From the NCBI GenBank assembly GCA_015233195.1, contig JADFYE010000015.1, positions 1 to 46,439 of the forward strand: 46,439 bases of DNA, given 5' to 3'. The notes beneath the pieces were generated by a model that worked only from the letters and a program-made list of their open reading frames with translations, was not told the DNA's origin and made no database searches. Below, in pieces: positions 1 through 46,439 of the stretch. This DNA comes from Candidatus Omnitrophota bacterium. Its GTDB lineage: Bacteria > Omnitrophota > Gorgyraeia > Zapsychrales > Zapsychraceae. A program made the position numbers and the translations under genes. Within the stretch, counting starts at the first letter, position 1. Every line of letters begins with the position of its first letter.

Positions 1-145
1 CATATTGAACGAACTTGGCTTTATTGCGTGCATCCTTGGGATTAAAATGTTCTTCCGCATTATAATCTTTAACTTCAGCAGCAAATCTGGTCGGATAATG
101 AGTAACATCAAACGTCGTTATCGGTCCAACCCCGCTTTTCCCTAA
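1..145 (-). pseudogene. fabF: Internal fragment of 3-oxoacyl-ACP synthase II (FabF), no start codon, cut by left edge
   Basis: Read on the minus strand in a frame different from folB, this stretch encodes KSGVGPITTFDVTHYPTRFA and ends at the window edge in KFVQY. That matches the region about 30-80 residues into FabF, the condensing enzyme of fatty-acid elongation, where KSGVGPIT(R)FD and RFVQYA are typical. The frame has a stop (TGA, 155-157) just upstream and no initiation codon, so the first roughly 30 FabF residues are missing. The missing part coincides with the missing C-terminus of folB, with which it shares the bases around 134-143. Either a deletion fused two genes, or the contig is misjoined here. 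The catalytic Cys-His-His part of FabF would lie beyond the window. Confidence 0.75.
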
Positions 146-395
146 AAATAATACTCAAAACATGATCTGCTAATTTCTCAACCAAATAAAAAGAAGTTTT
201 TTCTACCTCTTCCTTAATATTCTTAACCAAAGCCAAATAATCTACAGCATATTTTAGATCATCGGTCTTTGCAGCTATTGAAGCATCATAATCAAAAACA
301 ATATTCAATTCTAAAATCTGCTTGGTCTTGCGCTCTTTTGGCAAAGTACCAATAATAGTTTTTACCCGTAAATTGGTTATACGTATTTTTTCCAT
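108..395 (-). CDS. folB: Dihydroneopterin aldolase FolB, C-terminally truncated
   Basis: FolB converts 7,8-dihydroneopterin to 6-hydroxymethyl-dihydropterin and glycolaldehyde in cytosolic folate synthesis. The start MEKIRITNLRVKTIIGTLPK and the later YLVEKLADHVLSII match the family, including the early IxxLxxxxxIG segment and the conserved E-x-L-A helix. FolB is normally about 120 residues. Here family-like sequence stops near residue 85 (FREKR) and is followed by seven unrelated residues and a stop, at the place where fabF coding sequence begins in another frame. The expected last strand carrying a catalytic lysine is therefore absent, and this copy is probably inactive if the sequence is real. 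It begins 4 nt after folE, so the two form an operon. Confidence 0.8.
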   Translation of the reverse strand: MEKIRITNLRVKTIIGTLPKERKTKQILELNIVFDYDASIAAKTDDLKYAVDYLALVKNIKEEVEKTSFYLVEKLADHVLSIIFREKRGWTDNDV

Positions 396-399
396 ATTA

Positions 400-966
400 T
401 TATCTATTGATCAAACTTAAGAATTCCGCTCTGGTAGAACTTTCACTGCGGAAAAATCCAAGCATACAAGATGTGATCATTTTAGAATTTTGTTTTTCCA
501 CGCCCCGCATCATGGTGCAGAGATGCTGTGCTTCTATAACCACGCCCACGCCTTTGGATCCGGTATATTTCATGATTGTTTCAGCAATTTGGCGGGTCAG
601 GTTTTCTTGTATCTGTAAACGACGGGCAAACACATCAACCACTCTTGGAATTTTAGAAAGACCAATAATTTTTTTGTTTGGCAGATATCCCACGTGGCAT
701 TTACCAAAAAACGGCAATAAATGATGCTCGCACATGGAGTATAACTCTATATCTTTAACAATGATCATTTCATCATCTTCAGTTTCATAGATCGCGCCGT
801 TAATAACGCTCTCAAGATCCTCGCTATAACCTTTAGTCAAAAAAGTTAAAGCTTTGGCTGCTCGCGCTGGAGTTCGGATTAAACCTTCCCGTTCAGTATC
901 TTCTCCAACAGAACGCAGCAAATCTTTATATAAATTTTCTAATTGTTTTGATTGATCTTTTTCCAT
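400..966 (-). CDS. folE: GTP cyclohydrolase I
   Basis: FolE opens the guanine ring of GTP to give 7,8-dihydroneopterin triphosphate, the first step of tetrahydrofolate synthesis, as a cytosolic homodecamer. All hallmarks of the type I enzyme are present in 188 aa: [14 protein letters not shown] near residue 27, the zinc ligands in MCEHH (C79, H82) and QHLCTMMRG (C150), and the GLSKIPRVV substrate loop near 102. Length is normal for the family. The 3' end is 4 nt from folB, the next enzyme class in the pathway, so co-transcription is likely. There is no Shine-Dalgarno before the ATG, and a consensus promoter places the transcript start only a few bases upstream. Confidence 0.96.
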
Positions 967-976
967 AAGGCGTCAT

Positions 977-1004
977 ATTATCACAGGCAGGAGGATAATG
1001 TCAA
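977..1004 (-). promoter_or_regulatory. Sigma-70-type promoter for folE-folB
   Basis: On the minus strand TTGACA (999-1004) is followed after 16 nt by GATAAT (977-982), a 6/6 and a 5/6 match. The -35 overlaps the stop codon of the upstream GGDEF-EAL gene. A start about 7 nt past the -10 falls near 970, only about 4 nt before the folE ATG, so the mRNA would be leaderless or nearly so, in keeping with the missing ribosome site. Confidence 0.65.
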
Positions 1005-4000
1005 ATTTCACCTTTTATCTTATTCATATATGCTAAAAAATCTGCAGGTGAGACCGGTTTGCTGAAATAAAATCCCTGAACATAATCACAACCATAATCT
1101 ACTAACATTTCAAGCTGCTCCCGGTTCTCTACTCCTTCAGACGTGACTTTAATGTTCAAACTCTTGCCTAAAGAAATAATACCTTTTATAAGCGCGTTAG
1201 CATTAATATTCCCCGGCATTTCTTTTATAAAACTCCGGTCGATCTTTATCATATGAAACGGGAATTTCTGCAAATAATTCAATGATGAATATCCGGTACC
1301 AAAATCATCAATCGCAAAATGCACGCCCATAGCACAGATCTTTTTAACTGTACTCATAACATGCTCGCCGCTATCCATAAGTAAATGTTCTGTTATTTCT
1401 AACTCTAATTTTTCCGGAGGCAATTTTATTTCATCCAATACCCGTTTTACAGTCTCAGCTAAATCGCTTTGCCTAAACTGCCGAACTGAAATATTAACTG
1501 CCACCTTTAAAGATAAGCCTAACTCATCATTCCAATATTTAGCCTGATTACATGCTTCCCTTAATACCCATTCACCGATAGGAATTATCAAACCATTATC
1601 CTCACAAAGTGAAATAAATTTATCCGGCATCACTAAACCTAAAACTTTATTCTGCCAACGTAAAAGCGCCTCAAACCCTATAATCTTTCCAGTATGCAAA
1701 CATACTAAAGGCTGATAATGTAAAAAGAATTCTTTATTCTCCAAAGCGTGACGTAAATGCACCTCTAATTCCATGCGTTCCTGCATTTTTTCATTCAAAG
1801 ACTGAGTAAAGAAAAATATAGTATCGCGGTTGCCTTCTTTAGCTTTAAACATAGCAGCGTCGGCATTCTTGAATAATATATGTGAATCCCGTCCATCCAT
1901 TGGCGCGATTGTAATCCCTATACTAGCGGAAGTGAAAAGTTCTTTATCCTTTATCAAAAATGATGTTGATAACAAACCTTGAATTTTTTTCGCAATTATC
2001 TCCGCATGCGCAGGATTATCCAGATCTGACAAAATTACCAAAAATTCATCCCCGCCTAACCGTGCGACCGTATCACTTTCCCGGACAGCGGATTTAATTC
2101 TTTCAGCAGCTTGCTGTAAAACGCTATCGCCATAAGCATGACCTAGAGTATCATTTATCATTTTAAAACGGTCTAAGTCCACCATTAAAACCGCAACGTT
2201 CTTATTTTCTCTTTGAGCACGGGCAACTGCCTGAGTCAAACGGTCTATCGCCAAAATCCTATTAGGTAAATTAGTTAATGCGTCATAATTTGCCTGATAT
2301 TCTAAACGGTTCTCATATTCTTTCCGTAGCGTAATATCTTCTTCAATAGCCACAAAATGAGATATTTGCCCTTTTGAATTGTTTATTGGTGAAATGGACA
2401 CATACGACCAATATACTTCCCCGTTTTTACGTCGATTACATATTTCCCCGCTCCACATTTTTCCAGAAAGAATAGTATCCCAAAAATTTTTATAATAGGT
2501 CTGTGCCGTATATCCTGACTGCAATATCCGAGGAGATTTACCTAATACCTCTACCGCGGAATAACCAGTTATCTCTGTAAATTTTTGATTAACATATTCA
2601 ATGTCGCCTTTTAAATCAGTAATTATAACTACAGCCGGACTCTGCTCAACTACACAATTGAGTTTTAAGCTTAAATCTTTGATTTTTTGCTGTTCGGTAA
2701 CATCAAAACCTGCGCCAAAGAAAAATTCAATTTTCCCGTCGTTATTGATCACTGGCGCGCCCCGCCATTCGACCAAAATCACCTTACCATTTTTAGCAAT
2801 AATATTATTGGGAACAGCGCTAATATGCTTGCCGCTCAACATTTCACTGAACCAACCTCTTAAAAGGTAATGCTCCCGCTCTGGGACAAAAAGACTCAAA
2901 TAATCTTTACCTTCAACTTCTTCTTTCTGATATCCAGTAGCTTTTAACATCGCCTGATTAATTAACAGCGTCTTTCCTTCATTGCTTATAACCGCAAAAA
3001 ATATTGGAGAATGGTCCAAAATCGAACTGGTAAAATTCTTTTGTTTCAATAATTCTTCTTCAACCTTTTTCCGTTGAGAGATATCTGTACCAATTGAAAG
3101 TACTCCAGTTAATTTTTTATCTTGATCATAAATAGGTTTATTGGTCCAAGTAACCCAAACTTTTTCCCCATTATTTTTAATATTTTCATTATCATGATTT
3201 ATATATTTAGCCGGATTATTCACAAGATCTTGAACAAATCCTTCCAAATCTTGACCATGGGAATCTTTGGCTGGGATTATACGGTTTATGGGGCTTTGTC
3301 CGATTAATTCATCTTTAGTGTATCCGAAAAATTCCAAAGCAAATTCATTAATAAAAGTTATTCGTCCATTAATATCAGTTTTCAAAATTATACTATTGGC
3401 GTTCTCGACCAATTCCCGGTATTTTTGTTCACTTTCAAGCAAAGAAAGCTCTGCCAATTTTGTTTCAGTCTCATCCTTAAAAATCGCGACTATCTCTCCA
3501 TTAGTCAATTTAAATACAAAATTCTTAAACCATGATGTTAACCGTGCGTCTTTATACTCGCGGGTATCCATAGTCTCAGCATTACCGCTGATATTTACTT
3601 GCTGGCATAAATTAAAAACTCCCATTTGTTTTGCATATGGAAAAACATCTAGAATCCTTTTTCCAATTATGTCTTCTTTTTTTACTTTTGTCATCTGACA
3701 ACCAGCTTCATTCATATCCACAAATATGAAATCCTTACCATCATCAACCGGTTTATAAACTGCCACACCTTCTCTCATAGTATTAAACAAACTTCTAAAA
3801 CGCTGTTCACTTACACTCAATTCGCGTTCCCATTCCTTACGCTGAGTAATATCTGAAATGACCGCAAATCCACCTTTCAAATTACCTTTTTCATCAAAGA
3901 TCAACTGAGGAGAAATAAGTCCCAAAAAAATTGTTCCATCTTTTTTGGTTAACTCTAATTCATAATAGTTATTTCTTTTATCATTAGATATTTTCAAAGC

Positions 4001-4903
4001 TTTCATAAAAAGCTCGAAACCCTGCGGGGTGAGAAAATCAAATATTGGTTTGCCTATTATCTCTTCCGGGGCATAATTCAAAAATTCACAAAATCTTGGA
4101 TTTACATACTGGATACGCCGCTTAGCGTCAATAACACAAATACCATCATTCATCGTCTCAACTAATGAACGATATTGCTCTTCTCTTGATACTAATTTTT
4201 CGTCGGACTTTTGCCTATTTAATTCTTGTTCACTGAACTGCCAAATTAGATATAACGATAAAATACCTATGATAAATAACAATCTAACAAAAAGCTCAGT
4301 CAGCTCTTTTAAATATTTATTAGCTTCTTCATCTACCTCATGGACATAAAAACCAGCACCAATAATCCATTTCCAAGGCACAAATTTTTGCACAAAAGTT
4401 ATTTTTGGCAAAGTCCGGTTAGGATGATCTACCCACTGCCAATAATAATTAACATACCCACCTTCTGATATTCTAGACTTATCCAGAATATCCGTAACAT
4501 AATGTTTGCCGGTAGGATCCATATAATCCGAAATATCTAAATTTTCTAAATCCGGACGATATGGGTGCATCAGCATTATGCCGTTACTATCCAAAATAAA
4601 AAAATAATCTTTATGTTCTCCTCCGAATCGTAATAACCGGACTTGATTTAAAGCTTTTTTCTGCGCTTCTTCAAGTGATATTTGACCCTTTTCAACCTGG
4701 GTTTCATATACTTTCAAAAGATCAACCACTAACCCTGCCATTTCTCTGACCAAGGTTTTTTTTGATTCCAAAATATTAGTACGCAAGGAAGGAATCCCAA
4801 AATAAAAAACTGCCATAAAAATCAGAAAGAAAGTAATGAATATAGGAAGGATGTTTCTTACAAATATACGCAGAAGCATGTTAATAAAAAACGTTTTTTT
4901 CAT
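1001..4903 (-). CDS. Membrane-bound Cache-PAS(x5)-GGDEF-EAL c-di-GMP turnover protein
   Basis: A 1300-aa sensor that should both make and degrade the second messenger cyclic di-GMP. Order: transmembrane segment about 12-35; extracytoplasmic single Cache-like domain about 40-205 (contains DYFFILDSNGIMLMHPYRP); second transmembrane segment about 206-225; five PAS modules starting near 240, 363, 490, 622 and 745; GGDEF about 875-1035; EAL about 1045-1290. The cyclase site is intact (RLGGDEF near 949) with an RxxD inhibitory site (RESD) five residues before it. The phosphodiesterase motifs are also intact: FEALLRW, NISVRQF, EITE, DDFGTGYSSL, IKIDRSF, SEGVE and QGFYF. Which activity dominates cannot be read from sequence. 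It stands alone; its stop overlaps the folE promoter. The Cache domain suggests a small-molecule ligand outside the inner membrane. A c-di-GMP riboswitch lies 12 kb away. Confidence 0.95.
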   Translation of the reverse strand: MKKTFFINMLLRIFVRNILPIFITFFLIFMAVFYFGIPSLRTNILESKKTLVREMAGLVVDLLKVYETQVEKGQISLEEAQKKALNQVRLLRFGGEHKDYFFILDSNGIMLMHPYRPDLENLDISDYMDPTGKHYVTDILDKSRISEGGYVNYYWQWVDHPNRTLPKITFVQKFVPWKWIIGAGFYVHEVDEEANKYLKELTELFVRLLFIIGILSLYLIWQFSEQELNRQKSDEKLVSREEQYRSLVETMNDGICVIDAKRRIQYVNPRFCEFLNYAPEEIIGKPIFDFLTPQGFELFMKALKISNDKRNNYYELELTKKDGTIFLGLISPQLIFDEKGNLKGGFAVISDITQRKEWERELSVSEQRFRSLFNTMREGVAVYKPVDDGKDFIFVDMNEAGCQMTKVKKEDIIGKRILDVFPYAKQMGVFNLCQQVNISGNAETMDTREYKDARLTSWFKNFVFKLTNGEIVAIFKDETETKLAELSLLESEQKYRELVENANSIILKTDINGRITFINEFALEFFGYTKDELIGQSPINRIIPAKDSHGQDLEGFVQDLVNNPAKYINHDNENIKNNGEKVWVTWTNKPIYDQDKKLTGVLSIGTDISQRKKVEEELLKQKNFTSSILDHSPIFFAVISNEGKTLLINQAMLKATGYQKEEVEGKDYLSLFVPEREHYLLRGWFSEMLSGKHISAVPNNIIAKNGKVILVEWRGAPVINNDGKIEFFFGAGFDVTEQQKIKDLSLKLNCVVEQSPAVVIITDLKGDIEYVNQKFTEITGYSAVEVLGKSPRILQSGYTAQTYYKNFWDTILSGKMWSGEICNRRKNGEVYWSYVSISPINNSKGQISHFVAIEEDITLRKEYENRLEYQANYDALTNLPNRILAIDRLTQAVARAQRENKNVAVLMVDLDRFKMINDTLGHAYGDSVLQQAAERIKSAVRESDTVARLGGDEFLVILSDLDNPAHAEIIAKKIQGLLSTSFLIKDKELFTSASIGITIAPMDGRDSHILFKNADAAMFKAKEGNRDTIFFFTQSLNEKMQERMELEVHLRHALENKEFFLHYQPLVCLHTGKIIGFEALLRWQNKVLGLVMPDKFISLCEDNGLIIPIGEWVLREACNQAKYWNDELGLSLKVAVNISVRQFRQSDLAETVKRVLDEIKLPPEKLELEITEHLLMDSGEHVMSTVKKICAMGVHFAIDDFGTGYSSLNYLQKFPFHMIKIDRSFIKEMPGNINANALIKGIISLGKSLNIKVTSEGVENREQLEMLVDYGCDYVQGFYFSKPVSPADFLAYMNKIKGEI

Positions 4904-4936
4904 ATTTATATATATTTTGTTTTATATAAATTTATT

Positions 4937-4955
4937 TAGTGTTTATTTTACACTA
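4937..4955. promoter_or_regulatory. Inverted repeat upstream of the GGDEF-EAL gene
   Basis: TAGTGT (4937-4942) and ACACTA (4950-4955) are perfect 6-base inverted arms separated by 7 nt, in the roughly 190-bp divergent region between the c-di-GMP gene (start 4903) and the phosphatase gene (start 5094). Position and symmetry suit a regulator site. The remainder of this intergenic stretch is AT-rich, and I see only a weak + strand promoter (TTGATC, 17 nt, TAGGAT at about 5039-5067). Confidence 0.3.
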
Positions 4956-5093
4956 CAGAATGATAAACGTCATCTATTATGTTACCCGAGCTAAAATTAT
5001 CAAATTAAAACATGACTTTTAATTACCAAAAGAATCTGCTTGATCTGCACGCTTTTTTTATTTAGGATAAGCACTCACAAGGATGATATTTTT

Positions 5094-5897
5094 ATGATTA
5101 AATCTGATTACCACATCCACACTTCACTTTGCGGGCATGCTGATGGCGAACCCAGCGAATACGCAGAACAAGCGCTAAAAATGGGTTTAACTGAAATTGG
5201 TTTTTCCGACCACGCGCCTTTAGTAGCCTTAAATGATCCATCAGTTTCAATGCAATTAGATCAATTACCCAGGTATCATAAAATGATCGCTGATGTAATC
5301 CAGGCATATAAAGGCAAACTAAATATCAAAATTGGAATTGAAGCTGATTTTTTTCCGGGTTATGAAGACAAAACCCGTGAAATATTAAACGCTTATCCCT
5401 ACGATTACGTACTAGGTTCAGTGCACTACATGGAAAAATGGGGATTTGATGACCCTATTCAACGCCAAATCTGGGATGAAAAAGATGTAAATGAAGTGTA
5501 CCGCGAATACTACCAATTACTGCGTGCCAGTGCCCAATCAAAATTATTTGATATAATCGCCCACGTTGACCTAGTTAAAAAATTTGGACATCGCCCTTCA
5601 CAAAATCTGACTGATGAGGTAATAAAAACCGCATCAGTTTTTAAAGACACCGGTGTTGCTATAGAAATCAATACTTCAGGATTACGTAAACCCGCCAAAG
5701 AAATCTATCCAGCCTTATGGACGTTAGAAATCTATGCTAAAGCCGGCGTGCCAATAGTTTTTGGATCAGATTCACATTCACCGGATCAAGTTGGAAAAGA
5801 TTTTGATAAAGCCGCAGCTCTTGCCATTAAAGCTGGATATAAAGAATATTTGATTTTTGAGAAGAGACAAATTGCCATAAAAGAAAAACTTCAATAA
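5094..5897 (+). CDS. hisK: PHP-type histidinol-phosphatase
   Basis: Predicted to dephosphorylate L-histidinol phosphate, the penultimate step of histidine synthesis, using a metal cluster in a PHP-family barrel. Metal-binding residues are visible in order: YHIHTSLCGHADG, GFSDHAP, GIEADFFPG, GSVHYM, AHVDLVKKFG and FGSDSHSP. The start at 5094 is chosen because it has AAGGA about 10 nt upstream and puts the HxH motif at the expected extreme N-terminus; a longer frame from 5040 adds 18 atypical residues. The product is 267 aa, normal for HisK/HisJ. No other his gene lies nearby, so a related PHP phosphatase role cannot be excluded. Its 3' end overlaps the convergent small gene by 7 nt. Confidence 0.85.
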   Translation: MIKSDYHIHTSLCGHADGEPSEYAEQALKMGLTEIGFSDHAPLVALNDPSVSMQLDQLPRYHKMIADVIQAYKGKLNIKIGIEADFFPGYEDKTREILNAYPYDYVLGSVHYMEKWGFDDPIQRQIWDEKDVNEVYREYYQLLRASAQSKLFDIIAHVDLVKKFGHRPSQNLTDEVIKTASVFKDTGVAIEINTSGLRKPAKEIYPALWTLEIYAKAGVPIVFGSDSHSPDQVGKDFDKAAALAIKAGYKEYLIFEKRQIAIKEKLQ

Positions 5898-6124
5898 TTA
5901 AACAAATCTTTAATTGTAAAACTCTTACCGGTCGCGGCATTAAGCGCTTTCAAAATTTTCATTTGCAGATGAGGTGTAAGCCTCCTGCCTTCCCGGGCTT
6001 TTTTAAGCATCTTATGAGTCAATTGTTCAGTCGATGCTCGCACCACATGAGTATTATCCAAATTTAAAGACTTTAAAATATCGTCGATAGGTTGGGTGCC
6101 AAATTCAAATTTTTCAATAATCAT
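5891..6124 (-). CDS. Small conserved protein with HTH-like C-terminal half
   Basis: A 77-aa protein of unknown function. Residues about 28-66 contain ASTEQLTHKMLKKAREGRRL followed by TPHLQMKILKALNAA, which reads like two helices, a basic turn and a recognition-type helix as in Cro/C1-type DNA-binding folds. I recall similar small proteins but cannot name a family. It overlaps the end of ispG by 11 nt, so translation is probably coupled. It might be a nucleic-acid-binding regulator carried with the isoprenoid gene; this is inference only. Confidence 0.6.
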   Translation of the reverse strand: MIIEKFEFGTQPIDDILKSLNLDNTHVVRASTEQLTHKMLKKAREGRRLTPHLQMKILKALNAATGKSFTIKDLFNY

Positions 6125-7325
6125 TTTTTATAAACCAATCCAATATCCGCAAAAACTGTTGAGTCAAATTCTTGCCCGGTAAAATTTTGACCAATTTTCC
6201 TTTAATGTAAACTGGCGCTTTTAATTCTTCTGAGGAGCCAGGAAGCGATATTCCGATATCTGCATGTTTGCTTTCACCCGGACCATTAACTACGCATCCC
6301 ATTACCGCAATTTTAATTTTTTCAACACCTGGATATTTTTTCTTCCATTGTTTAATATTTTTTTTAATATGGATGCGCACTTCTTCTGCTAATTTTTGAA
6401 AATTATGCGAAGATGTACGACCACATCCCGGACAACTGATAACACTCGGAAAAAAATAACTCAATCCCATAGACTGCAATAACGCCTGACAAACCTCAAC
6501 TTCTCTGCTTCTTAAAAAACCTTTTTGCGGTGTCAACGAAACTCTTATCGTATCACCTATACCTTGCTGTAATAATATTGCCAACGCGGCTGAACTCGAC
6601 GATATTCCTTCAATATCACCCCCAGCTTCAGTTAACCCTAAATGCAAAACATAATCACATTTTTTAGCTAATTGTTCATAAACAGCAACCATATCCTGTA
6701 ACCGCGACATCTTAACACTTAATACAATCTGGTCTTTGCGTAAACCAATCTTTTGCGCCATAGCCGCGCTATCTAACGCGCTTTTAACCATCGCCTGATA
6801 AACCACTTCATTGGTAGCTAATGGTTTTTTAGCTTTTGAGTTTGCATCCATTAACTTAGCCAAAACCCCTTGATCTAATGATCCTCCATTAACACCAATA
6901 CGCACCGGCTTTTTATTTTTTACCGCTATATTAACAATCTGAACAAAATTATCATCATGCTTATCCCCTGATCCTACATTACCTGGATTGATCCGATACT
7001 TATCAAGTGCCTTAGCCAATAAAGGGAATTCCCGAAGTAAAATATGACCGTTATAATGAAAATCCCCGATGATCGGCGTTAAATATCCATTTTTACGTAA
7101 TCGCAAAATTACTTTCTCAGCGCCTATCGCAGCTTTATCGTCATTGATCGTCCAGCGCACTAATTCACTGCCCGCTCTTATCAATTCCACAGTTTGACTA
7201 TAAGTAGCCGTTACATTTGCTGTGGGAGTATTAGTCATAGCTTGAACCGCAATCGGACAATTACCGCCGATACATACCATTCCAATTTTTACTACTGGTG
7301 TTTTTCTACGTGATTTAATACTCAT
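6114..7325 (-). CDS. ispG: 4-hydroxy-3-methylbut-2-enyl diphosphate synthase (IspG/GcpE)
   Basis: IspG reductively opens methylerythritol cyclodiphosphate to HMBPP in the MEP isoprenoid pathway, using a [4Fe-4S] cluster. The N-terminal TIM-barrel part carries IGGNCPIAVQAMTNTPTAN, and RINPGNVGSGDKHDD near the middle. The C-terminal Fe-S part has CPGCGRTS and MGCVVNGPGES, giving the cluster cysteines and the NGPGE signature. The start at 7325 (MSIKSRRKTPVVKIG) is preferred because GAGGGATGG lies upstream and the N-terminus then matches the family; an ATG at 7341-7343 overlapping the glycosyltransferase stop is the alternative. The partner ispH is 1.3 kb away on the other strand. Confidence 0.95.
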   Translation of the reverse strand: MSIKSRRKTPVVKIGMVCIGGNCPIAVQAMTNTPTANVTATYSQTVELIRAGSELVRWTINDDKAAIGAEKVILRLRKNGYLTPIIGDFHYNGHILLREFPLLAKALDKYRINPGNVGSGDKHDDNFVQIVNIAVKNKKPVRIGVNGGSLDQGVLAKLMDANSKAKKPLATNEVVYQAMVKSALDSAAMAQKIGLRKDQIVLSVKMSRLQDMVAVYEQLAKKCDYVLHLGLTEAGGDIEGISSSSAALAILLQQGIGDTIRVSLTPQKGFLRSREVEVCQALLQSMGLSYFFPSVISCPGCGRTSSHNFQKLAEEVRIHIKKNIKQWKKKYPGVEKIKIAVMGCVVNGPGESKHADIGISLPGSSEELKAPVYIKGKLVKILPGKNLTQQFLRILDWFIKNDY

Positions 7326-7339
7326 AAATATACCATCCC

Positions 7340-8464
7340 TCATTTCAAATCATTTCCCGCGTAACGATTATAAATATTTTTTAAACTTTCAATTTCTTTA
7401 GCTGCACTAAACTTTTCCAAAACTTTTTTATGCGCTGCCTGCCCTAAAGAAACTGCGAAGGATAAATCCTGACACAACTTTAATATAGCCTCAGCAAAAA
7501 TCTCAACATTTTCAGTATCAATCAAAAGACCATCTCGACCATTACTTATAATCTCATTAATACCTGGAATATCAGATACGATAACCGGCTTAGCAAAACT
7601 CATAGCCTCTAATAACGCGTTGGGGCATCCCTCCCGAGCTGATGACATCACAAAAAAATCAAATGTTCTTATAACCGCTCCTACATCAGCAACCCACCCT
7701 GTAAATTTAACATTATTTTCTATGCCATGCTCTTGGGATAAATTTTCTAAATAATTTTGCTCTATTCCTTTTCCAACGAAAATCAGTTGAGCTTTTGGAT
7801 AAATAGATACGATTTTCGGCATTATCCGGATTATCCGGTCCAAACGTTTTTCAGCGCTTAATCGTCCAACTGTACCAATAATTGGAAAACTTCTATTCTT
7901 ATCAACTGCAATATTCGCATTATTATTCCAACTATTATCTATTCCTAGATATACCACATCAATCGTTTCTGACTTGCGTACCTTCTGTAGGATAAGCTCT
8001 TGTTTTATTCCTTCTGAAACCGCAATTGTTCTACAAAATTTTTCTCCAACTATTCGATTTATAAAAGAATAAAATAGATTTTTTAACTTACCGGTATTCG
8101 ACGTTAATGGCTGTGATTCATAATATCCTATCAACCTTATACGATTTAATCCAATAACGGATAGCGCGCTAAAAATATCTGCCTGAATACCAAAAGAATG
8201 AATAATATCAGGCTTCATTTTTTTAAAAACTTTACGTAATGTAAAAAGAAACGGGACAAAAAATATTTTTTGCCAATGCGGAACAAATATTATCTGTTGC
8301 GGACGCAACCCGGCTTTCAAAAATAAATCACGAATCTCGTCTTCGACTGTAGAACATATCACAACCATACAATCAAAATCATTCTGCAAACGCAGCATCA
8401 AATTTGCCAAATGCCGGTTACCGCCGCCGGTTTCATTCCAAGTTGCAAAGTAAACAATCCGCAT
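7340..8464 (-). CDS. Family 4 glycosyltransferase (GT-B fold)
   Basis: A 374-aa cytosolic glycosyltransferase that should move a sugar from a nucleotide donor to a lipid or polysaccharide acceptor. The N-terminal acceptor domain has GGGNRHLANLMLRL; the C-terminal donor domain has GTVGRLSAEKRLDRI, IFVGKGIEQ, FTGWVADV and the signature SAREGCPNALLEAMSFAKPV with its E-x7-E glutamates. The specific sugar and acceptor cannot be read. Its stop codon overlaps an upstream ATG of ispG (ATGA), so the genes are co-transcribed. Transcription diverges from ispH across 140 bp. Confidence 0.88.
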   Translation of the reverse strand: MRIVYFATWNETGGGNRHLANLMLRLQNDFDCMVVICSTVEDEIRDLFLKAGLRPQQIIFVPHWQKIFFVPFLFTLRKVFKKMKPDIIHSFGIQADIFSALSVIGLNRIRLIGYYESQPLTSNTGKLKNLFYSFINRIVGEKFCRTIAVSEGIKQELILQKVRKSETIDVVYLGIDNSWNNNANIAVDKNRSFPIIGTVGRLSAEKRLDRIIRIMPKIVSIYPKAQLIFVGKGIEQNYLENLSQEHGIENNVKFTGWVADVGAVIRTFDFFVMSSAREGCPNALLEAMSFAKPVIVSDIPGINEIISNGRDGLLIDTENVEIFAEAILKLCQDLSFAVSLGQAAHKKVLEKFSAAKEIESLKNIYNRYAGNDLK

Positions 8465-8558
8465 ATAAATATTACCCGCTTTTATGAACTTAATTTTAAA
8501 TTGTCGTATTACAGTTTACGAAAAACTTTATTCTATGTATACATATTTTGTATTTTAC

Positions 8559-8564
8559 TATAAT
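8559..8564 (+). promoter_or_regulatory. Possible -10 element upstream of ispH
   Basis: A perfect TATAAT lies 40 nt before the chosen ispH ATG in the divergent ispH/glycosyltransferase spacer. The -35 candidate 17 nt upstream (TGTATA) is poor, so this call rests on the -10 and its position alone. Confidence 0.35.
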
Positions 8565-8604
8565 TCCATTGCCCAGCGAAAATAAATCCGCTAATATTAC
8601 AACC

Positions 8605-9525
8605 ATGGATATATATCTATCTCGAACTCAAGGATTTTGTTCCGGAGTATCTTATGCTATAGATATCGTGGAACGCGCTTTAGTTAAATACGGTACACCT
8701 TTATACGTGTATCATGAAATCGTGCATAACACTCATGTAGTTAATAAATTTAAAGATAAAGGCGTAAAATTCATTGATGATCTAAATACTGTACCTAACG
8801 GCTCCGTACTTATTTTAAGCGCGCACGGAGTACCTCCAGTAATATTTAAAGAAGCTGAACAAAAAAAATTAAATATAATCGATGCTACCTGTCCTTTAGT
8901 TAAACGCGTGCATAACCAGGCAGTAAAATTATCTAATGCTGGATATCACACGATTTTAATCGGGCATAAAGGTCACCAAGAAGTGATTGGCACTTCCGGA
9001 TATGTAAAACTTGAACTACTTCATGTCGTAGACAACATCGAAGATATAAACAAACTTGATTTACCTGCTGATGCCAAAATAGGATATGTAACTCAAACCA
9101 CTCTCTCTCAAGATGAAACTAATGACATGATCCTCTTATTACAGAAAAAATTTACTAATTTAAAAATGCCGGATCGTTCAGACGTTTGTTATGCAACTCA
9201 AAATCGTCAGAACGCGGTAAAAGAATTAGCCCAATTATGCGAACTTATAATTGTATGCGGATCATCTAACAGCTCTAATACGAATCGTCTAAAAGAAACT
9301 GGGGAACGACTGGGAACAAAATCAATAATTATTGACGAACCAGCTGATCTTAATCTTTTACAATTATCTAATATAAAAAAACTTGGCATAACATCCGGCG
9401 CATCAGTACCGCATTACATAGTAGAAAAAATTTTAAATATAATATTAAAATCTTATCCTCAAGCCATAATACACAACTTTGATAACCCGGAAAAAAATGC
9501 GCAATTTAAATTACCTGAAATATAA
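8605..9525 (+). CDS. ispH: 4-hydroxy-3-methylbut-2-enyl diphosphate reductase (IspH/LytB)
   Basis: IspH makes IPP and DMAPP from HMBPP, the last MEP step, with a [4Fe-4S] cluster. The three cluster cysteines appear in RTQGFCSGV, IDATCPLVKRVH and SDVCYATQNRQ. Substrate-binding features EIVHNTHVV, LSAHGVPP, IGHKGHQEVIGT and TSGASVPHYIVE are also present. The start at 8605 (MDIYLSRTQGFCSG) is chosen because IspH proteins begin a few residues before the first cluster cysteine; the frame is open from 8548 but those extra residues look unrelated. No Shine-Dalgarno precedes this ATG. It lies 6 nt before murB on the same strand. Confidence 0.95.
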   Translation: MDIYLSRTQGFCSGVSYAIDIVERALVKYGTPLYVYHEIVHNTHVVNKFKDKGVKFIDDLNTVPNGSVLILSAHGVPPVIFKEAEQKKLNIIDATCPLVKRVHNQAVKLSNAGYHTILIGHKGHQEVIGTSGYVKLELLHVVDNIEDINKLDLPADAKIGYVTQTTLSQDETNDMILLLQKKFTNLKMPDRSDVCYATQNRQNAVKELAQLCELIIVCGSSNSSNTNRLKETGERLGTKSIIIDEPADLNLLQLSNIKKLGITSGASVPHYIVEKILNIILKSYPQAIIHNFDNPEKNAQFKLPEI

Positions 9526-9531
9526 AAAATT

Positions 9532-10470
9532 ATGATAAAAATCAATGACCAAATCTATATCGATACTGATTCAACCGCATTAGCCGCATACACCACTTTC
9601 CGTCTAGGCGGTCCATGTAAAGGCGTCTGTAACTGCACAAATAAAGAACAATTAATTTACGCGCTTAAATTTATTCAAAATAACAAATCTCCATTTCTCG
9701 TCATAGGACAAGGCTCAAATTTATTAGTATCTGACCAAGGAATAGACGCATATGTGCTTAGATATTTTTCAGAAACACCAAATATAAAAGCAATGAGTCA
9801 ATTTGAGCTGGAAGTTGAAGGCGCCACCATCCTCGACCATTTGGCTGCGTATTGCGCGGAACAAGGATTAAAAGGAATAAATTACGCCAGCGGTATTCCC
9901 GGTACTGTTGCTGGCGCTATTGTCGGCAATGCCGGGGCTTATGGTCAGCAAATTGGAGACATAGTAAAATACGTACAAATTTTTGATACTGGCTTAGGTA
10001 TTGTTAAAACTCTTGAAGGTGCTGACCTGAATTTTGCTTATCGTGAATCCTTTCTAAAACACTCAAATGACATATTATTATCCGCCCGGCTTAAATTTTC
10101 AGCAGATAATCCTATAGAACTAAAAACCGAACGACAAAGTATAATTAATGAGCGTAAAGATAAACATCCGGATTGGCACAATATTCCGTCTGCTGGAAGT
10201 GTATTTAAAAATGTTGCCCCTACCTCTAACGGGGGAAGACGAAAATCCGCGGGTTGGTTTTTAGATGAAGCTGGCGCGAAAAATTTTCAAATCAATGGCG
10301 CAAAAGTATTCCCTAAACATGCAAATATAATAATTAAAGACGGGGAATGTTCTGCACAAGATGTGTTAAACCTTATAAAGAAAATGCAGGAAGCGGTACG
10401 CCAACATTTTAAAATTGAGCTCGAACCGGAAATACGGGTGATTGGAAAATTTACGCCATCTCAACCGTAA
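9532..10470 (+). CDS. murB: UDP-N-acetylenolpyruvoylglucosamine reductase
   Basis: MurB reduces UDP-GlcNAc-enolpyruvate to UDP-MurNAc in peptidoglycan synthesis, using FAD and NADPH in the cytosol. The 312-aa product shows the FAD-binding IGQGSNLLVSDQG, the YASGIPGTVAGAIVGNAGAY segment, the AYRESFLK tyrosine, the catalytic serine in PSAGSVFKN and the late glutamate in ELEPEIRVIG. No murC or ddl is adjacent, which is unusual for mur genes. Its first codon is 6 nt after ispH, forming a two-gene unit. The 3' end overlaps nfu on the other strand by 20 nt, with no terminator seen between them. Confidence 0.94.
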   Translation: MIKINDQIYIDTDSTALAAYTTFRLGGPCKGVCNCTNKEQLIYALKFIQNNKSPFLVIGQGSNLLVSDQGIDAYVLRYFSETPNIKAMSQFELEVEGATILDHLAAYCAEQGLKGINYASGIPGTVAGAIVGNAGAYGQQIGDIVKYVQIFDTGLGIVKTLEGADLNFAYRESFLKHSNDILLSARLKFSADNPIELKTERQSIINERKDKHPDWHNIPSAGSVFKNVAPTSNGGRRKSAGWFLDEAGAKNFQINGAKVFPKHANIIIKDGECSAQDVLNLIKKMQEAVRQHFKIELEPEIRVIGKFTPSQP

Positions 10471-10669
10471 TATCAGGATTTATCTTTTCTTTCAAAATCA
10501 TTTCAATAAATTTCAAAGTTCCATACGCGGCATGCGGACAGCCATGACAAGCGCCTTCATAATGAATCTTTAAAATGTTATTTTCATAACTAATAATATT
10601 TAAATCTCCACCATCGCGCTGTAACATGGGTCGGATTTCTGTATCAATAATCTTCTTTATCTCTTCCAT
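10451..10669 (-). CDS. Nfu-type Fe-S carrier (NifU C-terminal domain as a separate protein)
   Basis: A 72-aa stand-alone Nfu domain that should bind a [4Fe-4S] cluster at a dimer interface and deliver it to target proteins. It shows the family pattern IRPMLQRDGGDL followed by the CxxC in GACHGCPHAAYGTL (the usual form is GACxGCPxS). In three-domain NifU proteins this piece is the C-terminal third; here it is its own gene 17 nt after the NifU-like scaffold gene, so the two surely act together. It converges with murB, overlapping 20 nt. Confidence 0.92.
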   Translation of the reverse strand: MEEIKKIIDTEIRPMLQRDGGDLNIISYENNILKIHYEGACHGCPHAAYGTLKFIEMILKEKINPDITVEMA

Positions 10670-10686
10670 TTTATTTTCCTTATATT

Positions 10687-11286
10687 TTATTTTGAAAAAT
10701 GTTTCGCAATATATTGTTCTAACAAAGTGATCGCTTCATCTTTACATTGTCCACAAACTGTACCAAGTTTAGTTTTTTCCTGTAATTCAACATAAGTACG
10801 CGCACCGTCTAACACTGCGTCCTCTATCTCATGGTCAGTAACATTCATACACTGGCATATAACTTTTGCTTCTTCTTTTTGAACTTTATGTTCCATGCCG
10901 TTTTTTCTATAATAATCATTTATTGCTGCACGTAAAGCTTTATCCCCAAGGACGGAACAATGAATTTTATGATCAGGTAATCCTCCTAAATTTTTATTAA
11001 CATCTTTAGGAGAAACTAAATACGCCTTGTCTAAAGTCATGCCTTTAACCATTTCAGACAAAACTGAGGTGCTGGCAATTGCGCTGGCACAGCCATAAGT
11101 TTTCCAGCGGCAGTCGACTAAAGTATTTTTAATCTTATCCACCTTGATTTTAAACATCATCTGGTCGCCGCACTTCATGTTACCGACCATGCCTTCACCG
11201 TCAGCAACAAATTCTTCTCCCTGCTTCAATACATTTCGCGGGTTCATGAAATGATCTTTAACTATATCTGTATATACCCAATCCAT
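10687..11286 (-). CDS. nifU: NifU-like Fe-S scaffold: IscU domain plus BFD-type [2Fe-2S] domain
   Basis: A scaffold on which Fe-S clusters are built with sulfur from the desulfurase encoded upstream. Residues about 1-125 are IscU-like with the three assembly cysteines in MKCGD (C39), YGCASAIAS (C66) and HCSVLGD (C110). Residues about 140-195 are a bacterioferritin-ferredoxin-like domain with CxC (C144, C146) and CxxC (C178, C181), which in NifU holds a permanent [2Fe-2S] cluster. The usual third Nfu domain is the next gene. The ATG at 11286 is preferred since AAGGA lies 10 nt upstream; the frame can be extended eight residues to a TTG at 11310. The leader contains the palindromic element at 11301-11483. 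Confidence 0.93.
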   Translation of the reverse strand: MDWVYTDIVKDHFMNPRNVLKQGEEFVADGEGMVGNMKCGDQMMFKIKVDKIKNTLVDCRWKTYGCASAIASTSVLSEMVKGMTLDKAYLVSPKDVNKNLGGLPDHKIHCSVLGDKALRAAINDYYRKNGMEHKVQKEEAKVICQCMNVTDHEIEDAVLDGARTYVELQEKTKLGTVCGQCKDEAITLLEQYIAKHFSK

Positions 11287-11300
11287 ATATATCTTGTCCT

Positions 11301-11483
11301 TATTAGGCAAATTTTATTTGTAAATCTTCGGTATTTCGCGGAACACTGGTTAGTCCCTGCGATACTAACTGCGTTCGAAGATAATTCTCGCTCTCCCCGC
11401 TTTCAGCGTGGATCCGTGCCCGCTCGAATTATCTACGTCCGCGTCAATACCTGCGATTTCCAATTTTAAAAATTTGCTAATTA
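11301..11483. repeat. Imperfect palindromic, MITE-like element between nifS and nifU
   Basis: This non-coding stretch looks richer in GC than its surroundings and has inverted ends. Bases from 11301 rightward match the reverse complement of bases from 11483 leftward in blocks: GCAAATTTT, then AAATC, GGTATT and CGCGGA with small gaps. Further in, TTCGAAGATAATTCTCGC (11374-11391) pairs with GCTCGAATTATCTACG (11422-11437), and CGCT-TTC-AGCG near 11398-11408 closes the tip. No credible protein is encoded. It could be a non-autonomous transposable element, or a structured leader of nifU, whose Shine-Dalgarno lies at the edge. Other genomic copies would decide between these. Confidence 0.6.
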
Positions 11484-11500
11484 TTTTTTGCTTCTTTTCC

Positions 11501-11528
11501 CTTTGACCCTTGACCTTTACCTTTGACC
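11501..11528. repeat. Short degenerate tandem repeats (CTTTGACC units)
   Basis: CTTTGACC at 11501, CTTGACC at 11509 and CCTTTGACC at 11520 form three degenerate copies (GGTCAAAGG on the coding strand) immediately after the nifS stop. They could be a regulator binding array or simple slippage repeat. The nifS stop lies 6 nt further on. Confidence 0.45.
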
Positions 11529-11533
11529 TATAT

Positions 11534-12700
11534 TTAGTACGCTGTCGAAATTTCCCGAACTCTTTTTACGACTTGCGCCATTTTTTCTATCGTATATATA
11601 ATTTCTTTTTCTGTTGTTTCTCGTCCTAAACTTATCCGGATCGAACCATGCGCGCGCTCTACTGGAATGCCTGTAGCTAATAAAACATGCGAAGGGTCCA
11701 AAGAACCTGAAGCACAAGCTGAACCAGTTGATACACAAATACCTTCCAAATCCAAATATAAAAGTACTGACTCGCCTTCAACACCGTCTATAGAAACATT
11801 TAATGTTCCAGGCAAACAATCTTCCGGATGACCATTAAAAGTAATATCTGCTATATTTTTTTGTAATCCTTGTTTTAGGATTTGCTTTAAAGCCAGCAAC
11901 CGTTTCGTTTCATCTGTCATTTCTATTTTACGTAATTCCACAGCTTTACCAAAAGCAATAATGCCCAACGTATTTTCTGTACCTGCCCGCCGTCCTTTTT
12001 CCTGATGACCGCCACGAATCAAAGGACAAAAACGTACTCCTTTTTTAACATATAAAGCACCAACCCCTTTAGGTCCATATAATTTATGAGCTGATATAGT
12101 CAAAAAATCAACATCTAAATCTTTAACATTTATAGGCATTTTCCCGACAGCCTGCACCGCATCAGTATGAAAAAGAGCGTCATTTTTATGCGCTATTTTT
12201 GCTAATGTTTTTATATCCTGTATTGTACCGATCTCGTTGTTCGCAAGCATAACTGATACCAATCCGGTCTTATTGGTAATAAATTTCTCCAACTGACTGC
12301 TGTCTACTTTTCCATATTTATCGACACCCAAATATTTAACTTCAGCTCCCCGCTCCCGAATACACTTTGAAGCTTCCAAAATACAAGGATGCTCAATAGC
12401 AGTCGTAATTATCTCATGCCGAGCTGAAGGACAATGACATTTATTAGGGGAACATGGAACTAATGAAAGCACGGTATTATTCGCCTCTGTACCACTTCCC
12501 ACAAAAAACACTTCTTCAGGATCTGCGCCAATAAAATGAGCTACTTTCCCTCGAGCTTCTTCTACCAATTTTCTTGCTTCCCTGCCCAAGCTATGCATGC
12601 TAGACGGATTACCAAATACATCCAAAGAATTAACTATGATCTTTTTTACTTCTGGATGTAAAGGTGTAGTAGCGTTATGATCTAAATAAACACGTTGCAT
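11534..12700 (-). CDS. nifS: NifS/IscS-type cysteine desulfurase
   Basis: A PLP enzyme that takes sulfur from cysteine, leaving alanine, and passes it as a persulfide to the scaffold NifU; sulfur for tRNA thiolation probably also starts here. Seen: YLDHNATTPLHPEV at the start, GSGTEANN, the histidine in TTAIEHPCI, HTDAVQAVGK, the PLP lysine in ISAHKLYGPKG, and the catalytic cysteine in STGSACASGSLDPSHV. The loop after the cysteine fits the NifS/IscS group rather than SufS. An unusual feature is a cysteine-rich insertion near residues 80-93 (PCSPNKCHCPSA: C83, C88, C90), where relatives have a plain linker. AAGGA precedes the ATG. It lies upstream of nifU in the same direction. Confidence 0.95.
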   Translation of the reverse strand: MQRVYLDHNATTPLHPEVKKIIVNSLDVFGNPSSMHSLGREARKLVEEARGKVAHFIGADPEEVFFVGSGTEANNTVLSLVPCSPNKCHCPSARHEIITTAIEHPCILEASKCIRERGAEVKYLGVDKYGKVDSSQLEKFITNKTGLVSVMLANNEIGTIQDIKTLAKIAHKNDALFHTDAVQAVGKMPINVKDLDVDFLTISAHKLYGPKGVGALYVKKGVRFCPLIRGGHQEKGRRAGTENTLGIIAFGKAVELRKIEMTDETKRLLALKQILKQGLQKNIADITFNGHPEDCLPGTLNVSIDGVEGESVLLYLDLEGICVSTGSACASGSLDPSHVLLATGIPVERAHGSIRISLGRETTEKEIIYTIEKMAQVVKRVREISTAY

Positions 12701-12739
12701 AATAATCCTTTTTAAAAAATTATTATAACAGACCCACGA

Positions 12740-13321
12740 TTACTTTTCTAACAGGAAAATACAGTTCAAAGAGAAAAGATTTTTAAAGCGGTTTATAATT
12801 TTATCCTTGGAAATGCCTTTTTCTTTAAGTATTTTAATGTCGTTCTCGTCACAAAAATCTCTAAAATCCTTAATACTTAAAAAACGCAAGTTAGGCGTAT
12901 CGTGCCATTCAAACGGTAATTCTTTTGTAACCGGCACTCTACCTTTAAACATAATCTGTAATCTGGCTTCCAATGAACAAAAATTAGGTATACCTACAAT
13001 AACCTTTTTCCCGATTCTAAAAGACTCTAGAATTACCTGTTTCGGATAATAAACTTGTTGGAGACTTTCATTTAAAATAACATAATCAAAACGTTTATCC
13101 GAAAAGTCAATTAACTCCGTATCAATATCCCCATGATTAACACTTAAACCTTTTTCAACACACTGGTAAATCAATTTCTCATCGAGTTCAATCCCAAAAA
13201 CCTTGCATTGTTTCTGTTCTTTAAGTAAAAGCATCAGGTCGCCATCCCCGCATCCCAAATCCAAAACTAATGACCCAGGCTTGACCATATCCAAAATTAT
13301 CTTAAAATCTAATCTCATCAA
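12740..13321 (-). CDS. metW: Methionine biosynthesis protein MetW
   Basis: MetW is a SAM-methyltransferase-fold protein that, in bacteria studied, partners with and activates homoserine O-acyltransferase MetX. The 193-aa product has the SAM-binding [15 protein letters not shown], the GIELDE acidic strand, HGDIDTEL, and the MetW-typical [19 protein letters not shown]. The start codon overlaps the metX stop (ATGA), which argues for coupled translation and a complex of the two products. Nothing looks broken. Confidence 0.93.
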
Positions 13322-14454
13322 TTACCCGCTTCTTTCGCTATCCGCTCCACAAAATGTGAAATAACTTTTGACTGATTATCCACCTCAACTAAAAACGCGT
13401 CGTGACCATATTTTGAATTAATCCCAATGTCGGTAACATCCACCCCATTAGCTTTTAACGCTTTAGCAATTTGTTTAGTCTGTGCTGGAGGATAAAGCCA
13501 ATCCGACGTAAATGAGATGACTAAAAATTTTGACTTAACATTAGCAAAAACATCCGTCAATTTTTGATCCTGAGCCAAATCAAAATGGTCACACGCCTTA
13601 GACATATATAACCATGAATTAGCATCAAACCTCTGGACAAAACTATCTCCTCTATATTTCAGATAATTCGCAACTTCAAAATGAGCAGAAAAGTCATATC
13701 CTCTCCGCTCAGTATCAATAACTTTACGTCCAAATTTTTCTTCCATAGAGTGATCGCTCATGTAAGTAATATGCCCAATCATCCGTGCTACTGCTAAACC
13801 CCGTGCAGGAATTGTCTTTCCATAATAATCACCATTCTGCCAATCCGGATCAGCCATAATAGCATTACGACCAACCTCATGAAAAGCTATTTGTTGAGCA
13901 GAATGCCTATAATTAGTAGCAATTACTATAGCTGACTCCACCATATCCGGATACAACAAAGACCACTCTAAGGTCTGCATACCGCCCATTGAACCGCCGG
14001 CTACAGCTAATAATTTTTTTATACCAAAATGATCAACCAAAAATTTCTGAACCTTAACCATATCCCGAATAGTAACTACCGGAAAACTTAAACCATAAGG
14101 TTTACCAGTCTTGGGATCTATTGAAGCCGACCCAGTAGTTCCTTTGCAGCTGCCCAGAACATTGGAACAAATAACAAAATATTTATTAGTATCAAAAGCT
14201 TTACCTGGACCAATCATCGCATCCCACCAACCAGCTCTATCCGAGCCTTGATGATACCCTGCAGCATGCGCGTCACCGGTCAAAGCATGAACTATTAAAA
14301 TCGCGTTATTTTTATTCGAGGAAAGTTTGCCGTAAGTTTCATAGGCAATTGTGATCGGACCTAATTTTTCACCGCAAGAAAGCAATAACTCCTGCGGAGG
14401 CTCGCAACAGGTGAGATATTGTGTTTCAACTATACCAACAGATCGTTCTTCCAT
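13318..14454 (-). CDS. metX: Homoserine O-acetyltransferase
   Basis: MetX acylates L-homoserine, most likely with acetyl-CoA, to feed O-acetylhomoserine to the sulfhydrylase MetY encoded 27 kb away. It is an alpha/beta-hydrolase: [29 protein letters not shown], nucleophile serine in GGSMGGMQ, catalytic aspartate in TSDWLYPP and histidine in GHDAFLVE. The start at 14454 ([12 protein letters not shown]) is the first ATG; an upstream TTG would add eight residues, and no clear ribosome site favours either. It follows the 593-aa gene by about 70 nt and overlaps metW by 4 nt, so all three likely share a transcript. Confidence 0.94.
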
Positions 14455-14522
14455 GGTTGATATTTTACTTCGCACCAACTCGAATGCAAGTATGTTTTTT
14501 CGGGAATTATTGTTAAAACTGT

Positions 14523-16304
14523 TTAGCTAAATGACAAAGACAATAAATTTTGAAACAGCGCTTCAAGCTCCTTTAATTGTGCCAAAGCTTTTATTTTCTC
14601 ATCTTTTAATTCTACAACTTTGGAAAACATATCCCGGTAATATTCAAAAGCTTGAGCGACATTTTCTTTTAAAGCATCAAACCCTTTTTCACCAGCAGCT
14701 TGTCCAGCACGTAAAGCGCAAGAAATATAATCTATGTACAATTCCAATTCCCGGATAAAAAGATTAGGTCGATCAACATTTTCTAAAAGATTGATCCTCC
14801 CGTAAATATGACTTACCATTTCTTCTAATGACACTATCTTCGAAAAATATATCAAATTAGGTCCCGGACATACTGCAGGAGAGTTTTCTTCTTTTTTGGC
14901 AAGACCATATTTCAATAAAGCGCCTTGCGCCAGATCAAAACATAAACAAGATTTATTAACCAATCTCTTACGTTCATTTTCAATCTCTTCTTCAGAAAGC
15001 TTCTTATCCGCCATATTCTTTAAAAATAGCTTATGATAAGCAGTTGAAGCTAAACATAAATCCTTTTTTGCAAGACCAGGATATAAAGCTAAATAACCAC
15101 GCGGACAACTGCTTCCTGGTTTTCCCATAGCGTTTTTTTCGTTTTTCTTAAGCTCACTACCGCTGTTTTTCAAAGTATAGAACGGAACATTTAAAGGCGA
15201 CACACCACTTAAAATAATATCACCCTCTTTTGAAGCGGATAATTTTTGTAAAGTATCATCGTCAACATTAGTCACTTCCGGACATAATAAAAATGGTGAT
15301 GCCCACCCAGTACCATCAACCTTAAAATAATCCCGTAAAAACTTATCTTCAGCCGCAGTACCAATACCGCCTTGTACCGTAATTCGTATCGGCTGTTTAA
15401 TATCCGTTGCTACACCTTTTTTATTTAACGCCTCAAGATATATCGAGCCTAAGGTATCGGATAATTCATTGCGTTTTTGTTGAAATTCGTCTAAGACCAA
15501 ACCCAAAGGTTTTGCGTTCTCCACAAAAGCATGACCACCGCAATTTATTCCAGACTCAATTCTATACTCACTAATCCATACCCCATGTTTAGCAAATATT
15601 TTACCTTGCAAAAAAGCTGACCTATAATCACTGATCTTTAAGATTATTTTTTTCTTAATATCGCCCAACATATCCGCATAAAAATCTTTAAATTCAAAAA
15701 GATATTTATATAATCGCTGATTTAATCCTGCAGATAAAACTACTGAACCATTCACTTTACTCTTAGCAAACCCTCTTAAAGCAGCATGTCCGTCATTGTA
15801 TTCAATCGGCATTTGCTCGCCGTTCTTATCATAATTATTCCGGTCTACCTTGACCATAATATTAATATCAATACTTCCCATCTTAACTTCACGACGCAAT
15901 TTATGCTGAATTTGTTTTTTCTGGTTATGGTCTGAAATTTTAAGCATCTCTAAATAAAGTTTCTTTAACGGCGAGGTTTCCGGAAGCATTTCAAAATATT
16001 TGGTAAGCTCTGTACCTTTTTCAAATTGCATACGTTTTATTGCAGCGATCTGTTTACGTACTATATCCCAGACCATATCCAAATAGCTAGTAATACGTTT
16101 GGCGCGGTAATCTTCCTCACCTTTATTTATCGGGAAATAATCTTTATTATATTTTTCACAATAATATTTTCGCATCCGCTCGATTAGCTCATCATCCGCC
16201 ATTGGAATAACCGACGATATGCCAAAACGCGCTATTTTTATTGGAGTATCAATTGAATATCCAGTTCCCATAACCGGAACATGAAATGAATGTACATTTT
16301 CCAC
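14523..16304 (-). CDS. Conserved cysteine-rich protein of unknown function, possible FMN/TIM-barrel
   Basis: A 593-aa soluble protein without signal peptide. Function unknown; I recall similar uncharacterised proteins starting xxVHxFHVPVMGxGxxIDTP in other phyla. The middle part contains [11 protein letters not shown] and [20 protein letters not shown], reminiscent of nitronate monooxygenase-like FMN barrels (a glycine-rich phosphate loop). The second half is rich in spaced cysteines: [41 protein letters not shown] and [13 protein letters not shown], which could bind a metal or Fe-S cluster. It starts with GTG and has GGGAGG 9 nt upstream. It is first in a unit with metX-metW, behind an attenuator-like leader, so a link to methionine or sulfur metabolism is plausible but inferred. 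Confidence 0.75.
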
Positions 16305-16334
16305 TACTTAAATCCTCCCGTAGTATTACTGCTC

Positions 16335-16402
16335 AAAAAAAAACCAGCTAATATTTATAAAGCTGGAAAAACATAGAATGTCATTAGAACATTCAATCCA
16401 GC
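16335..16402 (-). promoter_or_regulatory. Attenuator-like leader (antiterminator plus intrinsic terminator) of the metX-metW operon
   Basis: In the minus-strand leader, CCAGCT/AGCTGG (16361-16366 and 16344-16349) followed by nine U (16335-16343) is an intrinsic terminator placed before the 593-aa gene. The same CCAGC can instead pair in a competing structure: GCTGGA/TCCAGC (16397-16402 with 16362-16367) enclosing a perfect GAATGT/ACATTC hairpin (16389-16394 with 16376-16381, 7-nt loop). Mutually exclusive pairings are the layout of an attenuator. Transcription could start near 16412 from TATAAT (16419-16424). A rival promoter is TTGACA (16406-16411), 17 nt, TCTAAT (16383-16388); if that one is used, the antiterminator would not be transcribed. 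The match to known SAM riboswitches is not apparent. Confidence 0.55.
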
Positions 16403-16552
16403 AGGTGTCAAGATATATATTATACTATTTATACTACTTATTTTACCAATAATTGATCTCGGAAAACGTTTTCTATTATTTTCGGCAAGCTATGGTTTTT
16501 CCCTATTAATCAGTATATACTTTTATTGGAAGTAAACGTTCTTTTAAAGTTT

Positions 16553-16636
16553 AAAAGGTAAACTACTCGAAAGAGTGGGGCGCAAAGCCATGAAGCTAAA
16601 GCTTAAAAAAGCCATGCTCGTCTGGTTGCCGATAAG
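16553..16636 (+). ncRNA. Cyclic di-GMP-I (GEMM) riboswitch
   Basis: The sequence carries the diagnostic GEMM-I core: GGTAAAC near 16557, a P2 stem ACTC-GAAA-GAGT with GAAA tetraloop (16564-16575), then GGGGCGCAAAGCCATGAAGC, and a closing GGTTGCCGA (16624-16632) that pairs back with GGTAAAC. The receptor side with CTCGTCTGG lies between. The aptamer binds c-di-GMP in the family. It is followed by an intrinsic terminator and then the small secreted protein at 16724, so control is by termination or read-through; direction (on or off) is not readable. Upstream only a -10 (TATACT, 16516-16521) is visible. The gene-free stretch 16425-16552 otherwise shows nothing recognisable. Confidence 0.88.
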
Positions 16637-16661
16637 GAAATCGTAAAATCCGAAATCTTTA

Positions 16662-16687
16662 GCCCTCTCTCTTTTGAGGGTTTTTTT
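16662..16687 (+). terminator. Intrinsic terminator, expression platform of the c-di-GMP riboswitch
   Basis: CCCTC and GAGGG flank an 8-nt loop and are followed by seven T, 26 nt after the aptamer and 37 nt before the ATG. GAGGGGG just downstream (near 16701) could compete for CCCTC, offering a possible alternative fold. Confidence 0.8.
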
Positions 16688-16723
16688 ATGTATATCCTTA
16701 GAGGGGGAAAAAAGGAGCTAAAG

Positions 16724-16975
16724 ATGAAAATCTTAACCATTCTAATTACCGCAGCAATGCTTTGCACAAGTCTGGTCTGGGCAGAAACAAAAAGTTACAC
16801 AGTCTCTGTAGTTATTCCGCAGATAGTCGGAGTCAACTTCTTTCCCAACCAGGATAATCAGCAGATCACAAACAACAACAGATCAGTATATACTCAATCA
16901 TCCCAGCTGATATCTGAAAATGAAGAAATGCAAGGAAATCAACTCGTTACAATAAGAACCATCGTTGCCAAATGA
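16724..16975 (+). CDS. Small secreted subunit-like protein under c-di-GMP riboswitch control
   Basis: An 83-aa protein with a clear signal peptide (MKILTILITAAMLCTSLVWA, cut before ETKSY), leaving about 63 mature residues. AAGGAG 7 nt upstream fixes the start; the frame is open further up but lies in the terminator. The mature N-terminus KSYTVSVVIP resembles the N-termini of the nearby subunits (KTYAVSVTLP at 20728-21402), and the C-terminus QLVTIRTIVAK resembles their last strand. The whole central domain of those subunits is missing, replaced by an Asn/Gln/Ser-rich stretch. It may be a capping, priming or regulatory mini-subunit of the same fibre; that is inference. Its stop is 4 nt from the convergent usher-like gene. 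Confidence 0.8.
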   Translation: MKILTILITAAMLCTSLVWAETKSYTVSVVIPQIVGVNFFPNQDNQQITNNNRSVYTQSSQLISENEEMQGNQLVTIRTIVAK

Positions 16976-16979
16976 TGTT

Positions 16980-19820
16980 CTATTTTTTCTTTAAAGGAAT
17001 GTAAAAAACAAAGGTAGAACCTTCTTGCAAAGAAAAAGTTTTTTGAAGACTAACACTGGGTATATACTCCAAAGGAATCGAATTTATATCTATTTTTAAC
17101 ATATGCTCGCCCTTGCTCACACCCTGAAAAACAAACGTCCCGTTCTGATCACTCTTAACTGAAGATTTTTTATCTAAATATATTTTTACACCAGGAATAA
17201 ATTCTTCCCCTCTATCCGGCTTTTTATTATCATTCAAATCCAGAAAAACAATACCAAAAATACCAGTATTAGTTGATAAACCAAAATTAGCCATTTGCGT
17301 CTTATATCCGGTCAAAGTAAGTTGTACATTACCCGGTGTGCTCAAAATATAACCCGCAGGAATCGTATCAACCAAAACTTCTGCTGTGGCGTGCTTTGCT
17401 CTTATTTTAGTTGAATAAAATCCTTTAGCGTCGGAAATAAGGGTCTTTTTGCCTAATTGAATTTTTACGCCCGACACACCAGGCTCATCAAACTCGCGGC
17501 TGCCATTTGCATTATTATCTTTATATACATACCCTTCTATCTTAGCTAATGGCGTCCACGAAAAAGGACTTTCTAAAGAAGTTCGTACGCCTCCGCGTAA
17601 AGCAATTTCACGATATGGATCACTATTATTACTTTCAGCCCAAACATTAGAAAACCTGCTGTCAAAATATATTTGAAAATCAGGCGATGGATTAAAACTA
17701 GCTGATACCCCGGTATTAAGACTATCCTGCCCACTTAAAAAACTATTAACCCCCTCGGTATTCTGTTCATCCCGATAGTAAGCATTCGCAGAACCAGATA
17801 AATGATCACTAAAATTATGAGTATAATAAAATCCTGATGTAAAAACGCTCGGCGACGCCCAAGTTTTAATCCCTTTAGTTTCTATCCAAGAGAATTCCAT
17901 ATTAGAAAATTGGTTTAAATTATCCAAAACCGGCAAATCATATCCTACCGAAGTAGAATATCGATCATATTCAGAAACTCCGCCGGAATCACTTCTGCTT
18001 ACCTGATATAATCCCTGAATAAAAGTGTTTATTTGCCGTTGACCCCAAATTGGAAATCTCTTAGAATAACGGTTTGAATATTGAAAATTAGTTCGCGGCG
18101 AGATTTCCTGCGGATTATTCGAATAACTTACCGCAGTCTCCATTTGTCCGTCATAAATAAAAGGAGTATCCAGTATCGTCGATGTATCAATGTTTACCCC
18201 ATTCTCATTATCCGGATTCGGATAAGCCAGATTATTATATAAATTCAAATTAGAGCTCAGATATACATTATCCGATGGACGCCAATTCCAATCGAGCAAG
18301 CCCGCGATCTCCCCGTTATAAGCGGGAAAGCCTGCGGTATTCTGATATTCAGGATGAATATTATAGAAACTTAAATTTAATTTTGTCAGATCCGTAGAAT
18401 ATCTTGTGCCAACCGAAGCAGCGGTATGATTTTCATCATAACCAATCTCTCCGCGGGAAAGCCAATGGTCAAAGGTCCGAACTTGCCCTTCTACAGACAT
18501 CACCCTATCCGGCAAAGTAGCCATTCTTCCTTGACCAAATCCTCTGGCAAAATTAAACGCGACATTGTTATCCTTATCAGGGAACAATTTAATACGCGCA
18601 CCCTCAGTATAATTATCTCCTTCAGTACTGGCAGACAAACCATTAAATACACCAAAAGTACCTAAATCTTTTCCTCTGAAATACGAAAATTCAACTAAAC
18701 TTTCCAGCATCTTAACATTAGCGAAATATCCGCGTAAACTTTGTAAAGGCGCGCTTAAATCCGAAAATCCACCCTGTCCATCAAAGACCCGTAAATTATA
18801 ATTATTGATCAAACCTAAACTGCCTCGAGACAAACCAATAGTGTAATAAGAAGGATCCGCCTCCTCATTATTTTGAGTAGTAGTTAAAGCCATATCCAAA
18901 AACCCATACGGAGTTTCCCCAGTTATATTATTGGCATAAACGTATTGTAAAGACTGCCGTCTCATATCAGCTTCTTTTCTTCCTGAAAAAACTGTATTCC
19001 AGTCGATAGAAGTATAAAGTTTAAAAGGTTCGGATTTACTTAACGCTTGCTCTTGCTTTCGCTGCGCAGTTTGATCCACCGGGATTATGGTGTTTATATC
19101 TAAATTCCATCTTCCCTTTTCATCCCAGATATATAACAAAGTTTTTCCAAACAAAGCTTTCACGCCTAAACGATTAATATCAATTTTAGAAACCTCGATC
19201 ACACCCGGAGTAAGTGCTAAAAATTTCTGGATATTCCGACCTTCAAAAATATATGATTTATCAAATTCAAGAGTCATTGCTATTTTCGGCATACTTTGCC
19301 ACAAAGCGTCATCCAGCATTATAGTTTTTGTTACTTTTACCGACGCTGGAGCAGAAATAACTTTTGATTCAGGAGAAGAAACAACTTTAACTTCAGGCGT
19401 GGCAGATTTAACATCAGAAGCAGCAGTAGCTCCGAATTTTGATACAGCAGTGGGAACCTGCGAATTTTCCGCAGCATCAAGAGCCTTTTTTAAAGCAGCT
19501 TCCCTATCAACATAAACTGTTTTTTTCTCATACGACTCAAGAATTTTCGCCACCGTATTCTCAACAGGTTTCTCGACAGAAATTTCTTCTTTACCATTAA
19601 TACTTTGAATTAATTCGATTAATTCTTGGGGTTCGTTTGCTGACGGTTCAATCGATTTCGCTTTATTAAAACTATCTAAAGCTTTAAAATATTTTTTTTG
19701 ACCTAAATAATTTTTTCCTTCTTCCAACAAATATTTATAGACGAGAGAATATTCGCTGTGCGCGGGCAGAGCATATAGCATAAACAAAGTTGAAGCAAAA
19801 ATGATGACATATTTTCTCAT
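16980..19820 (-). CDS. Usher-like outer-membrane barrel with pilus-secretin N-domain and two SdrD-B-like domains
   Basis: A 946-aa exported protein. Order: signal peptide 1-22; TPR-like helices about 25-70; a charged, Ala/Ser/Val-rich linker about 75-165; about 181-246 a domain like the pilus-secretin N-domain (T2SS/T3SS pil_N type), with EFDKSYIFEGRNIQKFLALT and LLYIWDEKGRWNLDI; about 255-755 a long stretch of alternating aromatic strands typical of an outer-membrane barrel; then two B-type Ig-like domains at 761-853 and 854-946, each opening with a DxNxNG-like calcium loop (KDNNANGSREFDEPG; LDLNDNKKPDRGEEF). N-domain, barrel and two C-terminal sandwiches parallel the layout of fimbrial ushers, though I see no direct usher sequence signature. 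It is last in an operon with a chaperone and subunits, so secretion or anchoring of the fibre is the likely role. Confidence 0.7.
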   Translation of the reverse strand: MRKYVIIFASTLFMLYALPAHSEYSLVYKYLLEEGKNYLGQKKYFKALDSFNKAKSIEPSANEPQELIELIQSINGKEEISVEKPVENTVAKILESYEKKTVYVDREAALKKALDAAENSQVPTAVSKFGATAASDVKSATPEVKVVSSPESKVISAPASVKVTKTIMLDDALWQSMPKIAMTLEFDKSYIFEGRNIQKFLALTPGVIEVSKIDINRLGVKALFGKTLLYIWDEKGRWNLDINTIIPVDQTAQRKQEQALSKSEPFKLYTSIDWNTVFSGRKEADMRRQSLQYVYANNITGETPYGFLDMALTTTQNNEEADPSYYTIGLSRGSLGLINNYNLRVFDGQGGFSDLSAPLQSLRGYFANVKMLESLVEFSYFRGKDLGTFGVFNGLSASTEGDNYTEGARIKLFPDKDNNVAFNFARGFGQGRMATLPDRVMSVEGQVRTFDHWLSRGEIGYDENHTAASVGTRYSTDLTKLNLSFYNIHPEYQNTAGFPAYNGEIAGLLDWNWRPSDNVYLSSNLNLYNNLAYPNPDNENGVNIDTSTILDTPFIYDGQMETAVSYSNNPQEISPRTNFQYSNRYSKRFPIWGQRQINTFIQGLYQVSRSDSGGVSEYDRYSTSVGYDLPVLDNLNQFSNMEFSWIETKGIKTWASPSVFTSGFYYTHNFSDHLSGSANAYYRDEQNTEGVNSFLSGQDSLNTGVSASFNPSPDFQIYFDSRFSNVWAESNNSDPYREIALRGGVRTSLESPFSWTPLAKIEGYVYKDNNANGSREFDEPGVSGVKIQLGKKTLISDAKGFYSTKIRAKHATAEVLVDTIPAGYILSTPGNVQLTLTGYKTQMANFGLSTNTGIFGIVFLDLNDNKKPDRGEEFIPGVKIYLDKKSSVKSDQNGTFVFQGVSKGEHMLKIDINSIPLEYIPSVSLQKTFSLQEGSTFVFYIPLKKK

Positions 19821-19858
19821 ATAAGAATTTTAACATTAAAAATCAAATGGGAAAGTTT

Positions 19859-20656
19859 TTAGTCGGAAATTTTATCTATGCTGATAAGACTCCCGTTTTT
19901 GGTCAGAGTGATTTCTTTATTAATTACATCCTCATCCTGCAGATCAAAAGAAAGCATTAAAGTATAGGTCCCATCATCCTTTATTTTTGGATCAAACGTC
20001 AAATCTTTTACAGTTGATGGCGGCAAATATATATTTTCCAAATCGCCCCTATCAACAACATTACCGTCGCTGGTTATCAAATTATACACCGGGTGACAAA
20101 CTACAATTACATTACCCTTATTCTCAAAATTCATAACAATTTTATTGTCTTTTACTTTTATATCAGTAATAACCGTAGTCTTACTTTTCGTAACTGGCTC
20201 AACAAAAAACAAACTTCCGGTTCTTGACACTAAATTTATACTTTTACCGCCCATGGACGCAGACTCAGGCGCGTTTTCAAAAAATAAAACCCCATAATGT
20301 CCTTCATTAAAAACCTCTGGTACTTTTACAGTATAAGTAACAATTTGTTGACTCCGAGGAGACAGTTTAAACGTAGTCGGACTGGTCGATACCCAAGCGC
20401 CTACACTATTCGGACTTACTCCCTGCGGCATAAAATCTTTGGCACCATCAAACGGCGGTTTATAAGCAAAGTCTTCGAAATACGATTTGATGCTAATTTC
20501 TTTATTAGTGGTGTTGTGAATTACAATCTCGCCTGAAGCAGTTGAATTTGGTTCCGCGTTAAGGACTATTTTACCTTGTTCAATCATAATTTGAGCGTTA
20601 GCTAAATATGGAAAAAATAACAATGCTACGGTAAAAATAAATAATTTTTTTAACAT
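19859..20656 (-). CDS. Periplasmic chaperone-like protein (PapD/DUF916-like, two Ig-type domains)
   Basis: A 265-aa exported protein: signal peptide 1-21 (cut after YLANA), then two predicted beta-sandwich domains, about 22-145 and 150-265. The first has the pattern of fimbrial chaperones and of DUF916-type proteins: IVLNAEPNSTASGEIVIHN, FKLSPRSQQIVTYTVKVP and GHYGVLFFENAP, where PapD-like proteins have PxxFxLxPxxxQxVR and YRxxF. No cysteine disulfide is present in the mature protein (one Cys only). It lies between the pilin-like gene and the barrel gene, the classical place for a chaperone. The usual basic Arg-Lys cleft of PapD is not obvious, so it may be a distant or independent member. 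Confidence 0.65.
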   Translation of the reverse strand: MLKKLFIFTVALLFFPYLANAQIMIEQGKIVLNAEPNSTASGEIVIHNTTNKEISIKSYFEDFAYKPPFDGAKDFMPQGVSPNSVGAWVSTSPTTFKLSPRSQQIVTYTVKVPEVFNEGHYGVLFFENAPESASMGGKSINLVSRTGSLFFVEPVTKSKTTVITDIKVKDNKIVMNFENKGNVIVVCHPVYNLITSDGNVVDRGDLENIYLPPSTVKDLTFDPKIKDDGTYTLMLSFDLQDEDVINKEITLTKNGSLISIDKISD

Positions 20657-20685
20657 AAATAGTCCCTTTTGGAAAAATTCAAATT

Positions 20686-20720
20686 AAAAGCAAGGAGAGC
20701 ATTACGCTCTCCTTGCTTTT
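20686..20720 (-). terminator. Strong hairpin between pilin-like gene and chaperone gene
   Basis: AAAAGCAAGGAGAGC and its perfect complement form a 15-bp stem with a 5-nt loop (ATTAC), 8 nt after the stop of the pilin-like gene and 30 nt before the chaperone start. The U tract is only TTTT then AATTT, so it is probably a leaky terminator or a 3'-end stabiliser, which would give more pilin mRNA than chaperone/usher mRNA. Confidence 0.75.
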
Positions 20721-20727
20721 CTTTAAT

Positions 20728-21402
20728 TTAACTTGCTGTAGCAGAAATTGTAAGTGTTCCGGAATAAGCACCTGATTTATCTGAAGCCACGAAAGGTTTC
20801 AAATCTGCATCAGGCGGTGTACCTGCTCTTCCAACCCACATCCCAACATACAAACGGCACCAAGTGCCTGCAGGAAATGATGTGCTGGTCAATGACATAG
20901 TACCAATATTCTTTAAAGCTTTTTCAGAAAGAATAACTTCACTAGTACTGGTGGCGGAAACATAAGTAACCTGTGCAGCTGAAGCGATCATTTTATAACC
21001 TAATTTTTGATCAACTGGCTGACCAGTCGGAGCGCTGCCTTCAGTATAAGACAAAGTAACATTGCTCAATGATGCAAATTTAGGAGCTACCTCGATCGCA
21101 AAATAATAATTGGATTTATACACATCAAAAGTAGCGCCTGTACCAGGATCGGTCAAACCAAAACTTACATCTCCAGAGGCTAAAGTCAAACTGGAAACTT
21201 CTGTGCTCCAAGTATCATCAGTGGCAGTAGCTGTACCTTTACCATCAATTTTAAAAGCTTTAATATTAAGTATCGGTGTTTGTGTAGGCAGCGTTACTGA
21301 TACCGCGTACGTCTTGGTGCTGGTGATAGCAAAGCTTTGCGTGGCGCACAGACCAAGCACAAGCAATGCTCCCAAAACTGAGCTCATGGTTAATTTTTTC
21401 AT
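20728..21402 (-). CDS. Major pilin-like fibre subunit
   Basis: A 224-aa secreted protein with signal peptide 1-25 (cut after QSFA). The mature N-terminus TSTKTYAVSVTLPTQ has alternating hydrophobic residues like a donor strand, and it ends in AYSGTLTISATAS, like the last strand of spore-coat-U/Csu-type subunits. It is Thr/Ser/Ala-rich with one cysteine. It is paralogous to the product of 22891-23499: shared YTEGxAPxGQ, KLGYK, RLYxG, ADLxP and the C-terminal strand. AAGGAG 8 nt before the ATG is the best ribosome site of the cluster, and the hairpin after the gene suggests high expression; both suit a major structural subunit. Confidence 0.72.
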   Translation of the reverse strand: MKKLTMSSVLGALLVLGLCATQSFAITSTKTYAVSVTLPTQTPILNIKAFKIDGKGTATATDDTWSTEVSSLTLASGDVSFGLTDPGTGATFDVYKSNYYFAIEVAPKFASLSNVTLSYTEGSAPTGQPVDQKLGYKMIASAAQVTYVSATSTSEVILSEKALKNIGTMSLTSTSFPAGTWCRLYVGMWVGRAGTPPDADLKPFVASDKSGAYSGTLTISATAS

Positions 21403-21442
21403 TGTTTCATCTCCTTGTATTTTTTATTTTTGATTTTTAATT

Positions 21443-22813
21443 TTATTTTTCACTTAATGTATATACAACTGACGCCTTATAAGTTCCTGCTTTAAGTTCC
21501 GCGTAAGGTTCCAATTTATATAAAACCTTAAACTCAGAAGCGGTTCCATTGTTGTCAGATAAAAAGATTGGATTTTGATTAACATCTACTTCTTTAAATC
21601 CAACGCTTTCAACTTGTCCGCGCTGGTTCTCACCCAGTACTTGTTTAGTAGTGAAATACCGCGAATCATAAACTTCCGATTTCTCATTCATCAGCGGAGT
21701 AACGAATTTCTGCATAACCGCATAAGGTTTTTTCATGTTCGTCTTAACCTTAACTGCCACTTCTTTGCTTTGCGGAGGCATATCCGGTAAAACCTTATTG
21801 AATGAGACACCACCTTCGGGAAATTCAACATTCATTTCAAAGATCGGTTGAACATCAATCAGCACGCTTACATCATAAGTACTGGTATTACTTTCAGTTT
21901 CCACTTTATACCGCATGATGCCGCGGTATTTTCCAGCAAACAGATCTGATTGATTAAGAGTAAAAGGAATTTTAATCGTATCCTGACTATTACTCGACTT
22001 ATAAATCAGATCATTCATTTTTACTTCCGCATAACTCGACTTAATACTTTGCTCAAATTCAGGCTGAACTTTAAACACCAAAGCTGATCTATCAAGTATT
22101 TTTGAATCTTCACTCTGAGGAGGATTTAACCATTCTTGATAAATTCTGATTTCCTTCCCGTCGTTCTCGCTGAATTTAATCACCACTCCGTCTTCTTTTA
22201 TGCCGTTCTTATCCTGAACTACTTCAACTGAATTCTTAATGTTAGCCCCTTCGACACTAACCTTTAACTGCGATGCTACTTTGTCGATATAAAGGTTAAC
22301 AAAAATCCGGGCTTGCGCACTGCTGCCTATAGTCCTGACCTCATACTGAACCCTGGAGAAAAAATTACCTGAAACATTTATCTGATCCTTATCGACCATA
22401 TACATCATACTGAAATTACTGCCTTCACCTGAAGGGCTGGACGTATATATCAATTGATCGGTTAATCCTAATGATTCAGGAACCTGCACATATAAAGTCC
22501 CGGACGAATTCGAGTCATTTCGGGAATAAGTTTTAATTGCCATAGGTGTAAGCGTCTGACCTTGTTCATTCCGGGGGCTGTCTAACAAAGTTTGAAATAC
22601 CTGATATTGTTTGCCCTCAGTTGAGGTTATTCTAACCCGGACTTCTTTCAGCAGGTCATCCTGCGTCTCTAAACGGCTGAATCTGATATTCGGACTTCCG
22701 TCAAGAGGCGTTACACTTACCGCAACACCGGCATTACACGGAATTAACAAAACCCAGCTTAAAAACAATAAAGCTGACATAGAGAAAAGTATTTTATGAA
22801 CTTTATTAGACAT
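21443..22813 (-). CDS. Secreted protein with three tandem Ig-like repeats (possible tip or base subunit)
   Basis: A 456-aa exported protein (signal peptide about 1-28). It is built from three repeats of roughly 145 residues beginning near 70, 223 and 364: YQVFQTLLDSPRNE, IRIYQEWLNPPQSE and YAVMQKFVTPLMNE. Each then has a (L/P)I(Y/F)xS turn and closes with a strand like FSRVQYEV, YRGIMRYKV or YKASVVYTL. The N-terminus GVAVSVTPLDG echoes the subunits. No enzyme motif or cysteine pair is seen in the mature part. Size and position before the pilin-like gene suggest a tip, anchor or adapter. I do not recognise a named family. Confidence 0.65.
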   Translation of the reverse strand: MSNKVHKILFSMSALLFLSWVLLIPCNAGVAVSVTPLDGSPNIRFSRLETQDDLLKEVRVRITSTEGKQYQVFQTLLDSPRNEQGQTLTPMAIKTYSRNDSNSSGTLYVQVPESLGLTDQLIYTSSPSGEGSNFSMMYMVDKDQINVSGNFFSRVQYEVRTIGSSAQARIFVNLYIDKVASQLKVSVEGANIKNSVEVVQDKNGIKEDGVVIKFSENDGKEIRIYQEWLNPPQSEDSKILDRSALVFKVQPEFEQSIKSSYAEVKMNDLIYKSSNSQDTIKIPFTLNQSDLFAGKYRGIMRYKVETESNTSTYDVSVLIDVQPIFEMNVEFPEGGVSFNKVLPDMPPQSKEVAVKVKTNMKKPYAVMQKFVTPLMNEKSEVYDSRYFTTKQVLGENQRGQVESVGFKEVDVNQNPIFLSDNNGTASEFKVLYKLEPYAELKAGTYKASVVYTLSEK

Positions 22814-22832
22814 AATTTATCCTTTTCTTTTC

Positions 22833-22861
22833 ATCTTAGTTAATCCCTGACCCGATGTCAA
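22833..22861 (-). promoter_or_regulatory. Internal promoter before the three-repeat protein gene
   Basis: TTGACA (22856-22861), 17 nt, TAAGAT (22833-22838), with AAGGAT and the ATG at 22813 close behind. It would let the tip, pilin, chaperone and usher genes be transcribed apart from the first subunit gene. Confidence 0.5.
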
Positions 22862-22890
22862 GTTTCCCTAAATTATTTGTCAAAGAACAG

Positions 22891-23499
22891 TTACGGCGCG
22901 ACTGCTGTTACTGTTATTGTTCCGGTATACGTACCGGCTTTATCATAACTCTTAAACGTTTCAGCTCCCCGAGGAATAAGATCCGCGGTTTCTGATCCGT
23001 CAATTATCCCAATATATAACCTTAAAAATCCATCACCTTGTGCAATATTGATAGTATCGCCTGATTTAATCTCATTAAAATATTTGATCGCGTGACCAGG
23101 AATCGCGAACTCAACACCATTTTTTACCTTAGCAAAATTAATCTTACCTTTATAACCCAATGTTTTCACTTGACCAGCCGGCGCTGTCCCTTCTGTATAT
23201 TGAACCGTAGTAGCAACTCCGCTAGTTCCTGAAGCAATATTCACATCAACCACAAAAAATTTGTCCGGCAAATATATTTCAGAATCCGTCTGATAAACCA
23301 AAGTCCCAAAATTTAATTCCTGAGTCGCATTAATCTCATTAAAAGTCTGCGGTGCATTTTTAGCCATTGTATAAGCGCCAATATCAAGCCGCGTAATATT
23401 AGGAACAAAAGCTGTGATCATGAACTGCTCAGTATTAGCTGCTATACAGAGTTGAGCAGTAAAAAAAATAAAAAATAAAAGTATGAAAAATTTTTTCAT
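22891..23499 (-). CDS. Pilin-like fibre subunit (paralog of the major subunit)
   Basis: A 202-aa secreted protein with signal peptide MKKFFILLFFIFFTAQLCIA. The start at 23499 has AGGA 9 nt upstream; the frame stays open upstream to 23640 but crosses the promoter. The mature N-terminus QFMITAFVPNITRLDIGAY looks like a donor strand, and the end AGTYTGTITVTAVAP is a terminal subunit strand. It shares YTEGTAPAGQ, LGYK, RLYIG and the C-terminus with the 224-aa subunit, so the two arose by duplication. As first gene of the cluster it may be a minor or initiating subunit. Confidence 0.7.
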   Translation of the reverse strand: MKKFFILLFFIFFTAQLCIAANTEQFMITAFVPNITRLDIGAYTMAKNAPQTFNEINATQELNFGTLVYQTDSEIYLPDKFFVVDVNIASGTSGVATTVQYTEGTAPAGQVKTLGYKGKINFAKVKNGVEFAIPGHAIKYFNEIKSGDTINIAQGDGFLRLYIGIIDGSETADLIPRGAETFKSYDKAGTYTGTITVTAVAP

Positions 23500-23546
23500 A
23501 ATTTTTTTCCTGATAAATAAAGTTAACTCATTAAAAATAGTAGATA

Positions 23547-23561
23547 TGCCATTGATTGGCA
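23547..23561. promoter_or_regulatory. Operator-like inverted repeat at the fibre-cluster start site
   Basis: TGCCA (23547-23551) and TGGCA (23557-23561) flank TTGAT, centred where the transcript of the promoter at 23567-23595 should begin. A repressor bound here would block the cluster. Confidence 0.4.
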
Positions 23562-23566
23562 ATGAA

Positions 23567-23595
23567 AGTATAAAATATATAGTATATGGTGTCAA
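23567..23595 (-). promoter_or_regulatory. Consensus promoter of the fibre gene cluster
   Basis: TTGACA (23590-23595) and TATACT (23567-23572) with exactly 17 nt between them, a near-perfect sigma-70-type promoter, 70-100 nt before the first subunit ATG and just after the miaB stop. Confidence 0.75.
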
Positions 23596-23636
23596 TATAG
23601 GGCAAGAAAATTTTCTCGGATACAACCCATTTATTA

Positions 23637-24947
23637 TCAACTAGTTACAGGAACAGCCTTTAAGATATATGAAGACGCATCTGTAATTCGGACCTGCAAA
23701 AAATCTCCTGCATTATATTTGCCGTTTGGCAGGATAACTAACTTGTTGGTATCCGTGCGGGCTTCCCACTCTTCTTTGGATTTTGATGTGCCTTTTTGTT
23801 CGACCAGAACATCTTGAATAGTACCAATCAACGCCTGATTTTTATTTAGCGAAATTTCTTTTTGAATCGCGTTTAAGAGGACAATCCTGCGCGTCTTTTC
23901 TTTTTCCAACACATCATCCGGATATTGTTTTGAGGCAAGGGTCCCCTCGCGTACTGAATAGTTAAAAATAAACGCTGCATCAAATTCTACAGTTTTTATA
24001 ACCATGACTGTATCTTCAAATTCCTCGTCTGTTTCGGTTGGGAATCCGACGATAATATCAGTGGTGATAGCAAGGTTAGGACATTTTTTTCGAAATTTTA
24101 CGACCTGATCAAGAAATTGTTTATGGGTGTAATGCCGATTCATCATTTTTAAAATGCGGTCGTTTCCTGCCTGAAGCGGGAAATGAATATGTTTGCAAAT
24201 CTTTGGATCAGACGCGATCAATTCGATTAAATCCGGCGGAAAATCTTTAGGGTGAGGTGACATAAATCGAATACGACGTAAACCATCAACCTTGCTAACT
24301 TGCGAAAGCAATTGAGTAAAATTCACGCCTTCAAAATTATATGAATTAACATTTTGACCAAGTAAGGTTACTTGCGGATATCCTTCAGCGACCAACCTTT
24401 TAACCTCTTCAATTATATTTTCAGGCGAGCGGCTGCGTTCCCGCCCGCGAGTATACGGAACAACACAGAAAGAACAAAAATTATTACAACCACGCATGAT
24501 CGAAACCCAAGCATTCACGCCGGGCTTACGTTTGGGATAAATGTCGTCGTAGGTTTCGATGTCTGAGAGAGCAAAATCAGCTGGATGTAAATGTTTTATA
24601 GCTTGGCGAAGTAATTCAGGAAGTTTTTTATAACTATCTGGTCCAGCGAAAAAATCCGCGTAGAATTTTTTATCCTGGGTGAGTTTTTCTTTTTCATGGC
24701 TGGCAATACAGCCTAATAACCCTATGATAGGCTGTTTTGTCGTCTTAAACCGGTGGCGGATCTCGTGTATCTCGCCTTTAATCTTGCGTTGGGCATTATC
24801 GCGCACCGAACAAGTGTTTAACAAAATAATATCCGCACCCTCTTCGGAATCAACAAAAGAAAACCCATCTGCGAGCAATATAGACTCAATAAGCTCCGAG
24901 TCGTATTCGTTCATCTGACACCCATAGGTTCGCAAAAATATTTTCAT
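23637..24947 (-). CDS. miaB: tRNA-2-methylthio-N6-dimethylallyladenosine synthase
   Basis: MiaB adds a methylthio group to i6A37 of tRNAs reading U-starting codons, a cytosolic radical-SAM reaction with two [4Fe-4S] clusters. The N-terminal methylthiotransferase domain has cysteines in RTYGCQMNEYDSE, LNTCSVRDNA and LLGCIASHE; the radical-SAM motif is RGCNNFCSFCVVPYTRGRE; a TRAM domain ends the protein (VLVEQKG to the C-terminus). The PHPKDFP and HFPLQAGND motifs are MiaB-typical. The first ATG at 24947 (MKIFLRTYGCQMN) fits the family; a TTG seven codons upstream is possible. It ends just before the fibre-cluster promoter. Confidence 0.95.
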   Translation of the reverse strand: MKIFLRTYGCQMNEYDSELIESILLADGFSFVDSEEGADIILLNTCSVRDNAQRKIKGEIHEIRHRFKTTKQPIIGLLGCIASHEKEKLTQDKKFYADFFAGPDSYKKLPELLRQAIKHLHPADFALSDIETYDDIYPKRKPGVNAWVSIMRGCNNFCSFCVVPYTRGRERSRSPENIIEEVKRLVAEGYPQVTLLGQNVNSYNFEGVNFTQLLSQVSKVDGLRRIRFMSPHPKDFPPDLIELIASDPKICKHIHFPLQAGNDRILKMMNRHYTHKQFLDQVVKFRKKCPNLAITTDIIVGFPTETDEEFEDTVMVIKTVEFDAAFIFNYSVREGTLASKQYPDDVLEKEKTRRIVLLNAIQKEISLNKNQALIGTIQDVLVEQKGTSKSKEEWEARTDTNKLVILPNGKYNAGDFLQVRITDASSYILKAVPVTS

Positions 24948-24985
24948 ATTAGCATAGTGCCGTTTCAATCACGATTTTCTTAAAT

Positions 24986-25465
24986 TTATTTCTTCCTCAC
25001 CAAAAAATAAACAACTATTGCAGGAATAAAAAGAATTTTACACAATAAATATATTTGCGAAATTGAAATAATTCCGTACAACGGATTTATATTTAATGGA
25101 TAAAATGGTCGTATGTCTGTATAAATCGGCGCATCAAATAAAACATGTAAACATCCGCCCAATAATCCTGATAACAGACTCATAATCAATGAAGATGAAG
25201 CCGGTAATCCCAAAAAATTCATCATCTTACCCAAAGGCGCCCGAAACATATATGCAACTATTCCCCATAATAAACCAATAATTGAAGCACCTAACAAAGT
25301 ATGCGCATACCCATGTAATGGATAGTCAAAATTAAAAAGCATAACTAATAAAGGCTCTACGTCTATAACAACATTAGCTAATATAAACGCAGGGATATCA
25401 ACTTGCTTTTTGAATGATAAAGCTACTAACGTATGTGCACCAAAATGAAATGGTGTAAATGGCAT
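24986..25465 (-). CDS. YdjM-like inner-membrane protein (putative metal-dependent hydrolase family)
   Basis: A 159-aa protein with about four hydrophobic helices. MPFTPFHFG at the start, DVEPLLV near residue 36, GYAHTLLGAS near 52 and HVLFDAPIYTDIRPFYP near 107 fit the YdjM/DUF457-type membrane family, whose His and Asp residues are thought to bind metal. No reaction has been firmly assigned to the family. It follows the RhuM-Fic gene by 12 nt and precedes miaB. Confidence 0.65.
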   Translation of the reverse strand: MPFTPFHFGAHTLVALSFKKQVDIPAFILANVVIDVEPLLVMLFNFDYPLHGYAHTLLGASIIGLLWGIVAYMFRAPLGKMMNFLGLPASSSLIMSLLSGLLGGCLHVLFDAPIYTDIRPFYPLNINPLYGIISISQIYLLCKILFIPAIVVYFLVRKK

Positions 25466-25477
25466 ATCGTATTTTTT

Positions 25478-26470
25478 CTAATTCAATTTATTTATCAAAT
25501 TTACCACCAAAGCCACGATAATGTTTTTTTCTTTAGGCTGGCTTTCGGCGATCATTAATGTTATTGCAACCAAGGCATTATCCGCAAGGCGCTTACTGCC
25601 GTCAGCTTTATAAAGAATTTTATTGCGGTCAAGGAAATAAACAAACAATGCGGCAGCGATACGTTTGTTGCCGTCTGAAAAAGAATGGTTCTTGACCACT
25701 AAATAAAGCAGATTAGCAGCTTTTTCTTCAACACTTGGATAAAGGTCTTTGCGACCAAACGTTTGATAGATTGCACCTAAGGCGCTTTTAAAAGACTCGT
25801 CTTTTTCATGCCCAAATAAGCTGCTGCCTCCGAATTTTTGCCGCATTTGCTGAATAATATTTATCCCTTCAGCATAATTTAATTGATATGATTCTTTTGC
25901 GGTTGCTGACTTGATCTGAACGCGTCCATGGTCATAATCATCCAATACATCTAATCCATAACTATAATCACGGATTACTTCAAATAATCCTTTTGCTTCA
26001 TCACTGGTCAAAGCTTTACGTTCACTCAAATCAGCCAGCATCTGAACAGTTCGCTGTAATGACTTTAGATTTGCAGTCTGCTCTTTTAACCGCTTATCAT
26101 TAATAGTATAGCCTTTAATCAAATGCTGTTTTAAAACATTTGTCGCCCAAATGCGGAATTGTGTGCCACGTTTAGAATTTACACGATAGCCGACTGAAAT
26201 TATGACGTCAAGATTGTAAAGATTAACCGGTTTATCTGAATTAGCAATGTGCATTTTTTGCACATTACTTTTTTGATCTAACTCTTTAGTTTGGAATATA
26301 TTTTGTATATGCTTAGTTATAACACTGCGTTCTGTAAGAAATAATTCTGACATTTGCGCCTGCGTAAGCCAGACTGTTTCCTCTTTCAACTGGACTTCCA
26401 GAGTTGCAGTCTCTCCCTTAGGTCGAAATATAACTACATTACCTAAATTTGATATATCAGTTTTATTCAT
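25478..26470 (-). CDS. RhuM-family protein with C-terminal Fic/Doc domain
   Basis: A 330-aa cytosolic protein. Residues about 10-150 are RhuM-like, with a helix-turn-helix region (VWLTQAQMSELFLTERSVIT) and the hallmark ISVGYRVNSKRGTQFRIWAT. Residues about 195-330 are a Fic/Doc fold with the active-site loop NHSFSDGNKRIAAALF (HxFxDGNKR). Fic/Doc enzymes transfer AMP or phosphate groups to target proteins. Fused RhuM-Fic proteins are known in bacteria, often near restriction or toxin modules, but their targets are unknown. No separate antitoxin with an inhibitory (S/T)xxxE(G/N) helix is obvious nearby. The neighbours are unrelated small genes. Confidence 0.85.
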   Translation of the reverse strand: MNKTDISNLGNVVIFRPKGETATLEVQLKEETVWLTQAQMSELFLTERSVITKHIQNIFQTKELDQKSNVQKMHIANSDKPVNLYNLDVIISVGYRVNSKRGTQFRIWATNVLKQHLIKGYTINDKRLKEQTANLKSLQRTVQMLADLSERKALTSDEAKGLFEVIRDYSYGLDVLDDYDHGRVQIKSATAKESYQLNYAEGINIIQQMRQKFGGSSLFGHEKDESFKSALGAIYQTFGRKDLYPSVEEKAANLLYLVVKNHSFSDGNKRIAAALFVYFLDRNKILYKADGSKRLADNALVAITLMIAESQPKEKNIIVALVVNLINKLN

Positions 26471-26486
26471 ATATCATTTCCCATAT

Positions 26487-27122
26487 TTATTCATCAATCC
26501 TCGTAACCTTAAACTTTATTTTTCCGCCGTCGGGACAGGTAATTCCGGTTTTACAATTTGGATTTTTTTCAAAAGAAAATGTCGCGCCAAAATTCATTTC
26601 AAATAAAACCGGGAATAATAAATGATACGCAGCTCCGCACATGCCATCCGGAGTTCTTAGCCCAGTTACTTCCCATTTATCTCCTACTTTGTAACCATAA
26701 TGACATGTGTTATCGCTGTGCTCGACTTCAATCAGCATTTTTTTTGGTTTTGGTCCAGTTGGTTTTTCCTTCTGCGGAACTACTACCACCTTTCCATCTT
26801 TATCCAAAAGCTCAATTTTAAACGCCATTTTACCGCCGTCTGGACAAGTAGTTACTAAAGACGCAGTATTTTCCATAAAAGGAAATCTACCCCCAAAGGT
26901 TAAGGTATGCATAGCTGGAAAAGCAGCATGCGTAATAGCCAAACAAAAATGTTCAGGCGCATGAGTAAAATCTTTTAAAATAAATTCATCCCCGACTTTA
27001 TAATTGTGATAACAAAAATTATTATCATTTTTAACGACGGTAAATTTCAATTGCGGAAATGTCATTCTCGCAGTTTTAACATCTTTTTCTTTTTGATTTT
27101 CATCACATTTATCAGGACACAT
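26487..27122 (-). CDS. Tandem TIGR04076-like protein (two fused copies)
   Basis: A 211-aa protein consisting of two copies of an approximately 90-residue unit. Copy 1 (about 25-107) has CYHNYKVGDEFILKDF, HAAFPAMHTLTFGG and CPDGGKMAFKI. Copy 2 (about 130-210) has CHYGYKVGDKWEVTG, TPDGMCGAAYHLLFP, FGATFSFEKNP and CPDGGKIKFKV. This matches my recollection of the TIGR04076 family, of unknown function and usually a single copy. Cysteines at equivalent places (start of GYKVGD, CPDGG) could bind metal. A further CPDKC at the N-terminus is unique to this protein. Confidence 0.7.
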   Translation of the reverse strand: MCPDKCDENQKEKDVKTARMTFPQLKFTVVKNDNNFCYHNYKVGDEFILKDFTHAPEHFCLAITHAAFPAMHTLTFGGRFPFMENTASLVTTCPDGGKMAFKIELLDKDGKVVVVPQKEKPTGPKPKKMLIEVEHSDNTCHYGYKVGDKWEVTGLRTPDGMCGAAYHLLFPVLFEMNFGATFSFEKNPNCKTGITCPDGGKIKFKVTRIDE

Positions 27123-27160
27123 AAAAAACCCTTTCTTTATATTCTCTCCCCTACATATAC

Positions 27161-27955
27161 TTAAATTTCAATAACCTCTGCCGGTTCTCTGACTTTAAAA
27201 GGACTAAAATCATTCGCCATAGGCATCTGTTTATTCAATTCATTAGTTAACCTAACTAATTTTATCATCTTTATAAAAATCCTCTGCATCCGCCACAACC
27301 GCTTAATTTTTTGCTTAAAAGTTTTTGGATACATATAAAACAACATCAGATCATTAATAGGCTTTGCAATATCGCCAGTAAGCTTTTCAAAAACAGCCCG
27401 ATCTTCCTCAGATAAACCAAGATCTTCCAGCGTCTCAGAAATGCAGCCAATAAACGCATCCGACATTTTCTGACAATCTTCTTCAGTCAACTTTACCTGT
27501 GAAGGTAATAAAACCGCCATATTATCAAAATGTAATTTCGCGTTTAACTTCTCAATAAATTTCCTGGAAAGCTGTTCCTGTTCAAACTGTGATAACTCCC
27601 TGACTCTAGTTACTAACCGTTCAATAACCGGATGCCTGGAATTTTTTAAACTGATCTCATTCATTTCATCAATCGCCGCTGTCAACCCACTTACATCCAT
27701 AATAGCTTTTATTTCTTTAAGAACAGGTGACAACGGTTCATGTACCTTATCCGAAGACGGCTCAAACAAACTAACTTGCGTTCCGGTCTTTTTACTTTTT
27801 GTTTTTGCTATAAGTTTTTTCGACGAAACTTTTACCTTATTTACTGCTTTAGAAGCTTTCTGTGTCGCCTTACCCAAAGCATATGCGGCTTTTAAATGCC
27901 ATGCATCCGGAGTTTTCTTTGCTATTTTTTTCGTAATAACTTTCTTAGTAACCAT
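27161..27955 (-). CDS. Uncharacterised protein with lysine-rich tail and helical body
   Basis: A 264-aa protein I do not recognise. Residues 1-60 are Lys/Ala/Val/Ser-rich (TKKVITKKIAKK, then KATQKASKAVNKVKVSSKK) like the tails of histone H1-like or DNA-coating proteins. The body is acidic and helical, with a basic helix near 213-238 (KTFKQKIKRLWRMQRIFIKM). No signal peptide, transmembrane segment or catalytic motif is seen. It sits 23 nt upstream of the TIGR04076-type gene side and next to the deaminase gene in the same direction. DNA or membrane-surface binding by the basic parts is a guess. Confidence 0.6.
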   Translation of the reverse strand: MVTKKVITKKIAKKTPDAWHLKAAYALGKATQKASKAVNKVKVSSKKLIAKTKSKKTGTQVSLFEPSSDKVHEPLSPVLKEIKAIMDVSGLTAAIDEMNEISLKNSRHPVIERLVTRVRELSQFEQEQLSRKFIEKLNAKLHFDNMAVLLPSQVKLTEEDCQKMSDAFIGCISETLEDLGLSEEDRAVFEKLTGDIAKPINDLMLFYMYPKTFKQKIKRLWRMQRIFIKMIKLVRLTNELNKQMPMANDFSPFKVREPAEVIEI

Positions 27956-27978
27956 TCAAACTAAATTCCCTTCTAAAA

Positions 27979-28419
27979 TTATTTCCCAATGTCTTCATAC
28001 CAAAGCTCTGGGTTTTGTTTAATAAATTTTTCCATCATGTTAATACATTCGGCGTTTTGCAAAACCTCAACTTTCACTCCATTATGCTTTAATAAATCCT
28101 CCGCTCCCATAAATGTTTTATTCTCTCCGACCACAACACGGGGAATTCCATACAGTAGCATTGCTCCGGTACACATAATACATGGAGACAAAGTTGTATA
28201 CATAACACATTCTCTATAAACATTCCCCGTTTGCCGTCCAGCATTTTCTAAAGCATCCATCTCGCCATGCAGAATAGCACTTCCCTTTTGTATCCGTCGA
28301 TTATGACCCCGACCCATTATAACGCCTTGATGCACAAGCACAGCGCCAATAGGTATGCCGCCTTCTTTCAACCCAGCTTGCGCTTCCTTTATAGCTTCTT
28401 GCATAAATATATCCGTCAT
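27979..28419 (-). CDS. Cytosine deaminase-like nucleobase deaminase (fungal FCY1 type)
   Basis: A 146-aa zinc-dependent deaminase. Zinc ligands and proton shuttle are in LHGEMDALEN (HxE) and TTLSPCIMCTGAMLLYG (PCxxC). The match to yeast cytosine deaminase extends along the chain: EGGIPIGAVLV, GRGHNRRIQKGSA, YGIPRVVVGEN and the C-terminal LWYEDIGK (yeast WFEDIGE). In yeast that tail closes the active site. I therefore prefer conversion of cytosine to uracil over tRNA adenosine (TadA) or guanine deamination. It overlaps the preceding gene by 4 nt. Confidence 0.8.
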   Translation of the reverse strand: MTDIFMQEAIKEAQAGLKEGGIPIGAVLVHQGVIMGRGHNRRIQKGSAILHGEMDALENAGRQTGNVYRECVMYTTLSPCIMCTGAMLLYGIPRVVVGENKTFMGAEDLLKHNGVKVEVLQNAECINMMEKFIKQNPELWYEDIGK

Positions 28420-29558
28420 TTATCTTCACCTATCTGATGTTTTTTCATTACCATTATGTAGTTGTGACCGCTTAACCCCTTAATCTTAATCGGAATTCTA
28501 TATTCATCTTTGCTGATCCAAATTTCAATTTTAGGCGGAGTACTGGTAAAATGATACGCATTAAACTCTCCAGCCGGTACTTTTATATCGTCGATTGACG
28601 TTAAGGTCAATTCAAACTTATCCGGTAAGCTTGCAGTATAAGACCATCCAATATCCAAATTTTTTACAGTGCGCAAATAAAAAGGTAAAGTAATCGCATT
28701 ACTAATCGGTTGATCTGATTTAAAATCGTATTCCTTTACTTTCTTATTGCGGACAAATTTTGTTATTACCAACGCGTTTTGTTCAGGCGTATATTCTTCG
28801 ACCAAGTATTCCTTTTTAAAGAAAAATTTTACAAACCGTTCTACTTTTAACGGTAAAAAAGTTTTAGGATCAGAATAAATTTTTTCTAAATCATCAAATC
28901 CGGTCAGCCTAAATCTGAAAGTGCTAAACTTTACTTTTTTCCCGTCAAGATCAATTAAACCTTCATCATTATATTCAGCTGTCCCCAATGGAGAAATCGC
29001 GTAAATTATTTTTTCACCCGCGTATGCTCTTACATTAAATAATGCAACACATAAAAAAATTAGTATAAATAGAAAAGTAACCCTATTTATTTTTACTCGT
29101 CTTTTCAAAAAAATAAACCATCGCGTAATAAAATATGCAAGTACCGCGAGCGCTAAACCCATAACCATGCTTCCAATAAATAAAGGAAAATAAAGATGAA
29201 GAAATTTTTTATAACTAAACTGCTGAAAACTCGACCATTCTAACGGAGCATATTTATTCCCCAGCATAAGCCTGCCTATACTATACCCCGCCCAAGTTAT
29301 AAAAGGCACTGTCGGAGGCAAAGACACATTGGTTCCAATAAAAATCGCTACTTTATTTACTCGCTTTATCAGAAACGCCGCAGCAATTAATAATAGTGTA
29401 TGAAAACCATATAAAGGAGTTATGCCTATAAAAACACCAATCGCGATCCCTAAAGCAATTTCATGAGGAGTATTATTAAGCTTTAATAACTCAATAATGA
29501 GCTCTTTTATAGTCCGCTTTGCTTTTATTTTATTGTCGGTATTTCTAATATTCTCCAT
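28416..29558 (-). CDS. DUF2062 membrane domain fused to periplasmic DUF3108-like domain
   Basis: A 380-aa inner-membrane protein. The N-terminal part (about 12-165) is DUF2062-like: NTPHEIALGIAIGVFIGITP, a GFHTLLLIAAA helix, NVSLPPTVPFI and a final helix. A further transmembrane helix near 157-180 leads to a soluble part of about 200 residues with YAISPLGTAEY, TFLPLKVERFVK, VPAGEFNAYHF and PIKIKGLSG, typical of DUF3108-like proteins. Neither domain has a settled function. The start is the ATG at 29558; it overlaps the upstream deacetylase gene by about 34 nt. The gene sits in an apparent operon with the PIG-L deacetylase, so an envelope-glycan role is possible. Confidence 0.75.
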   Translation of the reverse strand: MENIRNTDNKIKAKRTIKELIIELLKLNNTPHEIALGIAIGVFIGITPLYGFHTLLLIAAAFLIKRVNKVAIFIGTNVSLPPTVPFITWAGYSIGRLMLGNKYAPLEWSSFQQFSYKKFLHLYFPLFIGSMVMGLALAVLAYFITRWFIFLKRRVKINRVTFLFILIFLCVALFNVRAYAGEKIIYAISPLGTAEYNDEGLIDLDGKKVKFSTFRFRLTGFDDLEKIYSDPKTFLPLKVERFVKFFFKKEYLVEEYTPEQNALVITKFVRNKKVKEYDFKSDQPISNAITLPFYLRTVKNLDIGWSYTASLPDKFELTLTSIDDIKVPAGEFNAYHFTSTPPKIEIWISKDEYRIPIKIKGLSGHNYIMVMKKHQIGEDK

Positions 29559-30955
29559 GACACCCAATCCATTGAAAAATTTCCTAAATACGTGTTCATA
29601 CTCGTCAAAATACGCTCAGGAAATCCTAAAAATTGTAATGGAACAGCTACAGTTATCTGATTATTTTCCCTCGCCACGCTTACCCCTGACTCTTTTAAGT
29701 CAATATTCCGATTCTGATCATAAATATGGTGAAGCAAGGCTCCCAATTGAATATGTATTTTCGGCATTTTTGAAAAAGCAGTCGCTTTTTTATATCCGAA
29801 TAAATATACTGAAACACCTTCACCCCTGCCAATTTTTTTAGATAATTTGAAAGTCAATACCAGTCTGCCATTTTCTAAATACACATTATGCTCTTCTATA
29901 CTAGCTAAAGAAGGTTGTTTCCTATCCTTCAATTCTTGAGCAAGACGAGCAATATCTTCCTGCCCTAAATAAAACAAAGATAACGGTAATCCTCTATTGT
30001 TCAAACTTATCCTCGAAAAATCGCCGAAAAGTTCATTTTGTTTAACAAAAGCTGATAAATATGAAGTTGAAGATTTAAACTGAGAACTATGTTTTTTAAG
30101 CGCATTTTCTTTTATTTCAATCTCTTTGGAATTAAGCCAGCTTACCTCCCAAGGAATTTCCTTTTTAAAAATATCCGGCGGCTGAAGTTTATACGTAGGG
30201 TGCAATCCTCGAGGATATGGCCAAGATTTATAATGCACCAGATATGGAAAAAGTTTAACCTTATCCATACCTAAATCCCACAACGCTACAGTAGTAAACA
30301 AATACAGGGATTTATGGTCCACATTATGATCTGCAGGATGCGAAACAAATATTTTAGTTGGTTTAAAATCTTTGATAACCTCTGTAAGGTCGCTTAAAAT
30401 TGCCTCACCTTTATAAGAAGACCCTGGATGAAAAGCATTAGTATAAGGAACAGCCTTAACTTTAGTCAGCATACTCACAAAAGCCGGTCTCTGATCCCAA
30501 TGTTTATACCAAATATTCAAAGTGCCAAAGTCAGGATATCCTAAGAAAACTAGTTTATCAGCGTCAAGACCTAAAACTTTATCCGCCTCTATCGCTTCAT
30601 TATGCCGGATCTGCCCCATGCCCTGAACCGACTTTGGAAAAACTACCAGATGCTTACGATATAGAAAAAAAGACCATTCATTATTATCACCATAGGTAAG
30701 AAAAACTACTTTAATAGAAATTTTTAGAGCCAATGCTTTCTGAATAATTCCGCCGCAAGCTAAAACTTCATCGTCAGGATGAGGCGCCAAAATTAGAATG
30801 CGGTCTTGAGATGTCAGCTGAACATTAGAAAACGACATCTCAGACAATGCTTTCTGCGCATGACTAGATCTTTCAAAACCAAATAAAACAACAATACCGA
30901 TCAAAATAATAATTAAAAATAAAAACCTCTTATGCTTTTTTAAAAAAATCTTCAT
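29525..30955 (-). CDS. Membrane-anchored PIG-L/LmbE-type N-acetylglucosamine deacetylase
   Basis: A 476-aa protein with an N-terminal signal anchor (about 10-28). The PIG-L domain (about 50-260) has the zinc motif LAPHPDDEVLACGG and the later HPADHNVDHKSLY. Family members remove the acetyl group from GlcNAc-containing lipids or thiols. A C-terminal extension (about 360-476) looks beta-rich (VYLENGRLVLTFKLSKK, ITVAVPLQFLGFP) and resembles a carbohydrate-binding or sandwich module; it is not part of standard PIG-L proteins. Placement outside the cytoplasm fits modification of a surface or periplasmic glycan. The GNAT acetyltransferase gene lies 26 nt upstream. Confidence 0.85.
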   Translation of the reverse strand: MKIFLKKHKRFLFLIIILIGIVVLFGFERSSHAQKALSEMSFSNVQLTSQDRILILAPHPDDEVLACGGIIQKALALKISIKVVFLTYGDNNEWSFFLYRKHLVVFPKSVQGMGQIRHNEAIEADKVLGLDADKLVFLGYPDFGTLNIWYKHWDQRPAFVSMLTKVKAVPYTNAFHPGSSYKGEAILSDLTEVIKDFKPTKIFVSHPADHNVDHKSLYLFTTVALWDLGMDKVKLFPYLVHYKSWPYPRGLHPTYKLQPPDIFKKEIPWEVSWLNSKEIEIKENALKKHSSQFKSSTSYLSAFVKQNELFGDFSRISLNNRGLPLSLFYLGQEDIARLAQELKDRKQPSLASIEEHNVYLENGRLVLTFKLSKKIGRGEGVSVYLFGYKKATAFSKMPKIHIQLGALLHHIYDQNRNIDLKESGVSVARENNQITVAVPLQFLGFPERILTSMNTYLGNFSMDWVSWRILEIPTIK

Positions 30956-30981
30956 TACTAATAACTCCTCATGAATGTCCG

Positions 30982-31626
30982 TTACAACTTTTTCCCCAAA
31001 ATATAAAAATTAATTTCCTGGTCGATATAAGGCTTGAGATATGTTCTTTTACTTTTAAATAAAATATTAAATCCCTGTTTTAAAAAAAATGTTTTAGCTC
31101 CTTCTGAAAATGTACCTAAATGTACCGCCGAGATTTTTTGTTCTTTTAAAAAATTTAAATAAGTTTCTATGAGCCGTTCTCCTATTCGTTGTCCCCGATA
31201 AGCCTTATCAATATTTATATGCAGCGTTGCCGGAAAGTCTTTTGAAAAATCCGGCATAACAAATTCGCCTTTAAACGCGCTTCGTATAACATTAAAAAAC
31301 AATTTTAAATTGATCTTATTCCAAAAAATCCCCCGACGAAAGGCTTTGATCAAAAGCGGGATAATAATTTTTGAGCCGGAAATACGATTTATATTTGCAA
31401 CATTTTTTGATCCTATAATATAACCAATAACTTTATTATCACTAACCGCAACAAAACAAGATTCCGGCTCATGATCTGTAAAGGAAAGCGTAAGCGCATC
31501 TGCAAGTATTTCTTCATCAGAAAAAAATTTATGCAAATCAACTTCCAAAAACGCGGTTTGACAGCTTATCCTTCTTACTTCTGCTCTATCTTCGCGTCTG
31601 AAAGGGCGAATGACTATATTACCCAT
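30982..31626 (-). CDS. GNAT-family N-acetyltransferase
   Basis: A 214-aa cytosolic acetyltransferase. The acetyl-CoA pyrophosphate loop is visible in INIDKAYRGQRIGERLIETY (RGQRIG is the Q/RxxGxG/A motif). The early IRPFRREDRAEVRRIS and mid CFVAVSDNKVIGYIIG strands also fit. The central insertion (about 85-130) is longer than in minimal GNATs. The substrate cannot be told. Adjacency to a PIG-L deacetylase suggests amino-sugar chemistry; adjacency to the efflux operon on the other side is probably incidental. Confidence 0.8.
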   Translation of the reverse strand: MGNIVIRPFRREDRAEVRRISCQTAFLEVDLHKFFSDEEILADALTLSFTDHEPESCFVAVSDNKVIGYIIGSKNVANINRISGSKIIIPLLIKAFRRGIFWNKINLKLFFNVIRSAFKGEFVMPDFSKDFPATLHINIDKAYRGQRIGERLIETYLNFLKEQKISAVHLGTFSEGAKTFFLKQGFNILFKSKRTYLKPYIDQEINFYILGKKL

Positions 31627-31639
31627 AAAACTTCCGTGA

Positions 31640-31945
31640 TTATTTTTTAACAGCGCTTTGTTCTTCTTCTATTTTTTGAATATATTTTTTAGGATCTTTT
31701 TTGAATTCTTCAATGCACGCTGAACAGCAAAAATTATAAATTTTTCCTTCATATTCATAGGTTGCTTTATATTTTTCGTCTATTACACCGCCTAATACTG
31801 GACAAATTTTATTGCCTACATCTACCGGCGCTGCGACAACATCTGCAGTTTTTACATCAACCGGCGTATTTTCAGCCTGCGCATTTTGATTGCCTGCAAA
31901 AATTAAAACACCCAAAACCATAATCATAAAAATTGTTCTTTTCAT
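31640..31945 (-). CDS. Secreted YHS-domain metal-binding protein
   Basis: A 101-aa protein with signal peptide (MKRTIFMIMVLGVLIFAGNQ, cut after NAQA) and one YHS domain (about 46-90): KICPVLGGVIDEKY and YNFCCSACIEEFKKDPKKYI. The spaced cysteines are typical of metal binding. It follows the RND pump gene by 14 nt, so it probably binds periplasmic copper or silver for export by the pump. Confidence 0.88.
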   Translation of the reverse strand: MKRTIFMIMVLGVLIFAGNQNAQAENTPVDVKTADVVAAPVDVGNKICPVLGGVIDEKYKATYEYEGKIYNFCCSACIEEFKKDPKKYIQKIEEEQSAVKK

Positions 31946-31959
31946 TTAAATGCTCCTTT

Positions 31960-34900
31960 TTATTTTTGCCCATTTTTCATTTCATATTTCCATTTCCAAA
32001 TTGAATAAATCGGTGGATAAACCAAAAGTTCCATAATAAAACTTGTGAGGATACCGCCGACCATTGGAGCTGCGATACGTTTCATCATATCCGCACCTGC
32101 TCCCATAGACCACATAATCGGTAGCAAGCCCATAAACATTGCCATTACTGTCATCATCTTAGGACGGATCCGTTTTACCGCGCCATGAATTATAGCCTCA
32201 TCCAGATTCGCCTGAGTTTTCATTTTTCCCTGGCGAATCATTTCATTATATGACATATCCAAAAACAAAAGCATAAATACCCCGGTTTCAGCGTCTAAAC
32301 CCATTAACGCGATCATCCCCACCCATACCGCGATTGACATATTGTAATGCAACAAATACAAAAACCAAACTGCGCCGACTAATGAAAAAGGAACAGCTAA
32401 CATTACTATAGAAGCTTTTACCGGCGACTTAGTATTCATGTAAAGCAAAATAAAGATCAGAAATAGCGTGATCGGTATTACAACTTTTAATCTCTCCCTA
32501 ACCCTAAGCATATTCTCATATTGTCCGCTCCATTGAAGAGCGTAACCCGCAGGCAATTGAATTTTTTCACGAACAATTTTCCGTGCTTCAGTAACATAAC
32601 TGCCTACATCTCGTCCAGCAATATCAACATAAACATAACCAGCTAACATCCCGTTTTCATCTCTAATCATTGCTGGTCCTAAAGAAAGATGAATATCTGC
32701 TAATTGCTCCAGCGGTATCTGAGCACCTGAAGCAGTAGGCACCAGCACCCGTTTCAATTTTTCAATATCATCCCTGAATTCCCGGGCATACCGCACATTA
32801 ACGGCATATCGTTCCCGTCCTTCGATAGTGGTCGTAACCGGTTCACCACCGATAGCGGATGTAATTATCATTTCCGCGTCTTTTACTGTCAGACCATACC
32901 GGGCAAGCTCTTCACGTTTAATATCAAAATCTATAAAATATCCACCGGTAACCCGTTCCGCAAAAACTGAACGCGTACCTTTGATATTCTTCATAGTTGA
33001 TTCAAGATTCAAACCAATTTTTTCAATTTCTTTTAAATCTGCGCCATATATCTTTATTCCAACCGGCGTGCGTATCCCAGTAGACAACATATCTATTCTC
33101 GCCTTGATCGGCATAGTCCAAGCATTGGATACTCCAGGAAATTTCATTTTCTGGTCTAATTCATTTATTAAATCATCATAAGTAATCCGGTCGCGCCAAA
33201 TCGGACGGAAAGGTTTTTGTATAAAATTTGGCAGCCATGAATACCAGCGTTTTACTTTTCGCCATTGATCTTCCGGTTTTAAAACCACAGTGGTTTCCAT
33301 CATCGAGAACGGCGCAGGGTCAGTAGAAGTTTCAGCTCGTCCAGCTTTTCCAAACACCCGCTCCACTTCAGGCGTGTCTTTTAAAATTTTATCCATTGCT
33401 TGAAGCAGTTTTTGCGTCTCAGTTACTGAAATACCCGGCAAAGTCGTAGGCATATAAAGAATACTGCCTTCATTTAACGGCGGCATAAATTCTGAACCTA
33501 ATTTAAAATAAACCGGAACAGCTGAAAGCATTAATATAATAGCGGTTATAATTGTCGCTTTACGATACTTAAGCACAAATCTACAAGCCGGTTCATAAAT
33601 GTTGAACAAAACTTTACTCACCGGATGTTGCTCTTCCGGATAATATTTTCCGACGGTAACAGTATTAAAAATATTTGAAAGCCAGCGCGGTTTAAAATGT
33701 TTATAGTCCATGCGTGTAAACAACATCCGCATTGCAGGGTCAAGAGTTATGGCAAGAATAGCGGCAATCGCCATTGCAAAGTTTTTGCTAAACGCCAATG
33801 GTTTAAACAGTCTGCCCTCCTGATCCAAAAGCGTAAACACCGGCAAGAAAGCGATCGCGATTACCAAAAGTGAAAAAAACACAGACGGTCCGACTTCTTT
33901 TAAAGCATTAAGCCTTACTAAATGAAAATCACCTTTTCGCCCTCCTGCTTCCCATTGTTGTAATCGCTTATACGCGTTTTCAACTTCAACAATAGCTCCG
34001 TCGACCAGCACCCCGATTGAAATTGCAATGCCGGACAAGCTCATAATATTTGAAGTTAGTTTCATGCCGAACATTGGAATAAATGAAAGCAATACTGCTA
34101 TCGGTATGGTTACAATTGGAATAATTGCAGACGGAAAATGCCATAAGAAAAACAAAATAACTAAACTTACAATGATCATCTCCTCGATCAGCTGATGCTT
34201 CAGAGTTTCTATAGAACGCTTGATCAAATCTGATCTGTCATAAGTAGTGACCAACTCAACGCCAGCAGGTAAAGATGGTTTAATCTCTTCTATTTTCTCT
34301 TTTACACGATTAATAACATTAAGCGCGTTTTCGCCGTAACGCATTATCACTATACCGCCTACAGTATCTCCCTGCCCATCCAGATCTGCTACACCTCGAC
34401 GAATTTCAGGACCCAAAGCAACTTGCGCTATGTTTTTGACAAGTACTGGCGTACCTGCCGCATCTGAACCTATAGAAATATTCTCTATATCTTGTGCAGA
34501 CTTTGCGTAACCTCGGCCTCTAATCATATACTCAGCACCTGAAAATTCGACCAGCCTGCCGCCTACATCATTATTACTGTCACGAATAGCATCCACTACT
34601 TTTGTAAGCGGAATTTTATAAGATAAAAGCGCGTTTGGATCAACATTAACTTGATATTGTTTTTGGAATCCTCCAACAGATGCGACTTCAGCTACTCCTG
34701 GAACGCTTTGCAGCCAATAGCGTAAATACCAATCTTGAAAAGAACGAAGTTTAGAAAGATCATTTTTTCCAGTCTTATCTACCAAAGCATATTGATAAAC
34801 CCAGCCAACTGAACTTGCATCCGGTCCCATTTCAGTCTTAACACCTTCAGGAAGTCTGGGCGTGATCTTACTTAAATATTCGAGCGTGCGACTGCGCGCC

Positions 34901-35211
34901 CAATAAATATCTGTACCGTCTTTAAAAATAACGTAAACGTATGAAAATCCAAAATCAGAAAATCCCCGGATAGCTTTTACGTTAGGCGCGCCCAACATAG
35001 CACTTACGATTGGATAGGTAACTTGATCTTCTATAATATCCGGTGATCTATCCCAGCGTGAATAAATAATAACCTGGGTATCAGAAAGATCAGGAATAGC
35101 GTCTAACGGAATATTTTTTATGCTATACACCGCGCCGACCATGGCAGCTATAACAAAAATAATAACCAAGTATTTATTTTTTGCTGAAAATTCTATGATT
35201 TTTTCGATCAT
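31960..35211 (-). CDS. cusA: CusA-type heavy-metal RND efflux pump
   Basis: A 1083-aa inner-membrane proton-driven exporter with 12 expected transmembrane helices and two large periplasmic loops. HME-type features: IPLDAIPDLSDTQVI early, the helix-4 motif VDGAIVEVENA, and GSEFMPPLNEG. The three periplasmic methionines that bind Cu(I)/Ag(I) in E. coli CusA appear in matching contexts: LYMPTTLPG, FSMMETT and ARIDMLSTG. This supports copper/silver rather than cobalt/zinc/cadmium transport. The insertion after LKPEDQWRKVKRW is common in environmental CusA proteins. It works with the adaptor and outer-membrane channel encoded upstream (8 and 1300 nt away). Confidence 0.95.
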   Translation of the reverse strand: MIEKIIEFSAKNKYLVIIFVIAAMVGAVYSIKNIPLDAIPDLSDTQVIIYSRWDRSPDIIEDQVTYPIVSAMLGAPNVKAIRGFSDFGFSYVYVIFKDGTDIYWARSRTLEYLSKITPRLPEGVKTEMGPDASSVGWVYQYALVDKTGKNDLSKLRSFQDWYLRYWLQSVPGVAEVASVGGFQKQYQVNVDPNALLSYKIPLTKVVDAIRDSNNDVGGRLVEFSGAEYMIRGRGYAKSAQDIENISIGSDAAGTPVLVKNIAQVALGPEIRRGVADLDGQGDTVGGIVIMRYGENALNVINRVKEKIEEIKPSLPAGVELVTTYDRSDLIKRSIETLKHQLIEEMIIVSLVILFFLWHFPSAIIPIVTIPIAVLLSFIPMFGMKLTSNIMSLSGIAISIGVLVDGAIVEVENAYKRLQQWEAGGRKGDFHLVRLNALKEVGPSVFFSLLVIAIAFLPVFTLLDQEGRLFKPLAFSKNFAMAIAAILAITLDPAMRMLFTRMDYKHFKPRWLSNIFNTVTVGKYYPEEQHPVSKVLFNIYEPACRFVLKYRKATIITAIILMLSAVPVYFKLGSEFMPPLNEGSILYMPTTLPGISVTETQKLLQAMDKILKDTPEVERVFGKAGRAETSTDPAPFSMMETTVVLKPEDQWRKVKRWYSWLPNFIQKPFRPIWRDRITYDDLINELDQKMKFPGVSNAWTMPIKARIDMLSTGIRTPVGIKIYGADLKEIEKIGLNLESTMKNIKGTRSVFAERVTGGYFIDFDIKREELARYGLTVKDAEMIITSAIGGEPVTTTIEGRERYAVNVRYAREFRDDIEKLKRVLVPTASGAQIPLEQLADIHLSLGPAMIRDENGMLAGYVYVDIAGRDVGSYVTEARKIVREKIQLPAGYALQWSGQYENMLRVRERLKVVIPITLFLIFILLYMNTKSPVKASIVMLAVPFSLVGAVWFLYLLHYNMSIAVWVGMIALMGLDAETGVFMLLFLDMSYNEMIRQGKMKTQANLDEAIIHGAVKRIRPKMMTVMAMFMGLLPIMWSMGAGADMMKRIAAPMVGGILTSFIMELLVYPPIYSIWKWKYEMKNGQK

Positions 35212-35218
35212 ATTAAAC

Positions 35219-36493
35219 CTACTGCGCTGATTTTAATTTCGACTCTGAATCCACCAAAAAATTACCACTAGTGACGACCAGATCGCCTTCTTTAACTCCG
35301 CTTATAACTTCATAATAATTTTCCGCTTTTTGCCCGAGTATTACTTCCCTCGCTTCAAGCACATTGTTATCCTCGGAAATATAAACAATTTTTCTTAAAC
35401 CAGTATCTAAAACTGCAGTTTCAGGAACTGCTAATTTTGATCCTAAACTTTCTTTAATCACCGCGTTAACGAACATTTCAGGTTTGAGTTTATTATCCGG
35501 GTTTGGAACTTCAACCCGTACTTGATTGGTTCTGGTATTTGGATCTAAGACTGGACTTATTGCAACCACCTTTCCAGTAAATTTCTCGCCTGGGTAAGCC
35601 ACTGTTTCTAATTCAACGCTGTCGCCAATTTTAATAAATCCAATTTCATATTCATAAATATTGATATACGCCCATACGTTTTCTCCATTACCCGGAAGAT
35701 ACAGATTGGTTTCTGCTTTACGCGATTTTTCAATACCAGCTATTTGATCTTCGCTCATACCAGCAAGTTTTAATTTATTACGCGCCGCTTCAATCAAACT
35801 TTTTGCCCGGTCAATCACGTCTTGTAAAGGCGAATCTTTCACATTATCTTGCGCGTTTAAGGCTTGAATAAATTCTTCTTGAGCTACGACCAGCTCAGGA
35901 TCATAAGCAATTTTTCCTGACACCCTCACCACTTTATTCAAATCCATCATTTTAACTGGCTCGGTTTTAACGCCGATCATTTGTTGTCTTTCCTGACTTA
36001 TAGTTACAGTTGGACCAGCGGTCGCTGTCGAAGATTCTTCTTCATATACTGGAACATAATCCATTCCCATTTGATCTTTCATAGGTACAGGCGAGGTAAC
36101 TTTGGGATCCATTGGATTACGATAAAAAAGCAGCTTCCCGTCGTTTGTTGAAATAAATTCACCGCAAACCGGACATATAATACGCTCACCCGGTTTTAGA
36201 TCAGCCTTTATCATCGGACAATTTTTCATAGTACATTTATGCACCGGACAAACTGCTCCGGTTGTTTTTGCTTTAGCAGGCGCGTTTTCTTTTTTAATCA
36301 GCTTCATACCACAAATCGGACAATCCCCAAGTTTGTCCGACGTATAGGTCGGATGCATCGGACAACTATAAATAACTTTAGCCTGTGAAATAGTTTTAGT
36401 TTCTTGCGATCGTCCACAACCCATAAAAACAAATACAGTTCCAAACGAAATAATTACCGCGATTATAAATAAAACAATTTTATTTAACTTCAT
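35219..36493 (-). CDS. cusB: CusB-type periplasmic adaptor lipoprotein with several metal-binding motifs
   Basis: A 424-aa membrane-fusion protein linking pump and channel. The N-terminus ends in a lipobox (FVFMGC), so it is probably lipid-anchored. Residues about 40-67 are a heavy-metal-binding domain (YSCPMHPTYTSDKLGDCPIC); a second cysteine set follows (VCPVHKCTMKNCPMI, IICPVCGEF) and then a methionine-rich RNPMDPKVTSPVPMKDQMGM. Then come the adaptor parts: MIGVKTEPVKMMDLNKVVRV, a short helical hairpin (about 195-245), and the barrel with VSGVKEGDLVVTSGNFLVDSE. The chain of metal sites suggests hand-over of Cu/Ag to the pump. No cusF-like gene is present; these motifs and the YHS protein may take its place. 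Confidence 0.93.
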   Translation of the reverse strand: MKLNKIVLFIIAVIISFGTVFVFMGCGRSQETKTISQAKVIYSCPMHPTYTSDKLGDCPICGMKLIKKENAPAKAKTTGAVCPVHKCTMKNCPMIKADLKPGERIICPVCGEFISTNDGKLLFYRNPMDPKVTSPVPMKDQMGMDYVPVYEEESSTATAGPTVTISQERQQMIGVKTEPVKMMDLNKVVRVSGKIAYDPELVVAQEEFIQALNAQDNVKDSPLQDVIDRAKSLIEAARNKLKLAGMSEDQIAGIEKSRKAETNLYLPGNGENVWAYINIYEYEIGFIKIGDSVELETVAYPGEKFTGKVVAISPVLDPNTRTNQVRVEVPNPDNKLKPEMFVNAVIKESLGSKLAVPETAVLDTGLRKIVYISEDNNVLEAREVILGQKAENYYEVISGVKEGDLVVTSGNFLVDSESKLKSAQ

Positions 36494-36506
36494 ATTCCCC
36501 TCTTTC

Positions 36507-37775
36507 TTAAAAATCTATACCAGCGCCTACAACACGCTCAAGATCAGCCAAAGCAATTCTTAAATCTAATATCGCCTTATAATGTTGCAATTTAAAATCA
36601 ATCAACATTCTCTGGCTATCCAAAAGCACAGTTAACATTTCTGATTTTCCTGATTCATATCCTTTAGCCGCAACATTCACTGTTTCCTGCGCCTGAGGTA
36701 TAAAAGCAGTTTCATATAGCTCAACGAGTTTTTTGTTAGCATTAGCTCGCGCATAAGCGTCATTTAATTCAAATAAAACTGAATTTTCCTTACCCTTATA
36801 TTCAGCTTTTAACATTTTAAGGTCTGACTTCATCTCCTTAACCCCAAATGCCTGTTTTTCAAAAAACCATAATGGAATAGTAACTCCAATCATGCCTGCC
36901 CAAGCTCCGTCTACAAAACTACCTTTATTAACCATCTGTCTAAATTTCAAATTAAAATCAGGAAGAAATTCATTGAGTGAAAGATCATACGCGGCTTGAC
37001 CGCGATCAGTAGCGTAGCGATATGCTTTCAATTCTGGATTATTATCAAGAGTCAGACGATAAAAATCATCCAGCGTCCGATTAAATGTAATTGCAGACTC
37101 AGCTACAGGAATTCCAAAATCTGTTTTAGGATCACGGTTCAGCAACACATTCAATCTGGCTTGAGCTGTGACCCTTTTTTGCTCAAGAAGAATAAGTTCA
37201 TTATCAACTCTCGCAAGCTCAACTTGAGACTTAAGTGCTTCGACTTGTGATCCTCGCCCTGAGCCATACCGCGTCGTAGCAGTTTTAGAAATTTGTTCTA
37301 ACAAACTTTTGTTTTCTTTACTGATCTCAATTTCTTTATATATGAGACTTAATTCAGAATAAGCACTTTTCAGTTGAGCCACAACATCCCGCTCTTTAGC
37401 TTTATAATTTTCATATGCCATCTTAGCAAGTTTTGAGGCGATCTTGGCGCGTAAATATATTTTGGTAGGGAACGGAATATCCTGAGAAACCGAAAATGTT
37501 TTCATCGGTTTTCCAGACAATTCGCGGTCTGCGGTTATCCGGTCATATTCAAAATCGATTTCCGGATCATTTAAACTTGCAGCCTGCGGAATACGGGCGT
37601 TAGCTGACTCAAAAGCATTTTTTGCGGAGAGAATTTCAGGGTTTAAAGTCAGCGCTTCTTGAATTAAAGAATCTAATGTATAAGATTGAACACTCTCAGC
37701 TTTCACCGTGGAAGAAAACAAAAAAATAAATATTGATAAAGAAAAAACTTTTAGAATAAACATCAGTCTGCCCAT
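36507..37775 (-). CDS. cusC: CusC/TolC-type outer-membrane efflux channel
   Basis: A 422-aa protein with signal peptide (about 1-26, cut after TVKA) and two outer-membrane efflux repeats (about 45-225 and 240-420) made of long helices with heptads (SLIQEALTLNPEILSAKNAF, YGSGRGSQVEALKSQVELAR, GYESGKSEMLTVLLDSQRML). It should trimerise and span periplasm and outer membrane. It is first of the efflux genes. No metal-responsive regulator (CusRS or CueR type) is found beside it, and only 23 nt separate it from the CorC-like gene, so it may be transcribed from further upstream. Confidence 0.92.
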   Translation of the reverse strand: MGRLMFILKVFSLSIFIFLFSSTVKAESVQSYTLDSLIQEALTLNPEILSAKNAFESANARIPQAASLNDPEIDFEYDRITADRELSGKPMKTFSVSQDIPFPTKIYLRAKIASKLAKMAYENYKAKERDVVAQLKSAYSELSLIYKEIEISKENKSLLEQISKTATTRYGSGRGSQVEALKSQVELARVDNELILLEQKRVTAQARLNVLLNRDPKTDFGIPVAESAITFNRTLDDFYRLTLDNNPELKAYRYATDRGQAAYDLSLNEFLPDFNLKFRQMVNKGSFVDGAWAGMIGVTIPLWFFEKQAFGVKEMKSDLKMLKAEYKGKENSVLFELNDAYARANANKKLVELYETAFIPQAQETVNVAAKGYESGKSEMLTVLLDSQRMLIDFKLQHYKAILDLRIALADLERVVGAGIDF

Positions 37776-37798
37776 ATTATCCGCCCTTCTAATCTTAA

Positions 37799-39118
37799 TT
37801 AAGCAACGTTCTTTGAAACCAGCGCTTCTGAAAGTTTTCTACGTCGAAGTTTTCGGACAACAATAAAAATACTATCAAATTTCAAAACTTCACCACCCTC
37901 AACATCTCTGCCTAATTTCTGTGCAACCCATTCATCCAAAGTCGGCGGACGATCTGCTATATTCTCTAAAGATAATTCTATGCCAAGTTTTTCCGCAATA
38001 ACTTTCATAGAAATTGCCCCGCCTACTATCCAACCTGTGCCATAGGGATGCGCGTAAGTAGGAAGTTTATCAAATTCATCTTCAATTTCCCCGACCAGCT
38101 CTTCAATAATATCTTCCAAGGTTATCATTCCCAGAACTTTTTGTTCTTGAGAAACCACAACTGCAATGTGAACTTTTTCCCGCATCATATCTGACAATGC
38201 TTGCGAAAGTAATGTTTCCTCAGTTATTCTCTTGATCGGTCGGAATATGCCCTTGATAGTCGGATCCTCTGGACTGATATTCAAAGCATTAACAATATCT
38301 TTAAAATTTATATAACCAATAATCGCCTGTGGATCCCCAGCTTGTTCTGTAACCGGAAACCGCGTATGCATATCCATATGCGCTTTAATCAATGCAGCTG
38401 AAAGGCTATCCGTAACCGGAATCATGGAAATATCTTCTTTATCCATCATGATATCCGTAACCTTCCTTTGCGACAACTGAGCAGCTGAAAGAACTATTTT
38501 TTCTTCTTGAGCTCCGATCAGACGAGAAGTACGGGCAAGAGCAACTGCTGCTTTTAGCTCAGCCAAATTTTGTTTATTTATTGCGTCTGTAGATTCATTT
38601 TTTATTTTATTTGAGCCTAATCCCATTATCATCTTTACTGTACTCTCAAAAATTGAAACAATAGGATCAGCGATCCAAGCAATCGTCTTCATTATAGGCG
38701 ACAAAGCGAGACAAACTGTTTCCCTATTATCTAAGGCAAAAATCTTTGGCACTAATTCCGCGAAAATTATTGTGAATACGCTTAAAGGAATTACCAGACA
38801 TGCTAATGATAAAATTTCAGAATAAAAAGGTTCAATACCCAAGCCTTTAAAATACGGCGTAAATGACTGCTGCGCCCCTGCACCGCCGGTTGCAGCAGCA
38901 ATAGCACCTGACAAAGTTAAACCAAGCTGAACTACTGCAAGACTTGCCGCCATCCTATCCTTCATGTAAGCAGCGTCTTCAGCGCCTTTCTTTTTCTGCT
39001 GACAAAGCGTTGAAAGCCGCGCGCGAGAAATTGATGCCAAAGCCATTTCATACGCGGCAAAAACCGCGTTAACTAATAGCATCAATAAAATCACAAATAT
39101 TTCGTAACCAAACCTCAT
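37799..39118 (-). CDS. CorC/HlyC (CNNM-type) membrane protein: DUF21, two CBS, transporter-associated domain
   Basis: A 439-aa inner-membrane protein. DUF21 (about 1-180) has four helices with AYEMALASISRARL and FAELVPKIFAL. A CBS pair (about 220-345) has MMDKEDISMIPVTDSL and VLGMITLEDIIEELVGEIEDE. The CorC_HlyC domain (about 352-430) carries WIVGGAISMKVIAEKLGI and the PPTLDEWV segment. Relatives transport or regulate Mg2+ and other divalent ions; the old name haemolysin C is misleading. It follows the small MscS-like gene by 46 nt and precedes the copper efflux genes. Confidence 0.9.
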   Translation of the reverse strand: MRFGYEIFVILLMLLVNAVFAAYEMALASISRARLSTLCQQKKKGAEDAAYMKDRMAASLAVVQLGLTLSGAIAAATGGAGAQQSFTPYFKGLGIEPFYSEILSLACLVIPLSVFTIIFAELVPKIFALDNRETVCLALSPIMKTIAWIADPIVSIFESTVKMIMGLGSNKIKNESTDAINKQNLAELKAAVALARTSRLIGAQEEKIVLSAAQLSQRKVTDIMMDKEDISMIPVTDSLSAALIKAHMDMHTRFPVTEQAGDPQAIIGYINFKDIVNALNISPEDPTIKGIFRPIKRITEETLLSQALSDMMREKVHIAVVVSQEQKVLGMITLEDIIEELVGEIEDEFDKLPTYAHPYGTGWIVGGAISMKVIAEKLGIELSLENIADRPPTLDEWVAQKLGRDVEGGEVLKFDSIFIVVRKLRRRKLSEALVSKNVA

Positions 39119-39164
39119 GTCATTTACTTTCTAATTAATTAATATCTCATCACTTATAAACATT

Positions 39165-39689
39165 TTATTCGCTTGGACTATCAAGTTCCACAACAATCTT
39201 ATCACTGGTAATCTTTGAGTTCGGTATAATAATTTTCTTCGTCTTATCAGTATTAATAATAATCGTATTAAAAATGTGAATCTCCTTAACTTTTCCCTGT
39301 GCGCCGCCTACCTCAACTGCATCCCCGACTTTAAAAGGCTGAAATAATATCAACATTACACCTGACGCAAAATTTGAAAGCGAACCTTGTAAAGCCAAAC
39401 CAACTGCTAAAGAAGCTGCACCAACTACAGCAATAAACGAACTGGTTTCTACTCCAAGTTTATTAAGCGCTGCAATAACCACAAAAGTCATTAACAAGTA
39501 ATATGCTAAATGTTTTCCAAACGATACCAAGGTAAGATTTACAGTAACTTTATTTAAAGCTTTTTCAATTAACTGAGAAATAAATTGCGCAACTGCCCGA
39601 CCAATAATAAATATCAGAACCGCGTATAAAAAACTCAACCCATACTGAATTACATAACCATAAATTTTTTCAATCATCTTCTCGTCCAT
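39165..39689 (-). CDS. Minimal MscS-type mechanosensitive channel
   Basis: A 174-aa inner-membrane protein with three hydrophobic segments (about 14-34, 58-78, 82-110). The pore helix VVGAASLAVGLALQGSLSNF and FASGVMLILFQPFKVGDAVE match MscS TM3 and the start of the beta domain. It stops after the beta domain (IIIPNSKITSDKIVVELD), about 110 residues short of E. coli MscS, and lacks the C-terminal alpha/beta cage. The sequence after the stop shows no continuation in another frame, so the short form looks genuine. It would release ions on hypo-osmotic shock. Confidence 0.88.
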   Translation of the reverse strand: MDEKMIEKIYGYVIQYGLSFLYAVLIFIIGRAVAQFISQLIEKALNKVTVNLTLVSFGKHLAYYLLMTFVVIAALNKLGVETSSFIAVVGAASLAVGLALQGSLSNFASGVMLILFQPFKVGDAVEVGGAQGKVKEIHIFNTIIINTDKTKKIIIPNSKITSDKIVVELDSPSE

Positions 39690-39712
39690 TGATCTCTCCT
39701 TTTATTTAACAA

Positions 39713-40801
39713 TTAAACTAAATCTATTATTCCTCCGCCAATAACAGTATCTCCCTCGTAAAACACAATTGACTGTCCGGGTGATATTGACTTTTGCGGC
39801 TCATTAAATTCGACTTTAACTTGACCGTTACCCTCCGGGGTAATAATACAATCTGCCTCTGGATGATGCAGCCGAATCTTCGCTTTAACCCGCATCGACT
39901 TATCTAAACTTGGAATAGCAATCCAATTCAAATCCCGCGCTATTAATTTAGACGATAACAAATCTTTTTGCGGACCAATTATCACCTGATTTTTACAAGC
40001 ATCGAGCCGTATGACATATAAAGGTTCTTTTAGTCCGCCAATACTTAAACCTTTACGCTGACCAATAGTATAATGGATTATCCCATCGTGTTTACCCCAA
40101 ACTTTACCTGCATTATCCACGATATCACCCGGCTTGACCTGACCCTCAGGAAAAAACGCGCCATAATCATCACCTTCATAAAAATCCTGACTCTCAGGTT
40201 TATCTACAAAATCTTGAAGTCCTATTTCAGACGCCAATTTTTGAATTTCAGTTTTTTGATATGTACCCAAAGGAAACAATATTTTTTTCAACTGTTCCTG
40301 GCTGAGCCGATAAAGAAAATATGACTGGTCTTTACGCAGATCAGAACTTTTTTTAAGTAAGTACCTTTGAGTCTGTTCATTGAAATCTTTGATTGCGTAA
40401 TGTCCGGTAGCAAAAAAATCAAATTCTATTCCCTGTTGATAAGCTTTATCTAACAAAAGCCCAAATTTAATTTTTTGATTACAAATAATGCAGGGATTAG
40501 GGGTTTTTCCCGCTGAGTATTCAGCACAAAAATACTCTAATACGGATTTTTTATATTCATCTTTTAGACCAACAACATAATGCAGCACGCCAATCTTCTC
40601 AGCAGCTTTCTTAGCGTCAGCAATATCCTTCTCTTCACCTGGACCATAACAACCACTTTTTACCGACGTTATATCAGAAGCATTTTTATCCCAAATGCTC
40701 ATAGTAACGCCAGTTACTTCATGACCAGCTTTTTTCAATAAATACGCAGTAATTGTAGAGTCAACTCCCCCGCTCATACCGACTAAGATCTTATTTTTCA
40801 T
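39713..40801 (-). CDS. mnmA: tRNA 2-thiouridylase MnmA, subtype lacking the usual second catalytic cysteine
   Basis: MnmA activates U34 of Glu/Gln/Lys tRNAs with ATP and thiolates it. Seen: PP-loop VGMSGGVDSTITAYLLK, GCYGPGEEKDIADAK, the nucleophile region TPNPCIICNQKIKFG (C104, C107), ATGHYA and KDQSYFLYRL. In E. coli-type enzymes the second cysteine lies in an (S)xxICFIG segment; here the equivalent near residue 205 reads KPESQDFYEGDDY, with no cysteine. I recall a subgroup of annotated MnmA proteins with CYGPGEE and SQDFY, so this is a lineage variant rather than a mutation, and the sulfur-relay chemistry may differ. The gene follows cysK by 23 nt within the sulfur island. Confidence 0.88.
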   Translation of the reverse strand: MKNKILVGMSGGVDSTITAYLLKKAGHEVTGVTMSIWDKNASDITSVKSGCYGPGEEKDIADAKKAAEKIGVLHYVVGLKDEYKKSVLEYFCAEYSAGKTPNPCIICNQKIKFGLLLDKAYQQGIEFDFFATGHYAIKDFNEQTQRYLLKKSSDLRKDQSYFLYRLSQEQLKKILFPLGTYQKTEIQKLASEIGLQDFVDKPESQDFYEGDDYGAFFPEGQVKPGDIVDNAGKVWGKHDGIIHYTIGQRKGLSIGGLKEPLYVIRLDACKNQVIIGPQKDLLSSKLIARDLNWIAIPSLDKSMRVKAKIRLHHPEADCIITPEGNGQVKVEFNEPQKSISPGQSIVFYEGDTVIGGGIIDLV

Positions 40802-40824
40802 TGCAGCATTCTATCACAGCCTAT

Positions 40825-41751
40825 TTATTCTTGAAAGAGCCAAGTAGAAAGATATCTTTCGCCTGTATCAGGTAAAATAACCACAATCAATTTGCCTTTA
40901 TTTTCTTTACGTTTCGCAATTTCTAATGCAGCCCATAAAGCTGCGCCGCTGGATATGCCTACGAATATTCCATCAGTTTTCGCGATTTTTCTGGCAATTT
41001 CACCAGCAGCATCATTAGAAACTTTAATAATCTCATCAATAATTTTACGATTTAAAACTTCTGGTATGAATCCAGCTCCTATACCCTGGATCTTATGCGG
41101 ACCAGGATTACCGCCGGATAATACCGGTGAAGCTTCTGGTTCTACAGCAATAACTTTTAAACCTGGTCTACGTTTTTTTATAACTTCTGCTATACCCGTA
41201 ATAGTTCCACCCGTTCCAACCCCAGCGACCAGAATATCTATTTTACCGTCTGTATCATTCCAAATTTCTTCAGCTGTGGTTTTACGATGGATTGCAGGAT
41301 TAGCTGGATTATTAAACTGCTGCGGAACAAAGCTTTTAGGAATAGTTTTTGATAACTCTTCAGCTTTTTCAACTGCGCCGCGCATACCTTTCGCTCCGTC
41401 GGTTAACACGACTTCAGCACCAAAGATTTTAAGTAATTGTCTGCGTTCAATACTCATGGTATCAGGCATAGTTAATATCAGACGATATCCTTTTGCAGCT
41501 GCCACGAACGCCAGCGCTATACCAGTGTTACCACTGGTTGGTTCAATTATCACTGAATCTTTTTTTAATAATCCTTTTTTTTCAGCGTCTTCAATCAAAG
41601 CAACACCCAGCCGATCTTTTACGCTGGAAAGAGGATTAAATGATTCCAATTTAGCAACTATAGTAGCACCCACCCCCTCGGCAATACGGTTTAGTTTTAC
41701 CAACGGCGTATTACCAATAGTCTTTGTAATATCAGAATAAATTTTACCCAT
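40825..41751 (-). CDS. cysK: Cysteine synthase (O-acetylserine sulfhydrylase)
   Basis: A 308-aa PLP enzyme making cysteine from O-acetylserine and sulfide. Seen: [15 protein letters not shown], the PLP lysine in [11 protein letters not shown], substrate loop [11 protein letters not shown], the phosphate-binding [10 protein letters not shown], and [12 protein letters not shown]. The length and the serine-rich [10 protein letters not shown] are typical for CysK/CysM. It begins 9 nt after metY, in one unit that includes mnmA, tying cysteine supply to tRNA thiolation and Fe-S assembly. A long open frame on the opposite strand is a codon-bias shadow. Confidence 0.95.
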
Positions 41752-41760
41752 AATATTCTC

Positions 41761-43077
<1,317 letters not shown>

Positions 43078-43085
43078 TTAAAATT

Positions 43086-43922
43086 CTAAAACGCATATTG
43101 TGTACTCAAGACTATTCCATTACCCAATCCAACTCTTGAACTCTTTGTACTTCCTGCATCAACATAAGCTAAAACTAAACTTAATTCTTTCGTAGGTGTC
43201 CATGCCAAATGCGCGTCCCAATAATTGGCATCTTTCCAGTCAGCATAACGAGGGCTTTGTTTATATTCAAACCCAACAATAAAATTTGCTGGCAATACAA
43301 CATCAACGTTAGCGAAACCTGTAATTTTTCGGTCTTTATCATAACCGAAAACACCTGTGGTCTTACTATTAGTAGAAAGAACACCTCCAGAAATCAAAAC
43401 TGGTCTCGGAAGCTGAGGTATCAATTTTGTTGCAACCGCATAAAAATCTTCGCCGCTAGCATCCACTCCTGATCCGACATTGGACGTATGTTTATAAATC
43501 GTACCCACAGATACAGCCGGAATATATTTTGTATCAAATGAATTCTCAGGTAATAACAACAGCTTGCTTCCTATATTATTCTTATGCTTTGCTGAACTGC
43601 CTTCTTGATTAACTGTCTCATATCCATACGAAACTTCCAGCCTCTTAAATAATGTATCAGCAACACCAAAAGTAGTCCAATCTACATTTACATGGTCTAA
43701 ATTCACATACCATGCGCCAAACCTTGGCTTCCCTATTACATCAACCCCTCCTGCAGTTAAATGGCTATTATCACCGGAAGAATCTGCTAAATATGCTAAC
43801 GGATTAAACGCGATTCCTCCGACACCTTCCAAATTTACCAAAGGTGGACCAGCTAATACATCTTTTATTGAAAATACAACAGTCAGCACCAAAAGGGCTG
43901 AGAATACAATGAACTTTTTCAT
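43086..43922 (-). CDS. Outer-membrane beta-barrel protein, possibly DUF3034-like
   Basis: A 278-aa protein with a signal peptide (about 1-24, cut after VLAG/A) and alternating hydrophobic strands through its length, ending in LSTQYAF with the C-terminal phenylalanine used for outer-membrane insertion. The mature start PPLVNLEGVGGIAFNPLAYL resembles DUF3034 proteins as I remember them, of unknown function. GGAG lies 6 nt before the ATG. It sits upstream of metY and cysK, so it might import a sulfur compound; that is inference from position. The 124 nt before it are AT-rich, with no promoter I would trust. Confidence 0.7.
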   Translation of the reverse strand: MKKFIVFSALLVLTVVFSIKDVLAGPPLVNLEGVGGIAFNPLAYLADSSGDNSHLTAGGVDVIGKPRFGAWYVNLDHVNVDWTTFGVADTLFKRLEVSYGYETVNQEGSSAKHKNNIGSKLLLLPENSFDTKYIPAVSVGTIYKHTSNVGSGVDASGEDFYAVATKLIPQLPRPVLISGGVLSTNSKTTGVFGYDKDRKITGFANVDVVLPANFIVGFEYKQSPRYADWKDANYWDAHLAWTPTKELSLVLAYVDAGSTKSSRVGLGNGIVLSTQYAF

Positions 43923-44046
43923 GATATCTCCTCATATTTTTCTCCTCTAAGCCCAGCTGACTGGTTATAGAAAAATTTAATTTTATTTTATTTTTTTGTT
44001 AACTAATATAGCCGGTTATCCGATTCTTTTTCCTTTTACCTCTTTT

Positions 44047-44238
44047 TTATATGCCACCTCCTTCCTCAACCTTCCAAATATCGTCGAAACGTTGTTTTTC
44101 CGCAACTTCCACTTGCGTGATTTTTTTATTGTGAACTGTAACCACTACAGTACCATATCCAAGTTTTTCAACTGCGCCGCTGATATCTTTAATAATCGAA
44201 TCATTAATAATTTTTTTGGAATTAAATTTGTTACTCAT
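44047..44238 (-). CDS. YezD-like DUF2292 small protein
   Basis: A 63-aa protein. The segment ISGAVEKLGYGTVVVTVHNK followed by KITQVEVAEKQRF fits DUF2292 (xxALxxIxYGxVxIxVxxGxVVQIExxEKxR), a family repeatedly found next to sulfur-assimilation genes such as B. subtilis yezD. Function is unknown. It starts 15 nt after the Rrf2 regulator gene and is followed by the metY/cysK genes, which is the expected context. Confidence 0.78.
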   Translation of the reverse strand: MSNKFNSKKIINDSIIKDISGAVEKLGYGTVVVTVHNKKITQVEVAEKQRFDDIWKVEEGGGI

Positions 44239-44253
44239 TTCCTTCTGCCTCCA

Positions 44254-44694
44254 TTATATCGAATATGCTAATACCTTTTTACCTGAGTTAACCTGCGCCG
44301 CTAAATCTTCAAAAGTTACATTATCAACAATATCTGATGTTGCTTTTGCGACTTTATGCCACACCCCTTTAAAAACACACTTATGCATATCCGTACAATT
44401 GGAATATTTATCTTCCAAGCATGAAATTGGTTCAATTGGTCCATCAATAAACCGCACAACCTCTCCAAGAGTTATGTTAGCTGGAGGTCGAGATAATAAA
44501 TATCCGCCAACCTTACCGCGCCTGCTCTCAACAAACCCGCCTTTTTTCAAATCCAGCATAACTTGTTCTAAAAATTTTATAGGTGCATCAATCCTCTCAG
44601 CTAAATCATTAGCAGTAACCAAATCTCCGTCGTAATGTAAAGCCAAATCTAAAACCGCTTTTAAAGCATAATCACCCTTAAATGTAATTTTCAT
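44254..44694 (-). CDS. Rrf2-family transcriptional regulator (cysteine or Fe-S responsive)
   Basis: A 146-aa winged-helix regulator: GDYALKAVLDLALHYDG, ERIDAPIKFLEQVMLDLKKG, then SRRGKVGGYLLSRPPANITL and EVVRFIDGP are standard Rrf2. After the DNA-binding part come three cysteines in SCLEDKYSNCTDMHKCVF (C-x7-C-x5-C), positioned like the cluster ligands of IscR-type sensors. It lies at the head of the sulfur island and has a strong own promoter. Control of cysK, metY and mnmA according to cysteine or Fe-S status is the simplest reading, as for CymR or IscR. Confidence 0.88.
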   Translation of the reverse strand: MKITFKGDYALKAVLDLALHYDGDLVTANDLAERIDAPIKFLEQVMLDLKKGGFVESRRGKVGGYLLSRPPANITLGEVVRFIDGPIEPISCLEDKYSNCTDMHKCVFKGVWHKVAKATSDIVDNVTFEDLAAQVNSGKKVLAYSI

Positions 44695-44734
44695 CTCTCA
44701 TTCCTTTTCTCTATAATTCCCATTGATTAAGTAG

Positions 44735-44762
44735 AGTATAAAACAAAAAAACGATTTGTCAA
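44735..44762 (-). promoter_or_regulatory. Promoter of the Rrf2 regulator and sulfur island
   Basis: TTGACA (44757-44762), 16 nt, TATACT (44735-44740). Just downstream an imperfect palindrome with CTCTA/TAGAG arms (44709-44713 and 44732-44736) covers the expected start and could be the regulator's own site. The spacing between arms is long, so that part is weak. Confidence 0.65.
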
Positions 44763-44813
44763 GGAGATATTTTAAATGTGCTAAATTTGTTTTTTGTTAT
44801 ACATAATTTTATA

Positions 44814-44842
44814 TTGACAATAATATGGCTAAATGGTACTCT
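44814..44842 (+). promoter_or_regulatory. Promoter of the brnT/brnA pair, leaderless layout
   Basis: TTGACA (44814-44819), 17 nt, TGG-TACTCT (44834-44842, extended -10 type). The expected start, about 7 nt further, falls on the A of the ATG at 44849, and no Shine-Dalgarno lies between. Confidence 0.5.
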
Positions 44843-44848
44843 TTTTTC

Positions 44849-45136
44849 ATGGATATAATCTTTGAAAATTTTATTTGGAATAAATTTAAAGAGCGCGCTA
44901 ACATCCTAAAACACAAAATCAGTTTTTATACTGCGGCTCTCGCTTTTAAAGATCCGAAACGTAAAATTTTTATTGATGAAACTCATAGCTTAACTGAAGA
45001 AAGGCATTTTTGTATTGCAAAAGTCAACGGTCGAATTTTAACGGTGCGGTTTACCCATCGAGATAAAATGATTAGAATCATTGGCGCTGGATATTGGCGC
45101 AAAGGAAAGGATTATTATGAAAATAAAAAGATCTGA
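44849..45136 (+). CDS. brnT: BrnT-family toxin
   Basis: A 95-aa protein of the BrnT type, whose studied members are ribonuclease-like toxins. Family features: FIWNKFKERANILKHKISF, then TAALAFKDP, FIDETHSL, GRILTVRFTHRDKMIRIIGA. In BrnT the usual end is RIISARxAxxxE; here it is RIIGAGYWRKGKDYYE, slightly diverged. The ATG at 44849 is chosen because the earlier in-frame ATG at 44825 lies inside the promoter spacer. The gene overlaps the next one by 20 nt. Confidence 0.8.
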   Translation: MDIIFENFIWNKFKERANILKHKISFYTAALAFKDPKRKIFIDETHSLTEERHFCIAKVNGRILTVRFTHRDKMIRIIGAGYWRKGKDYYENKKI

Positions 45137-45350
45137 TTTAGATATGCCAATAGGTACATTAAAAAGGGTTTCTGATTTTTTGCCTCCACCAGAAGAATTA
45201 GTTTTTCCAGAAGAAACTGTCAAAGTGACCATTGTGCTTAACAAACGAAGTGTTGATTTTTTCAAGAACGAAGCTAAAAAAAATCGAGCTAAATACCAAA
45301 AAATGATCCGCGCTTTAATTGATCAATACGCAACGCGTTACGCAAATTAA
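45117..45350 (+). CDS. brnA: BrnA-like antitoxin (ribbon-helix-helix type C-terminus)
   Basis: A 77-aa protein overlapping the toxin gene by 20 nt, with AAGGAAAGGA just before its ATG. The C-terminal half (VKVTIVLNKRSVDFFKNEAK then YQKMIRALIDQYATRY) has the strand-helix-helix pattern of BrnA/CopG antitoxins, which dimerise, bind DNA and neutralise the toxin. The N-terminal half (LPPPEELVFPEE) is acidic and probably wraps the toxin. Toxin-first order is normal for brnTA. The operon is expected to repress itself. Confidence 0.78.
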   Translation: MKIKRSDLDMPIGTLKRVSDFLPPPEELVFPEETVKVTIVLNKRSVDFFKNEAKKNRAKYQKMIRALIDQYATRYAN

Positions 45351-45357
45351 TTGGTAT

Positions 45358-45394
45358 AAAAAACGTCATCCTTAGGACAATAAACCTAAGGATG
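45358..45394 (-). terminator. Intrinsic terminator of the rightmost minus-strand gene
   Basis: CATCCTTAGG and CCTAAGGATG form a perfect 10-bp stem (45367-45376, 45385-45394) with an 8-nt loop. On the minus strand it is followed by ACG and six T, 21 nt after the stop of the gene at 45415. On the plus strand no T run follows, though the hairpin could also stop brnTA transcripts weakly. Confidence 0.85.
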
Positions 45395-45414
45395 CCGCAA
45401 GAAAATAAAAAATT

Positions 45415-46439
45415 TTACGCTAAATTCTTCCTATCTTTCGCACTTAACAGAGATAGCTTAAACGCGACTTGTTTGGCTCTATTCTCTTCCGTTGCCATAC
45501 CTAAAAACATCGGCAAATTAGTTATAGTTTGAATATCTGTGATCTTATACATCACACCCGGAGCATTTATGAATTGCTGTAACATGGCAGGATCAACATC
45601 GTATTCAAACCCTTTGCCTTGTTTATCCAACCCTACGGAAAACTTAGTAGTATTCAAATCAATACCACCGTCTGTCTTCTTTTCTTCAGTAACATTTGCA
45701 ATTGCATCTGTCGGCATAGCTCTATCTTTAACCATATCCGCATACAACAAGAAAACACCCTCTTTTGCTCCTGGCTTAAGCGCGTCTGCTATAGTTTTCT
45801 CTGCAGTTCCCTTAACTATCTCCCCAGCATTCTCTAAAGTTATCTCCGATTCTTCAATAACAGCATTGGTTTGTCCATTAACAATAATAGTTCGTGACAC
45901 CTTAGGCCTGTCAACGTCTAACATATAGCTGTCTTTTTTAACCGGATAATTCGCATATATTAGATCAGTCCTATTATTACGAGTAATAACGCCAACCAAA
46001 ACAAAATTATCCCCTTTTTCGCTTTTTCTTGTGTCATGATAAAACAATCTTCCTTTTGAAAAAACATCTGATAAAGACGGCATCTCATTTTCTTTCAAAT
46101 AAAAATTCAAAAGCGCGCTTATTGCTCTAGGAGTAGCATCTAGTAAAAAATAACCATTAACTTTTTCAAAATGAATTCTTTGCAATGGTGCATCTCCAAA
46201 AGCTAAAGCCGCGTAGTGACCCACAAATATAGATTGTGCAAGATTCCTATATATGTAAGGATTATATGATATATTATCCAATATCCACAAATCCCCAACC
46301 CCATCCTTACCCTTTTTCATAAACCTAAAAATATTCCCAGTTAAATTAGTGAATAACATCGCTTTTCTTATTTGTGCATATCGCCTATCATTTATATTTC
46401 CTTTTAAATCATAAATAAGTCCTTCATTAAAACCATTGT
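45415..46439 (-). CDS. Uncharacterised protein, 5' end beyond window; Omnitrophota-like C-terminal segment
   Basis: The frame stays open to the right edge (upstream of the ATG at 46357-46359 it reads GLIYDLKGNINDRRYAQIRK), so about 341 codons of a longer gene are visible. No enzyme motif is recognised. Near the C-terminus TDGGIDLNTTKFSVGLDKQG and later ITDIQTITNLPMFLGMATEE resemble a C-terminal segment (GGIDxN ... KxGKG ... LPxxLG) that I recall from many large proteins of Omnitrophota. That is memory, not a search. The preceding part (SMLDV-like strands, RPKVSRTIIVNGQTNAVIEE) looks beta-rich. It ends with its own terminator. Confidence 0.6.
   Translation of the reverse strand, partial: NGFNEGLIYDLKGNINDRRYAQIRKAMLFTNLTGNIFRFMKKGKDGVGDLWILDNISYNPYIYRNLAQSIFVGHYAALAFGDAPLQRIHFEKVNGYFLLDATPRAISALLNFYLKENEMPSLSDVFSKGRLFYHDTRKSEKGDNFVLVGVITRNNRTDLIYANYPVKKDSYMLDVDRPKVSRTIIVNGQTNAVIEESEITLENAGEIVKGTAEKTIADALKPGAKEGVFLLYADMVKDRAMPTDAIANVTEEKKTDGGIDLNTTKFSVGLDKQGKGFEYDVDPAMLQQFINAPGVMYKITDIQTITNLPMFLGMATEENRAKQVAFKLSLLSAKDRKNLA

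Follow-up and report, generated by a model that had tools for sequence, protein, structure and literature searches.

The window analyzed here is a stretch of 46,439 nucleotides from a Candidatus Omnitrophota genome. Five consecutive open reading frames lie on its minus strand between positions 16980 and 23499 and encode two paralogous secreted subunits (sub1 and sub2), a three-domain secreted protein (rep3), a two-domain chaperone-like protein and an outer-membrane barrel (Table 1). An earlier reading of this DNA without database searches (the sequence-only reading) had listed these five genes, all of which were found on a single strand, but its inventory overlooked a sixth, convergent gene encoding a short secreted protein (small).

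Table 1. Features of the locus, with positions in the window.
Feature	Positions	Strand	Basis
sub1, secreted fibre subunit, 202 aa	22891..23499	-	Signal peptide, donor strand, Ig-like body ending at last strand
sub1 donor-strand-like N-terminal extension, residues 22-33, NTEQFMITAFVP	23401..23436	-	Without strand in AF2 model; consensus motif
rep3, secreted, three tandem pilin-like domains, proposed fibre tip	21443..22813	-	Three homologous domains
rep3 domain r1, begins at first body strand, no donor strand before	22268..22729	-	hhalign r1-r3 register
rep3 domain r2	21848..22267	-	hhalign
rep3 domain r3, preceded by donor-like strand (STYDVSVLIDVQP), ends directly after last strand	21446..21847	-	hhalign, distant relatives
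sub2, second secreted subunit, 224 aa	20728..21402	-	Conserved position preceding chaperone gene
sub2 donor-strand-like N-terminal extension, residues 26-39, ITSTKTYAVSVTLP	21286..21327	-	Sequence motif
Intercistronic hairpin, 16-bp stem, between sub2 and chaperone gene	20686..20720	-	z -7.0; comparable hairpins in several relatives
Periplasmic chaperone-like protein, 265 aa	19859..20656	-	EcpB profile match; weak WxLIP/DUF916
Chaperone G1-like strand, residues 138-147, KSINLVSRTG, alternating hydrophobics then R-x-G	20216..20245	-	Aligned with EcpB G1 segment ATASARIG
Usher-like outer-membrane protein, 946 aa	16980..19820	-	AF2 pLDDT 82.9; Foldseek
N-terminal TPR-type helices, residues 25-75	19596..19748	-	Domain matches, AF2 model
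Small beta domain before barrel, residues 163-245, PF13629-like	19086..19334	-	PF13629 in 34/37 members; strands in AF2 model
26-strand beta barrel, residues 267-750, no plug insertion	17571..19022	-	AF2 model, loop lengths
C-terminal beta-sandwich 1, SdrD_B-like, residues 753-838	17307..17564	-	PF17210 E 4e-13, in 37/37 members
C-terminal beta-sandwich 2, CarboxypepD_reg-like, residues 840-945	16986..17303	-	Homologous to sandwich 1, E 6e-14
small, secreted, 83 aa, convergent with barrel gene, candidate fibre cap/terminator	16724..16975	+	Donor strand and C-terminal strand, no body
Donor-strand motif of small, residues 21-32, ETKSYTVSVVIP	16784..16819	+	In register with subunit N-terminus
Promoter-like site TTGACA-17-TATACT upstream of sub1	23567..23595	-	Consensus match only

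The core gene order, rep3-subunit-chaperone-barrel, recurs in about 40 loci or genomes of the same taxonomic order, far beyond what chance would produce. Gene order in related genomes had been proposed as a check, and it has been kept: the succession of subunits, chaperone and barrel is conserved phylum-wide, and of 384 genomes drawn from the whole phylum 141 contain a match to the chaperone profile. When the barrel sequence was used as the first query in a scan of genome contigs no matches were obtained; its alignment varied too much to yield a search pattern, and the chaperone alignment served as the working query. In a distant class, two single-domain subunit genes stand in place of rep3, and only one of them has an N-terminal donor strand. 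Three loci encode fusions between GH26 enzyme domains and subunit domains, which suggests that some of the fibres carry polysaccharide-acting enzymes. Two matches from Patescibacteria (L121 and L122) were rejected as family members; both are WxLIP-like, and L121 is membrane-anchored with no adjoining barrel, so both were left out of the member count. No account of such a system in Omnitrophota came up in a full-text literature search; type 4a and Tad pili, but not ushers, appear in the main genome survey of the phylum (PMC10066038).

The two subunits share 27% identity and detect each other reciprocally (E = 7e-9 and 4.5e-9), in agreement with the paralogy that had been claimed for them. The AF2 model of sub1 (mean pLDDT 87.7) consists of an incomplete Ig fold and a free, unpaired N-terminal extension, as in chaperone-usher pilins, with no strand over residues 15-37; a self-sufficient fold lacking strand exchange is not what was modelled. 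The extension carries the consensus FxVSAxVP, in which Pro33 of sub1 is near-invariant, and the donor-strand-like N-termini of the sequence-only reading are retained. The seven best PDB fold matches of the sub1 model are all donor-strand fibre subunits, with weak superpositions, and its fold matches include FimG, CfaB, CfaE, TasA and archaeal threads. Among 41 subunit members no Pfam pilin family (SCPU, CS1, DUF4402 and others) scored above threshold; DUF4402 was matched once, at E = 0.21. Sequence homology to E. coli Ecp and Fim proteins was undetectable for the subunits and for the barrel alike, their ranks falling within the null set. The three domains of rep3, earlier noted as repeats, are homologous to one another by hhalign (E = 8e-19, 4e-18 and 1.5e-9); the sole feature that they share with the subunits is an AGxYxG motif at the end.

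The chaperone-like protein is related in sequence to the archaic and alternative chaperones of chaperone-usher systems through EcpB, the chaperone of the E. coli common pilus (PDB entry 5dfk). EcpB is the only significant PDB match of the chaperone profile (E = 0.0026-0.003), and by hhalign it ranks first of 111 proteins, with a score of 46.7 versus 30.3 for the runner-up. The superfamily proline (Pro60 in EcpB) corresponds to P93 and is kept in 38 of 44 members. On the G1-like strand, R145 (43/44) and G147 (44/44) are conserved and the hydrophobic donor positions 140, 142 and 146 are mostly V, I or L; residues R203, Y210 and Y231 are also conserved. Arg89, the carboxylate anchor of archaic and alternative chaperones, is absent, the aligned residue G122 being glycine in 42 of 44. 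The carboxylate anchor of those chaperones also involves a Tyr and an Arg of domain 2. The protein had been described as PapD/DUF916-like; the chaperone part of that description holds, whereas the likeness to DUF916 is weak and below threshold.

The AF2 model of the outer-membrane protein was compared with 350,542 chains using Foldseek, and FimD and PapC structures fill ranks 1-13 (best E = 2e-19), followed by the first non-usher at E = 1.2e-8. The TM-scores of these matches are low (0.25-0.45), so the assignment as an usher rests on the Foldseek E-values and on the domain order, in which, as in FimD and PapC, the barrel is followed by two C-terminal sandwiches. Of the domains that had been called extra, those at the N-terminus are indeed additional, whereas the C-terminal sandwiches are normal for an usher. 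An usher has an N-terminal domain that recruits complexes of chaperone and subunit; the N-terminus here consists of TPR helices and the PF13629-like domain. DSSP assigns 26 strands to the model, while known ushers have a 24-strand barrel. The classical usher family PF00577 was found in none of 92 relatives, with a positive E. coli control, and is not among the Pfam families listed for the 37 barrel members. No plug domain was present in 56 homologues; the longest barrel loop is 19 residues (36 members), and no barrel insertion of at least eight residues occurs in 21 proteins (that of the window and 20 more).

Among the 38 loci with DNA downstream of the barrel, 34 have the small gene. When only mature sequences are compared, its donor motif aligns in register with the subunit N-terminus at E = 0.0013, the value used here since that obtained with signal peptides included (1e-9) is inflated; a subunit profile also picks out small in a whole-genome search (E = 0.0037). 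Its C-terminal strand has no profile match to the subunits.

Three independent tests, namely the EcpB profile match, the FimD/PapC ranks of the barrel and the subunit model with its free N-terminal extension and donor-strand fold matches, support the reading of the locus as a diverged chaperone-usher fibre assembly system, to which we assign a probability of about 0.85; the sequence-only reading had arrived at such a system. It had also remarked that standard signatures are lacking; searches of Pfam and NCBIfam identified no family of pilins, ushers or chaperones. In the mechanism that we propose, the subunits, on which signal peptides are seen directly, would be secreted by the general route into the periplasm, where the two-domain chaperone would lend its G1 strand to each incomplete Ig-like subunit and so hold it. 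The usher-like barrel, with its two C-terminal sandwiches, would catalyze donor-strand exchange between subunits and export the growing fibre. The tip would be rep3, in which the first two of the three fused pilin domains would receive donor strands in cis and none would be offered at the N-terminus, and the shaft would be built from sub1 and sub2, both of which would have an open groove as well as a donor strand. Growth would stop when the bodiless small fills the last groove, a terminator role that is put forward tentatively.

Alternatively, the barrel could be an ordinary large porin or electron-conduit barrel surrounded by unrelated surface-layer proteins. MtrB is a porin of 26 strands, and its structure (6r2q_B) was matched at E = 1.7e-8 with TM-scores near those of FimD; the missing plug would also suit such a barrel. 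However, 13 usher structures rank above MtrB, with E-values as much as eleven orders of magnitude lower, the two sandwiches and the fixed adjacency of chaperone and barrel in about 40 genomes fit an usher, and no cytochrome gene was found among the examined open reading frames adjoining the barrel. A plain porin was rejected as the identity of the barrel on the fold ranks, and this explanation of the locus is considered very improbable. Hardly better placed is a WxL-like surface complex, in which the chaperone-like protein would be a Gram-negative cousin of WxLIP (DUF916/DUF3324) that permanently holds its partners at the envelope and hands nothing over to an usher. WxLIP_PGBD is matched in 19 and WxLIP_HBD in 6 of 39 chaperone members, and a membrane-anchored relative exists in Patescibacteria. 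However, every one of these scores lies under the Pfam cut-off (in the window protein, PF06030 and PF11797 both do), the window chaperone has no C-terminal hydrophobic membrane helix, its best PDB match is EcpB, and an usher-like barrel is present in nearly every operon with enough DNA.

A donor-strand fibre system could also employ small differently, as a starter or strand-lending helper or as a stopper for the plugless pore. The donor motif without a body and the lack of a plug in all barrel homologues are compatible with these roles, and a precedent for the starter or helper exists in TapA, which is described as a strand-complementing chaperone of TasA (PMC10151520). The absence of small from a few operons (L064, L066 and L163) argues against an essential stopper. 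We regard these roles together as possible but somewhat doubtful, and retain termination as the provisional role of small.

Among known systems, the E. coli common pilus (EcpABCDE, alternative pathway) shares the kinship of its chaperone, the adjacency of pilin, chaperone and usher genes and the N-terminal position of the subunit donor strand; by eye, a terminal segment of EcpC with a TDENGEF motif resembles the barrel sandwiches. However, its usher and pilin have no detectable homology to those described here, which also differ in the rep3 tip concatemer, the donor-only small protein and the plugless barrel. In class 5 fimbriae (CFA/I, CfaABCE) the subunit fold matches through CfaB and CfaE, and a proline closes the N-terminal donor strand (Pro13 in CfaB; PMC6760452), as Pro33 would here; the usher differs and no Pfam profile match links the sequences. 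Classical FimCD and PapCD share the usher fold, the barrel-CTD1-CTD2 order and a FimG-like subunit fold, but not the 26 strands, the missing PF00577 and plug, or the TPR and PF13629-like N-terminus. The Gram-positive WxL interacting proteins have a similar tandem pair of Ig-like domains, remotely resembling the chaperone, but are membrane-anchored and usherless, with no donor-strand fibre known. PapH and FimI terminators, as well as TapA, are accessory proteins that donate a strand and end or start a fibre, as is proposed for small; PapH and FimI are, however, full pilins with a body.

As judged by its sequences, the cluster is too diverged from E. coli chaperone-usher pili for standard family searches. 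The present reading would add to the known range of chaperone-usher fibres a large uncultured phylum, where PF00577 has no match among the 92 relatives searched, and suggests that counts of such systems elsewhere may be too low. With an usher that has no plug, one must ask what keeps the pore closed, and a bodiless donor strand, if confirmed, would be the simplest fibre terminator. The plugless 26-strand usher and a start-extend-stop logic (a donorless fused three-domain tip, a shaft of subunits that have both donor and groove, and a cap consisting of a donor strand with no body) might define a separate chaperone-usher class, seen so far only in Omnitrophota, at somewhat less than even odds. 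The strong hairpin between sub2 and the chaperone gene is possibly a device for differential expression.

The sequence-only reading placed five consecutive open reading frames in a chaperone/usher-like fibre system lacking standard signatures. Their positions were borne out: the five share the minus strand and lie 38 to 77 bp apart. No pilin, usher or fimbrial chaperone model in Pfam or NCBIfam was matched above threshold by any of the five products. The same scan matched SdrD_B at the C-terminus of the barrel, the 946-aa outer-membrane protein, and Pfam/NCBIfam profile scans over whole families agreed with the window proteins: of the 37 barrel family members, all carried SdrD_B, 34 a PF13629-like domain at the N-terminus and 33 CarboxypepD_reg, and TPR matches were weak. 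The fibre reading is supported by the gene set, its conservation, the homology of the chaperone and the usher-like and pilin-like predicted folds, and the locus is supported as a chaperone-usher-type fibre system invisible to standard profiles; we infer strand exchange, fibres, their order and what the small protein does.

Almost all named relatives belonged to Candidatus Omnitrophota. The barrel was found in 52 of 92 relatives (E <= 0.001), some weak matches covering the C-terminal domain alone, and the chaperone in 45 of 92; the chaperone profile also matched 141 of 384 genomes sampled across the phylum. A profile search for the canonical usher family PF00577, with a positive E. coli control, found it in 0/92 relatives. 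Almost every complete locus, also in distant families of the class, retained the gene order rep3–subunit–chaperone–barrel, where rep3 is the secreted three-domain protein. The operon opens with the subunit gene sub1, an additional copy that the sister genome (L032) and a small number of other genomes also have. Separately, loci L112 / L158 (fen_1318, G240:C18) hold an expanded operon with subunits alternating with three chaperone genes and a small gene on the same strand, and their contig stops short of any barrel.

Coordinates of the operon and of features mentioned in the text
Location	Position	Strand	Feature
Window	16980-23499	-	Operon: sub1, rep3, sub2, chaperone, barrel
Window	16724-16975	+	Small gene, secreted product
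Window	14523-16304	-	593-aa protein adjoining the small gene on its far side; no Pfam match at E 0.01
Window	1001-4903	-	Large sensor (Cache, four PAS, GGDEF, EAL), cyclic di-GMP turnover; link to surface fibres possible
Window	25478-26470	-	Fic domain fused to N-terminal RhuM-like domain
L051	2866-4377		GH26–subunit fusion
L079	10424-11890		GH26–subunit fusion
L160	6763-8277		GH26–subunit fusion
L121	9033-14329		Patescibacteria contig, remote chaperone relative

In the AlphaFold model of the barrel (36 homologues, mean pLDDT 82.9), helices at the N-terminus (25-75) are followed by a disordered segment, a small beta domain (163-245) and 26 strands (267-750). Two sandwich domains (758-945), homologous to each other (E 6e-14), come last. 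The alternative of a plain porin fared poorly in Foldseek searches of solved structures, in which ranks 1-13 were all FimD or PapC (E 2e-19 to 3e-10) and the first non-usher match followed at E 1.2e-8. TM-scores were modest for all matches (0.44-0.45 by target length for usher translocation domains, 0.40 for MtrB), and the predicted structure is thus described as usher-like rather than as superposing on FimD. Known ushers consist of an NTD, a pore with an internal plug, CTD1 and CTD2 (PMC3960871), whereas the plug has no counterpart here: interstrand loops were at most 19 residues in the 36 homologues and no insertion of at least 8 residues occurred in 20 more distant ones, so that it is absent throughout the homologues examined. 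Barrel homologues in L173, L171 and L176 have ~300 residues past the barrel rather than ~200, and the scanned L173 copy has three SdrD_B stretches (Pfam), which may reflect an additional C-terminal domain.

The sole significant PDB match by sequence of the chaperone family profile was EcpB, the E. coli common pilus chaperone (5dfk; E 0.003 and 0.0026), which also ranked first of 111 proteins (10 Ecp/Fim, 71 other E. coli K-12 and 30 shuffled EcpB) by a wide margin (score 46.7 versus 30.3 for the next). The alignment begins at strand D of domain 1 and takes in the G1 donor strand, where the chaperone family, like EcpB, has alternating hydrophobic residues followed by R-[V/I/L]-G; the superfamily proline is kept in 38/44 homologues (roles from PMC4654587, numbering of K-12 EcpB). 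However, where archaic and alternative chaperones have an arginine that anchors the carboxylate of the subunit (PMC4654587), 42/44 homologues have glycine. On these grounds the chaperone is a distant relative of the alternative chaperones and would work like them, although it lacks one of their defining features. Weak matches of the family to WxLIP domains suggest an older kinship with the Gram-positive WxL system. Proteins remotely related to the chaperone are also encoded on Patescibacteria contigs (L121, L122); the L121 protein is membrane-anchored and WxLIP-like, its neighbour is a secreted protein, and no barrel gene lies alongside.

In the predicted model of sub1 (mean pLDDT 87.7) the N-terminus, proposed earlier as donor-like, is indeed not built into the fold: residues 15-37 contain no strand and include an FxVxAxVP motif directly after the signal peptide. 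The body forms a beta sandwich, and the protein ends with the final strand of that sandwich. All seven top-ranked fold matches in the PDB (Pyrobaculum bundling pili, TasA, FimG twice, Sulfolobus thread, CfaB and CfaE) are donor-strand fibre subunits (for threads and TasA, PMC9715654, PMC9674648); superpositions were weak and only the first passed E 0.001. The near-invariant Pro33 is probably the positional counterpart of CfaB Pro13, which ends the N-terminal extension (PMC6760452). Beside the operon in three loci, a glycoside hydrolase family 26 (GH26) domain is fused to a C-terminal subunit domain, which suggests fibres carrying an enzyme or glycan binder.

The rep3 domains r1, r2 and r3 are mutually homologous. 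Donor-like strands precede r2 and r3 (QARIFVNLYID; STYDVSVLIDVQP), r1 starts at its own first body strand, two residues past the likely signal cleavage site, and r3 ends immediately after its last strand. In L080 and in three loci from a different class of the phylum (L173, L174 and L175), two single-domain genes stand in for rep3 ahead of the chaperone gene; one of the two products is extended at its N-terminus and, in L173 and L080, aligns with the r2-r3 linker and r3, and the other has an r1-like start with no extension. Most simply, rep3 would be a fused tip that lacks its own donor, carries internal donors in cis and offers a single open groove to the first shaft subunit.

The small gene, missed in the sequence-only reading, is convergent with the barrel gene (stop codons 4 bp apart) and was present in 34 of 38 loci with downstream DNA, as well as in the majority of the distant loci. 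Its 83-aa product consists of a signal peptide, a donor motif, a variable linker and a short C-terminal strand. Its mature N-terminus and that of the subunits align in register (E 0.0013, compared with 0.04-0.2 for rep3, chaperone and barrel), a subunit profile matched just three places in the whole genome, namely sub1 and sub2 plus, at E 0.0037, this gene, and full-length secreted proteins of 184-189 aa in L173 weakly match its profile (one at E 6e-5); from these similarities it looks like a subunit reduced to the donor strand. On the principle of donor-strand exchange, a bodiless peptide of this kind could terminate the fibre, filling the last groove while offering none itself. PapH and FimI also end fibres (PMC3960871; PMC10673952), but with a full body. 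The small protein might instead be a starter or pore closer.

A good sigma-70-like site lies upstream of sub1, in a region where the count of such sites is close to chance. Between sub2 and the chaperone gene there is a perfect 16-bp hairpin (z -7.0), with comparably strong hairpins at the same place in about eight relatives (z -5 or below), which would fit an excess of subunit mRNA over that of chaperone and usher.

Follow-up and report, generated by a model that had tools for sequence, protein, structure and literature searches.

The window analysed here is a stretch of 46,439 nucleotides, positions 1 to 46,439 of contig JADFYE010000015.1 from a Candidatus Omnitrophota genome (GCA_015233195.1). 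The subject is an open reading frame on the minus strand, USH (P0001), which starts at an ATG and encodes 946 amino acids. USH is the last of five minus-strand genes, in the order PIL2, CP4, PIL, CHP, and USH, and a short plus-strand gene, SML, runs towards its 3′ end. The features of the locus are as follows.

16547–16633, plus strand: c-di-GMP-I riboswitch aptamer (Rfam RF01051, 77.1 bits)
16661–16682, plus strand: terminator-like hairpin with a T-run just after the aptamer; the leader also has an alternative pairing
16724–16975, plus strand: SML, candidate mini-subunit gene (83 aa), convergent with USH; it begins like a signal peptide and has a donor-strand-like segment but lacks a pilin body
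16980–19820, minus strand: USH, usher-like outer-membrane protein (AlphaFold2 model, PDB fold match, profile match)
16986–17264, minus strand: USH residues 853–945, second C-terminal β-sandwich (Pfam, AlphaFold2)
17271–17549, minus strand: USH residues 758–850, first C-terminal β-sandwich, SdrD_B (PF17210; profile match to usher C-terminal domains)
17571–19022, minus strand: USH residues 267–750, β-barrel of 26 predicted strands without a plug-size insertion (AlphaFold2, fold match, homologue lengths)
19086–19328, minus strand: USH residues 165–245, small β domain of pil_N type in the place of the usher N-terminal domain (PF13629 in family members)
19467–19751, minus strand: USH residues 24–118, TPR-like helical repeats (AlphaFold2 helices; TPR_2 in family members)
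19859–20656, minus strand: CHP, predicted two-Ig-domain periplasmic chaperone, 265 aa (AlphaFold2; PDB matches to WxLIP, CfaA, EcpB, FimC, and CsuC; EcpB/EcpE profile)
20686–20720, no strand assigned: hairpin of 16 pairs in the gap that separates PIL from CHP, resembling a terminator on either strand
20728–21402, minus strand: PIL, pilin-like subunit with an N-terminal alternating hydrophobic (donor-strand-like) segment (alignment; profile relation to CP4)
21443–22813, minus strand: CP4, 456 aa of repeated pilin-like domains, which may be a tip or minor subunit (alignment; profile)
22891–23499, minus strand: PIL2, second pilin-like subunit with a likely internal ATG start (open reading frame and alignment)

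Two further minus-strand genes nearby had no Pfam match at E 0.01: a 593-aa protein that adjoins the system (14523–16304), and a protein whose two halves resemble each other and contain cysteines (26487–27122).

A preliminary description of USH, made from the sequence, had read it as a chain of TPR, pilus-secretin N-domain, barrel, and two SdrD_B domains, and this chain is real. In a Pfam search of P0001, SdrD_B (PF17210) was significant over two stretches (E 4e-13) and TPR_2 fell below threshold (E 0.0088). PF13629, which had also been expected, did not match P0001 itself and was found instead in 26 of 29 aligned family members (best E 8.9e-11); at the same limit of E 1, SdrD_B was matched by all 29 and TPR_2 by 23. 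The claim that the pil_N-type domain stands without a secretin pore was likewise upheld, as no secretin family appeared among the Pfam matches of P0001 or the 25 families listed for its relatives. With no secretin domain seen in these matches, and usher barrels at the head of the fold search described below, we rejected the reading of USH as a secretin. An AlphaFold2 model of USH, built from 29 sequences (pLDDT 81.8, pTM 0.56), placed a disordered linker (residues 117–163) between the TPR-like helices and the small β domain (~165–245), and followed them with the anticipated barrel, whose 26 long strands were counted in this one model, and the two β-sandwiches. Across 57 homologues the barrel stretch spans 481–546 amino acids, so that the layout is conserved rather than fortuitous. 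Moreover, the largest insertion in the barrel relative to P0001 is 13 amino acids (56 homologues), and no homologue therefore has room for a plug of the kind found in FimD.

When the barrel and the two C-terminal domains of the model were compared with the PDB using Foldseek, the first 13 rows were all FimD or PapC (E 2.8e-19 to 7e-12), in keeping with the usher-like layout noted at the outset, and the first protein that is not an usher was PqqU (E 3e-10). The TM-scores of the first row were low (0.31/0.36), with a large rmsd over several domains, which we attribute to a different placement of the domains. VIA-align superposed FimD (9fy9) on 503 residues of the USH model (265–943) with a Z of 17.1 and an rmsd of 17.1, and the FimD barrel alone (3ohn) on 359 residues at 4.6 Å (Z 16.7). 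The solved structure with the highest Z was that of MtrB, which is not an usher (Z 17.9, 418 aligned residues, 5.7 Å); as its Z lies within 1 of that of FimD, we regard the two as tied. MtrB is a barrel of 26 strands. Its position at the top of the VIA-align list favours an alternative in which USH is a convergent usher: a barrel of other origin, MtrB-like or porin-like, would have acquired SdrD_B and pil_N domains and been taken into service by pilins and a chaperone of EcpB type. The Foldseek rows count against this alternative. A direct sequence search of the PDB gave no match for P0001 and one chance-level row for P0002.

Profile comparisons bear on the same question. A profile of 57 Omnitrophota USH proteins matched the eight ushers of E. 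coli K-12 at 91.6% (E 8e-7), and values of 88.8–91.6% were obtained across comparisons with classical ushers. Controls gave 4.3% for TonB receptors, 0.2% for LptD, and 1.9 and 2.5% for reversed profiles. Six random subsets of 20 USH rows scored 65–95% against ushers and 1.3–5.6% against TonB receptors. As a yardstick of known homology, classical ushers matched EcpC at 65%; the USH family matched EcpC, entered as a single sequence, at 1.3%. Once the profile was split, the C-terminal domains matched those of FimD/PapC-type ushers at 36.6% (reversed, 0.8%), which counts against convergence. Homology to a known usher across the middle region, which the preliminary description had named as evidence against convergence, was borne out only weakly: the barrel alone gave a weak match to classical ushers (14%, E 0.002), and controls ranged from 0.4% to the 5.4% of TonB receptors. 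The weakness of this match counts in favour of the convergent alternative. The N-domain of USH showed no profile similarity to the usher N-terminal domain (0.4%). Going by the split values, USH is tied to ushers well by its C-terminal domains and overall layout, and weakly by the sequence of its barrel.

The definition of a FimD/PapC-type usher in PMC8410936 includes a plug domain inside the barrel. USH shares with these ushers a usher-fold transmembrane barrel (in the predicted model), which is large and followed by two tandem β-sandwich domains, and its gene comes directly after that of a two-Ig chaperone. However, FimD and PapC carry the plug, a typical N-terminal domain, and the PF00577 signature, whereas USH has no insertion of plug size, has the TPR and pil_N domains in place of the N-terminal domain, and does not match PF00577; the barrel is of 24 strands in FimD/PapC and of 26 in the single USH model. 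PF00577 was above cut-off in none of 193 genomes of the phylum, the source genome included, and did match in the E. coli control. Because plug, N-terminal domain, and PF00577 are all lacking, we have not filed USH as a member of the FimD/PapC family.

The gene upstream of USH encodes CHP. The AlphaFold2 model of CHP (pLDDT 93.3) has the two-Ig-domain chaperone fold, and its best PDB match by Foldseek was WxLIP of Enterococcus faecium (E 5e-12), which shares the two-Ig fold and is a Gram-positive protein, followed by CfaA, EcpB, FimC, CupB2, and others. VIA-align gave Z 15.9 for WxLIP, although with a large rmsd over both domains (7.7 Å), and Z 14.8 for CfaA at 4.7 Å over 197 residues, which makes the chaperone of CFA/I the closest by fold among chaperone-usher chaperones; CsuC (13.4), FimC (13.4), and PapD (12.7) scored lower. 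By profile, CHP is closest to EcpB and EcpE of ECP (EcpABCDE), an alternative chaperone-usher system of E. coli (92.1%, E 6e-7); a set of nine classical chaperones gave 39.3%, and reversed controls gave 0.1–1.4%. Weak matches to WxLIP_PGBD were seen in 22 of 34 CHP members at a limit of E 1. In CHP, the donor-strand positions correspond to residues 140, 142, 144, and 146; V, I, or L predominates at each except the variable 144, giving the alternating hydrophobic G1 residues typical of a chaperone, and R145 is invariant (52/52). In PMC4654587, Pro60 of EcpB, in strand D1, is described as invariant in the chaperone-usher chaperone superfamily; it aligns with P93 of CHP, where proline is kept in 43 of 52 sequences. 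Arg89, conserved in archaic and alternative chaperones, is not kept in CHP, where the aligned residue 122 is A in 22, G in 18, and S in 7 of 52 sequences.

The presumptive subunits are encoded upstream of CHP. PIL and CP4 are related by profile (96.1%), and the mature start of PIL, after the signal peptide, is an alternating hydrophobic segment that resembles a donor strand. PIL matched K-12 pilins at 56%, over no more than 38 N-terminal columns, those of the signal peptide among them, and EcpA at 3.2%; CP4 had no profile relation to EcpD, EcpA, or chaperones. The hairpin between PIL and CHP could mean that more pilin is made than chaperone and usher. We sampled 56 loci with 57 ushers, picked for spread rather than at random. 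A CHP homologue lies no more than two same-strand reading frames upstream of the usher in 55 of the 57 (all but L064 and L084), and a pilin-like gene is found upstream in 52; those with none labelled are L055, L066, L075, L079, and L084, of which L055 and L079 lie near a contig end. Distant loci such as L072 have tandem single-domain subunits before the chaperone. Directly upstream of the operon in L056, L060, L083, L111, and L114 there is a further protein of 730–930 amino acids with a weak match to the usher profile; in L060 (13423–16206) it has TPRs and lacks SdrD_B.

A conserved pattern derived from a close seven-row alignment and searched with one genome per species led to 36 loci, 35 of which are titled Omnitrophota, Omnitrophica, or Ca. 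Aceula, and one (L099) only "bacterium". A pattern scan with the single protein over genome contigs gave 20 pattern stretches and no relative. Among 384 genomes searched in the phylum, 105 matched the profile of the USH barrel (E 1e-3 or lower), a few of them weakly, and 168 matched P0001, many by SdrD_B only. In PMC10066038, Omnitrophota have been proposed to attach to hosts, and the words "usher" and "chaperone" are absent from its main text. We found no paper describing this Omnitrophota system in the open-licence PMC literature, where two papers contain both "Omnitrophica" and "usher".

Outside the phylum, tblastn searches with P0001 and with P0002 led to the same plasmid operons of Deinococcus, although the five plasmid records found with P0001 all matched through the C-terminal SdrD_B domains only. 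Rows from Staphylococcus and Acinetobacter also appeared in the plasmid search with P0001, and actinobacterial rows in the chaperone search. We inspected five Deinococcus loci (D. deserti, D. psychrotolerans, and three Deinococcus sp.). Like the Omnitrophota operons, all five encode a homologous chaperone and a large protein ending in SdrD_B or CarboxypepD domains, with a small gene upstream; in four, a further gene lies between the chaperone and the large protein. Their chaperones matched the CHP profile at 99.9% (E 2e-35), and the C-terminal domains of the large proteins matched at 99.5%. In contrast to the TPR and pil_N domains of USH, the Deinococcus proteins have N-terminal Ig-like domains, and they had no profile link to either the Omnitrophota barrel or classical ushers (0.1–0.3%), a further point in favour of a convergent usher. 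Annotation in these operons is mostly hypothetical; one label is FimB/Mfa2, and two are carboxypeptidase-regulatory. Archaic chaperone-usher systems have been reported for Deinococcus-Thermus.

Taken together, domains, predicted folds, profiles, and gene order give good support to the idea that USH would work like an usher, and very probably it serves as outer-membrane usher in a chaperone-usher pilus system, of divergent type, that belongs to Candidatus Omnitrophota. On the best reading, the system is a variant of the chaperone-usher pathway that we did not find described in open-licence literature and that has relatives in Deinococcus. Convergence from unrelated parts, which the preliminary description had considered possible, is not supported in view of the homology of CHP to EcpB/EcpE, the profile match of the family to ushers, and the alignment of usher C-terminal domains with the SdrD_B domains; because CHP is homologous to the chaperones of known chaperone-usher systems, an inherited usher is the simpler explanation, and we consider a convergent one improbable. 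It is more improbable still that the barrel is a surface anchor or export pore which holds SdrD_B stalks or exports Ig proteins singly, with no donor-strand polymerisation and with CHP as a WxLIP-like binding partner, for although SdrD_B occurs in surface stalks, WxLIP heads the PDB matches of CHP, and WxLIP_PGBD is weakly matched, CHP superposes more closely on CfaA, has a strong EcpB/EcpE profile match, and is encoded with pilin-like subunits that have donor-strand-like N-termini.

The locus also has an addition on the opposite strand. The stops of SML and USH are 4 bp apart (16975–16980), and since there is no terminator in this gap, any riboswitch transcript that continued past it would run antisense to USH. 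Mature SML matched mature PIL at the N-terminal segment only (61.9%; reversed, 0.3%). A short opposite-strand reading frame of the SML family follows 30 of the 57 ushers, and any short opposite-strand frame follows 39. We scanned 43 of the 56 loci for riboswitches (all but L055, L061, L065, L072, L074–L079, L082, L084, and L086) and found a c-di-GMP-I-type aptamer in 32; in 31 of the 43 it is convergent with the usher and within 1 kb of its end, with a chance expectation of ~0.07 if there are about seven such aptamers per genome. The source genome has four above cut-off. Three loci (L064, L067, and L070) have c-di-GMP-I aptamers ahead of the main operon's pilin genes as well as before the convergent small gene. 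Elsewhere on the contig, the minus strand encodes a sensor with Cache, several PAS, GGDEF, and EAL domains (1001–4903), which is likely to be a c-di-GMP-metabolising enzyme.

Based on these features, assembly might proceed as follows. PIL, PIL2, and CP4 would reach the periplasm by Sec, where CHP would lend its G1 strand and so complete the Ig folds of the subunits. The resulting complexes would be received at an entrance formed by the TPR and pil_N domains, which replaces the usher N-terminal domain. From there they would pass to the pair of SdrD_B-type domains at the C-terminus, be linked into a polymer through donor-strand exchange, and leave by way of the plug-less barrel. The riboswitch would control SML, which we suggest may be a cap or anchor that ends or anchors the fibre, donating a strand and accepting none. 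A bolder version, which we put forward tentatively and think rather unlikely, is that Omnitrophota and Deinococcus share a separate, widespread class of plug-less ushers gated by TPR and pil_N domains, in which a riboswitch-controlled donor-strand peptide caps the pilus and c-di-GMP thereby sets the length or anchoring of the fibre.

The occurrence of this class in Omnitrophota extends the chaperone-usher pathway to an uncultured phylum. An usher without a plug or an N-terminal domain would make it testable which domains the mechanism needs, and the cultured Deinococcus relatives, among which D. deserti is open to genetics, make such tests feasible. Finally, a mini-subunit under riboswitch control suggests that fibre assembly may be controlled directly by a second messenger.
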